This document shows, piece by piece, positions 1 through 43,223 of a stretch of DNA of 43,223 nt (positions within the stretch are counted from its first letter, which is position 1; each line of letters begins with the position of its first letter). The DNA is from Bacteroidales bacterium. Lineage in GTDB: Bacteria; Bacteroidota; Bacteroidia; Bacteroidales; UBA12170. The stretch lies in the NCBI GenBank assembly GCA_021157585.1, contig JAGGWH010000032.1, positions 1 through 43,223 of the forward strand, in the 5' to 3' direction. The notes beneath the pieces were generated by a model. That model worked only from the letters and a program-made list of their open reading frames with translations. It made no database searches and was not told the DNA's origin. A program made the position numbers and the translations under genes.

Positions 1-63
1 CCTTTAAGCGAGCCCGAAGAAAATAAAAAATGGCCTCAATTATCCAGTTTACAAATGAACTAG
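1..63 (+). CDS. Possible C-terminal end of an upstream gene (partial)
   Basis: Frame 1 is open from the window edge and ends with TAG at 61-63. The 20 visible residues are hydrophilic and include SEPEENKKWPQL, which reads like an ordinary protein tail. There is too little to name a family. The other two forward frames are closed by stops before position 75. The only support is the open frame and its plausible composition, so this is tentative. Confidence 0.3.
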   Translation, partial: PLSEPEENKKWPQLSSLQMN

Positions 64-177
64 CAAACTAAGATGCTACTAAACAAAATATCAATAATGA
101 AGTAAAATTAAGATTATTAGAGGGTTGTAAAAATGCCGAATGCCGTTCGCTCGGAACCTCAGCTTAAAAACAGAAAC

Positions 178-214
178 CGTTGTAATTCAATACATTACAA
201 CGATTTTGCTTTTT
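178..214. terminator. Bidirectional hairpin terminator
   Basis: A perfect 9-bp stem (CGTTGTAAT / ATTACAACG, 178-202) with a 7-nt loop is followed on the plus strand by ATTTTGCTTTTT. On the minus strand the stem is followed by a T-rich stretch after GGTTTC. It lies between the possible tail ending at 63 and the 3' end of the minus-strand gene at 238, so it could end transcription from both sides. Confidence 0.7.
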
Positions 215-237
215 AAGGTACAAGAAATATTTAATTC

Positions 238-2607
238 TTACCTCTCCTCAGCAGGTACAGGCGCATAATAACGCCTTCTTTCATTTTTCTTATTGATAGG
301 ATTTGCATCCAAAACCCACATCCCTCTTCCGTGTGTTGCAATAATAATCATATTATCGCGAGGATGAACTTTTAAATCGTGGACATAAGCAAAAGGCAAA
401 TCGCCTAAAATGGAATAAGTCTTTCCCTTATCTTTTGAAATATAAACACCGGAATCTGTTCCTACATAAAGAATATTTTCATCCACTGGATCTTCTCTAA
501 TAACATTGATTGGTCCCAATGGAATATTACCGGAAATATCTTCCCAGGTATTTCCAAAATCTGTCGATTTCCAGATATAAACCTGAAAATCATCGTCTCT
601 ACGACCTGTTTGCGTCATATAAACCGTAGCCATATCGTATTTAGAAGCAACTAAACGCGACACCCAACGCTTTGGAATTTTCTTATCGTTTAATTCAACC
701 CAATTTTTTCCACCGTCTTTAGTGCGCCAAAATCTTCCGTCATCCGTTCCAGCATAAAGCAAACCAAAGCGTAAAGGCGACTCATCAAAGGCAGAAATTG
801 TCTGATAACTAATATCGCCAAACTTATTGGGATTATTGAAAGTTAAATCAGGACTAATTTGCTCCCATGTACTTCCCCTATCTTTAGATTGCAAAACGTA
901 TTGCATACAATGGTAAATAATATCAGGATTATGCGTAGAAAGTAAAGTAGGAGAAACCCACTGTCCGCGCATTTTTTGTTCTTTTGGAAAAGGTTTTGGC
1001 AATAACATATCAAGATTTTCCCAGCTAAAATTATCAATAGTACTTTTTGCTAAATTGCCATAAAAAATACTTCCATAAATGGTATTGTTATCACGAGGAT
1101 CGATAGCGTGTGAACAGCCCTCCGCTCCTACTGTTGGCTTAAATTCAACGGCAGGAATTCTATCTCTACCTCTCGTTAAATCTACCTCTCCAATAAAACT
1201 ATGATGATCTTGAATAGAACCTACAATTCTAAAATTCTCCGAAAAATCGTAAGAAATATTATAAAACTGAGCAAGCGGAAGTTCTTCTATCGGGCTACGC
1301 CAATTATCGCCTTTATCGTAAGAAATAGCCAAACCGCCATCCTGAACATTAAGTAAATAGCTTGGATTATTTGGATCTATCCACAGACCATGATGATCCA
1401 TATGCATATCGCGAATAGCAGTAAATGTTTTTCCTCCGTCGGTAGATTTATTTAAAAACAAACCCATAGTCCAAATGGTATTTGGGTCTTTTGGATCGAC
1501 ACGAATTTGTCCAAATACCCAACCATATGTTCCCGAATGACGCATCATATACTTTTTAGTATCCTCATCCAACCCACTAACTTTTTCCCAGCTTTCTCCT
1601 GCATCATTGCTACGATAAACCGTTGCTCCTTTAATTTCATCTTTTTTCTGGCGACCGTAAGCGTCTAAATCGCCTTTTTCGGCTTGTTTACCAATTTCAT
1701 AATTATCAAGCAAAAGATAAAGCACATTGGGTTGAGATTTACATAAATCGATACCAATTCTTCCTCGATGATTAGCAGATGGTAAGCCGGTATTTATTTC
1801 TTTCCAGTTTTTTCCTCCATCAACAGATTTCCAAACGCCATTATGCTTTGTATCATTATAGGTTCGTGGATCACCCCATTTTAAGCGTGTACGCTCCCAA
1901 GAAGTAGCATAAAGAATATTTGGATTGCTGGGATGCATCACAAAATCACTTATTCCTGTTTTTTCATTGATATAAAGAATCTTCTTCCACGATTTTCCAC
2001 CATCCGTAGTTTTAAAAAGTCCTCGGTCTTTATTAGGTGTCCATTCGTGACCCGTTGCTGCAACATAAACCACATCGGAATTGGAATAATCTACTACCAC
2101 TCTGGCAATAGTGTGAGTATTTTCCAAACCCATCTGTTTCCAGCTTTTTCCACCATCTTGAGTTTTAAAAACACCGGCACCGGCATTAGAAGAACGAAAA
2201 ATATTAGCTTCGCCAGTTCCAACCCAAACCACATCAGGATTTTGTGAATCTATCCCAATATCACCAATGGAAGCCGTAGGCATTTCGTCAAATACCGATT
2301 CAAAAGTTACTCCCTCATTTATCGATTTCCAAACTCCACCCGTAGCAGAACCTACCCAAATTGTATAATTATCTCCACGAGGAGAAACACCTTCTACATC
2401 GGTACAACGCCCACTAATATTAGTAGGTCCAACATATTGCCAATGTAACTTAGTAAATGAGGTGTCGCTCTTTAAAGCCATTTGTTTTTCAAACATTCCA
2501 AGACGCTTTTCGCCTTTTAGTAGTGGCTTTTTTTGAGCTTGAACAAATACGACAAGAGATAAAATACTTATAATTAAACTCGACTTAAGTGTAACAGAAA
2601 AATTCAT
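238..2607 (-). CDS. Secreted VPS10/sortilin-like BNR-repeat protein
   Basis: This is a 789-residue protein with a cleavable signal peptide (about residues 1-24, ending FVQAQ). The rest is a string of BNR/Asp-box repeats of the type S-x-D-x-G-x-(S/T)-W, for example KSVDGGKNWKE, RSNDAGESWEK and RTKDGGKNWVE. These fold into the ten-bladed propeller of the VPS10/sortilin superfamily. The last blade carries ATHGRGMWVLD, the usual closing motif of the Bacteroidetes family often annotated as glycosyl hydrolase. No catalytic activity can be assigned. Relatives usually extend some 200 residues past this motif; here the protein ends about 20 residues later with a basic tail. It stands alone, with a hairpin just after its stop. 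It is probably periplasmic or secreted. Confidence 0.8.
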   Translation of the reverse strand: MNFSVTLKSSLIISILSLVVFVQAQKKPLLKGEKRLGMFEKQMALKSDTSFTKLHWQYVGPTNISGRCTDVEGVSPRGDNYTIWVGSATGGVWKSINEGVTFESVFDEMPTASIGDIGIDSQNPDVVWVGTGEANIFRSSNAGAGVFKTQDGGKSWKQMGLENTHTIARVVVDYSNSDVVYVAATGHEWTPNKDRGLFKTTDGGKSWKKILYINEKTGISDFVMHPSNPNILYATSWERTRLKWGDPRTYNDTKHNGVWKSVDGGKNWKEINTGLPSANHRGRIGIDLCKSQPNVLYLLLDNYEIGKQAEKGDLDAYGRQKKDEIKGATVYRSNDAGESWEKVSGLDEDTKKYMMRHSGTYGWVFGQIRVDPKDPNTIWTMGLFLNKSTDGGKTFTAIRDMHMDHHGLWIDPNNPSYLLNVQDGGLAISYDKGDNWRSPIEELPLAQFYNISYDFSENFRIVGSIQDHHSFIGEVDLTRGRDRIPAVEFKPTVGAEGCSHAIDPRDNNTIYGSIFYGNLAKSTIDNFSWENLDMLLPKPFPKEQKMRGQWVSPTLLSTHNPDIIYHCMQYVLQSKDRGSTWEQISPDLTFNNPNKFGDISYQTISAFDESPLRFGLLYAGTDDGRFWRTKDGGKNWVELNDKKIPKRWVSRLVASKYDMATVYMTQTGRRDDDFQVYIWKSTDFGNTWEDISGNIPLGPINVIREDPVDENILYVGTDSGVYISKDKGKTYSILGDLPFAYVHDLKVHPRDNMIIIATHGRGMWVLDANPINKKNERRRYYAPVPAEER

Positions 2608-2893
2608 AGGATTTTTTTTACTTGATTAATAAAAAAGGTTTTGTTTGTGTTTTACTAATTTCCTACTAAAGTAATAAAATTACATCTCAAGACTAATTCT
2701 AAAATGAAATTATTATCAAAATAATAGTGGGTTTAATAAATACAAAATATAAAAAACCTATCCTAATTTTGTATCAAGACCAAAACTTGGGTCACAGTAA
2801 TTTTCGAATAAAAATTTATCCATCTAAATAAAAAGATTTAATATGCTTTAATCACTTAAAATCTTTTCTATTATTCATAAATGAATTAGATTA

Positions 2894-3177
2894 TAGCTCC
2901 AAAGGAGCTAAATATTTGTAACCCAGTATAAGCGTAGCGCAATGCTGGGTTAATAGATATATCATCTTTGTCGCCGATGGAGTATATTCTACTGAAAGAT
3001 TATTTTTCTTCTCGGCGAAATGAAACAGAGGATTTTGTAATAATTCACTACAGGATAAATGCTAAATTCCGCTGAAGGGCGTATTTCATTTGGTGCTAAA
3101 TTATCTGTCAGCGGTAAATAATTTTAACCTTGTACCCCGCCTTCGTACGGGACTATAATATTATGCACCTACGGTGC
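2894..3177. repeat. Cluster of palindromic intergenic repeats
   Basis: Consecutive inverted repeats fill this stretch: TAGCTCC/GGAGCTA (2894-2910), AACCCAG/CTGGGTT (2920-2951), TCGCCGA/TCGGCGA (2971-3018), CCGCTGA/TCAGCGG (3069-3114), CCCG/CGGG (3136-3151) and GCACC/GGTGC (3165-3177). Several loops carry further GC-rich words such as GCGTAGCGC. The pattern resembles REP/BIME-like palindromes seen between genes in many Bacteroidetes. No transposase gene is nearby. Confidence 0.7.
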
Positions 3178-3252
3178 AAAGACCATTTGATAATCTAACT
3201 TAAAGAGTTTAGAAAAGCTTTTGAATAATATTATTCAGTATTAACTTATTAT

Positions 3253-3418
3253 CTTAACCCAAGTTTTAAACCTGATCCTTTTAAAATGGATTCATAATGT
3301 TGCTCGAATGTTCTTTTAATTATTTCAAATGCTTTAAATCCGCTTAATCTATATCATTTTTTGTCGTAGGTAAAATACTCAGGTAAAAATTCAGGAGAAA
3401 GTTCCAAAATATTTTTTT
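3253..3418 (-). pseudogene. Decayed gene fragment of unknown family
   Basis: On the minus strand one frame reads as protein-like sequence from about 3418 to a TAA at 3253-3255. It includes ELSPEFLPEYFTYDKK, then an in-frame TGA, then YRLSGFKAFEIIKRTFEQHY and a basic tail ending LKLGLR. The amino-acid composition is protein-like on both sides of the TGA, as expected if a TGG was mutated. No start codon or upstream part is visible. The family is not recognised; a transposase or phage remnant is only a guess. Confidence 0.3.
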
Positions 3419-3528
3419 ACCTAAAATATAAAATTATACATTACCCCACAACTTTTTACTTTGACCCCTAATCTTCAGGATATAATCCTACACATCCGGT
3501 AAATACGGTAATAATCAATAAGAAATAG

Positions 3529-3565
3529 AAAAAAAACTGACAGTTTATTTTTACCTAAAACTGTC
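3529..3565 (-). terminator. Rho-independent terminator of the ETF/acyl-CoA dehydrogenase operon
   Basis: On the minus strand GACAGTTT and AAACTGTC (3539-3565) form an 8-bp stem that overlaps the stop codon of the acyl-CoA dehydrogenase. A run of eight T follows directly. Its position at the end of the three-gene operon and its intrinsic-terminator form make the assignment strong. Confidence 0.8.
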
Positions 3566-5261
3566 TAAATAAGCCCAAATCTTTTAAATTAAAATTCTCG
3601 ATATACTTAAATTTCTCATGATTTTCTGCCAAAGCAAATTGGCTAAAAATATCAGCTGATTTTTTATAAGTATCGCTACGATTGGCATCACTCAAGAGCA
3701 AGTATCCAATAATGATATTACCTGCCATCTCAACCAAACGACGAGCATGAAAATCAAATAGTTCATTGTCTTTCTCACGCTGAACAAAATTTACTGCTTT
3801 CTCGTATTGATCGGTCATTATAATTAAACGCCTTCTGATAAAATCAAATTCAGGCTTAATGCTTTGCGCTTCATACTCACGTATATAATTCATATAAGCA
3901 CCATTTCCAACGCCACGCATAGCCGCAACCACTTGCAATTGAGAAGTTCCCTCGTAGATGGTTGTAATTCTGGCATCACGATAAATACGTTCGATAGGGA
4001 AATCTTTCATAAATCCTGTTCCGCCATGAACTTGCAAAGCATCGTAGGCAATTTCGTTGCTGTATTCACTGGCGACTAACTTTAAAAGTGGAGTAAACAT
4101 ATCCGCTTTCTTGGTATGGTATTTCATATCCTTACGCTCTTCTATTTCGAGTTTTCTATCTTCTTGAATAAAGTTATAGGATTTATAAACATCAACCAAA
4201 CGAGCAGTCTCATACAGCAATGAACGGATAGCATCTACTTTCACTTTCATTTTAGTAATCATCTCATAAACAGCAGGATATTGAATAATAGCTTTCCCAA
4301 ATTGCTCTCTTTCCTGAGCATATTTTAAAGCTTCGCGATAAGCAGCTTCTGCAATACCAACACTTTGAGCTCCAACACCTAAACGAGCAGAATTCATTAA
4401 AGACATTACGTATTTAATAAGTCCTAATCTTCTATCTCCTACTAATTTTGCCGGAGCATTCTTAAATACTAGCTCACAGGTTGGAGAGCCTTTGATTCCC
4501 ATTTTATTTTCGATACGACGAACAGTCATTCGTTTTTCGCCTCTATCGTAAACAAAAAGAGAAAGACCGCGACCATCAGAAGTACCTTCCTCTGAACGAG
4601 CTAAAACCAAAGAAATATCTGCATCTCCGTTGGTAATAAATCGTTTAACCCCATTCAAATACCATTGGTCTTCTTTTTCGTTATAAGTAGCTTTAAGCTG
4701 AACGGCTTGTAAATCAGATCCTGCATCGGGTTCTGTTAAATCCATAGCTGCTGTTGCACCTTTTTCAAAACGAGGTAAGAACTCATCTTTTATTTCCTCA
4801 GAACCAAACTCATGGAGAGTTTCGGCACAATCTTGTAAACCCCAAATATTTGCAAATCCGGCATCGGCACGCGATACAATTTCGGCAGCCATAACATAGG
4901 GTACTATAGAAAAATTAAGTCCACCATATTTACGAGGCAAAGAAAGTCCGATCAGGCCTGCATCCACAAGAGCTTGATAGTTCTCATCGGTACCTTTTGC
5001 ATAATGAACTTTATTATCTACCAATGTTGGACCATCGTGATCGACATCTTCGGCATTTGGAGCAATAATATCACCACAAATCTCACCAACAACATCCATT
5101 ACCTTTTCATAACTATCCATAGTATCCTCAAAATCGAGAGGGGCATAGTCAAATTCATCTTTATCAATATAGTTTTTTTCTTTCAGCTTCACCAATTTCT
5201 CCATACTCGGATGATCAAGATGAAATTTCAAGTCTGTATTATCTGTATAAAAATTAGCCAT
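3555..5261 (-). CDS. Acyl-CoA dehydrogenase
   Basis: This 568-residue flavoenzyme oxidises acyl-CoA to trans-2-enoyl-CoA and passes electrons to ETF. It has the N-terminal helical domain, the beta-barrel FAD/substrate motif LTEPDAGSD (about residues 175-183) and the C-terminal helical domain with VHGGTGF and IYEGTSQLQ, whose Glu437 is at the catalytic-base position. It is longer than the usual 380-residue enzymes because of an insert near residues 360-385 and a C-terminal extension of about 120 residues, as in the long Bacteroidetes paralogues. Its ATG lies 1 nt after the etfA stop, so it is translated with the ETF genes, its probable electron acceptor. Chain-length preference cannot be read from the sequence. 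A strong terminator follows. Confidence 0.93.
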   Translation of the reverse strand: MANFYTDNTDLKFHLDHPSMEKLVKLKEKNYIDKDEFDYAPLDFEDTMDSYEKVMDVVGEICGDIIAPNAEDVDHDGPTLVDNKVHYAKGTDENYQALVDAGLIGLSLPRKYGGLNFSIVPYVMAAEIVSRADAGFANIWGLQDCAETLHEFGSEEIKDEFLPRFEKGATAAMDLTEPDAGSDLQAVQLKATYNEKEDQWYLNGVKRFITNGDADISLVLARSEEGTSDGRGLSLFVYDRGEKRMTVRRIENKMGIKGSPTCELVFKNAPAKLVGDRRLGLIKYVMSLMNSARLGVGAQSVGIAEAAYREALKYAQEREQFGKAIIQYPAVYEMITKMKVKVDAIRSLLYETARLVDVYKSYNFIQEDRKLEIEERKDMKYHTKKADMFTPLLKLVASEYSNEIAYDALQVHGGTGFMKDFPIERIYRDARITTIYEGTSQLQVVAAMRGVGNGAYMNYIREYEAQSIKPEFDFIRRRLIIMTDQYEKAVNFVQREKDNELFDFHARRLVEMAGNIIIGYLLLSDANRSDTYKKSADIFSQFALAENHEKFKYIENFNLKDLGLFRQF

Positions 5262-5262
5262 T

Positions 5263-6285
5263 TTATTTCGAGTTTTCTTTATAATACTTAATCATCTTTG
5301 GAATTACTTCTTCTACGCTTCCCGTTATTGTATAATCAGCAATTTGATTAATGGGTGCTTGAGGATCCGTATTTATTGAAATAATTTTTGATGATTCGTC
5401 CATTCCTGCACTATGCTGAACCGCTCCAGATATACCACAAGCGATATATAATTTTGGACGAACGGTAACACCTGTTTGTCCAATCTGACGCTCGTGCGGA
5501 GCAAATCCTGCATCAACTGCTGCACGCGAAGCTCCAACTTCACCGCCCAATAAATCAGCTAAATCTGTAAGCAACTGGAAATTTTCCTTACTTCCAACAC
5601 CATAACCACCGGATACAATTATTTGTGAGTTTTTAATATTTACTTTTTGTTTCTCGATATGGCGATCGATAATCTGGACAGCAAAATCCAATTCGTCGAA
5701 AACATTGTTTAAATCAATAGGAAAAATTTCTCCTTTATAATCTGCTGACTTAATCTCCTTTTTCATCACACCTTCGCGTACAGTTGCAATTTGAGGACGT
5801 GTTTCAGGATTAATAATGGTTGCAATAATATTTCCACCAAAAGCAGGACGAATTTGGTATAAAAGATTTTTATATACTTTTTTCTGTTTTTTATCTTCGT
5901 GATCGCCAATAATCAAACTGGTACAATCGGCTGTTAATCCACATTTTAAAGCTGAAGCAATACGTGGGCCGATATCTCTTCCGATAGAACTTGCCCCAAA
6001 TAATACAATCTCGGGTTTTTGTTCTTTAAATAGCTTTATTAGCAGTTTAGCATGAGGACCGGTAGTATAAGGAAAAAGCTTTTTATCATCAGCAATATGG
6101 ATAAAATCTACTCCATACGGAAATATTTCTTTTTCAATACCTTTTAAATTAGCACCAATCACAACAGCTTCCAGTTTAACATTCAGCTCATCGGCTAAAG
6201 AACGCCCTTTGGTAAGAAGCTCAAGGCTTACATCAGCAACATGGCCTTCCTCTGTAATTTCGCAATAAACAAATATATTATTCAC
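5263..6285 (-). CDS. etfA: Electron transfer flavoprotein subunit alpha
   Basis: This is the FAD-carrying half of the ETF heterodimer, which takes electrons from acyl-CoA dehydrogenases. The 340 residues show the N-terminal Rossmann-like domain (1-190) and the conserved FAD domain with VSGGYGVGSKENF (about 224-236), GQTGVTVRP (269-277), SGAVQHSAGM (286-295) and SINTDPQAPI. The length is typical. The start is a GTG at 6285-6283; no better ATG lies upstream in frame. It sits 30 nt after etfB and directly before the acyl-CoA dehydrogenase, with all three on one transcript. Confidence 0.95.
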   Translation of the reverse strand: MNNIFVYCEITEEGHVADVSLELLTKGRSLADELNVKLEAVVIGANLKGIEKEIFPYGVDFIHIADDKKLFPYTTGPHAKLLIKLFKEQKPEIVLFGASSIGRDIGPRIASALKCGLTADCTSLIIGDHEDKKQKKVYKNLLYQIRPAFGGNIIATIINPETRPQIATVREGVMKKEIKSADYKGEIFPIDLNNVFDELDFAVQIIDRHIEKQKVNIKNSQIIVSGGYGVGSKENFQLLTDLADLLGGEVGASRAAVDAGFAPHERQIGQTGVTVRPKLYIACGISGAVQHSAGMDESSKIISINTDPQAPINQIADYTITGSVEEVIPKMIKYYKENSK

Positions 6286-6315
6286 TTTCTTAGTTTTTAA
6301 ATTTGTAATAAATGC

Positions 6316-7188
6316 TTAACCAATAATATGGCTGTCGAGCAATTCTTTCATCAAATCATTGATTTCTTCGTCGCTAGTTCCCAGCACTTTAGAATCTTTA
6401 GACTGAAAAACAACGTTCTGAATAGCCTTTACTTTGGTTGGGGAACCTGATAATCCAAGAGCCTCAACATCTGCATTAATATCATCAACCGTCCATTCTT
6501 CAATATTCAAATAAGGACGCTCATTGTACAAATGAGTATAATCCTTAGTTTCGTTTTGAAGCTCTGTTACCGTCTTGGCATGTTTATATTTCATTAAGCG
6601 TTTTGCTTTTCTTGGACGACAATCTGCTGCCGAACCGTGAACCGTAACAGCCAAAGGAAAAGCGGCTTTAACAGTTTCTACTCCACGCTCCAAACGGCGC
6701 TTTATTGTGATCTCTTTATCATTAATATCTACCAATTCTTCAGCATAAGTAACTTGAGGAATCCCTAATTTCTCAGCAGTTTGCGGACCAACTTGAGCTG
6801 TATCTCCATCAATAGCCTGACGTCCGGCTACTAAAAGGTCAAAAGGCGCTAACTTTTTAACTGCTAATGATATAGCATAAGAAGTAGCCAAAGTATCGCT
6901 ACCTGCAAATTTACGATCTGTTATAAGAAATCCTCTATCAGCACCTCTATACATAGATTCGCGGATAATTTCAGCAGCACGAAAAGGACCCATAGTAAGA
7001 ACTATAACTTCTGCATCTTTCATCTTATCTTTCACACGAAGGGCAAATTCTAAAGCATTAAGGTCTTCGGGATTGTAAATAGCCGGAAGTGCAGCTCTAT
7101 TTACCGTACCATCAGCTTTCATAGCATCTTTACCAACATTTCGTGTATCAGGAACCTGTTTGGCAAGAACAATAATTTTAAAACTCAT
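6316..7188 (-). CDS. etfB: Electron transfer flavoprotein subunit beta
   Basis: This 290-residue protein is the AMP-binding partner of EtfA. It begins with the typical MSFKIIVLAKQVPDT and carries the signature AGRQAIDGDTAQVGPQTAE at about residues 121-139, followed by ERGVETVKAAFPLAVTV. The protein is a little longer than the 250-260 residue norm because of a C-terminal tail that may wrap EtfA. It is the first gene of the operon etfB-etfA-acyl-CoA dehydrogenase, with a Bacteroidetes-type promoter about 90 nt upstream. Confidence 0.95.
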   Translation of the reverse strand: MSFKIIVLAKQVPDTRNVGKDAMKADGTVNRAALPAIYNPEDLNALEFALRVKDKMKDAEVIVLTMGPFRAAEIIRESMYRGADRGFLITDRKFAGSDTLATSYAISLAVKKLAPFDLLVAGRQAIDGDTAQVGPQTAEKLGIPQVTYAEELVDINDKEITIKRRLERGVETVKAAFPLAVTVHGSAADCRPRKAKRLMKYKHAKTVTELQNETKDYTHLYNERPYLNIEEWTVDDINADVEALGLSGSPTKVKAIQNVVFQSKDSKVLGTSDEEINDLMKELLDSHIIG

Positions 7189-7277
7189 TCGCTATAGTAT
7201 TAATTTTTAGTTATTTAAGTTTTCGAATAATCAATATACAAATTCTAAACTATTATTAGATATTTTCGAAATGGTGA

Positions 7278-7308
7278 CAAAAATAGAAATAAAGGGCAAA
7301 CCCACAAA
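7278..7308 (-). promoter_or_regulatory. Bacteroidetes-type promoter for etfB operon
   Basis: On the minus strand TTTG (7308-7305) is followed after exactly 19 nt by TATTTTTG (7285-7278). This fits the Bacteroidetes sigma consensus TTTG-N19-TAnnTTTG with no mismatch. Transcription would start near 7271 and give a leader of about 80 nt before the etfB ATG at 7188. Confidence 0.7.
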
Positions 7309-7354
7309 ATTTAGGCTATCAAATAAAATAAAATTTATTACCAATAGACTGAGA

Positions 7355-10300
7355 TTACACTTCAATACCTATTAAAGTCACATCATCAATTTGCTCCTCC
7401 TCGCCTCTCCAATCGGTAAATGCTTTCTCCAACAATGCTTTACTTTCTTTCAAAGAAGTAGAACGATGCTCCAATAACATTCGTTTAAAAGCAGGCGATT
7501 TGAATTTTTTACCTTTTGGGCCGCCAAACTGATCAATGTAACCATCAGAGAAAATATAGATTCTGTCGCCCTTTTCAAGTTGAATATTAAATACTTCAAA
7601 ATCATCCATTTTATCGTAAATAGCTATTGGCATTTTATCTCCTTTAATTTCAAAAAGCTGATTATCAGAAGTCTTAACTCTATCGTGATCAAGATCAGGA
7701 TAAGCTCCACTCTGCTTACGAATAAGATAAAGTGGATTATTTGCTCCTGCAAACTGCAACTCTAAGGTATCAAGATTTATACTCACCATAGACATATCCA
7801 TACCATCTTTTGATTCGGCATCTTTCTGGTCTTGGCCTAAAGCAGTGATTACTGCTGTACGGAGATGATTCATAATATGAGCGGGATTTGTTGTACGTTC
7901 TCTCTCTACTATTTCTTTTAAAAACGAAATCCCCAACATGCTCATAAAAGCTCCGGGAACGCCGTGACCGGTACAATCTACTTCGGCTATTATCAGATGC
8001 CGATCGAACTGCACCATCCAGTAAAAATCACCACTAACAATATCGCGAGGCTTAAAAAGCACAAAATAATCATTCAAATATTTTTCAAAAGCCTTATTAG
8101 GTGGAAGTAAAGATTTTTGTATACGCTCGGCATAATAAATACTATCTGTAATTTGTTGTTTTTGTGCTTCGATATGATCGCGTTGTTGCTCCGCAATATT
8201 CATTTGAGCAACAACCTTTTTATTTGCTTCCTCTAAATCGCGAGTACGTTCTTTTACAATTTTCTCTAATTGCTTTTTCTGCTGTTCAATTCTCCTAACA
8301 TTTATTTTATAAATAAAATATAGAAACAAAACAATGGAAATGAAGGCTAGTATTCTAAAACTCCACGTTTGCCAAAACGGCTTCGAGATACTAAACTTAT
8401 AGCCTGCCGTATAGCTCCAAATATCGTCTTTTCCTTTTGCACGATAGACAAACTCATACGATCCAGGTCTCAAATTATTATAATAAACAATATGATCTTT
8501 ATTCGTTCTAAAATAAGTTTGTGTTGAATTTTCATTACGCAAATAATGTTCATAAATAACCGACTTCTCATCAGAATAGAATAATCCGGAGAGTTCAAAA
8601 GCAATATTATTCTGATTGTATTTGAATTCATTTTGATTTTTAAAATCGATAGTAGAATCGTTAATTTTCACATTCTCCAAATAACATTTTGGCGATGACT
8701 TAGCCTCAACACTTCCTCTTAGATTAAAGTTAGATAAGCCGTGATAAGTAGCAATCCATAATAAGCCTTTTGTGTCTAAATAAAGCCCGTTCTGAACAAC
8801 TTCATTACCACTAAGACCTTCTTTAGCAGTGATTTTAAATACAGTTTTAAGGTCTTCTTTATTAAAATAATACACTCCAAAATTAGTTCCAATCCATATA
8901 TGATTTCTGTTTCGAGAGGGAATAATAGATTTAACAATTAAATTTTTACCAAGAGGAGTAATTTTTAAAGAATCGTTATTTATCAGTAATAGTCCTTCTG
9001 AAGATCCAATCCATAAAGAATTATCAATACTACTTATGGCCGACAAAGCATATGGAAAATGCTGTTGCTCCACAAATTTAGCACCATCGAAGCTCACAAT
9101 AGCATTTCCATTTACACCCAAAATTTTACCTTGGTGTTCTGTAAGATTAAGAAGATTTGTTGTATTCTCATTCTGAAGGATTTTGAATAAGCCTTTATAA
9201 TTTTTAAAATAATAAACCAATCCTAATCTATTACTTAAAACAAATAATTCTCCTTTTGAAGAAAAGAAAGCATCACTTAATCCTTTAAGCGACACTTTAT
9301 TCGCATAAACTATTTTAAGCGTTTTAGCATTTATTTCAAAAATTCCTTTATCGTGAAGCAGTAGGACATTGTTATTTGGTAAAAGTCGAAGTATACCATG
9401 CCCTAAATCCAAACCCATTTTTTTAGAAATATTTTGCAGCTTTCCGGTTTCTACGTTATAGCGATAAATCCATTTATTAGATGAAACCCAAACATTACCC
9501 AATGGATCGTGTAAAACAGAAGCAATAGAAGAATTTAATTCTTCAGGAAAAAGATTCCTAATATTTTTATTATTGATAATTCTCTGTAAACCACCGGAAT
9601 AGCCAATCCACAAATTCCCTTCAGTATCTTCTGTATAGGATAGAATAAAGTTATTCAATAAATCATCGCCGGAAGAATACTGAATAGCAGGCTGTTGCGG
9701 AGATATTACCTGATAAAGATGTGTGCTGTTTTTCAACCAAATAGAACCACTTTTACTTTGCGAAATTCCATTGATAGGTGTTTTAGGCATCTTCAATTGT
9801 TTGTTTAAAACAACCGGAGATTTTCCTTTTATCAAATCTGAAATACTCAAATAAAACAAGCCTCCCGGACTTGAAAACCAAAGAACATTACTTCTATCGA
9901 CAAAGACAGAATAAACCTCTCCGATAAATATTCTTTTATTTCTCTTTTGTCCCTTCTCAACCAAATACAAGCCTTGTTTTGAGGCTATAAAAGTACGTTT
10001 TGAAGCGGTGTCTTGACACATCCCCGTGATACTACCCACCGATTGTATATCAATTAAATCATTTACTTGCCTTATTTTATTTGCTTCGAGTATATACAAA
10101 CCTTTGTCGCTAACCAACCACTTTGTATTTTCCTTATCAATATATATATGATTAATTGCAAAGTTTGTAGGGTAATTAACAATCTTCCCGTCTTTTAACA
10201 CACAAGAAACACCTTTCTCCGTAGCTATATATAAATTTCCATTTTTATCTTCTGTAATATGATTTGTAGTATTATGAACTAATCCATTTCCGGTATTTAG

Positions 10301-12019
10301 CTGCTCCATAATTCTACCATTATAGCGTACCACACCCGACAAAGTCCCAAACCACAAATAGCCTTTAGAATCCTGAAAAATAGTTGTAACATCTTCCTGC
10401 GGCAATCCTTCGTCAACACCAACCATAATATGCGGTAAAGTTCCCGGCTGAGAAGATTCATAATAATTTTTAAGGAAGTCTTCTATAGTATTAAAAGAAG
10501 CTCCTCGGGCAATTTTACCAAGAGTATTTAAAAGACCGTTATTCGATGACTCTTCAATAAACTGCTCGACAGCTTTAGTTAGATTAGGTTGATCTTTTCG
10601 TGTTGCCCAATTTACTTTTAATTTCCCTAAAGAAACTTTTGATTCTAAATCGGGATATAAAAACGCATTGAAAATTACTGTATAATCAGCACGATCATTA
10701 CGTACATTTTTCACTAAATCGTTTGAGCTGGAAATAATTAAGTTTGTTATTCCATTATTGTGTAAAAGCTCTTCGTACATTGTATTACGCGCTGTAACAC
10801 CGGTAAAATAATTCAAATCGTTTATCGATTTAATATCCTTATCAGGCTTAGCCAAAACAGCATAATCAGATTCATAGATAGGCAACATATTTATTTTACG
10901 TTCTCGCCAATCTAGTGCAGCAAAAATATCAACCGCAATATCAAAATAATTAAAAATTTCCGGAGTATATGATGAGTCTTTAGTTATCAGGTTATTCTCA
11001 TCTTTCCAGTAAGTATTAAAATCGCTAACTACAACATATTCCATTTTAACACCAAGATATTCGGCAAATTCTTCTGCCAAAATATGCATAAACTGTTTTG
11101 TACCATTTTGATGAAAAACAAAATCACGCTCGCGCAAGGCAACCACAAGTTTCTTTGAGGACAAAATCTCATCTAAATCGCGATGATAAACTTGAATTGG
11201 GGTATGAGGAATTAAATGCTCTGCAAAACGAGAATACGTTTCTGAATACTTTTCATTATATAAATTGTCTAAAAAGCCATTATTTTCAATAGCTTTAAAA
11301 AAGGCCTCAACTTGTTGACTTAAAAGATTTCCCTTTTCGACAGCCCAAACAGTTTTAGCTACTTTATTTATCGGAAAAGTTAAAACAAACTCTTTATTAT
11401 TTAATTTGTTGAACGAAAGAGCATCTTCAGCATCTAAAATAATTCCATCTACTTTTCCATCGATTAAAAATTGCTTAGACGTATTTCCGTCTGGCGTTTT
11501 TACAAACTCAATCCCACCTCCTATTTTGGCATCTATAATTTCTAAACTATGAACAAAACTTGTCCCGTCCATCAAACCTATTTTCATTCCTTTCATCTGA
11601 TAAATATCGATAGGAATTTTTTCCAGGTCTTTTCTAACAACCAACATTTCGGCCGACAATAGTGTTTTGGCAAAATCGAAAAGTCTTTTTCGCCAAGCTA
11701 AAGGCGAAATAGTACTACAATAAATATCTACCTCTTTAAAAGCATCAGGAGTGTAGCTAATTGCGGAATTAGTTTCTAAATCTTTTGGCCGAACGCCATT
11801 ATTCTGAAACAGCTTATCCCATCCAACAACTACTTCAACCAATTCCAAATCCATAAATTGGGCAAATTCATATGCTAAGGTATAGTTTACGGTTCCTAAG
11901 TCCGTTTCATCGAATCCAACATACAGCTTCCCGCTTTGCAGTATCTTGTCTAAATCGCGTGCTACTGAACCAAATGGCAAAAAGACTATAAATAAAATTA
12001 TAAATTTTAATACCCTCAT
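7355..12019 (-). CDS. Hybrid sensor: two SBP domains, beta-propeller, Y_Y_Y, TM, SpoIIE phosphatase
   Basis: This 1554-residue protein has a signal peptide (1-20). Two bacterial periplasmic binding domains of the SBP_bac_3 type follow (about 22-270 and 281-525); each starts with a DLDxIL...LxV motif. Reg_prop repeats (about 540-1105, e.g. EDKNGNLYIATEKGV, DTKGLLWIATYHGLS) and a Y_Y_Y domain (about 1110-1212) come next. One membrane helix (about 1218-1240), a coiled coil (1241-1300) and a PP2C-type SpoIIE phosphatase (1315-1554) complete it. The phosphatase metal motifs are present: PRDIVSGDFYW (324-334 after residue 1000), DCTGHGVPGAF (1348-1358), FSDGYIDQFGG and IDDVT near the end. The inferred role is periplasmic ligand sensing coupled to cytoplasmic Ser/Thr dephosphorylation, perhaps of an anti-sigma-factor antagonist. 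No partner switch is adjacent, and the ligands are unknown. Confidence 0.85.
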   Translation of the reverse strand: MRVLKFIILFIVFLPFGSVARDLDKILQSGKLYVGFDETDLGTVNYTLAYEFAQFMDLELVEVVVGWDKLFQNNGVRPKDLETNSAISYTPDAFKEVDIYCSTISPLAWRKRLFDFAKTLLSAEMLVVRKDLEKIPIDIYQMKGMKIGLMDGTSFVHSLEIIDAKIGGGIEFVKTPDGNTSKQFLIDGKVDGIILDAEDALSFNKLNNKEFVLTFPINKVAKTVWAVEKGNLLSQQVEAFFKAIENNGFLDNLYNEKYSETYSRFAEHLIPHTPIQVYHRDLDEILSSKKLVVALRERDFVFHQNGTKQFMHILAEEFAEYLGVKMEYVVVSDFNTYWKDENNLITKDSSYTPEIFNYFDIAVDIFAALDWRERKINMLPIYESDYAVLAKPDKDIKSINDLNYFTGVTARNTMYEELLHNNGITNLIISSSNDLVKNVRNDRADYTVIFNAFLYPDLESKVSLGKLKVNWATRKDQPNLTKAVEQFIEESSNNGLLNTLGKIARGASFNTIEDFLKNYYESSQPGTLPHIMVGVDEGLPQEDVTTIFQDSKGYLWFGTLSGVVRYNGRIMEQLNTGNGLVHNTTNHITEDKNGNLYIATEKGVSCVLKDGKIVNYPTNFAINHIYIDKENTKWLVSDKGLYILEANKIRQVNDLIDIQSVGSITGMCQDTASKRTFIASKQGLYLVEKGQKRNKRIFIGEVYSVFVDRSNVLWFSSPGGLFYLSISDLIKGKSPVVLNKQLKMPKTPINGISQSKSGSIWLKNSTHLYQVISPQQPAIQYSSGDDLLNNFILSYTEDTEGNLWIGYSGGLQRIINNKNIRNLFPEELNSSIASVLHDPLGNVWVSSNKWIYRYNVETGKLQNISKKMGLDLGHGILRLLPNNNVLLLHDKGIFEINAKTLKIVYANKVSLKGLSDAFFSSKGELFVLSNRLGLVYYFKNYKGLFKILQNENTTNLLNLTEHQGKILGVNGNAIVSFDGAKFVEQQHFPYALSAISSIDNSLWIGSSEGLLLINNDSLKITPLGKNLIVKSIIPSRNRNHIWIGTNFGVYYFNKEDLKTVFKITAKEGLSGNEVVQNGLYLDTKGLLWIATYHGLSNFNLRGSVEAKSSPKCYLENVKINDSTIDFKNQNEFKYNQNNIAFELSGLFYSDEKSVIYEHYLRNENSTQTYFRTNKDHIVYYNNLRPGSYEFVYRAKGKDDIWSYTAGYKFSISKPFWQTWSFRILAFISIVLFLYFIYKINVRRIEQQKKQLEKIVKERTRDLEEANKKVVAQMNIAEQQRDHIEAQKQQITDSIYYAERIQKSLLPPNKAFEKYLNDYFVLFKPRDIVSGDFYWMVQFDRHLIIAEVDCTGHGVPGAFMSMLGISFLKEIVERERTTNPAHIMNHLRTAVITALGQDQKDAESKDGMDMSMVSINLDTLELQFAGANNPLYLIRKQSGAYPDLDHDRVKTSDNQLFEIKGDKMPIAIYDKMDDFEVFNIQLEKGDRIYIFSDGYIDQFGGPKGKKFKSPAFKRMLLEHRSTSLKESKALLEKAFTDWRGEEEQIDDVTLIGIEV

Positions 12020-12120
12020 ACAGGAAAAATTAGAAATAAGAATCTTATATATTACAAAGCTCTAAATTACAGATTTTAAGCTTGACGAAAAAATCATTTC
12101 GAGAAAACATCAAAATTATC

Positions 12121-13803
12121 CTATTTCTTTTCGTTCACAGCAATAGCAGTACACTTTCTTTCTAGATGCTCTCTTTCGTACAAATTAGGTATTTCCAAAA
12201 GCAAAGCTTTTTGATAGGATTGGTATGCACTATCAATTTGCCCAAAATTTACATAGTAATCGCCTATTAATTCCCAAGTATAAAAAAAGTTGGGATTAAC
12301 TCCTGTAAATGATTCTAACACTTCTGAATTTACTGTTGAATTCTTTTCAATTGCGAACTCAATCTTCTTTCTTAATTTTTTATAGCTTAAGAATGATTTA
12401 TAAGTAGTTGATAGTTGTAATGTATCAGGAGCAATAACTTCTTGTCCGAAGTTCTCATCCATAAGCATAGAAGGATTTTTAAAAATTTCTTCAAGCGAAT
12501 AGGGTAAATAAGCTCCTAATTGAAATGGCTTAGTTGAAATCCATAGCTTCTTTTGCTCGGGTTTAAATAAGATAGAATGATGAGCAATAAACTGATTTAA
12601 AGCCAATTCATTTCCTAAACCAATTGACTTATTTTCAGCTCCATATGGATTTCTTAAAAAAGATACAAAATCATTCAAATCAAATGAAGTCTTTGTATTC
12701 AGGAGCTCCTCTACCCTTTCAAACCTTAGTCCGGTTGCATTTTCCCTAAGGTTTTCCTGATTCAATTTTTCATTAAATAAAACAGGACTTTGAAAATGAT
12801 TCGTTAGAATTTGTTCTGTTTTTGTTCCTGCTCTAAACAAGATGGTTGTATCAGGAGTTTTCTCAATTATAGCGGTTTGTCCATCTTCACTTGAACCAAT
12901 AAAAAAAGTTTCCGCAACAAAACTTGCACGTTTTTTTGCAATAGAATAAGCTTCATCAATTGTGGATGCATATTGAACAATTTCACGAGCAATAATAGAT
13001 ACTGGCGTTTTTGCCGTAAACGGGATTTCTGATTTAGCAGCATTCAAAGTAATGCTTAATCCTTGATTATTCATCCCCGAAACAACACCACTCATTCCTG
13101 ACCAAGAAAGCGATACGAAATTATATCCGCTATCTGGAGAGATAAACATAAGCACCTTATTCTCAGCGAATTTATCGCCTACATAGAAGTCAAAATTTCT
13201 TCCTATCAACAAAGTAGAATCTACAGAAAGACTATCCCAAACCGAGAAAGCAGTACAAGCAACTAAGTTAAGGTTTTGCATTGCATGCCCAATATCATGA
13301 GCAGCATGATAATTCAATTGACGCTCATAATTATCTCCAATAAAATCAAAACTATCATCGGCAAAAAGTGAAACCGCTTTAATTTCTTTTTGATATTCTA
13401 AAGGAATATAATCAGGCAAATTCCGATTCATAAATGAAGTAACATATTTCAGGAATTTCAAGTACTTTTCACTTGGAATCATTTTTTTTATCTGCTTAAC
13501 AAAAGCCTCTTCCTGAATAAACATCAATTCTTGAGAAAGAATTCCATGGCTGTATCCTATTTCTTCCGGACTTCCTTGTAAATACATCTCCCAGATTCCA
13601 TATGAATTCTTACGTAAGAAATTCTGCTTAAATAAAAAAGTGGAATCATTAAGTTTTGTTCTTTCTGAGCTTTTCAGTTGTTTCAAGTCCAATATCGGAG
13701 CTTCAATTTGAACAGCAAAATAAAAATAAATACTAAAAAGCACAGCAATTCCCAAAATTGGCAACAATAGCTTTAATAATATTTTTAGTACTCTTGAAAA
13801 CAT
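12121..13803 (-). CDS. C45-family autoproteolytic acyltransferase/hydrolase-like protein
   Basis: This 560-residue protein has an N-terminal membrane anchor (about 5-30). Its core is of the peptidase C45 / acyl-CoA:6-aminopenicillanate acyltransferase (Ntn-hydrolase) type. Cys183 in VACTAFSVWDS is the likely nucleophile freed by self-cleavage; GRNFDFY (201-207) and GMNNQGLSI (243-251) are the conserved segments after it. A TPR-like helical tail (about 505-550) contains YQSYQKALLLE. It follows the FAD oxidoreductase by about 30 nt on the same strand. Homologues of this kind occur in flexirubin/aryl-polyene clusters, where acyl transfer or hydrolysis is plausible. The substrate is not known. 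Confidence 0.75.
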   Translation of the reverse strand: MFSRVLKILLKLLLPILGIAVLFSIYFYFAVQIEAPILDLKQLKSSERTKLNDSTFLFKQNFLRKNSYGIWEMYLQGSPEEIGYSHGILSQELMFIQEEAFVKQIKKMIPSEKYLKFLKYVTSFMNRNLPDYIPLEYQKEIKAVSLFADDSFDFIGDNYERQLNYHAAHDIGHAMQNLNLVACTAFSVWDSLSVDSTLLIGRNFDFYVGDKFAENKVLMFISPDSGYNFVSLSWSGMSGVVSGMNNQGLSITLNAAKSEIPFTAKTPVSIIAREIVQYASTIDEAYSIAKKRASFVAETFFIGSSEDGQTAIIEKTPDTTILFRAGTKTEQILTNHFQSPVLFNEKLNQENLRENATGLRFERVEELLNTKTSFDLNDFVSFLRNPYGAENKSIGLGNELALNQFIAHHSILFKPEQKKLWISTKPFQLGAYLPYSLEEIFKNPSMLMDENFGQEVIAPDTLQLSTTYKSFLSYKKLRKKIEFAIEKNSTVNSEVLESFTGVNPNFFYTWELIGDYYVNFGQIDSAYQSYQKALLLEIPNLYEREHLERKCTAIAVNEKK

Positions 13804-13831
13804 ATATTTCTCAAATTAAACAATACCAATA

Positions 13832-15373
13832 TTATCGGATTGTATCATAAATTTTTGTTGTTAAATATTCTAAACCTATCAATTCTCCCACAGTTAAAAT
13901 CGCGCCTGCCGTCACTCCTAAAGCACCATGCATATTCATATTTTGCCCTGTAAAAAACAAATTAGGAATTGCTGTTCTTGGCAAAACAATGGTAGAATAT
14001 GGATTTTCATGATCTTTTAAAACACCATAAGAAGAACCGTTTCTTGTTCCCGTATAATCGCGATAGCTTAATGGTGTTGAAGTATAATACTTTAATATTT
14101 TAGAGCGAAAACCCGGAATTCTTTTTTCCACAAGATCAATTAACTGCTCAGCTTTTTCTCTTTTAAAATCTAAATATTCTTGTCCGCGATTTTCCACAAA
14201 AGTATTTTCCCATTTCTTCACATCTCCAAAAGACATAGGCGATAAAGCGGTAGCATGACTTACCCATTCGGGATTTTGTGAAGAAGCAGGAGTATAAAAA
14301 TAAAAATGTTGAGGCCAAGGATTGGCATCATTATGCCAAACATCCTGAGCCGCAAAATGATAGATATTTCGTGGAATATACTGAAAGCTATTCTTTTTTA
14401 GAATAAAATAAACACTAAACATTCCGTTGGTATCAGACAAATTGTTAATTCTTTTACGATAAACCTTTTTCAAACGAGTATCGTCAATTAATTTCAATGT
14501 TACTGCCGGATGAATATTAGAAATAATTTTTTTTGCGAAAAACTTTTCTCCGTTTAGCGTTTCAACACTTACACTTTCATTATCTTGAAAATTAATCTTA
14601 CAAACTTCAGAATTATTATGCAATTCGCCGCCTTGAGTACGGATTTTGTTAACCAATGCATCTGATAATTGCTGACTTCCATCCACAAAACGCCAAGCAC
14701 TTTCAATAAATTGACGGTTTACTAAAGCATGAACATAAAAGGGCGTTTTTACTTTATCGCCACCATATAAAATATTAGCAGCACCTAAAACATTACGAAA
14801 CCTCTTATCCGGATGCAAAGATTTTATATAATCCCAAGCTCCACCAATACGATAATTCTCGTCCTTAACTATTGATTTAAACTTTTCTAAATGCAAAAGC
14901 GGAAAACCATCGGTAATCTCCCATATCTTCTTTAAATAAGATTCTATTACTTTTCTCTTTTCGGGAAATTCTATAGCTAAATTTTCAATAAAGTTATCAT
15001 ATCCTTGTGCATAGTTATAGCGCTTACCATCATTTGCAAAACTAATTTGTTCAAATGCCTTAACATCTAATTGCCTTAGATTCAAGTCATCAATAATACC
15101 TAAATAATTAAAATATCTATGCAGAAACTGATCCTCAGCCATTGCTCCAATATAATTCATACCGGTGCCAAAATGATATCCGTCGCGTTTAAAAGTCTGT
15201 AAGTTTCCCCCAAACTGCCAGTGTTGCTCCAAAACAAGCACTCTCATTCCCTCCTTACTCAGTAGAGCAGCAGATACAAGACCTCCTAAACCACTTCCTG
15301 CAATTATTACATCAAACTTATGTCTCACTTGGGAATTTTTATTTGCGAAGCTAAGGATATTCTTAAAACTCAA
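13832..15373 (-). CDS. FAD-dependent oxidoreductase, phytoene desaturase/retinol saturase-like
   Basis: This 513-residue protein begins, after a short leader, with a dinucleotide-binding fold: DVIIAGSGLGG (21-31) and an acidic strand end VLVLEQHWQFGGNL. The C-terminal FAD motif is FFTGQNMNMHGALGVTAG. This is the CrtI/CrtISO/all-trans-retinol 13,14-reductase family, which desaturates, saturates or isomerises conjugated polyenes. No crtB or other carotenoid gene is nearby, but a C45 protein, an MMPL exporter, a hot-dog dehydratase-like protein and an acyltransferase are. A role on an aryl-polyene-like chain is therefore more likely than one on phytoene. It forms a pair with the C45 gene. Confidence 0.8.
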   Translation of the reverse strand: MSFKNILSFANKNSQVRHKFDVIIAGSGLGGLVSAALLSKEGMRVLVLEQHWQFGGNLQTFKRDGYHFGTGMNYIGAMAEDQFLHRYFNYLGIIDDLNLRQLDVKAFEQISFANDGKRYNYAQGYDNFIENLAIEFPEKRKVIESYLKKIWEITDGFPLLHLEKFKSIVKDENYRIGGAWDYIKSLHPDKRFRNVLGAANILYGGDKVKTPFYVHALVNRQFIESAWRFVDGSQQLSDALVNKIRTQGGELHNNSEVCKINFQDNESVSVETLNGEKFFAKKIISNIHPAVTLKLIDDTRLKKVYRKRINNLSDTNGMFSVYFILKKNSFQYIPRNIYHFAAQDVWHNDANPWPQHFYFYTPASSQNPEWVSHATALSPMSFGDVKKWENTFVENRGQEYLDFKREKAEQLIDLVEKRIPGFRSKILKYYTSTPLSYRDYTGTRNGSSYGVLKDHENPYSTIVLPRTAIPNLFFTGQNMNMHGALGVTAGAILTVGELIGLEYLTTKIYDTIR

Positions 15374-15601
15374 AACTCATTTTTACTTTTATTTATTTTT
15401 TTATCTCATTTCCGAAACTTATTCCAAAATTCAAACCATTTCTCAAAATGAGAGTGTTGTTCTTATTTAGAATCATTCCATTTGAATTTAATCTATTGAT
15501 TATTAGTTATTTAAGAAAACCTCAGTGAAAACGGCACATTTTTTGAACAGGGCAACTTGCAAGAAAAGGCAAAGGGTCAAAAAAGAAATTAAGCTATTTA
15601 A

Positions 15602-16960
15602 ATGAAGAGATTATTCTATTTATCGTTAATACTGGGACTAATTCTGGTGAGTTGTAATAAGCCACCCGAAATCCCTAGTATTCAAGACGTTATTTTTCAA
15701 GCAACTACTAATACTTCGGGACTAAAATCTTCTTGTGATAATCCCATAGCTAACTTTGCACTAATCGAGATTGACGGGATAACTCAACAAGTAGGCGTGT
15801 TTTACTTAGACGACAAAATATATACCAATACTCTTAAGCTTGCTCCTGGTAACCATACACTAAACATGTTTGTTCTCGTTAACGATGGAGGGACTCCCGA
15901 TAATCCTGATGGAGATATTATTGTTCAGGCTGCACCACTTAGTGGTAACACTTTTGCAAATTTCGTAAGTAAACCCCTACCTTTTAACTTTAAAGTAGAT
16001 GCATTTTATAAAACAGAAATTCCAATTGAACTTTTATGTTATGAAGCCGCCGATTATGACGACTTTGGCTTCGCTTGGTTTAGTATTGAAGAAATAGCCG
16101 TTCGTGAGTTTTGCTTTTTTGGTGATATCTGTATAGATGATTATATGAGCTATACCGGTTCTCTATATGAGAATCAGCGTAATGGACTTCAGCACGATAT
16201 GCCTGCAATTTTTAAAATTGACGTTATACGGAATGACAATCTGTTAATTACTTACGATAATGCTGAATGGTATGGCGAAGGGCGTCCCTTATGTGTCGAT
16301 TACCCCGATTATTCAAACTATACCGATAATTACAAATTCGTTCTGTCTATACTGTTAAAGGAAGGTGAAGAGTTTAATTATGTTGAATTATATACTTGGG
16401 AAACAACAGATGCAGAACAATTACCTAATATCGGAAGTGATAATATATTAGATTTTGTTCTTGGAGACTGTGTCCCTGATGCCGATCTTATTATTCCTCC
16501 TATAGATGAGCCTACTCCTACTCCATTTACCGGTGAAGAAACCGCTTTTGCTTACGGTGGAGAAGAAAATGCATCTTGCTTTATTGAAGATGGTTTTGGT
16601 AACTGGGGATGGACAAATGGAAAATACAATGAAGGTGATTATACCTTAGAACTTTTAGCTGGAGTTGGTGACTGTGATCAAACAAAAGGTTATGACGTTG
16701 GAGAAGTTTTACTTTCCTACCATAATGGAAGCATTTCAGTAAGCTATAATGTTACTTCGACTTATGAATTACAAGCTGTTCAGCTTTATGTGGGCTATGA
16801 AAAATATCCTGAAAAAAATGGTACCCCAACAGTTGCTCCCGGACAATACACAATAATTGATGATGAGCTTAACTCAGGAACTACCAGCTATACATTTAAT
16901 TTGGACGGATTTAGTGAAAAAATATATATAATCGCACATGCAGATGTTTTAGGAAATTAA
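15602..16960 (+). CDS. Tandem paralogous lipoprotein 1, with secreted beta-rich C-terminal module
   Basis: This 452-residue protein has a lipoprotein signal peptide with lipobox LVSC, lipidated Cys18. Residues about 25-300 form a module shared with the two downstream genes: HYALIEID-like strand, GNHTL, PLPF..VDAFYK, ELLCYEA, FGFAWF, REFCFFGD, then LDFVLGDCVPDADL. Conserved cysteines suggest disulfides. The C-terminal about 150 residues, from TAFAYGGEENASCF through NWGWTNG and TVAPGQYTI to IYIIAHADV, are a separate beta-sandwich-like module. I have seen this pattern in other Bacteroidetes secreted proteins, but no function is known to me. The protein is probably exposed on the outer membrane or cell surface. 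It is the first gene of a three-gene plus-strand run. Confidence 0.75.
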   Translation: MKRLFYLSLILGLILVSCNKPPEIPSIQDVIFQATTNTSGLKSSCDNPIANFALIEIDGITQQVGVFYLDDKIYTNTLKLAPGNHTLNMFVLVNDGGTPDNPDGDIIVQAAPLSGNTFANFVSKPLPFNFKVDAFYKTEIPIELLCYEAADYDDFGFAWFSIEEIAVREFCFFGDICIDDYMSYTGSLYENQRNGLQHDMPAIFKIDVIRNDNLLITYDNAEWYGEGRPLCVDYPDYSNYTDNYKFVLSILLKEGEEFNYVELYTWETTDAEQLPNIGSDNILDFVLGDCVPDADLIIPPIDEPTPTPFTGEETAFAYGGEENASCFIEDGFGNWGWTNGKYNEGDYTLELLAGVGDCDQTKGYDVGEVLLSYHNGSISVSYNVTSTYELQAVQLYVGYEKYPEKNGTPTVAPGQYTIIDDELNSGTTSYTFNLDGFSEKIYIIAHADVLGN

Positions 16961-17019
16961 TAACCTTAAGATATAAAGACAAAAATTAAACAAGTGCAAA
17001 GCACATAAAAACAAAAATT

Positions 17020-17952
17020 ATGAAAAAATTATTCTATTTATTTTTAATGGTCGGTCTAATAATCGTAAGCTGTAACAAGCCTGCAGATGTACCTGCTACA
17101 CAAGAAGTAGTTTTTAAAGCAACTACTGCCACTACCGGGTTAAAAGCAGGTGACTGCGACACTGAAGTTGCTCATTACGCTTTAATAGAGATTGATAATG
17201 ATATTCTTAAAGTAGATGTATTTTATTTAGAAGGAATGATCTACACTAACACTATTAAACTTTCTCCCGGAAATCATACAATTAAAAGTTTTGTACTTAA
17301 AAATGATAACGGAACACCAAACGATGATACCGATGACATCATTGTAAAAGCAACTCCTTTAATAGGTTCTGATTATGCCGGATTTGTTCAAAATCCACTT
17401 CCTTTCGACTTTAATGTTGATGCTTTTTATAAAGCTGAGGTAAATATTGAAATCCTTTGTTTTGAAGCTGCAGAAATTACTGACTTTGGCTTTGCTTGGT
17501 TTACTGTTAACGAAATTACAGTACGCGAACTTTGTTTCTTTGGTGACTTCTGTACAGATGATTATATGGATTATACAAACACATTATATGGTTCTCAAAC
17601 CTATGGTGTTCGTCACGATATGCCTGCTATCTTTAAAATAGACATTTACAGAAACAACACCTTTTTAATTAGCTACAATAATGAATACCATGCAGATGGA
17701 TCAGACTGGTTTGGTGAAGGAGCAGCTTTATGTGTGCAATATCCCGATTTTGAGAATGTTACAGACAATTACAAATTCGAACTTTGGGTTAAAGTTTTAG
17801 TTGGTAACTCTTTTGAATACAAGTTATTCCACACCTTTACAACTACCGATGCAGGACAATTAAATTCAGGAGCAGACAATATTCTTGACTTTGTAATTGG
17901 CGACTGTGTCCCTGATGCCGATTTAGTTTTACCTGCTTATTATAATAATTAG
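17020..17952 (+). CDS. Tandem paralogous lipoprotein 2, core module only
   Basis: The 310-residue protein has a lipobox at IVSC (Cys18) and the shared module of the triplet, ending GDCVPDADLVLPAYYNN with no C-terminal extension. Residues encoded by 17164-17555 are identical to those of the next gene. It lies 59 nt after lipoprotein 1 and 44 nt before lipoprotein 3 and is probably co-transcribed with them. The function is unknown. It may be a minimal or structural member of a surface assembly, but that is inference. Confidence 0.75.
   Translation: MKKLFYLFLMVGLIIVSCNKPADVPATQEVVFKATTATTGLKAGDCDTEVAHYALIEIDNDILKVDVFYLEGMIYTNTIKLSPGNHTIKSFVLKNDNGTPNDDTDDIIVKATPLIGSDYAGFVQNPLPFDFNVDAFYKAEVNIEILCFEAAEITDFGFAWFTVNEITVRELCFFGDFCTDDYMDYTNTLYGSQTYGVRHDMPAIFKIDIYRNNTFLISYNNEYHADGSDWFGEGAALCVQYPDFENVTDNYKFELWVKVLVGNSFEYKLFHTFTTTDAGQLNSGADNILDFVIGDCVPDADLVLPAYYNN
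17164..17555 (+). repeat. 392-bp near-identical block, copy A
   Basis: This block matches 18141-18532 with 4 differences in 392 nt, all at third codon positions and all synonymous. Outside the block the two genes diverge sharply, especially after CTTCTGTAC. It is the trace of recent duplication or gene conversion between the paralogous lipoproteins. Confidence 0.9.
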
Positions 17953-17996
17953 AAATTAATATAAAAACAGAATTAAACATTTAAAAAACAATTGAT

Positions 17997-19415
17997 ATGA
18001 AAAAATTATTTTATTTATTTTTAATGGTCGGTCTGATTACAGTTAGCTGTAATAAGCCCGAAGAAATAGCTACCGAGCAAGAAGTAGTTTTTAAAGCGAC
18101 TACTGCCACTACCGGATTTAAAGCAGATGACTGCGACAATGAAGTTGCTCATTACGCTTTAATAGAGATTGATAATGATATTCTTAAAGTAGATGTATTT
18201 TATTTAGAAGGAATGATCTACACTAACACTATTAAACTTTCTCCCGGAAATCATACGATTAAAAGTTTTGTACTTAAAAATGATAATGGAACACCAAACG
18301 ATGATACCGATGACATCATTGTAAAAGCAACTCCTTTAATAGGTTCTGATTATGCCGGATTTGTTCAAAATCCACTTCCTTTCGACTTTAACGTTGATGC
18401 TTTTTATAAAGCTGAGGTAAATATTGAAATCCTTTGTTTTGAAGCTGCAGAAATTACTGACTTTGGTTTTGCTTGGTTTACTGTTAACGAAATTACAGTA
18501 CGCGAACTTTGTTTCTTTGGTGACTTCTGTACTAAATACTATAACGATTATGCCGGATCTCTTTACGAAGGTCAGGAAAGTGGCTTACGTCATGATATGC
18601 CTGCTATCTTTAAAATAGATATTTATAGAAACAACAATTTCCTAATTAGCTATAATAACGAAGAATGGTTAGGTGAAGGCGCACCATTATGTGTTCAATA
18701 TCCGGATTTTGAGAATGTAACTGACAATTATGAGTTTAGACTTTCTATCTTAGTTAAAGTAGGTATGAACTTTGAATACAAACATTTCTATACTTTTACA
18801 ACTACTGATGATGGAACGATTGCTAATATTGGTGATGACAATGTTTTAGACTTTGTTCTTGGAAGCTGTGTTCCAGATGCAGACTTAATTCTTCCTCCAT
18901 ATATGAACCTCCCTGCTAACGTAACTATGACAACAGGTAGTACTCATTCGCCTGGTAGCTTAGGAACCTATTTTGATATTACCCTTTCCGGAATAGGTGC
19001 CGGTTATGATATTGGAAATCAAACCTATGGTGTCTTTTGTGCCGATAAAAATACATCTATCGTATTGAATACAACTTATAATATGGATGTATACACTTCT
19101 TTATATCCAGACTTACTCCCGGGTGCTTTTGCCGCACAAAAAGACGTTCTTGATAATATTAACTGGTTGGGCAATAACCTATACCGTTATGATGGACATA
19201 CTTGGGCAGATATTCAAGATGCCGTATGGATGATATTAGGTCAAATTTCAACATCTTCAACTCCATTTGCAACTCAAATGGCTAGTGATGCTATGTTATA
19301 CGGTGATGGTTACATACCTCCAGTTGGTGGTTGGGCTGCTGTATTATTTGTAGATCCTACAGCCGATGATTATAATAAAGTATTACAATTACTTTTTACA
19401 CTTGTAGACCCTTAA
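17997..19415 (+). CDS. Tandem paralogous lipoprotein 3, with thioester-domain-like C-terminus
   Basis: The 472-residue protein has a lipobox at TVSC (Cys18), the shared module (about 25-300), and a different C-terminal module from about 304. That module contains TYGVFCADKN (Cys348) and WADIQDAVWMILG (Gln407, Trp411). The pattern (Y/F)C-x-(D/N) followed by a hydrophobic-Q-x-x-hydrophobic-W is that of thioester (TED/TQXA-like) domains, in which the Cys and Gln side chains form an internal thioester that can bind targets covalently. The Cys-Gln spacing of 59 is shorter than in Gram-positive adhesins but near that of related secreted proteins. The protein is probably surface exposed. A strong terminator follows the gene. 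Confidence 0.75.
   Translation: MKKLFYLFLMVGLITVSCNKPEEIATEQEVVFKATTATTGFKADDCDNEVAHYALIEIDNDILKVDVFYLEGMIYTNTIKLSPGNHTIKSFVLKNDNGTPNDDTDDIIVKATPLIGSDYAGFVQNPLPFDFNVDAFYKAEVNIEILCFEAAEITDFGFAWFTVNEITVRELCFFGDFCTKYYNDYAGSLYEGQESGLRHDMPAIFKIDIYRNNNFLISYNNEEWLGEGAPLCVQYPDFENVTDNYEFRLSILVKVGMNFEYKHFYTFTTTDDGTIANIGDDNVLDFVLGSCVPDADLILPPYMNLPANVTMTTGSTHSPGSLGTYFDITLSGIGAGYDIGNQTYGVFCADKNTSIVLNTTYNMDVYTSLYPDLLPGAFAAQKDVLDNINWLGNNLYRYDGHTWADIQDAVWMILGQISTSSTPFATQMASDAMLYGDGYIPPVGGWAAVLFVDPTADDYNKVLQLLFTLVDP
18141..18532 (+). repeat. 392-bp near-identical block, copy B
   Basis: This is the second copy of the block at 17164-17555, with four synonymous differences. It encodes the segment from EVAHYALIEID to CFFGDFCT, identical in both proteins. 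Confidence 0.9.
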
Positions 19416-19437
19416 TAAATAATAGTTTAATCTGAAG

Positions 19438-19467
19438 AGAGGAGGCATTTTGTCTCCTCTTTTTTTA
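19438..19467 (+). terminator. Rho-independent terminator after the lipoprotein triplet
   Basis: AGAGGAG (19438-19444) and CTCCTCT (19454-19460) form a stem with a 9-nt loop, followed by seven T. It ends the plus-strand run and lies a few bases before the stop of the convergent MMPL gene. Confidence 0.85.
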
Positions 19468-19470
19468 TGC

Positions 19471-22400
19471 CTAAGCTTTTCTGGCAATATAAATTAAGTT
19501 AGAGTTAAGCCTTGTTTTATCAATAACTTCAAAATTATAATTACGAGAAATAAAGAAGGCTTCTAATCGTTTTTTTGATGTAAAGAAAAGTTGTTTGTCT
19601 GTGGTAGCGGTTTTATTAAAACCTATAAGCTTAGTGGATTGCCACTCTGAGAAACGTGTACCTTTATGCTTTTTATGTTGACTATCAGCATCACGAATAA
19701 TAATCCGTCCTCCGGCATTGAGTTTTGAAATACATCTATCTAAAAGCAAATCCTGCTCTTCAAAAGGTAAATAATGTAATACATCACTCAGCACAAAAAC
19801 ATCGGCTTCTTCAAACACAAAGGTCGAAACATCCCCTACTTCAAAACGAATCTGATCTTCTGTAGAATAGGTACTCTCATGGACATTCTGTGCAATTCTA
19901 ATTTTGTCTTCATCATAATCCACTCCGATAATTTGCCGTTTTTCTGATAAGAAATAAAGCATATAATCCATAAAACCATATCCACAGCCTAAATCAATAA
20001 TTTTAGCATCTCGAGGAATCAGCTTATCAAATAATTCATAATTATTATCAAAGCGAGTTTTTATTCGAGCATACCACTCCAAAACAGGACCTTTATAAAT
20101 ATAATTATTAATTAATTTAGTACGAAAATACTTTGGACTTTCTTGCTTCTGCTTCAAAATATCAAATTCTCGAATATAGAATTGGCGGAATTCTTTTGAG
20201 CGCTGGGCATAGTTTTGAGTAAAATTAGAATCGTTAATTTTTATTCTATCTAATATTTTTACGGTTATATGTCCACTTTTCAAAAAATTTTCACCTTTTG
20301 TAATACAATCGCCAACACCGTGTAACAAAACCGGCAGAATATCTAATTGTAATTTCTCTGCTATATAAAACGCGCCTTTATGAAAACGCCTAATTTTTGA
20401 GTTCTCGGAACGTGATCCTTCAGGAAATACCATTACCGAATATCCCTGCTCTACTTTTCGTTTAATTAAAGGAAGATTATCTTCCAAACGGTCGAGTACA
20501 GGATAAAAATGTGCCATTCTAACCAAGACCCCATAAAAAGGATTTCGCTGCACCCAATCGTTAGTCAGCAATATCATCTTGGGATAAAGCATTAAAAGCA
20601 ATACAATATCAATATGCGATTGATGATTACTAATAATTACGGCAGGCTTGTCAAATTTTTCTTTATCGTATCCTATTACTTTTTTAGGGACATAAAACAT
20701 AACATAAACCATTGCCTTACTACTGAATTGTAAAATTCGATGAAATAATAAGCGTAGGTTTTCACGTCGCCCGGGAATTAGCTTTAGCAATATAAAACCT
20801 GAGATTGTACTTACAATAGTGCCTAACAAAAAGAAAATAAAAGCGATTATTGAACCAAATATATTTCCTAAAGTCATGGGTAAAACACGTTTCTTCCCTT
20901 TTGTATTTACCAAAAAAGAGAAAAGCCAAGGCTGAATTGTAAACGCATTTAACAAAACGGAAAAAAGTCCCACAACAGTTACCAAAGCCATTGACTTAAG
21001 AGCAGGATGTTCTGCGAATATTAATACACCAATACCTAATATTGTAGTCAAGGAAGAAAAGAAAATGGAAGTTTTAAAGGATAATAACACATTCTTTCCA
21101 TCAGAATATTCTTTCATTAAACCTCTGGTTATAAATATACTATAATCAATACCCAAACCAAATATTAAAGTTGAAATAACAATATTCACAATATTAAAAG
21201 AGAGTCCAAAAATAGCCATAATACCTAATGTCCATATCCAACTTATTATCATAGGCAAATAGGTAATTAAGGCCAATTCTATACGTCCAAAAGCAATAAG
21301 GATAATTAAGAAAACCAATAGCATACTTACAATTACAAGTAAGTTGAAATCAGCTCTAAGAGCATCCATAAATCGTGTTGCCAAATACTCCTTATCCATA
21401 ACAGTATTAGAAAATTCAGATTTTCTTAATGCATCATGTAGTTGTATTTTTTGCTTATTAGAAACTTTTATTTGAGTTAAAACAGTATATCCGCTCTCAT
21501 TTTCTTTTATTAACTCATTTAAATAATGCTTACGAATAAAGTTCTTATCCTTTTCTGTTATAGGAAAATACTTCCTGTTTAATGATTCTACAAAATCGTT
21601 AAAAGTATTAGGTTTAAATCCGTATTGCTGTCGGATTACATCAAGATTTTTTTTAAGAGTTTGTATTCTTTCGGCAGTCCAGAAATGCTGCCAACGTTCC
21701 AAACGTTTTTTTTGCAATCCTTCTGAAGGGAGCAAATACTGTATTCTTGTATGTTTTAAATCAATTCCGTCATCTTCAACAAAGCCATCTAAGACTTGCT
21801 GTATTTTTTCAGCATTATACAAAGCAGAATCCAGACTTGTTGCACGACTTATCAGAAATACATTTCGTTGCGAAACCGAGCTAATGCTATTTAGTTTTGC
21901 TTCTGCCGTTTTAAGCTTTTCCGACATATAATTAATTGCATTCAGATCACCCTCAAACTGAACTTTTCCGGAAAAATAATAGAAGAAAGGAGTGATAAGT
22001 AAAATTGAAATAATCAGCCATCGCTTTTTATGAAAAGGAAAATTAAATAAAGGCTTTAGTTTATCCTTCAAACTATTATTCTCAATAGGTAAGCCCTCAG
22101 TCTCCGGTAAAAACAAAGGGATTATAATCAGAGAAAAAAGAGCTGCAAAAAGAATACTAATACCGGCAAAAAGTCCCATATCACGCAATGCACCGGAAGA
22201 AATAGACAAGAGTCCAAAAAAAGCGGCTGCTGTTGTAAGTGAGCTTATTAAAATAGGAGACGTAACATCTTTTAAAATATCTGTTACAGAATGTCCATTT
22301 TGCGAATGAGTAAAAATATGCAATACATAATCAATACTAATACCTACCAAAATTGAGCCCATCCCAAGTGCAATTGCAGAGACCTCTCCTTTTAGTAAAT

Positions 22401-23355
22401 AAAGTATTGCCATTGCCGTTAAAACAGCTAAAGCTGCCGGAATAAATATAATAACAAACAAACGTTTTCTACGATAGAAAAAAGCTACTAATAAAACTAT
22501 TGCAAAAACAGCAATAACAACGGTAAGAATTACATCGCGCTTGATTTGTTTTGCATTAGCATAAGCAACTGCCGGAGCTCCAAAATACTGAATACTCAGA
22601 ATATAATCCTTATCTCTTTCAATCTTTTCTACCTTACGCTCTATACTTTCAATTAATCGCCCATTATTCTTACTATCAGAAGATTTATAAGTGGGTTTAA
22701 GATAAAAAATCAAATGTTTTTTATCTGATGTAAAAATTGCATCTTTATAAAGTTCGAAATTGCTATCGAATTGAAATGTCTGTAAGCGTTTTAATGGTTC
22801 TATACTAAGACCAACAGGATCCTGAGCAATCATTTTCCGCATAAACATAGCAGCAGGAGAAAATAGGCTTTTGTATTTCTTTCGGAAGTTAGTCTCCAAA
22901 ACCTTCTTCTGAATCATTTTTTCAATAACAGAATAGTCTCCCTCTTCTAAATAATAAGGTAAATAATTAATAATGAAATTATAAACCTGATCTATTGATG
23001 ATGGACTTACTTTGTATTGAATATCTGCTATTAAACCACTATCATCCTTTTGTAAATTAGCAATTAGAGAATCGGCTGCTTGCAAAAGAATTTCAGGATT
23101 TACTTCTGTTGAGTCGCTTAGCTCTAAATGAAAAAATATACGATCGGCAAAATCAATAGCTTCCAAATTCTCTATTAAATTGGTCGGCATATCTTTCTCA
23201 GGCAGTAATTTACTTACATCTTCAGAAAGCTGTAAACGACTTGCATAAAAGCCCGTAACAGCAATTAAAATTACAAGTAAAGCAATAAAAATCCACTTAA
23301 ACTTAAGAATTAAATGATGAAGACCTATAAACAACCTTTCCATAATTCTAATCAT
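19471..23355 (-). CDS. MMPL exporter fused to lysophospholipid-type acyltransferase and SAM methyltransferase
   Basis: This 1294-residue protein has three parts. Residues 1-830 are an RND/MMPL exporter in two halves: helices near 20-40, 270-415, 445-460 and 670-815, with the repeated GISIDYVLHI and GLGIDYSIFI. Residues about 880-1045 are a PlsC/LPLAT acyltransferase with NHQSHID (H911, D916) and FPEGSRS (977-983). Residues about 1100-1294 are a class I methyltransferase with IIDLGCGYGF (1119-1128). In aryl-polyene clusters these activities are separate or partly fused, and they attach, modify and export the polyene lipid. The ATG overlaps the stop of the GT2-DUF2062 gene (TAATG), so translation is coupled. 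A second Met four codons in is an alternative start. Confidence 0.85.
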   Translation of the reverse strand: MIRIMERLFIGLHHLILKFKWIFIALLVILIAVTGFYASRLQLSEDVSKLLPEKDMPTNLIENLEAIDFADRIFFHLELSDSTEVNPEILLQAADSLIANLQKDDSGLIADIQYKVSPSSIDQVYNFIINYLPYYLEEGDYSVIEKMIQKKVLETNFRKKYKSLFSPAAMFMRKMIAQDPVGLSIEPLKRLQTFQFDSNFELYKDAIFTSDKKHLIFYLKPTYKSSDSKNNGRLIESIERKVEKIERDKDYILSIQYFGAPAVAYANAKQIKRDVILTVVIAVFAIVLLVAFFYRRKRLFVIIFIPAALAVLTAMAILYLLKGEVSAIALGMGSILVGISIDYVLHIFTHSQNGHSVTDILKDVTSPILISSLTTAAAFFGLLSISSGALRDMGLFAGISILFAALFSLIIIPLFLPETEGLPIENNSLKDKLKPLFNFPFHKKRWLIISILLITPFFYYFSGKVQFEGDLNAINYMSEKLKTAEAKLNSISSVSQRNVFLISRATSLDSALYNAEKIQQVLDGFVEDDGIDLKHTRIQYLLPSEGLQKKRLERWQHFWTAERIQTLKKNLDVIRQQYGFKPNTFNDFVESLNRKYFPITEKDKNFIRKHYLNELIKENESGYTVLTQIKVSNKQKIQLHDALRKSEFSNTVMDKEYLATRFMDALRADFNLLVIVSMLLVFLIILIAFGRIELALITYLPMIISWIWTLGIMAIFGLSFNIVNIVISTLIFGLGIDYSIFITRGLMKEYSDGKNVLLSFKTSIFFSSLTTILGIGVLIFAEHPALKSMALVTVVGLFSVLLNAFTIQPWLFSFLVNTKGKKRVLPMTLGNIFGSIIAFIFFLLGTIVSTISGFILLKLIPGRRENLRLLFHRILQFSSKAMVYVMFYVPKKVIGYDKEKFDKPAVIISNHQSHIDIVLLLMLYPKMILLTNDWVQRNPFYGVLVRMAHFYPVLDRLEDNLPLIKRKVEQGYSVMVFPEGSRSENSKIRRFHKGAFYIAEKLQLDILPVLLHGVGDCITKGENFLKSGHITVKILDRIKINDSNFTQNYAQRSKEFRQFYIREFDILKQKQESPKYFRTKLINNYIYKGPVLEWYARIKTRFDNNYELFDKLIPRDAKIIDLGCGYGFMDYMLYFLSEKRQIIGVDYDEDKIRIAQNVHESTYSTEDQIRFEVGDVSTFVFEEADVFVLSDVLHYLPFEEQDLLLDRCISKLNAGGRIIIRDADSQHKKHKGTRFSEWQSTKLIGFNKTATTDKQLFFTSKKRLEAFFISRNYNFEVIDKTRLNSNLIYIARKA

Positions 23356-24548
23356 TATTTACTTTCCCCTGAGGGTAATTCTGTATTTATTTCCTTCCTA
23401 AAAGCTATCAATAAAAAGTAACTAACAACTCCGCTCAATACACCTGCAATTCCTGCAAAAACTACAGCTCCAAGATAATATTGAAACAGATCATTCTTAA
23501 CATTATCAAAGTCGAACTGCGGACTAAAATTTATATGAGATGATTGATTTAAAAGCAATCCACCCGTTATAAAACTAAGGTAAAGCAATATAGGAATTAC
23601 CGGCGGTATACTAATATTTGCAGCTACCAAAACAATTACTTTATTTAAACGAAATATTGAAGCCAAAAATACAGCCAATAACATTTGAAACCCCCAAACG
23701 GGAAAAATACCCATAAAAATACCGAAGCCAATAGCAACAGCCATTTTAAGGTTACTATCTTGAGTCCGCAAAATCTGCTCTTTAAGGATTTTTTTCGTAT
23801 CTCCTTTTTTAATACTTCGAAATAAATCGCGTGGTTTTATCCATAAAAGAGCAATAATAACAAGAATAGTATTGAGAATACTTATTCTGAAAAAATCCCA
23901 AAATTTCCGAAAATGAGTAATTCTATCTTCCGGATAAAGAACTTCAATAGGAACACTATCTATCTTCACTCCCGCCCAAGAAAGTCTAACCAAACTTTCA
24001 ATCTCAAACTCATAGCGAGAAGTATAAAAACGCATGGAATTTATTTCTTTCAAAGGATATAACCTATATCCGGATTGAGTATCAGGCAAAGCATTACCGG
24101 TTTCTAACTTATACCAAAAATTAGAAAACTTATGACCAAAACTACTTCCTTCCGGTATTCCATCTGATTCCATATTTCTAGCGCCAACAAGCATTATATC
24201 GGATTCTTGCTCAAGTTTTTCTAAAAACAGATGTAAGTCTTTTGCCAAATGCTGTCCATCAGAATCAATACTTATAGCATATTTAAACCCCATCTCTTCG
24301 GCTTTAGCCATACCTGCAAGCATAGCTTTTCCTTTCCCTTTATTTGTAGGAAAACTGACGACTGTTAATTGGGAATATTTATTTAAAATCTCGGCTGTAT
24401 TATCTGTAGAACCATCATTTATTACAACTATCGATAGTGTATAATTCAAAATATCATCTAAAACAGCAGACAATTTGCCGGCATTGTTGTAGGTTGGAAT
24501 AAGCACACAACATTTAAGAGTATCAAACTGATTCTGTAATAGCGGCAT
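23355..24548 (-). CDS. GT2 glycosyltransferase fused to DUF2062
   Basis: The 397-residue protein begins with a DPM1-like GT-A fold: CVLIPTYNNAGKL, VVINDGSTDNT (41-51), and the metal-binding SIDSDGQH (93-100). After a membrane-proximal helix (about 220-237), residues about 250-385 form the hydrophobic DUF2062 domain with GIFPVWGFQM and ANISIPPVIPIL. This fusion is known from aryl-polyene/flexirubin-like loci, where a sugar may be added to a lipid-anchored product; the sugar is unknown. It overlaps both neighbours by one base. Confidence 0.8.
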   Translation of the reverse strand: MPLLQNQFDTLKCCVLIPTYNNAGKLSAVLDDILNYTLSIVVINDGSTDNTAEILNKYSQLTVVSFPTNKGKGKAMLAGMAKAEEMGFKYAISIDSDGQHLAKDLHLFLEKLEQESDIMLVGARNMESDGIPEGSSFGHKFSNFWYKLETGNALPDTQSGYRLYPLKEINSMRFYTSRYEFEIESLVRLSWAGVKIDSVPIEVLYPEDRITHFRKFWDFFRISILNTILVIIALLWIKPRDLFRSIKKGDTKKILKEQILRTQDSNLKMAVAIGFGIFMGIFPVWGFQMLLAVFLASIFRLNKVIVLVAANISIPPVIPILLYLSFITGGLLLNQSSHINFSPQFDFDNVKNDLFQYYLGAVVFAGIAGVLSGVVSYFLLIAFRKEINTELPSGESK

Positions 24549-24922
24549 TAGTCTTTTATTAGTTTATAGTTGGCACTTATCTTAAAATAGTTTACTTTTT
24601 TACAATCAATAATTGCCTGAACCTTAATAGTTTCAGACTCCTTAGATTTTATTATAATTTCAAAATCCAACTCATTAATTTCTTTGGGATTAATGAAATT
24701 AAGAAATTTTATATTCTTGGCTTCCTTCAAAACCAACTTACAAGCAAAATCTTCTTCCAATACTTCTTTAATCATTTGTATTAAAACTACACCCGGAACA
24801 ACAGGAATATCCGGAAAATGTCCTTGAAAAATCGAATGTGAAATATTCAATTGGAAAATTCCAGTCAGCTTATTTTTTACCCGATCAAGCCTTGCTATAG
24901 TATAAAAATCATTCTTCAGCAT
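24548..24922 (-). CDS. FabZ/ApeI-like hot-dog protein
   Basis: This 124-residue protein has the beta-hydroxyacyl-ACP dehydratase signature GHFPDIPVVPGVV (34-46), with His35 at the catalytic position. The acidic residue of FabZ (Glu in PGVLIVEA) is replaced by Gln49 in PGVVLIQM. It may therefore act as a dehydratase with altered chemistry, or as a thioesterase or scaffold. It sits between the lipoprotein gene, which it overlaps by 14 nt, and the GT2-DUF2062 gene. This matches accessory dehydratases in aryl-polyene operons. Confidence 0.75.
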   Translation of the reverse strand: MLKNDFYTIARLDRVKNKLTGIFQLNISHSIFQGHFPDIPVVPGVVLIQMIKEVLEEDFACKLVLKEAKNIKFLNFINPKEINELDFEIIIKSKESETIKVQAIIDCKKVNYFKISANYKLIKD

Positions 24923-25553
24923 TAATAATTTTTTTTAATCGAATAGAAATTGAAGGATGTTTTGTCTTTATCAAGATTTCTTTCGTTTGATTATCAAATT
25001 GTATCAAAGCTCTTTTTCGTCCACTTTCCAAACGCTCTATTTTGTATATTTTCTGATCTTCAGTCATAAAATAATCCCATTGTTCCTTGCCACTTTCCAA
25101 ACGAGAAATAAATTCTTTTTCCTTTTCATTATAAAGGAATTCCTCAGAGATATTCGTTAAAATACCGGGATAAAGCACTTTCATATTATCAAATAAAGCA
25201 TTTGTAATATACGGATTATCCAGATGTTTCATAATATAATGAAGGCTTAGCGAATCTCCTTTAAAATACTCAACATCAAATACTTTCAAGCCAAATTCCG
25301 TTACCATCAACAAGCGAATAGAAGATTCATCAGCTTGTTTTACCATAAGTAATCCACTTTGTTTTTGATGAAAAGCCTCAATATTAATCTTATACAATAT
25401 TTTTTTTTGCGAATCAGCGAGCCAAAAATTTTCAGGAATATCTATACGATTTTCTGTATATCTATACCATCTGTGAGTTTTTAAATTTGCACAAGCCGAA
25501 AACAGCATAAGCAAAACCAATAAACCCAAAATATAACGATATACTATTTTCAT
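24909..25553 (-). CDS. Lipoprotein, LolB/DUF3261-like
   Basis: The 214-residue protein has a lipoprotein signal peptide with lipobox FSAC, lipidated Cys21. The mature part alternates short beta strands (KILYKINIEAF, SGLLMVKQADES, FGLKVFDVEY, KRALIQFDN, ISIRLKKI), as expected for a LolA/LolB-type half-barrel that carries lipid. DUF3261 lipoproteins of this size accompany aryl-polyene MMPL exporters, so a role in moving the lipidated product to the outer membrane is likely. The family call rests on context and strand pattern. It is the first gene of the four-gene operon. Confidence 0.6.
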   Translation of the reverse strand: MKIVYRYILGLLVLLMLFSACANLKTHRWYRYTENRIDIPENFWLADSQKKILYKINIEAFHQKQSGLLMVKQADESSIRLLMVTEFGLKVFDVEYFKGDSLSLHYIMKHLDNPYITNALFDNMKVLYPGILTNISEEFLYNEKEKEFISRLESGKEQWDYFMTEDQKIYKIERLESGRKRALIQFDNQTKEILIKTKHPSISIRLKKIINAEE

Positions 25554-25642
25554 TCTTAAGTATTAAACAGGCTTACAAAGTAAAAAAGTTTTTTTGTTTT
25601 TTTATGGTCTTCTCTTAAAGGAATATTAACAAGATTTTAAGT

Positions 25643-26368
25643 TTATCTCCGTCTGAAATGTGTAGCTCGAGCGTTTTTATCTAAGCCATTTTTATCGGGC
25701 GGAATATTTGTCTTCCAATATGCATCATCATCTTCATCATCTTCATCATCTTCATCATCTTCGTCCCAATGATATACTTGAGCTTTTGGACCTTGATTCC
25801 GATAATATACAGCCATTAAAAGACCTGCAATAAAACCAAACAAATGACCTTCCCAGCTTATATTTTCATTGGGAAAAAGCTCCGGGAAAAAGCCCCAAAC
25901 CAAACTTCCGTATAAAAAAGTAACTATAAGAGAAACAACCATTAAAGTTCTATTTTTTCTAAAAATCCCACTAAAAAATAAAAAAGCGACGAAGCCATAA
26001 ACTAAAGCGCTTGCCCCAATATGTATAGCTTCTCTTCCACCTATCCACAACCAGATTCCACTTAAACCATATATCCAAAGAATTACTTTCCAAGCAATTT
26101 CTCGATAGAAATAGAAAATAAAACCACCTAAAACAAAGATTGGGACAGAATTAGAAAATAAATGAGCAAAAGAAGCATGCAAGAAAGGCATACTTAAAAT
26201 TGCAGGTAAACGAATTAAACTACGCGGTAAAATACCTCCGGCTGACAAAGAAAAGTGAAATACTACTTCCACTATCTTAATAAGCCAAATTACAATTATA
26301 AAAACCGTGGGATAATAAAATGCTTTTATAAAATCATTTCTTTCTTGGTTTTTATCGAATTGACTCAT
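25643..26368 (-). CDS. Rhomboid-family intramembrane serine protease
   Basis: This 241-residue protein has six predicted membrane helices between residues 18 and 188. The rhomboid motifs are visible: HLFSN (H69, N73), HIGASALVYG with the catalytic Ser120, and EGHLFGFIAG with His175. The canonical GxSG is GASA here. After the last helix there is an acidic stretch, (E-D-D)n, coded by four exact 9-bp repeats (25727-25762), then a basic tail. It should cleave membrane proteins within the inner membrane; its substrate is unknown. It follows rpoD after that gene's terminator. Confidence 0.85.
   Translation of the reverse strand: MSQFDKNQERNDFIKAFYYPTVFIIVIWLIKIVEVVFHFSLSAGGILPRSLIRLPAILSMPFLHASFAHLFSNSVPIFVLGGFIFYFYREIAWKVILWIYGLSGIWLWIGGREAIHIGASALVYGFVAFLFFSGIFRKNRTLMVVSLIVTFLYGSLVWGFFPELFPNENISWEGHLFGFIAGLLMAVYYRNQGPKAQVYHWDEDDEDDEDDEDDDAYWKTNIPPDKNGLDKNARATHFRRR
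25727..25762 (-). repeat. Four tandem 9-bp repeats in the rhomboid gene
   Basis: Four perfect copies of ATCATCTTC (plus strand) encode repeated Glu-Asp-Asp in the acidic tail. The unit is a multiple of three, so slippage would change the tail length without a frameshift. Confidence 0.85.
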
Positions 26369-26402
26369 TCATCAAAAATAAAAAAAGAGGCTTAGCCTCT
26401 TT
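26369..26402 (-). terminator. Rho-independent terminator after rpoD
   Basis: On the minus strand AAGAGGC-TAA-GCCTCTT is followed by TTTTTATTTTT (stem 26385-26401). It lies just after the rpoD stop and immediately before the rhomboid ATG, so the rhomboid needs readthrough or its own promoter inside or upstream of rpoD. Confidence 0.85.
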
Positions 26403-26408
26403 AAGTTC

Positions 26409-27272
26409 TTAACCCAAATATACCTTAAGTAATTTACTTCGTGATGAGTGTTTTAACCGCCTAATTGCTTTTTCTTTTATTTGACGCACTCTTTCGCGAG
26501 TAAGATCAAACTTATCGCCAATCTCATCTAAAGTAAGCCCATGATTTAATCCAATTCCATAATACAAATTTATTACATCTCGTTCCTTTTCGGTAAGTGT
26601 AGCTAAAGAACGTTTAATCTCAGCATTCAAAGACTCTCGCATAAGAGAGTCGTCAGTTTTTGCAGCTTCATCAGAAGTAATAAAATCAACCATAGTGGTG
26701 TCATCATCAGGTGCAATTGGAGCATCAATAGATATTGAACGGCTAGATATTCTCATAGCTGCATCTATCTTATTTTGAGGCGTTTCCAAATCGTCTGCTA
26801 CCTCTTCCATAAAAGGAGCTCTATTTAATTCTTGCTCCAATCTGGATATCGTCTTCTTAATCTTATTAATAGATCCAACTTGATTTAATGGCAAACGAAC
26901 TATTCTTGATTGCTCCGCAAGAGCTTGTAAAATTCCTTGACGAATCCACCAAACGGCATAAGAAATAAATTTAAAGCCTCTGGTTTCATCAAAACGACTG
27001 GCTGCTTTAATTAAACCCACATTGCCTTCGTTAATTAAATCGGGCAAACTCAAACCTTGATTTTGGTATTGTTTAGCAACAGATACAACAAAACGCAAAT
27101 TGGCTTTTACTAATTTATTAAGGGCAACACGATCACCCTCTCGTATTAATTGGGCTAATCTTACTTCTTCGTCGGGACCAATAAGACCTTCACGACCAAT
27201 ATCCGTTAAATATTTATCGAGAGAAGCATTTTCCCTATTGGTTATAGATTTATTTATTTTTAATTGTCTCAT
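26409..27272 (-). CDS. rpoD: Primary RNA polymerase sigma factor (RpoD/SigA)
   Basis: The 287-residue sigma-70 factor is of the short Bacteroidetes type without region 1.1. It starts [11 protein letters not shown]. Region 2 shows [43 protein letters not shown] and [15 protein letters not shown]. Region 3 (140-215) and region 4 with [14 protein letters not shown] and [18 protein letters not shown] follow. It directs housekeeping transcription, and its known promoter class matches the TTTG / TAnnTTTG pairs found in this window, including one in front of the gene itself. A terminator follows. Confidence 0.97.
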
Positions 27273-27329
27273 TTATTATTCCAAATATTAACTGCCTAAA
27301 TATCAGATTATTCTGTTTTCAGACTTTAG

Positions 27330-27361
27330 CAAATATAATAAAACAAATGCAGACTTCCAAA
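27330..27361 (-). promoter_or_regulatory. Promoter of rpoD
   Basis: On the minus strand TTTG (27361-27358) is followed after 20 nt by TATATTTG (27337-27330), a full match to TAnnTTTG. It lies about 60 nt upstream of the rpoD ATG at 27272. Confidence 0.65.
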
Positions 27362-27392
27362 AGAATATAGTTTCCCAAGTTGTTAAAAATTA

Positions 27393-27420
27393 CTAAATAA
27401 ATACAGGAGCATTTATTTAG
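27393..27420 (-). terminator. Hairpin after the DEAD-box helicase gene
   Basis: CTAAATAAAT and ATTTATTTAG form a 10-bp AT-rich stem with an 8-nt loop; TAATTTTTAAC follows on the minus strand. It lies 16 nt after the helicase stop. The T tract is short, so termination may be weak. Confidence 0.5.
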
Positions 27421-27436
27421 ACTATTTAAGAATAGC

Positions 27437-28663
27437 TTATGTTCTACTTGTTTTTTTCTTAAACTTATTATTCTTATTGTATTTTTGAGGCTTCTTATTC
27501 CAAGTTTTCTTGGTAACAATATATTCCGGGCCGGGTTTAAAACCTTCCGGTAAAGGAATCTTAAAGATTTCTTTTTCTATAAGCTTTTCTATTCGTTTGA
27601 ACCTAAAAACATCATCTTGATTAATAAGAGAAATAGCGAGGCCTTCTCGCTCTGCCCTTGCTGTTCTACCAACACGATGCACATAATCTTCGGGTTCGGG
27701 TGGAATATCAAAATTAATAATTAGGTCGATATCATCTATATCTATTCCGCGTGAAACAATATCGGTAGCAATCAATATTTTATGCTTACCATTTCTAAAA
27801 TCCAGTAAGATTTGCTCTCGTTCACTTTGTTCGTAAGCTGAGTGAATTCCTTTAGCAGGGATATTTTTGGCACGTAGTCGTTTAACAATTTCATTAACTG
27901 TCACCTTTCTACTACTAAAGATAATAAGTTTATTATCTGCCTTATCCTCTAATAAATTCTCTAAAAGTTTAATTTTCTGATCATCATTTACAAGATAAGC
28001 AGCTTGAACAATTTTTTCGGCCGGTTTTGCTATCGCGATACTCACTTCCTTTGGGTTTGAGAGTATTTTCATGGCTAACGTTTTAATTTTCGGATTCATT
28101 GTTGCCGAGAACATCATATTCTGCCTATTCTTTGGCAGCATTTTTATAATACTCGAAATATCAGGCAAAAAGCCCATATCTAACATTTTATCGGCTTCAT
28201 CCAAAACAAAATACTTCAAACTCTTCAAATCCACATAGCCCAAATTCAGATGGCTAATCAAACGACCGGGAGTTGCAACAATAAAATCAGCTCCATCTGT
28301 CAAAGCTTTCTTTTCATACTCCCAACTACTTCCACTTCCTCCTCCATAAATAGCCAAAGAGGTTAAATCAGAATAATAAGAAAATCCTTGCAACTGCTGT
28401 TCTATTTGTTGTGCTAATTCGCGTGTTGGAGCAATAATCATTGCTTTTACACCGGCTGTTTTGGGTTGTTCCAAAATTTGGTTAATGATGGGTACAAGAA
28501 AGGCAGCTGTTTTGCCCGTTCCGGTTTGTGCAAAAGCCATCAGGTCGTATCCATCTAAAATAATAGGAATACCCTCCTCCTGTACCGGAGTCGGCTCTGC
28601 AAATCCCATTTCGTAAAGAGAATCGGCTAAATCGGGAAGTAAATCAAAATCGTCAAAAGTCAC
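27437..28663 (-). CDS. DEAD-box ATP-dependent RNA helicase (RhlE-like)
   Basis: This 408-residue helicase unwinds RNA duplexes in ribosome assembly or RNA decay. The motifs appear in order: Q-motif (FAEPTPVQEEGI), motif I AQTGTGKT (45-52), PTRELAQQ (69-76), TPGR, DEAD (155-158), SAT (186-188), then in domain 2 IIFSSRK, ATDIVSRGIDI and HRVGRTARAE. A short basic Lys/Asn-rich tail follows, as in RhlE-type proteins. It lies between a DPP III-like gene and rpoD, all on the minus strand, with its ATG 10 nt downstream of the DPP III stop. Confidence 0.92.
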   Translation of the reverse strand: MTFDDFDLLPDLADSLYEMGFAEPTPVQEEGIPIILDGYDLMAFAQTGTGKTAAFLVPIINQILEQPKTAGVKAMIIAPTRELAQQIEQQLQGFSYYSDLTSLAIYGGGSGSSWEYEKKALTDGADFIVATPGRLISHLNLGYVDLKSLKYFVLDEADKMLDMGFLPDISSIIKMLPKNRQNMMFSATMNPKIKTLAMKILSNPKEVSIAIAKPAEKIVQAAYLVNDDQKIKLLENLLEDKADNKLIIFSSRKVTVNEIVKRLRAKNIPAKGIHSAYEQSEREQILLDFRNGKHKILIATDIVSRGIDIDDIDLIINFDIPPEPEDYVHRVGRTARAEREGLAISLINQDDVFRFKRIEKLIEKEIFKIPLPEGFKPGPEYIVTKKTWNKKPQKYNKNNKFKKKTSRT

Positions 28664-28673
28664 ATTAGTAAAT

Positions 28674-30632
28674 TTATATTAGGCTTGAATAATATTGTGA
28701 ATAATATAGCATCTGCTGAGTAAAATCATCGGGATAATTTATTTCTACATCAACTATTTTATGTTCGTCAAAGATAGGCGAATATTGTGGATTTATAAAT
28801 CCGGCATAAGCGGCGATATTAAGTTTCTCCCAGCGTAACAAAACTTCTTTATGCAATTCTACATCCACCTTAACGCCATAATTTTCAACTAAATTTTTAG
28901 CGGCTTCGTAATCGCCGGTCGATTTAATACGTTGGACTTCTTTTAAAAGTTCTCCGAAAAGAATATTAAGCTTTTTATAATCGCGAATAACAAAATAAGT
29001 TTTCCCATCTTTTTTTACTCGCTCGATTACATTTTCTTCATTTCCCTTCTCAAAAACCCATTTTGCAATCAATTGTCGGTTACGCATATGCGATTCTTCA
29101 ATATCCTTCCCCAACTCTACTCTTACCAACTGTGTTAGCAAAGAAGAGCGAATAAAGGAGTTATATTCGCAAACACCTGTATTTTTATCAGTCATTAAAC
29201 CTAAATCAATAAGTTTCTGATCCATAGCAAAATAAAGAGCTACTAAATCGGCTCTAGCCTCTTCGATAGTAGAAGCATAGTTTTTAAGAGTTACTGCCGG
29301 CTCTGCAACGCCCTCTTCTATTTTTCCTGAGCCATGACCAATAATTTCGTGAAGATCGACATGAAGTTTTGATGCCAAACTGCCATATTTTTTATCGAGC
29401 TCAACTTCTTCTTCCGAAAAGGCAAACTCTTCTACCACTCCACTATTTTTTGAAGCCAAATCATAAGCATCAATAATATTACTGATAGAAACCGATTTAG
29501 AGCCATATTCTGCACGAATCCAATCTGCATTAGGTAAATTAACACCAATTGGTGTTGATGGGGAACAATCTCCCGCTTCCATAACAGCAAATATTGCTTT
29601 TGCCGTAACACCTTCTATTTTCTCTTTTTTATGTTTTGGAAAAGTACTCGAATTTTGCTCAAACCAATTAGCGTTTCCACTAACAGTTTCGGCTCTTTTA
29701 GTAGCTTCTTCATCACGAATAGAGACCAAAGCCTCATAAGTAGCTTTTCTGCCCAAAGGATCGCCATATGTTTCTATAAATCCGTGAATAATATCAACTG
29801 AAGATTCTGTGTCCTGAAGCCAGGCAAGACTATAATCGTCGAAATCTTTAAGCTCTCCGCTTTTATAAAAATCAATCAACTTCTGAAGAGCTTTTGTTTG
29901 TTTATCATTTTCCGCAAAGCGAACTGCTTTTTCAAGCCAAAAAACCATTTTCCCGATAGATGCAGAATAATGCTCTCCAATTTTATAAGTTAACTCTTTT
30001 ATTTGTCCGTTTTCCTTTACCAATTTAGAATTAAGTCCAAGAGAAATTGGCTTTTTAGCATTCAGAACTTTTTTAGTATTATAAAATTCCTCCGCCTCTT
30101 CTTGACTAATATTTTCATAAAAGTTACAGGCAGAATTAAGCAATAAATCGTTTTCAGCATCTAAGCTTAAACGTTTTGCATCAAGCGTAGGATCAAAGAT
30201 AAGATTAGTAAATTCTTCTATAAAATCGTTAAATATTTCTTCGGCGAAAAACTTATAATTAGCTTTATCTGAATTAATTAGCAACTTCTTAAACTCTTCC
30301 CTGCTACAAGTTGGAAAGAATTTATCCATAGCATAATGATGATGAATTCCGTTAGAAAACCAAAAACGCTTTAGATAAACAACAAAGGCTTTAAAAGTTT
30401 CGCTTTCGCGATTTCCGGTATATGTTTTATATACATTCTCCAGATTATGTCTAATAAGTAAATTGTATTTATAATTTTGATCATAAATAATATCACGCCC
30501 CCACAATGCCGCTTGAGATAAGAAATAAACTAAACGTTTTTTTTCAAAACTCAGCTTTTCAAATTCGGGAACTTGGTAACGTAAAATTCGTATATCGGCA
30601 AATTGTTCAGTTTGTATTTTAAAATCAGTCAT
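28674..30632 (-). CDS. Dipeptidyl-peptidase III-like zinc metallopeptidase (M49)
   Basis: This 652-residue protein has the M49 zinc motif HEIIGHGSGK (His428, Glu429, His433; the HExxGH form) and the second motif EEARADLVA (457-465), which supplies the third zinc ligand. The length matches Bacteroidetes DPP III (about 650-680). No signal peptide is seen, so a cytoplasmic role in removing N-terminal dipeptides is likely. It also has the conserved NADWIRAEYGSKSVS segment of the family. The minus-strand helicase gene follows after 10 nt, probably on one transcript. Confidence 0.88.
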   Translation of the reverse strand: MTDFKIQTEQFADIRILRYQVPEFEKLSFEKKRLVYFLSQAALWGRDIIYDQNYKYNLLIRHNLENVYKTYTGNRESETFKAFVVYLKRFWFSNGIHHHYAMDKFFPTCSREEFKKLLINSDKANYKFFAEEIFNDFIEEFTNLIFDPTLDAKRLSLDAENDLLLNSACNFYENISQEEAEEFYNTKKVLNAKKPISLGLNSKLVKENGQIKELTYKIGEHYSASIGKMVFWLEKAVRFAENDKQTKALQKLIDFYKSGELKDFDDYSLAWLQDTESSVDIIHGFIETYGDPLGRKATYEALVSIRDEEATKRAETVSGNANWFEQNSSTFPKHKKEKIEGVTAKAIFAVMEAGDCSPSTPIGVNLPNADWIRAEYGSKSVSISNIIDAYDLASKNSGVVEEFAFSEEEVELDKKYGSLASKLHVDLHEIIGHGSGKIEEGVAEPAVTLKNYASTIEEARADLVALYFAMDQKLIDLGLMTDKNTGVCEYNSFIRSSLLTQLVRVELGKDIEESHMRNRQLIAKWVFEKGNEENVIERVKKDGKTYFVIRDYKKLNILFGELLKEVQRIKSTGDYEAAKNLVENYGVKVDVELHKEVLLRWEKLNIAAYAGFINPQYSPIFDEHKIVDVEINYPDDFTQQMLYYSQYYSSLI

Positions 30633-30696
30633 AAAAGTTAAAGGCTATATATTTTTTTATAAGGAACAGGAAAAATAAATATTAATTTTAGGTTGC

Positions 30697-30704
30697 CAAA
30701 GGTA
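30697..30704 (-). promoter_or_regulatory. Candidate -7 element for the DPP III gene
   Basis: TACCTTTG on the minus strand fits TAnnTTTG and lies about 65 nt upstream of the ATG. No clear TTTG stands at 19-20 nt further upstream, so this is only a candidate. Confidence 0.35.
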
Positions 30705-30791
30705 CAAAAAACCTATGTTATAAAAACTCCTCTCTTAGTTTATAAATAACAAAACAAAGGCTTTAACTCGCCCTACCCCTCCTCATTTCAA

Positions 30792-31000
30792 TCCGTCGGC
30801 TGACGGAGAGAAATCCCTACCAGCATACAAACAGATTTCTCATCCCATTACACTCCATTAGAAATGATGGGATTGTGAGATCTCTCCGTCGCTACGCTCT
30901 GTCGAGATGAGGGAAACCCCTTAATTATCCCGAGGGTTCTAAACCATCGTAGGGATTTGGCTTGATATAACGAGGGCTGCGCTTAGAGCGAAACCCTCGT
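30792..31000. repeat. Palindromic intergenic repeats
   Basis: Hairpin CCGTC-GGCT-GACGG (30793-30806) is followed by an imperfect 50-bp palindrome (30832-30882; TCTCATCCC near the left arm, GGGATTGTGAGA in the right). Next come a second GC-rich element with TCTCCGTCG and CTGTCGAGATGAGGG, and two related elements that end in CGTAGGGATT. The last is a clear hairpin, CGAGGG...CCCTCG at 30971-30999. Such elements recur between genes in many Bacteroidetes. No RAYT-type transposase is visible. Confidence 0.65.
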
Positions 31001-31053
31001 AGGGATTAATACCATTGCAGTATATATCTTAAAGACACACCGTAAATAAAGAC

Positions 31054-32898
31054 CTATCCTATAAAATCACTTAACTTATCTCCTCCTTTCTTAACCAAGA
31101 AAATATCCCACCAAAGTGTCATAACCAAAAGATTGATCATACGGTTAGCCATAGTTTGCTTATACCAGAACCAGTAATTTCCCGCTACCGATGATTCATA
31201 AGCCTTAAAGAAATTCTTCAAGAATGATTTATCGAAAAATCCTGTAGCAATATCGCTACCGATTATATAATCGTAAATTTTTTGACGTTTATTTCCATCG
31301 GAAAAGAACATTTCTAAGGGTGAAAAACCTCCTTGTTTTTTACGTGAAGTCACCTCTACCGGAAGTTTTGGTTTTATCAAAGCTTTTAGCAAATATTTAG
31401 AGACTCCTTTTCCCTTTGCAATATCCTCAACACTTCCTTTTACTTTTAAATTTCTTGGAAGTGATTTAACAAAATCAAAAACATCTTTATCAATATAGGT
31501 AAAAGCAAGGTTTACTCCATACATTTGTGAAATTCTTGAAGCTTTATTAATAATTACTTCTGTTGAGTTTTGCTTAATGTCAACATAAAAATTTCTAATA
31601 TTAAATAAATCATCAAAAGAACCGGATTTATCGGGAATAGCTGATAAAACAGGATGCTCTTTAAAAGATTTACCACCTAAAAGTTGCTTAACCTGATATT
31701 CCTGAAAACCAAATTGATCGGGACGCATTATTCCAAGAATTTTATCGTTATGGAAGCGCGCTCTAAAGAAAATATTATCTTTTTCGAAAAAGGAATTTTT
31801 TGATATAGCTGAGAACACATTTTGTAAGGGTGATAAATAACGTTTTTTCAACAAATATTTATAAGCCAACTCTTTAAGCGCAGCCGTAAATAGCTGATCA
31901 CTACCATCTCCCCCAAGAACTACAGGCAATTCTTTATCATGAACTAATTTCATTGCAGAGTTATTCAGCATCCATCCCGATTCAGAAAACGGATCTCCCA
32001 TATTTTTCACCAAAAAAGGCAACTCTTCCAACTCGGAGCCATCCATCAAATATTCGTTATGTACTGCGCCAAACTGCTCCGCCATCATACGTGCATATGG
32101 TAATTCCGAAAAGGGATTGTCCTTAAAACCAATAGAATAGCTTTTTATCTTTCCTGAGAACACCTCAGGCAAAATAGAAATATTTCCACCGGAATCGTAA
32201 CCTCCACTAAGCAATGCTCCAACGGTTTCCTGTCCTTTAATACGTCGGAGAATTGAAAGCTTAAATAAACGTTCATACTCTTCCCGAGCCTCGGTTTCGT
32301 CCATAGTTGTTCTACCGGAAACAAAATCCTCGTAAGTAAAAAGGCTACCTAATTTAAGACCTTCCTTATTTTTAGTTAAAATGCCACCACCTTCTAGTTT
32401 TTGCAATCCATTTAAAGAAGTTAGTGGAGCAGGAATATAACTATACATCAAATAAGATGCTATTGCATCCCTATTTGGGACAGCTTCAAAATCATTAAAA
32501 TTAAATATTTGATCGAAAAGATTGGTAAAATAACGATTGGTAAAGAAAAGCATAGGTCCTTCGCCATATCTGTCTCTAACAGCAATAAATTCATCTTCCC
32601 TGTAAATCAAGATTAAAAATTTACCATTCAGTTTTACAAAAGCTTCTACTCCTTGTTTTAAAAATAAATGAATTAAAAGATTAGCATCTGCATTTTTTTT
32701 GGGAGTATAATGAATATCCAAATCTTCTTGATTATATATTATGCCACTAAAAAACAAAAGGATATTACCAATTCTAACTTCCTGAAAGTTATCCGTTAAA
32801 ACAAAAGGATGATTCTTATTCGAGACAGCTGCGAAATTTAAATTAGAGTTAATATTGGTACTCAAATCAAAACTTCCATAAAGGTTGGTGGTTTTCAT
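31054..32898 (-). CDS. Asparagine-synthase-like amidotransferase of a polysaccharide locus
   Basis: The 614-residue protein resembles AsnB. Its N-terminal half (1-190) is a class II glutaminase-like fold with LNGKFLILIYR and AVRDRYGEGPMLF. The C-terminal half is the PP-loop synthetase domain with LSGGYDSGG (230-238) and VVLGGDGSDQLF. It starts MKTT, so the Cys2 nucleophile needed to use glutamine is missing. It may use free ammonia or activate another acceptor. It is divergent from the glycosyltransferase genes, 98 nt away. Homologues in O-antigen and capsule loci amidate uronic acids, which suggests a similar job. It is unlikely to be the housekeeping asparagine synthetase. Confidence 0.75.
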   Translation of the reverse strand: MKTTNLYGSFDLSTNINSNLNFAAVSNKNHPFVLTDNFQEVRIGNILLFFSGIIYNQEDLDIHYTPKKNADANLLIHLFLKQGVEAFVKLNGKFLILIYREDEFIAVRDRYGEGPMLFFTNRYFTNLFDQIFNFNDFEAVPNRDAIASYLMYSYIPAPLTSLNGLQKLEGGGILTKNKEGLKLGSLFTYEDFVSGRTTMDETEAREEYERLFKLSILRRIKGQETVGALLSGGYDSGGNISILPEVFSGKIKSYSIGFKDNPFSELPYARMMAEQFGAVHNEYLMDGSELEELPFLVKNMGDPFSESGWMLNNSAMKLVHDKELPVVLGGDGSDQLFTAALKELAYKYLLKKRYLSPLQNVFSAISKNSFFEKDNIFFRARFHNDKILGIMRPDQFGFQEYQVKQLLGGKSFKEHPVLSAIPDKSGSFDDLFNIRNFYVDIKQNSTEVIINKASRISQMYGVNLAFTYIDKDVFDFVKSLPRNLKVKGSVEDIAKGKGVSKYLLKALIKPKLPVEVTSRKKQGGFSPLEMFFSDGNKRQKIYDYIIGSDIATGFFDKSFLKNFFKAYESSVAGNYWFWYKQTMANRMINLLVMTLWWDIFLVKKGGDKLSDFIG

Positions 32899-32995
32899 CT
32901 AAATCTTTTTTTGTAATAATGTTCGTTGCATAAAGCGGGTTAAAGATAGGAAAAGATTCTACATTTTTCATAGATTTGACCATAAAATATAAAAA

Positions 32996-33928
32996 ATGCC
33001 CAATAGCACTCTCAATTCTTTTCCTCTAATTTCTATTATTACGGTAAACTACAACCAAGCTAAAACAACGATGGAGATGATAGAATCTCTTTCAAATATT
33101 ACTTACCCAAATATAGAAATTATTGTTGTTGACAACGCCTCTACTAAAGAAAGCCCTCAAATAATAAAAAAAACATATCCTCGAATTATTTTAATAGAGA
33201 GTGTTCTGAATTACGGTTTTGCAGGAGGCAATAATTTGGGAATTATGCGTGCCCGTGGGGAATATATTTTGTTGCTAAATAACGATACTATAGTTGAACC
33301 TCACTTTCTTGAGCCCCTTGTAAAAAAGTTTCAGGATAATCCTAAAATCGGTGCAATTAGTCCAAAAATTCACTATTTCTACAAAAAAGACACTTTTCAG
33401 TATGCAGGATATACAGAAATAAATAAGTGGACTATACGTAACAAAACTATAGGAGAAAACGAGAAAGATACAGGACAATACGACGAAGATAGAGAAACGG
33501 CATACACTCACGGAGCAGCTATGATGGTACCTATGGAAGTGATTAAAAAAGTTGGTATGATGAGTTACGAATTCTTCCTCTACTATGAAGAGGCAGATTG
33601 GTGTTTAAGAATTAGGAAATACGGATATAAAATTATGTACGTTCATAACTCATTAGTATATCATAAAGGATCTGTTACTACAGGAAAAAACAGTGCCCTA
33701 AGAGTTCATTATTTAACAAGAAACCGACTTGTTTTTATGCGCAGAAATATACACGGGATAGAATTTGTATTCGCTCTACTATATCAGTTGGTTGTCGCAA
33801 TTGGAAAAAACAGTATCATTTTTATACTAAAAGGAAAATGGAAACTCGCCGGTGCATATTGGTCTGGAATACTTTGGAATATTAAGAATGTTTTCAATAA
33901 AGAGATTCATGACAATCCTATGATATAA
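32996..33928 (+). CDS. Glycosyltransferase family 2, rhamnosyltransferase-like (copy 1)
   Basis: The 310-residue GT-A enzyme has ISIITVNYNQ, IIVVDNAST, NYGFAGGNNLG, and LLLNNDT at the metal/nucleotide site, followed by HGAAMMVP and YEEADWCLRIRKYGY. This is the WbbL-like subgroup that adds rhamnose or similar sugars in O-antigen or capsule synthesis. The C-terminus has an amphipathic or membrane-associated segment near residues 255-275. It is closely similar to the next gene, so the pair arose by duplication. Confidence 0.85.
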   Translation: MPNSTLNSFPLISIITVNYNQAKTTMEMIESLSNITYPNIEIIVVDNASTKESPQIIKKTYPRIILIESVLNYGFAGGNNLGIMRARGEYILLLNNDTIVEPHFLEPLVKKFQDNPKIGAISPKIHYFYKKDTFQYAGYTEINKWTIRNKTIGENEKDTGQYDEDRETAYTHGAAMMVPMEVIKKVGMMSYEFFLYYEEADWCLRIRKYGYKIMYVHNSLVYHKGSVTTGKNSALRVHYLTRNRLVFMRRNIHGIEFVFALLYQLVVAIGKNSIIFILKGKWKLAGAYWSGILWNIKNVFNKEIHDNPMI

Positions 33929-33985
33929 TTTTTTACTCTCTTGTCATTAACCTACAAGCTTTCTTTGTAAGAAAACAAATAAATA

Positions 33986-34016
33986 TTTGCATCCGAACTT
34001 TTTTTTTGTAATTTAG
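33986..34016 (+). promoter_or_regulatory. Candidate promoter for the second GT2 gene
   Basis: TTTG (33986-33989) is followed after 19 nt by TAATTTAG (34009-34016), one mismatch from TAnnTTTG. It lies 40 nt upstream of the ATG at 34057 and would drive the four downstream genes separately from copy 1. Confidence 0.45.
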
Positions 34017-34056
34017 AATCGTCATTTGAATTCCAATTTTATATTAATTAATTCAT

Positions 34057-35004
34057 ATGCAAAAGAACAATTTAATGAAAGAAAAACCACTAGTTTCCGT
34101 TGTATCCGTACAATATGGCCATCCTGAGGTTACTTTAGAGATGATTAAGTCACTAAAAAAAATCTCTTATCCGAATATTGAAATCATAATCGTTGACAAT
34201 GCAAGCCCTGACGGTAATCCCGACATTGTAAAAGAAGAGTATCCTGATATTATTTATATTAAAAGCGATAAAAATTTAGGCTTTGCAGGAGGTAATAATT
34301 TAGGGTTTAATGTAGCAAAAGGGAAATATATTCTAATGCTTAATAACGATACTGAGGTTGAAGCAGGATTCTTAGAGCCTTTGGTCGAAAAAATGGAAAG
34401 CGACCCAAAAATTGGTATTGTTAGTCCAAAAATAAGATTCTACAATAAGCCCGACACACTTCAATATGTAGGTTACGAACCAATTAATCCCATAACACAA
34501 CGTGGAGGTGCAAAAGGATTTGGAGAAAAAGATACCGGGCAATACGAAGTTGATGCCGAAGCATCATATGGTCACGGAGCAGCTATGATGATTCCGATGA
34601 GTGTAATTAAAGAAGTTGGACTTATGGCAGATATTTTCTTTTTATATTACGAAGAATTGGATTGGGCTCATCGTATTCGTAATGCCGGTTACAAAATATT
34701 TTATGTGCATAATTCGCTCATTTATCATAAGGAATCTATCTCTACAGGTGGACGTATAAGCTCATTACGAGCCTATTATATGACACGAAACAGGATATTA
34801 TATCTTCGACGGAATTTTTCAGGCATCACATTTTTATTAGCCTTACTATATCAAATGTTTATAGCTATACCTAAAAATACCGTAACAAATGTTATTAAGG
34901 GAGGTCCAAAATTTATCCGTCCGTACAGTATAGGTATTCTTTGGAATATTTATAATTTCCGAGCTAAGAAAGTACATTTTAGTCCAAAATTAAAAACTAA
35001 ATAA
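34057..35004 (+). CDS. Glycosyltransferase family 2, rhamnosyltransferase-like (copy 2)
   Basis: The 315-residue protein shares the order of motifs with its upstream neighbour: IIIVDNASPDGNPD, NLGFAGGNNLG, LMLNNDTEVE, HGAAMMIP and YEELDWAHRIRNAGY. It is a cytoplasmic, membrane-associated GT that probably adds a sugar to the lipid-linked polysaccharide precursor. A second Met seven codons in (MKEKPLVSVV) is an alternative start. It is followed by three more polysaccharide genes with spacings of 2-10 nt or so, which makes an operon likely. Confidence 0.85.
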   Translation: MQKNNLMKEKPLVSVVSVQYGHPEVTLEMIKSLKKISYPNIEIIIVDNASPDGNPDIVKEEYPDIIYIKSDKNLGFAGGNNLGFNVAKGKYILMLNNDTEVEAGFLEPLVEKMESDPKIGIVSPKIRFYNKPDTLQYVGYEPINPITQRGGAKGFGEKDTGQYEVDAEASYGHGAAMMIPMSVIKEVGLMADIFFLYYEELDWAHRIRNAGYKIFYVHNSLIYHKESISTGGRISSLRAYYMTRNRILYLRRNFSGITFLLALLYQMFIAIPKNTVTNVIKGGPKFIRPYSIGILWNIYNFRAKKVHFSPKLKTK

Positions 35005-35013
35005 AGTAATACT

Positions 35014-36228
35014 ATGAATATAATTACTACACTTTTAGAAATTATTAACTGGATATTTTATGCTTATATAGCCATCACCAGCATTTACATCTTCATTTTT
35101 GCTATTGCCGGATTATTACCTCATAGAAGACGAATTCCCAAAGATAATATAGAACGGAAATTTGCCATTATGATTCCAGGCTATAAAGAAGATGAAATTA
35201 TTGTTGAAGTCTGTAAAGATGCTTTAGAACAAAATTATCCTAAAGATAAGTTTGATATTATCGCGATAGCCGATTCTTATAAACCCGAAACTTTAGCTGC
35301 TTTACGTGAACTTCCCATTAAAGTTATTGAAGTATCTTTTGAAAAAAGCACCAAATCAAAAGCACTAAATAAGGCAATGGAAGTATTAGGCGATGATTAT
35401 GATGTAGCACTTATTTTAGATGCAGATAATCTTATCGCCGAAGACTTTACAAGCAAAATAAATCAAGTATTTCAAGCGGGATATAAAGCTGTTCAAGGTC
35501 ATCGTGTAGCCAAAAATGCAGATACCGGATTTGCTGTATTAGATGCAATTTCAGAAGAAATAAATAATCATATCTTTAGAAAAGGGGCTCGTGTTTTAGG
35601 TGTATCTTCTGCTATTATTGGTTCCGGAATGGCTTTTGAATACAGTTTCTTTAAAAATATGATGAAAGATGTACACGCTATTGGAGGATTCGACAAAGAG
35701 ATAGACCTTAAAATGTGCCGCGATGGCATTACTATTGAATATGTACATGATGCATATTGTTACGATGAGAAGGTTCAAAAAGCAGAAGTTTTCCAAAATC
35801 AGCGTCGCCGATGGCTAAGTGCACAGTGGATTTATTTTAAACGCTTTTTCTTAGCCAGTTTTATTGCTTTTATTACCAAAGGAAATATCGACTACTTTAA
35901 TAAAGCTTTCCATACTTTTCTTCCGCCACGAATATTATTATTAGGATTTATGGGTATTATTTTCATTATTAGCCTTTTCTTTTTCCCTAATCCAATAGCA
36001 ATAGCCTGGATGGGGTTATTTGCCATAGTGGTACTCACTTTTTTATTTTCTATTCCCAGAAAATTCTACTCATTAACAACATTTAAAGCGATTCTGCTTC
36101 TCCCTAAAGGATTCTTTCTTATGTTTTTATCGTTACTTAAAATAAAAGGAGCCAACAAACAATTTTTACATACAAAGCATAGCAGCAGTGGAACAAACAT
36201 TAAAGATATTAAAAACCAAAACAAATAA
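35014..36228 (+). CDS. Membrane glycosyltransferase family 2 (cellulose-synthase-like)
   Basis: This 404-residue processive-type GT2 has an N-terminal membrane helix (about 10-32). The cytoplasmic catalytic domain contains AIMIPGYKEDE, LDADN (the DxD-like site), SGMAFEYSFF and QNQRRRW (the Q-x-x-R-W type motif). Two or three C-terminal helices follow (about 300-375). This layout suits a synthase or flippase-coupled transferase that makes or extends a polymer. It is 9 nt after the GT2 copy 2 and almost abuts the GT-B gene. Confidence 0.85.
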   Translation: MNIITTLLEIINWIFYAYIAITSIYIFIFAIAGLLPHRRRIPKDNIERKFAIMIPGYKEDEIIVEVCKDALEQNYPKDKFDIIAIADSYKPETLAALRELPIKVIEVSFEKSTKSKALNKAMEVLGDDYDVALILDADNLIAEDFTSKINQVFQAGYKAVQGHRVAKNADTGFAVLDAISEEINNHIFRKGARVLGVSSAIIGSGMAFEYSFFKNMMKDVHAIGGFDKEIDLKMCRDGITIEYVHDAYCYDEKVQKAEVFQNQRRRWLSAQWIYFKRFFLASFIAFITKGNIDYFNKAFHTFLPPRILLLGFMGIIFIISLFFFPNPIAIAWMGLFAIVVLTFLFSIPRKFYSLTTFKAILLLPKGFFLMFLSLLKIKGANKQFLHTKHSSSGTNIKDIKNQNK

Positions 36229-36232
36229 TAAG

Positions 36233-37444
36233 ATGATAGTAGGTAGAGATATTATTGTTGTAGGTATTCAACCTTGGGATATAGAAATAGGCAGTAATTG
36301 CAAAAATATTGCAGAGGAAATGGCACGATTTAACCGTGTGCTTTATGTTAATTCACCTTTAGATAGAAATACCAAGAAAAAAGACAAAAACGACGAAAGA
36401 GTTAAAAGAAGAATTAGAATTTCTAAAGGATTAGAAGAAGATTTGGTAGAGATAAAAGAAAATATGTGGAATCTCTTTCCTAAACATATGGTAGAATCTA
36501 TTAATGCTATTCCCGACGGTTTTATATATGATATCTTCAATAAAAAAAGGAATAAAATTTTTGCTAATGATATCCAATCAGCTATTGATAGGTTAGGATT
36601 TAAAGATTTTATAATTTTTAACGATAGCTCGATGTTTTTGGGTCAAGATTTAAAGAGCCTTTTAAAACCCAAAACCTATGTTTACTATATGCGCGACTAT
36701 TTAACCAAGAATCCATATTGGCGTAAGCACGGACTACGATTAGAGCCAAAATTAATAGCTAAAGCCGATGTAGTTGTCAACAACAGCACACTCTATACCG
36801 AATACGGAGCCAAGTTTAACAAACATTCCTATATGGTTGGACAAGGCTGCGATGTGAGCCTTTTTAATGATAAGGACAACAGCATTGCTATTGCTGATGA
36901 CATAAAAAATATTGCAAAACCTATTATTGGCTACGTAGGCTTTTTATCCAGTCGCCGTTTAGATATCGACTTGCTCATTCATATAGCTAAAACTAAAAAA
37001 GAATGGCAAATTGTTTTAGTTGGTCCTGAAGATGATAACTTTAAGAATTCTGACTTACATAAATTTGAGAACGTTCACTTTTTAGGAAGCAGAGATTCTT
37101 CCATTTTACCGAATTATATTAAAGGTTTTGATGTATGTATGAACCCTCAATTAATAAATGATGCTACCATAGGAAATTACCCTCGTAAAATAGACGAGTA
37201 TTTGGCAATGGGAAAACCGACTGTTGCCACAGCAACCAAAGCAATGGAATACTTCAAAGAAAATACTTATCTTGCAACTACACATGAAGAATGGATTATT
37301 GAAATACAAAAGGCATTAGATGAAGACTCTGTAGAATTACAAATGCAAAGAACAAAATGTGGCATGAGTCATAGTTGGGAAAATAACGTAAAAGAAATTT
37401 ATAAATATATTGAGGCCTTTGAAAAAAGACAGATAGAAAAATAG
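36233..37444 (+). CDS. Glycosyltransferase, GT-B fold (GT4-like)
   Basis: This 403-residue protein begins MIVGRDIIVVGIQPWDIEIG. It has an N-terminal domain with the lipid-facing NIAEEMARFNRVLYVN and a C-terminal nucleotide-sugar domain with IIGYVGFLSSRRLD, IVLVGPEDDN and IDEYLAMGKPTVAT. A longer frame from GTG at 36188 overlaps the previous gene. The ATG at 36233 directly follows that gene's stop and begins the conserved domain, so it is preferred. It resembles surface-polymer transferases of the TuaH kind. The sugar is unknown. Confidence 0.8.
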   Translation: MIVGRDIIVVGIQPWDIEIGSNCKNIAEEMARFNRVLYVNSPLDRNTKKKDKNDERVKRRIRISKGLEEDLVEIKENMWNLFPKHMVESINAIPDGFIYDIFNKKRNKIFANDIQSAIDRLGFKDFIIFNDSSMFLGQDLKSLLKPKTYVYYMRDYLTKNPYWRKHGLRLEPKLIAKADVVVNNSTLYTEYGAKFNKHSYMVGQGCDVSLFNDKDNSIAIADDIKNIAKPIIGYVGFLSSRRLDIDLLIHIAKTKKEWQIVLVGPEDDNFKNSDLHKFENVHFLGSRDSSILPNYIKGFDVCMNPQLINDATIGNYPRKIDEYLAMGKPTVATATKAMEYFKENTYLATTHEEWIIEIQKALDEDSVELQMQRTKCGMSHSWENNVKEIYKYIEAFEKRQIEK

Positions 37445-37445
37445 C

Positions 37446-38063
37446 ATGAGTTTAAAAGATAAATTAAAATCAGATCCTAAGATTAAAAAATTGGTAATGT
37501 GGATGATTCACCCTCCACGGAGACCGCGACCACGTTTGTGGATACGATTATTTGTGAATCCTTTCTTTCATAAACGCGGAAAACATAGTTTAGTAAGAAG
37601 TCGCCAATCACGTATTGATGTGTTTCCCTACAATAAATTTGATGTTGGAGCAGATACAATAGTAGAAAGCTTTACCACTATTAATAATGGTGCCGGAGAT
37701 GTAATTCTTGGGGATAAATGTAGAGTTGGCATAGGGACAGTAATTATAGGTCCTGTAACAATGAAAAATGGTAGTGGAACAGGACAGCATGTTTTTATAG
37801 GAGGTTTTAATCATGGTTATAAAGATGGCAACCAAAACTCTAGCACACAAGCCTTGGATTTAAAAGGAGTAATAATTGAAGAAGATGCCCATATTGGAGC
37901 AAACTCGGTTATTGTGGCGGGTGTTACCATCGGGAAACGCTGCCAGATTGGAGCGGGAAGTGTTGTAACAAAGAGTATACCTCCCTATTCCGTTGCCGTA
38001 GGAAATCCATGCCGAGTTATCAAACGTTTTAATAAAGAAACCAACACTTGGGAAAAGCTGTAA
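37446..38063 (+). CDS. Hexapeptide-repeat acyltransferase (LbH family)
   Basis: The 205-residue protein has a basic N-terminal part and, from about residue 70, the left-handed beta-helix of sugar O-acetyltransferases. Visible repeats include VILGDKCRVGIGTVIIG, VIIEEDAHIGANSVIVAG and VTIGKRCQIGAGSVVT, then the closing PPYSVAVGNPCRVIKRF. It probably acetylates a sugar of the locus's polymer with acetyl-CoA. Its ATG comes one base after the stop of the GT-B gene. It is the last gene before tRNA-Lys. Confidence 0.88.
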   Translation: MSLKDKLKSDPKIKKLVMWMIHPPRRPRPRLWIRLFVNPFFHKRGKHSLVRSRQSRIDVFPYNKFDVGADTIVESFTTINNGAGDVILGDKCRVGIGTVIIGPVTMKNGSGTGQHVFIGGFNHGYKDGNQNSSTQALDLKGVIIEEDAHIGANSVIVAGVTIGKRCQIGAGSVVTKSIPPYSVAVGNPCRVIKRFNKETNTWEKL

Positions 38064-38080
38064 TTATTTTAAATAAAAGT

Positions 38081-38110
38081 TTTGGCTTTAAAAAATAAAA
38101 TGTACTTTTG
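38081..38110 (+). promoter_or_regulatory. Promoter of tRNA-Lys
   Basis: TTTG (38081-38084) is followed after 18 nt by TACTTTTG (38103-38110), a complete match to TAnnTTTG. Transcription would begin about 6-8 nt further on, roughly 12 nt before the mature tRNA. Confidence 0.75.
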
Positions 38111-38128
38111 CAGCCGCTTAACAGCAAT

Positions 38129-38201
38129 GATTTGGTAGCTCAGCAGGTAGAGCATCTGCCTTTTAAGCAGAGGGTCCTGGGTTCGAGCCCCAGCCAGATC
38201 A
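38129..38201 (+). tRNA. tRNA-Lys (anticodon UUU)
   Basis: A 73-nt cloverleaf is visible: acceptor arms GATTTGG/CCAGATC with one G-U pair, D-arm with AGCTCAGCAGGTAGAGC, anticodon stem TCTGC/GCAGA around loop CTTTTAA (anticodon TTT, Lys), and T-arm with GGTTCGAGCCC. The discriminator is A, and CCA is not encoded. A promoter precedes it and a terminator follows. Confidence 0.97.
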
Positions 38202-38206
38202 CAATA

Positions 38207-38241
38207 AAGACCGAAACAGAAATGTTATCGGTCTTTTTTTT
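38207..38241 (+). terminator. Rho-independent terminator of tRNA-Lys
   Basis: AAGACCGA (38207-38214) and TCGGTCTT (38228-38235) form an 8-bp stem with a 13-nt loop, followed by six or more T. It begins 5 nt after the tRNA. Confidence 0.88.
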
Positions 38242-38326
38242 GGGGTTTTTCAATGGTGTCTATTTTACTTATCTATTTACTTCCTTTTACTACATTTGCC
38301 AAGATTTTTCAAAAACTCATATATTT

Positions 38327-38767
38327 ATGCTAGAACTCAACTCTAATACCCTTATTAACAACTATTTTAAACAAATTCATACTCTGCTCAATTCCAAAGA
38401 TCTAAACATTACTTATTCAGGGAATTATAAAAATAGAGAAAAGAAAATAATTGGTAAAAGCTGTACTCCAAAAATGGAAGTATATGATTACAATATTAAC
38501 TTCCAGAAATTTCCAACGCAAACACAATTACATCAGCAGCATATTGAAATTAATCATTATTTTTTCGAGTATTATTTAATTGGTCAAAGCGGAACTAATC
38601 TATAAGAAATACTCAATTCTGATATTGATCACATTTTTCAATATGAAATACCAAAATATGTTGAAATGAACCGTGCTGAAATACTCTATATTGCACTTTT
38701 ATTAAAGTATGAACAATTAAACAGAACTTTACCCTGTAAGTTTAACAAATTTACTTATAAAAGATAA
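38327..38767 (+). pseudogene. Broken small gene with an in-frame stop, family unknown
   Basis: From ATG 38327 a frame runs to TAA at 38603-38605 and continues without shift to a second TAA at 38765-38767. The part before the stop includes MLELNSNTLINNYF and KMEVYDYNINFQKFP. The part after it includes DIDHIFQYEIPKYVEMN, which is protein-like, so the first stop is probably a nonsense mutation. The family is not recognised. An upstream extension over the tRNA is an artefact. It lies between tRNA-Lys and an IS21-like end, a place where inserted DNA is common. Confidence 0.4.
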
Positions 38768-39082
38768 AACTGCTGAAAAATACATTGGTCAGTTTAAAGA
38801 GATTAAGCTATTGAGCATGAGCATAATAAATATACAAAAATCACAAATTAGGATATAGGAAATAGGATTCGATAACGATTAATGAAATTCTTTTTAGGGT
38901 AGTCCGTTTGCTCCAGCGCGACTTGGTCACTTTAGTCCAGCGAACATGGTCAATTTGATCCGGCAAAGTGTGGTCAACTTAAGCGGGTTTTCCAAACTAA
39001 ATACAGGATTGAATTTTAACGGATATAATTTCATGATGCTTAATTTATTTATAAAATCGAAATAATTAAGATTGTAAAAGTA
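38768..39082. other. Non-coding stretch left of the glycerate kinase gene
   Basis: 38768-38900 shows no feature, 38905-38993 is the IS21-like end, and 38994-39082 is AT-rich without a clear terminator for the glycerate kinase gene. Confidence 0.5.
38905..38993. mobile_element. Solo end resembling an IS21-family terminus
   Basis: Three TGGTCA words at 38924, 38947 and 38971 (spacing 23 and 24) are each followed by an A/T-rich ACTT or ATTT and by CCAG, CCGG or GCGG. The block ends with GCGGGTTTTCCA. Repeated TGGTCA-N-TTT motifs of this spacing are typical of the multiple transposase-binding sites at IS21-family ends. No istA or istB lies in the window, so this is a remnant or solo end. Confidence 0.5.
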
Positions 39083-40198
39083 TTAACTTCTAATTCTTTC
39101 AAAGGCAATTTCTTCAAGATATTTTGCAGCATTTAGAATGGCGTCATCAAAGGATACATTGAGATCCATTATAGCATTAATGGCGATTGGTTTTAATGAA
39201 TGAATGACAAGCTCTTTGTCTTTTGCAATTCCAGAGACGATGCAAAAGGGAACATTAAATTGATTGGAAATTTCACTAATTCCTTTTACTACTTTTCCAT
39301 CCAGAGTTTGTTTATCCACACTTCCTTCACCTGTAATTATTAAATCTATTTTATTAAAAAAATGTCGATGAAAATTGGTTTGATCCATCACAAAATGAAT
39401 TCCAGATTTCATTGAAGCATTTAAAAAACATAATGCGCCTGCGCCAAGGCCACCAGCGGCTCCAGCTCCTTCAACAGCCGCAACTTTTTTATTTAAATAT
39501 TTTTCAACCTGTAAACTAAAATGTTTTAATCCTTTATCAAGTTGTTCAATTTCTTGATCAGAAGCACCTTTTTGTTTTGCATAAACAAAGCTAGCTCCAT
39601 TTTTTCCATATAACGAATTTTTAACATCACAAACAACAGTAAAATTAAGTTGGTTTAAAACGATAAATAAATGCTTGTATTCAATTCTTGAAATGTTAAT
39701 TAGCTCTTTTCCAATAGGTGATAAACGGTTATTTTGATCATCAAAAAACTGATAACCTAAAGCTTCAGCCATACCTATTCCAGCGTCATTCGTTGCACTA
39801 CCTCCAATAAAAAGAACAATCTCTTTATATCCCTTTTGAACTGCATCTAAAATTAATTGACCTGTTCCAAATGTAGTGGTATAATAACAATTTCGTTGTT
39901 GAGGTTCTAATAATTGTAAACCTGAAGCACTTGACATTTCTATAAATGCTGTTTTTTTAGTACTTAAATAGGAAGCAGAAATTTCATTAAATAATGGATC
40001 TTTAACGACAACAGAATGAGTTAAAAGTTTAAAATGAGTGTTTAAAATTTCTAAAGTACCTTCTCCACCATCTGCTAATGGATGTTTAATAGTTTCTATA
40101 GATCTATCAAATTTTTTAATTCCACGTTCAATTGCATTACAAACCTCCACGGCAGATAAGGAACCTTTAAATTTATCAGGGGCAATTAACACTCTCAT
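39083..40198 (-). CDS. Glycerate kinase (GlxK family)
   Basis: This 371-residue enzyme phosphorylates D-glycerate with ATP. It starts MRVLIAPDKFKGSLSA, the family's opening signature, with ADGGEGTL soon after. Further on come GTGQLI, FIGGSATNDAGIGMAEALG, EGAGAAGGLGAGAL and LIITGEGSVDKQTLDGKV. A longer frame starts 7 codons upstream inside the previous gene. The ATG at 40198, two bases after the preceding stop, is preferred because the conserved domain starts there. It is coupled to the GT4-like gene and near a sugar symporter and a GH3 enzyme, so glycerate may be released from a glucosyl- or mannosylglycerate-type compound. Confidence 0.88.
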   Translation of the reverse strand: MRVLIAPDKFKGSLSAVEVCNAIERGIKKFDRSIETIKHPLADGGEGTLEILNTHFKLLTHSVVVKDPLFNEISASYLSTKKTAFIEMSSASGLQLLEPQQRNCYYTTTFGTGQLILDAVQKGYKEIVLFIGGSATNDAGIGMAEALGYQFFDDQNNRLSPIGKELINISRIEYKHLFIVLNQLNFTVVCDVKNSLYGKNGASFVYAKQKGASDQEIEQLDKGLKHFSLQVEKYLNKKVAAVEGAGAAGGLGAGALCFLNASMKSGIHFVMDQTNFHRHFFNKIDLIITGEGSVDKQTLDGKVVKGISEISNQFNVPFCIVSGIAKDKELVIHSLKPIAINAIMDLNVSFDDAILNAAKYLEEIAFERIRS

Positions 40199-40200
40199 TT

Positions 40201-41193
40201 TTATTGTTTTTTCAGCCATCTATATTCAAATGGTTTTAAATGAGTAATGCTCCGTTCGTGGTCAACCCTCTTACTAATATCAAGAATCGGAACGCCTTTA
40301 ACCTTAGCATATTCACATAATTTAGTATAATAATTTGCACTTTCATTTTTCCCAGCAAAAACTAAATATATGTTGTTCTTTTTATTAAAAACTTTACCAT
40401 TGTATAGTTTAGAATCTAATAACAAGGTTTTATTTTTAATTACTTCAGCAACAACATCAATTGCTAATTCAATTCCTTTACGTTCAACAACACGTGTAGC
40501 CTGTACAAAAAGAATATCTCCATTTTTTACATTTAACTCTTCTCTTAAATTGTTGTTGTAATTATCTTTTACGAGATTATTTTCTAAAAAATCAAACACA
40601 TTAGGAACAACATTCGCTTCTATATTAAATCGTTCTTTTAATTCATTCTTAGCAATTTTATTAATACAAACATGTGAAATATGCTTATCAGTTGGCGGAA
40701 AATATTGAACCAATAAGTCGTTAATAAAATCAACTTTTGGGTTGGAATATAAAACTCTTTCCCAATGAAAATCGTGATGGTGACAAATGGTTTTTATGCC
40801 TGTTTTTTCAATCACTTTTGTAAAAGCAATACCTGCTGAAAGATGCCAACCTAAAGACAAAATATTATTAGGCACCAGAACATCTATTTGATGCTCATTA
40901 ATACAGTTAACTAAATCCTGTTCAATTTCATCGGCCAAAATCAAAATATCATCCTTGAGTTTTTCTTCAGAATCATAATCTTGAAAACTACGATATGCAT
41001 TATTAACAATCTTCGTATTTAAAGGATATTGATAATGCAAAGAAGGAATTATTTTGGCCGAACTTGCTCCTTCACTTCCTGCAATATAGATAACTTTATG
41101 CCCTAAATTTTCAAGGGCAATTTTCCATTTAGCCATTTCTAAAGAAACACCGTCAGTTTCTCCTACTCTAAAGTGGCAAAGTGCTACATTCAT
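40201..41193 (-). CDS. GT4-like glycosyltransferase, apparently lacking its C-terminus
   Basis: The 330-residue protein begins MNVALCHFRVGETDGVSLEM, typical of a GT-B family linked to glycerate metabolism. It contains the acceptor-side HHHDFHWER, then the start of the donor domain: LFVQATRVVERKGIELAIDV, YLVFAGKNES and LDISKRVDHERSIT. Relatives go on for about 90-110 residues with a conserved sequence like YPSLYEGFGNA, which carries the donor-binding glutamates; that part is absent. The protein ends after HLKPFEYRWLKKQ, two bases from the glycerate kinase ATG. It may be an inactive remnant after a deletion. A shorter natural form is the alternative. Confidence 0.65.
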   Translation of the reverse strand: MNVALCHFRVGETDGVSLEMAKWKIALENLGHKVIYIAGSEGASSAKIIPSLHYQYPLNTKIVNNAYRSFQDYDSEEKLKDDILILADEIEQDLVNCINEHQIDVLVPNNILSLGWHLSAGIAFTKVIEKTGIKTICHHHDFHWERVLYSNPKVDFINDLLVQYFPPTDKHISHVCINKIAKNELKERFNIEANVVPNVFDFLENNLVKDNYNNNLREELNVKNGDILFVQATRVVERKGIELAIDVVAEVIKNKTLLLDSKLYNGKVFNKKNNIYLVFAGKNESANYYTKLCEYAKVKGVPILDISKRVDHERSITHLKPFEYRWLKKQ

Positions 41194-41205
41194 AAATAAG
41201 ATTTT

Positions 41206-41316
41206 TTACTTTTTGGTTTGAATTAACCCTTCATTTATATTTTCTTCAACAGTAACACGAAATATAATTTCCATGAATGAACCTTTATATCTATCTAGTG
41301 CAAGAATAATTTTCAT
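41206..41316 (-). pseudogene. Short frame resembling the start of a glycerate kinase
   Basis: A 36-codon frame, ATG at 41316-41314, reads MKIILALDRYKGSF and then unrelated sequence ending QTKK before a stop at 41208-41206. The first 14 residues are like the glycerate kinase start (MRVLIAPDKFKGSL in the gene 1 kb away). It may be debris of a duplicated copy, or a chance resemblance. It lies directly upstream of the GT4-like gene. Confidence 0.25.
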
Positions 41317-41374
41317 TATTAAAATTTAGATTTTTATTATTCAATAGTTTGTTACTCACATTTTAATAAACACC

Positions 41375-42700
41375 CTAAATACCAAGTTTTTTTTGAATAT
41401 CTTCCAATGATTCTCCTTTGGTTTCGGGCATCATAAACAGGGCAAATAATAACTGCAATACCATCATTCCTGCAAAAATTGCAAAAATAGGCCAAGGATT
41501 CACTTCAAAAATACTAATAACCACAGGTCCAAGAAGTGTAATTAAAGCCGCAAACACCCAATGTGTACCCGTTCCGAAAGCTGTTCCAGAAGCTCTTACA
41601 TGATTTGGGAATATTTCAGCTATAAACACCCAAATAATTGCCCCCTGCCCAATGGCATGAGATGCAATAAAAGCCATCATTGATACAACTAAAACTGTTG
41701 TTCCCAAGTTTGCATAAAATGAAAGTGCTATCATTGAAAGACTAATAATATAGCCTATAGACCCTATGATAAGCAATTGTTTCCTACCGGCTCTGTCTAT
41801 AAAATACAATCCTACAAAAGTAAATATGAGGTTAATTCCTCCAATAGCAATGGAATTAAACAACGAATCTTCTGAACCTAAACCTGAAAGACTAAAAATT
41901 TCTGGTGCATAGTATAGCACAAAATTAATTCCTGACAACTGATTGAAAAAAGCTATCAAAAATGCCAAAACTAGTGGTTTTTTATATTTTTTAAAAAAAG
42001 GGCCTTCGTTTAAACTTTGCTTTTCAGATTCAATAATCTCCTGTAGTTCATTTTCTGGATCTTCTTCCCCCATTTTAATCAATACTTCTCTGGCTCCTTT
42101 TATGTCTTTTTTAACAACTACAAGCCATCTTGGACTTTTAGGAACTCCTAAAATAGCAAAAAAGTATATTGCTGCTGGTAATGCTTCAACACCAATCATC
42201 CATCTCCAATCATTGTTACCTCCAAATCCTTCTAATAAGTAATTTGAAATAAAAGCTATCAATATTCCTAAAACCAAATTGAATTGGTATAATGCAACCA
42301 ATTTCCCTCTATTCTTAGGAGTAGATATCTCAGAAATATAAGCTGGACCTGCCACTGTAGAAGCTCCAACACCTAAACCACCAATAAATCGAAAAAATGA
42401 AAACATATAAGGATCTGTTGCTAATCCTGATCCTACTGCAGATACAAAGTACAATATTCCAATCCAAATTAGTGTGTTTTTTCTTCCTATTCTCTGGGTG
42501 GGAATTCCTCCAAAAAGGGAACCTACGACTGTTCCCCATAAAGCCATGGACATTATAAATATGCCATGAAATAAAGGTGTTGTATCCCATAATTCTTTAA
42601 TGGGGAGATTTGCACCTGAAATAACAACAGTATCAAAGCCAAATAAAAAGCCCGCAAGAGATACCGTAAATGCCCATAAAGTTTGATTATTAATTTTCAT
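41375..42700 (-). CDS. Sugar:proton symporter, MFS sugar-porter family
   Basis: The 441-residue protein has twelve predicted helices. Sugar-porter signatures are visible: GFLFGFDTVVISG near the start, RIGRKN after helix 2, GGLGVGASTVAGPAYISEI, LYQFNLVLGI, FFNQLSGINFVLYYAPEIF, IDRAGRKQLL and PETKGESLE at the end. It imports a monosaccharide such as xylose, glucose or galactose with protons; the exact sugar cannot be read. It stands between the GT4/glycerate kinase pair and a GH3 gene on the same strand, as in a locus that takes up the product of the GH3 enzyme. Confidence 0.92.
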   Translation of the reverse strand: MKINNQTLWAFTVSLAGFLFGFDTVVISGANLPIKELWDTTPLFHGIFIMSMALWGTVVGSLFGGIPTQRIGRKNTLIWIGILYFVSAVGSGLATDPYMFSFFRFIGGLGVGASTVAGPAYISEISTPKNRGKLVALYQFNLVLGILIAFISNYLLEGFGGNNDWRWMIGVEALPAAIYFFAILGVPKSPRWLVVVKKDIKGAREVLIKMGEEDPENELQEIIESEKQSLNEGPFFKKYKKPLVLAFLIAFFNQLSGINFVLYYAPEIFSLSGLGSEDSLFNSIAIGGINLIFTFVGLYFIDRAGRKQLLIIGSIGYIISLSMIALSFYANLGTTVLVVSMMAFIASHAIGQGAIIWVFIAEIFPNHVRASGTAFGTGTHWVFAALITLLGPVVISIFEVNPWPIFAIFAGMMVLQLLFALFMMPETKGESLEDIQKKLGI

Positions 42701-42761
42701 AAATATTAGTTTTGTTTGTTGATAAATAATTTAGTTTAGAACTTCTATTCTTATAGAATCA

Positions 42762-43223
42762 TCAAAAATTAATTTTAGATTTTTGTAGAATATTAGTAGA
42801 AGAATTACCAACAAGTATTTCAAACTCACCTTTTTCTAAAACCCAACTTTTTGTATTTATATCGTAAAACTTAAAAGCATTTTCTGGCAACGAGATAATT
42901 ACCGTTTTACTTTCTCCAGGTTGTAAAAATACTTTTTCGAAACCTTTTAATTCCTTAACAGGTCTAACTACTGAAGACTCAAGATCACTTACATACACTT
43001 GTACCACCTCAGCACCAGCCTTCTTACCGGAATTGGCTACCTCTATAGAAACGCGGATTCCATTCTCCCTTTTTTCTAAATTTAAATTATCAAATACAAA
43101 CGTTGTATAAGATAGTCCATAACCAAATGGAAAAAGTGGCTCTACAGGATTTTTATCAAAATGACGATACCCCACAAAAAGTCCTTCCTTATAAAAAACA
43201 CGTTTATCGCCGTCCTCATCATA
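42762..43223 (-). CDS. Glycoside hydrolase family 3 (beta-glucosidase), C-terminal part
   Basis: The frame is open to the window edge, so this is the last 153 residues of a longer protein. It begins YDEDGDKRVFYKEGLFVGYR and continues with FDKNPVEPLFPFGYGLSYTTF, the sequence between the GH3 C-terminal domain and its Fn3-like domain. The Fn3-like domain follows, with EVANSGKKAGAEVVQVYVSD, VKELKGFEKVFLQPGES and GEFEILVGNSS. The Met at 43175 is internal and not a start. The catalytic domain lies outside the window. The MFS symporter gene follows it after about 60 nt. Confidence 0.9.
   Translation of the reverse strand, partial: YDEDGDKRVFYKEGLFVGYRHFDKNPVEPLFPFGYGLSYTTFVFDNLNLEKRENGIRVSIEVANSGKKAGAEVVQVYVSDLESSVVRPVKELKGFEKVFLQPGESKTVIISLPENAFKFYDINTKSWVLEKGEFEILVGNSSTNILQKSKINF

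Follow-up and report, generated by a model that had tools for sequence, protein, structure and literature searches.

A divergent thioester-domain-like module at the C-terminus of a predicted Bacteroidota lipoprotein

The 43,223-nucleotide stretch of Bacteroidales DNA analysed here over its whole length, referred to in the following as the window, encodes a 472-residue lipoprotein with an N-terminal lipid anchor and a C-terminal module resembling the thioester domains (TEDs) of Gram-positive adhesins. This architecture, the conservation of four signature residues and the homology of the module to TEDs were established computationally. The module is quite probably a divergent, thioester-forming, class I-like TED on an outer-membrane lipoprotein, working as described below, although we are less confident of surface capture when it is taken alone.

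In a 2015 survey, TEDs and internal-thioester adhesins were exclusive to Gram-positive bacteria (PMC4450167), and later papers place them in the same setting. No description of a Bacteroidota or lipid-anchored TED was found in the open-access literature. TED sequences were already detectable in Bacteroidota, mostly in large proteins; the new element is a branch undetected by Pfam that combines an N-terminal lipid anchor, a short beta stalk and a C-terminal TED.

The lipoprotein gene and its array

The gene is the third of three genes arranged in tandem (Table 1). Its product begins with a lipoprotein-type signal (MKKLFYLFLMVGLITVSC followed by NKPEE) and terminates eight residues past Gln464. 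Its first 302 residues share 85% identity with the second gene and 63% with the first, and the C-terminal ends differ within the array, the first gene having an unrelated domain, the second none and the third the TED-like module. The first-pass annotation had proposed that a Bacteroidota lipoprotein ends in a possible thioester domain, and this proposal is well supported.

Table 1. Features of the lipoprotein gene and its tandem paralogues, with positions in the window.
Feature	Position	Strand	Basis
Paralogue, 452 aa, same stalk and unrelated C-terminal domain	15602..16960	+	Alignment
Paralogue, 310 aa, same stalk, without C-terminal module	17020..17952	+	Alignment
Lipoprotein with TED-like module	17997..19415	+	ORF; Cys18 invariant in 11 aligned proteins
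Lipoprotein signal peptide to predicted lipidated Cys18 (SC/NKPEE)	17997..18050	+	Sequence
N-terminal stalk-like module, residues 19–302, two predicted beta-rich domains	18051..18902	+	AlphaFold secondary structure; identity to two upstream genes
TED-like module, residues 303–472	18903..19412	+	Homologues, profile comparison, AlphaFold model, Foldseek of full-length model
Cys348 of FCAD, predicted thioester cysteine	19038..19040	+	Invariant; sole Cys of module
Gln407 of IQDAVW, TQxxPhiW-type Gln on predicted third helix, predicted non-bonding	19215..19217	+	Invariant; model helix 101–111; literature
Trp411 of IQDAVW helix motif	19227..19229	+	Invariant
Gln464 of VLQLLF, predicted thioester glutamine	19386..19388	+	Invariant; start of last predicted strand 162–166

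Between positions 12121 and 24548, the array is flanked by a C45-type autoproteolytic acyltransferase and a CrtI-like oxidoreductase on one side, by an MMPL-like transporter/acyltransferase/methyltransferase fusion on the other, and by a glycosyltransferase. These neighbours look like a lipid or pigment locus. The same neighbours and a three-gene array are retained in L010 (UBA12170), and L009 (GH48) has two module-bearing genes in tandem. No second stalk-bearing ORF was found in the distant relatives L011–L013, where the gene is single. The protein might belong to a lipid-anchored Gram-negative covalent capture family, in which a C-terminal thioester head is mounted on a stalk shared with neighbours that carry another head or none, making up a surface kit of exchangeable heads; we offer this tentatively, with somewhat less than even confidence.

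Homologues of the module

Five of the ten other genomes searched from the genus of the window contain the module, one of them in two copies, at 41–69% identity. Two further relatives, L011 and L012 (42–44% identity), were found in contigs of GTDB genomes, and the genus members, L011 and L012 all have both the stalk and the module. The module was absent from all 88 further genomes searched within the order, and the search of viral contigs, plasmids and phages yielded no relatives.

Profile A1, built from the seven genus members, was then run over 396 Bacteroidota genomes and gave remote matches at marginal E-values, including L016 (E = 1.1e-4) and L018 (E = 9e-4). Seven of the remote matches share the motif order (L014, L015, L016, L017, L018, L019 and L021). 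Four of these (L014, L017, L019 and L021) are short lipoproteins with the motifs WCID...NYLxN...IQxxIW...VQTVI, L015 is longer, and L016 and L018 extend into long proteins. Two more proteins, L043 and L044, came from a second search that covered 395 genomes of the class; their motifs are GNCVDL...VNYLIN...EIQAAIW...VQQSI. These two are secreted proteins of ≈370 residues with a TED-like motif set, and they are profile relatives of the window module (hhalign, 97%). Three candidates were rejected as false positives upon reading the proteins: a DXS/transketolase-like enzyme (L020), a tetratricopeptide/histidine-kinase-like protein (L022) and a response-regulator/GAF/kinase protein (L045). These false positives set the noise level of the profile searches at E near 0.005.

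Conservation of the signature residues

The alignment used in the following (A3) has 14 rows and omits L016 and L018, in which the Cys was misplaced in alignment A2. At identities down to ≈22%, six of the 165 columns of A3 are invariant: F24, C46, N87, Q105, W109 and Q162, corresponding to Phe326, Cys348, Asn389, Gln407, Trp411 and Gln464. Four of the six (Cys348, Gln407, Trp411 and Gln464) are TED residues, and 13 of the 14 modules contain exactly one Cys. The motifs FCADK (residues 347–351, including Cys348) and DIQDAVW (residues 405–411, including Gln407 and Trp411), with INWLGNN between them, had been picked out in the first-pass annotation; the ORF translation confirmed all of these calls, and Cys348 and Gln407, whose conservation the annotation had made a point to check, are both invariant in the 14 rows.

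Across the 14 homologues, the Cys motif reads FCAD, YCAD, YCGD or WCID (WCLE in L015), with Trp preceding the Cys in the remoter ones, and it falls at the end of a predicted strand (41–46). The helix motif, IQDAVW and its equivalents, lies on a predicted helix (101–111) and has the invariant Gln and Trp of the TED motif; the leading Thr is absent. The Gln motif of the last predicted strand (162–166) reads LQLLF, IQMIF or VQTVI, with the Gln invariant, in agreement with the TED motif. Its zeta position, which is hydrophilic in the consensus, is hydrophobic in the window's subfamily (Leu here).

The motif set is more than a chance occurrence. A pattern combining the three parts, [YFWL]C-x-[DNES] ... 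PhiQxxPhiW ... PhiQxPhi, has a single match when the window is translated in six frames (≈81,000 residues), and none when the module is shuffled 20,000 times or in 300 x 32 shuffled window ORFs. For Cys348, Gln407 and Trp411, conservation among the remote matches partly reflects selection, because these residues are rewarded by the profile search. The C-terminal Gln, by contrast, is outside the profile-matched stretch of L014, L017, L019 and L021, and all four nevertheless have it, so its conservation there is not caused by selection.

Assignment of the bonding glutamine

In characterised TEDs, the bonding pair consists of the Cys of the [YFL]C-Phi-zeta motif and a Gln from the last strand, where it is part of a weak PhiQ-zeta-PhiPhi motif. 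The helical TQxxPhiW motif contributes a Gln and a Trp that are inessential; most structures show these two in hydrogen bonds with the backbone of the Cys (PMC4450167, PMC6194298). The Cys–Gln spacing in class I is 153 in PnTIE (Cys94–Gln247) and 129 in CpTIE (Cys138–Gln267) (PMC4450167). In the window protein, the spacing is 116 residues for Cys348–Gln464 and 59 for Cys348–Gln407. Since DIQDAVW corresponds to the helical motif and VLQLLF to the strand motif, and in view of these spacings, the thioester is predicted to join Cys348 to Gln464 and not to Gln407.

The first-pass annotation had paired Cys348 with Gln407 and made no mention of Gln464. Its cysteine is retained in our prediction, but its glutamine is not: although Cys348 and Gln407 are both invariant, Gln407 is placed mid-helix by the prediction and belongs to the TQxxPhiW-type motif, the bonding Gln is elsewhere in characterised TEDs, and a spacing of 59 is far under the published 129–153. 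We consider a Cys348–Gln407 thioester very improbable.

The module might also be a TED-derived fold without a thioester, in which the lone Cys stays a free thiol, belongs to a metal or redox site or forms an intermolecular disulfide. A single Cys per module and the divergence of the family from Pfam TED would suit such a role. A thiol or disulfide would have no need for Gln464, however, and this residue is invariant, also in matches that were not selected on it; we consider this alternative very improbable.

Relationship to known thioester domains

Direct searches of the module against Pfam, NCBIfam and PDB sequences gave no match. The Pfam TED model matched neither the window nor any of the 14 members of A3, nor was there a match elsewhere in the window genome; such a match is a criterion of detection and not a property of the fold or its chemistry. 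L016, one of the remote A1 matches, reached 42.6 bits with the Pfam TED model (E = 8.7e-11), for which the cut-off is 22, and this cut-off was exceeded in 32 of the 396 Bacteroidota genomes, mostly in large proteins.

The modules were also compared by hhalign with 22 Bacteroidota TED-type domains. The nine closest modules gave a probability of 85% (score 41.4) and all 14 rows 92% (score 46.9), whereas the best of 60 column-shuffled templates reached 24.3 and the reversed template 15.0. Scores were higher against the short lipoproteins (79.4, probability 97.7%; shuffles at most 17.7) and against L043 and L044 (66.6). In these alignments, Cys falls on Cys and QxxxW on QxxxW, and the last-strand Gln lies beyond the aligned stretch. 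The search against TED profiles that the first-pass annotation had suggested was thus negative when done directly with Pfam and positive by profile–profile comparison, above the shuffled and reversed controls. A PDB search with the A3 profile gave nothing but weak matches to BlaR1 (E = 0.02), which were discarded as noise; they cover neither the Cys nor the last-strand Gln.

An AlphaFold model of the module, made with A3, had a pLDDT of 83.9 and a pTM of 0.81. It consists, in order, of three strands, the third ending at Cys348, another strand, four helices and two strands, with Gln407 and Trp411 on the third helix and Gln464 at the start of the last strand. One helix comes ahead of a three-helix core, and a 12-residue linker runs from the last helix to the final strands. 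As modelled, this order fits the published descriptions of class I TEDs better than those of class II. In the model of the whole protein (pLDDT 76, pTM 0.59), two beta-rich domains come ahead of the module.

A Foldseek search of the PDB with the full-length model retrieved 6fwv, the TIE of B. anthracis (E = 1.1e-5, probability 1.00), a match that could be aided by the Ig-like stalk domains. It also retrieved 5a0n, a pneumococcal TED (E = 0.079, probability 0.87, TMt 0.41, rmsd 6.0), which, going by the model, is the TED-specific structural match and a modest one. The isolated-module model retrieved no TED from the PDB, despite its pTM, and it is in this domain-only negative that the structural argument is weakest. 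Structure prediction, another check named in the first-pass annotation, therefore agreed with a TED in element order and in the full-length matches, but not in the search with the module by itself.

If the resemblance were due to chance, the module being an unrelated beta/helix structure that happens to have C-x-D and QxxxW motifs, the negative direct searches of Pfam, NCBIfam and PDB sequences and the failure of the domain-only Foldseek search to find a TED would be expected. The profile–profile score, far over all 60 shuffles and the reversed control, the pattern of conservation and the retrieval of TED structures with the full-length model all argue against this, and we give it almost no weight.

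Proposed mechanism and surface placement

If the module is a class I-like TED, Cys348 on strand C and Gln464 on the last strand would condense after export, with loss of ammonia, into an internal thioester that is buried. Gln407 and Trp411 lie on a predicted helix, which would pack on the thioester and hydrogen-bond the Cys backbone. An amine, or possibly a hydroxyl, on the surface of a target could then attack the thioester, which would leave Gln464 covalently bound to the target and Cys348 freed as a thiol. The N-terminal lipid and the two beta-rich domains would serve as anchor and short stalk, with the reactive end away from the cell. In this way the protein could function as a covalent adhesin or capture device.

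The protein is predicted, as a likely case, to be displayed at the surface. The residues following the lipidated Cys18 are N-K-P-E-E. The lipoprotein export signal (LES) of Capnocytophaga is C-x-K-(D/E)2 (PMC5080379). C-N-K-P-E-E resembles it without being an exact match: the Lys at +3 fits and two acids are present, but the intervening Pro at +4 does not fit.

Alternatively, the TED fold and the thioester may form, but with a bond that is structural or slow, so that a ligand is bound without covalent capture. The thioester is largely buried in solved TEDs (PMC4450167, PMC6194298), and in the literature consulted a covalent target is documented for few TEDs. Both bonding residues are strictly kept in an otherwise variable module, as a reactive bond needs, although a structural bond would equally need them. 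We regard this alternative as rather unlikely and favour covalent capture.

Comparison with other thioester proteins

The module is similar to the class I TEDs of Gram-positive bacteria (SfbI, FbaB, CpTIE, PnTIE; PF08341) in its FCAD motif, corresponding to [YFL]C-Phi-zeta, its QxxPhiW helix motif, its C-terminal PhiQ-x-PhiPhi strand, its strand/helix order and the absence of a large insert before the last strands. Unlike these domains, it is not recognised by Pfam and is part of a Gram-negative lipoprotein. The layout is also inverted. In Gram-positive proteins, the TED nearly always stands at the N-terminus and the LPXTG anchor at the C-terminus, and in TIE adhesins an isopeptide/ester stalk lies between the two, whereas the window protein is anchored by an N-terminal lipidated Cys, has its TED-like module at the C-terminus and contains no recognised isopeptide or ester stalk domain.

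Outside the window's subfamily, the closest relatives are the short lipoproteins of ≈225 residues (L014, L017, L019 and L021), which share the motif order and the lipoprotein-type signal. Unlike the window protein, they have no two-domain stalk, and the TED is joined directly to the anchor; compared with the window module, fewer residues lead up to the NYLxN helix and more lead up to the last strands. The large Bacteroidota proteins with Pfam TED domains (L016, L018 and L023–L042) are from the same phylum, are linked to the module by profile and carry YCID and QxxIW, but their similarity to it is at the profile level only. In contrast to the window protein, they are mostly open frames of ≈490–2,260 residues in which the TED sits close to the N-terminus, and they represent other Bacteroidota families. 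In L016, the TED is followed by a DUF11 domain. In several of the long proteins (e.g., L024 and L036), the 75 residues that follow QxxIW contain no obvious Gln of the PhiQ-zeta-PhiPhi type.

Alpha-2-macroglobulin and complement proteins also use an internal Cys–Gln thioester for covalent capture, but have a fold other than that of TEDs and a contiguous Cys-x-x-Gln motif. No sequence relation between these proteins and the module was found.

The Pfam TED model overlooks the Bacteroidota lipoprotein branch of the family. The window module belongs to this branch and offers a Gram-negative test case: it is compact and purifiable, has a single Cys and inverted anchoring, and comes with a clear prediction of a Cys348–Gln464 bond. 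Confirmation of the bond would extend covalent attachment to the diderm surfaces of environmental bacteria.

Another type of Gram-negative anchor was seen in three short secreted proteins (L050, L051 and L054), which carry TED-like domains, with YCVDL ... LQAAIW, and a C-terminal PEP-CTERM-like tail. L050 scores above the Pfam TED cut-off, and L051 and L054 fall just under it.
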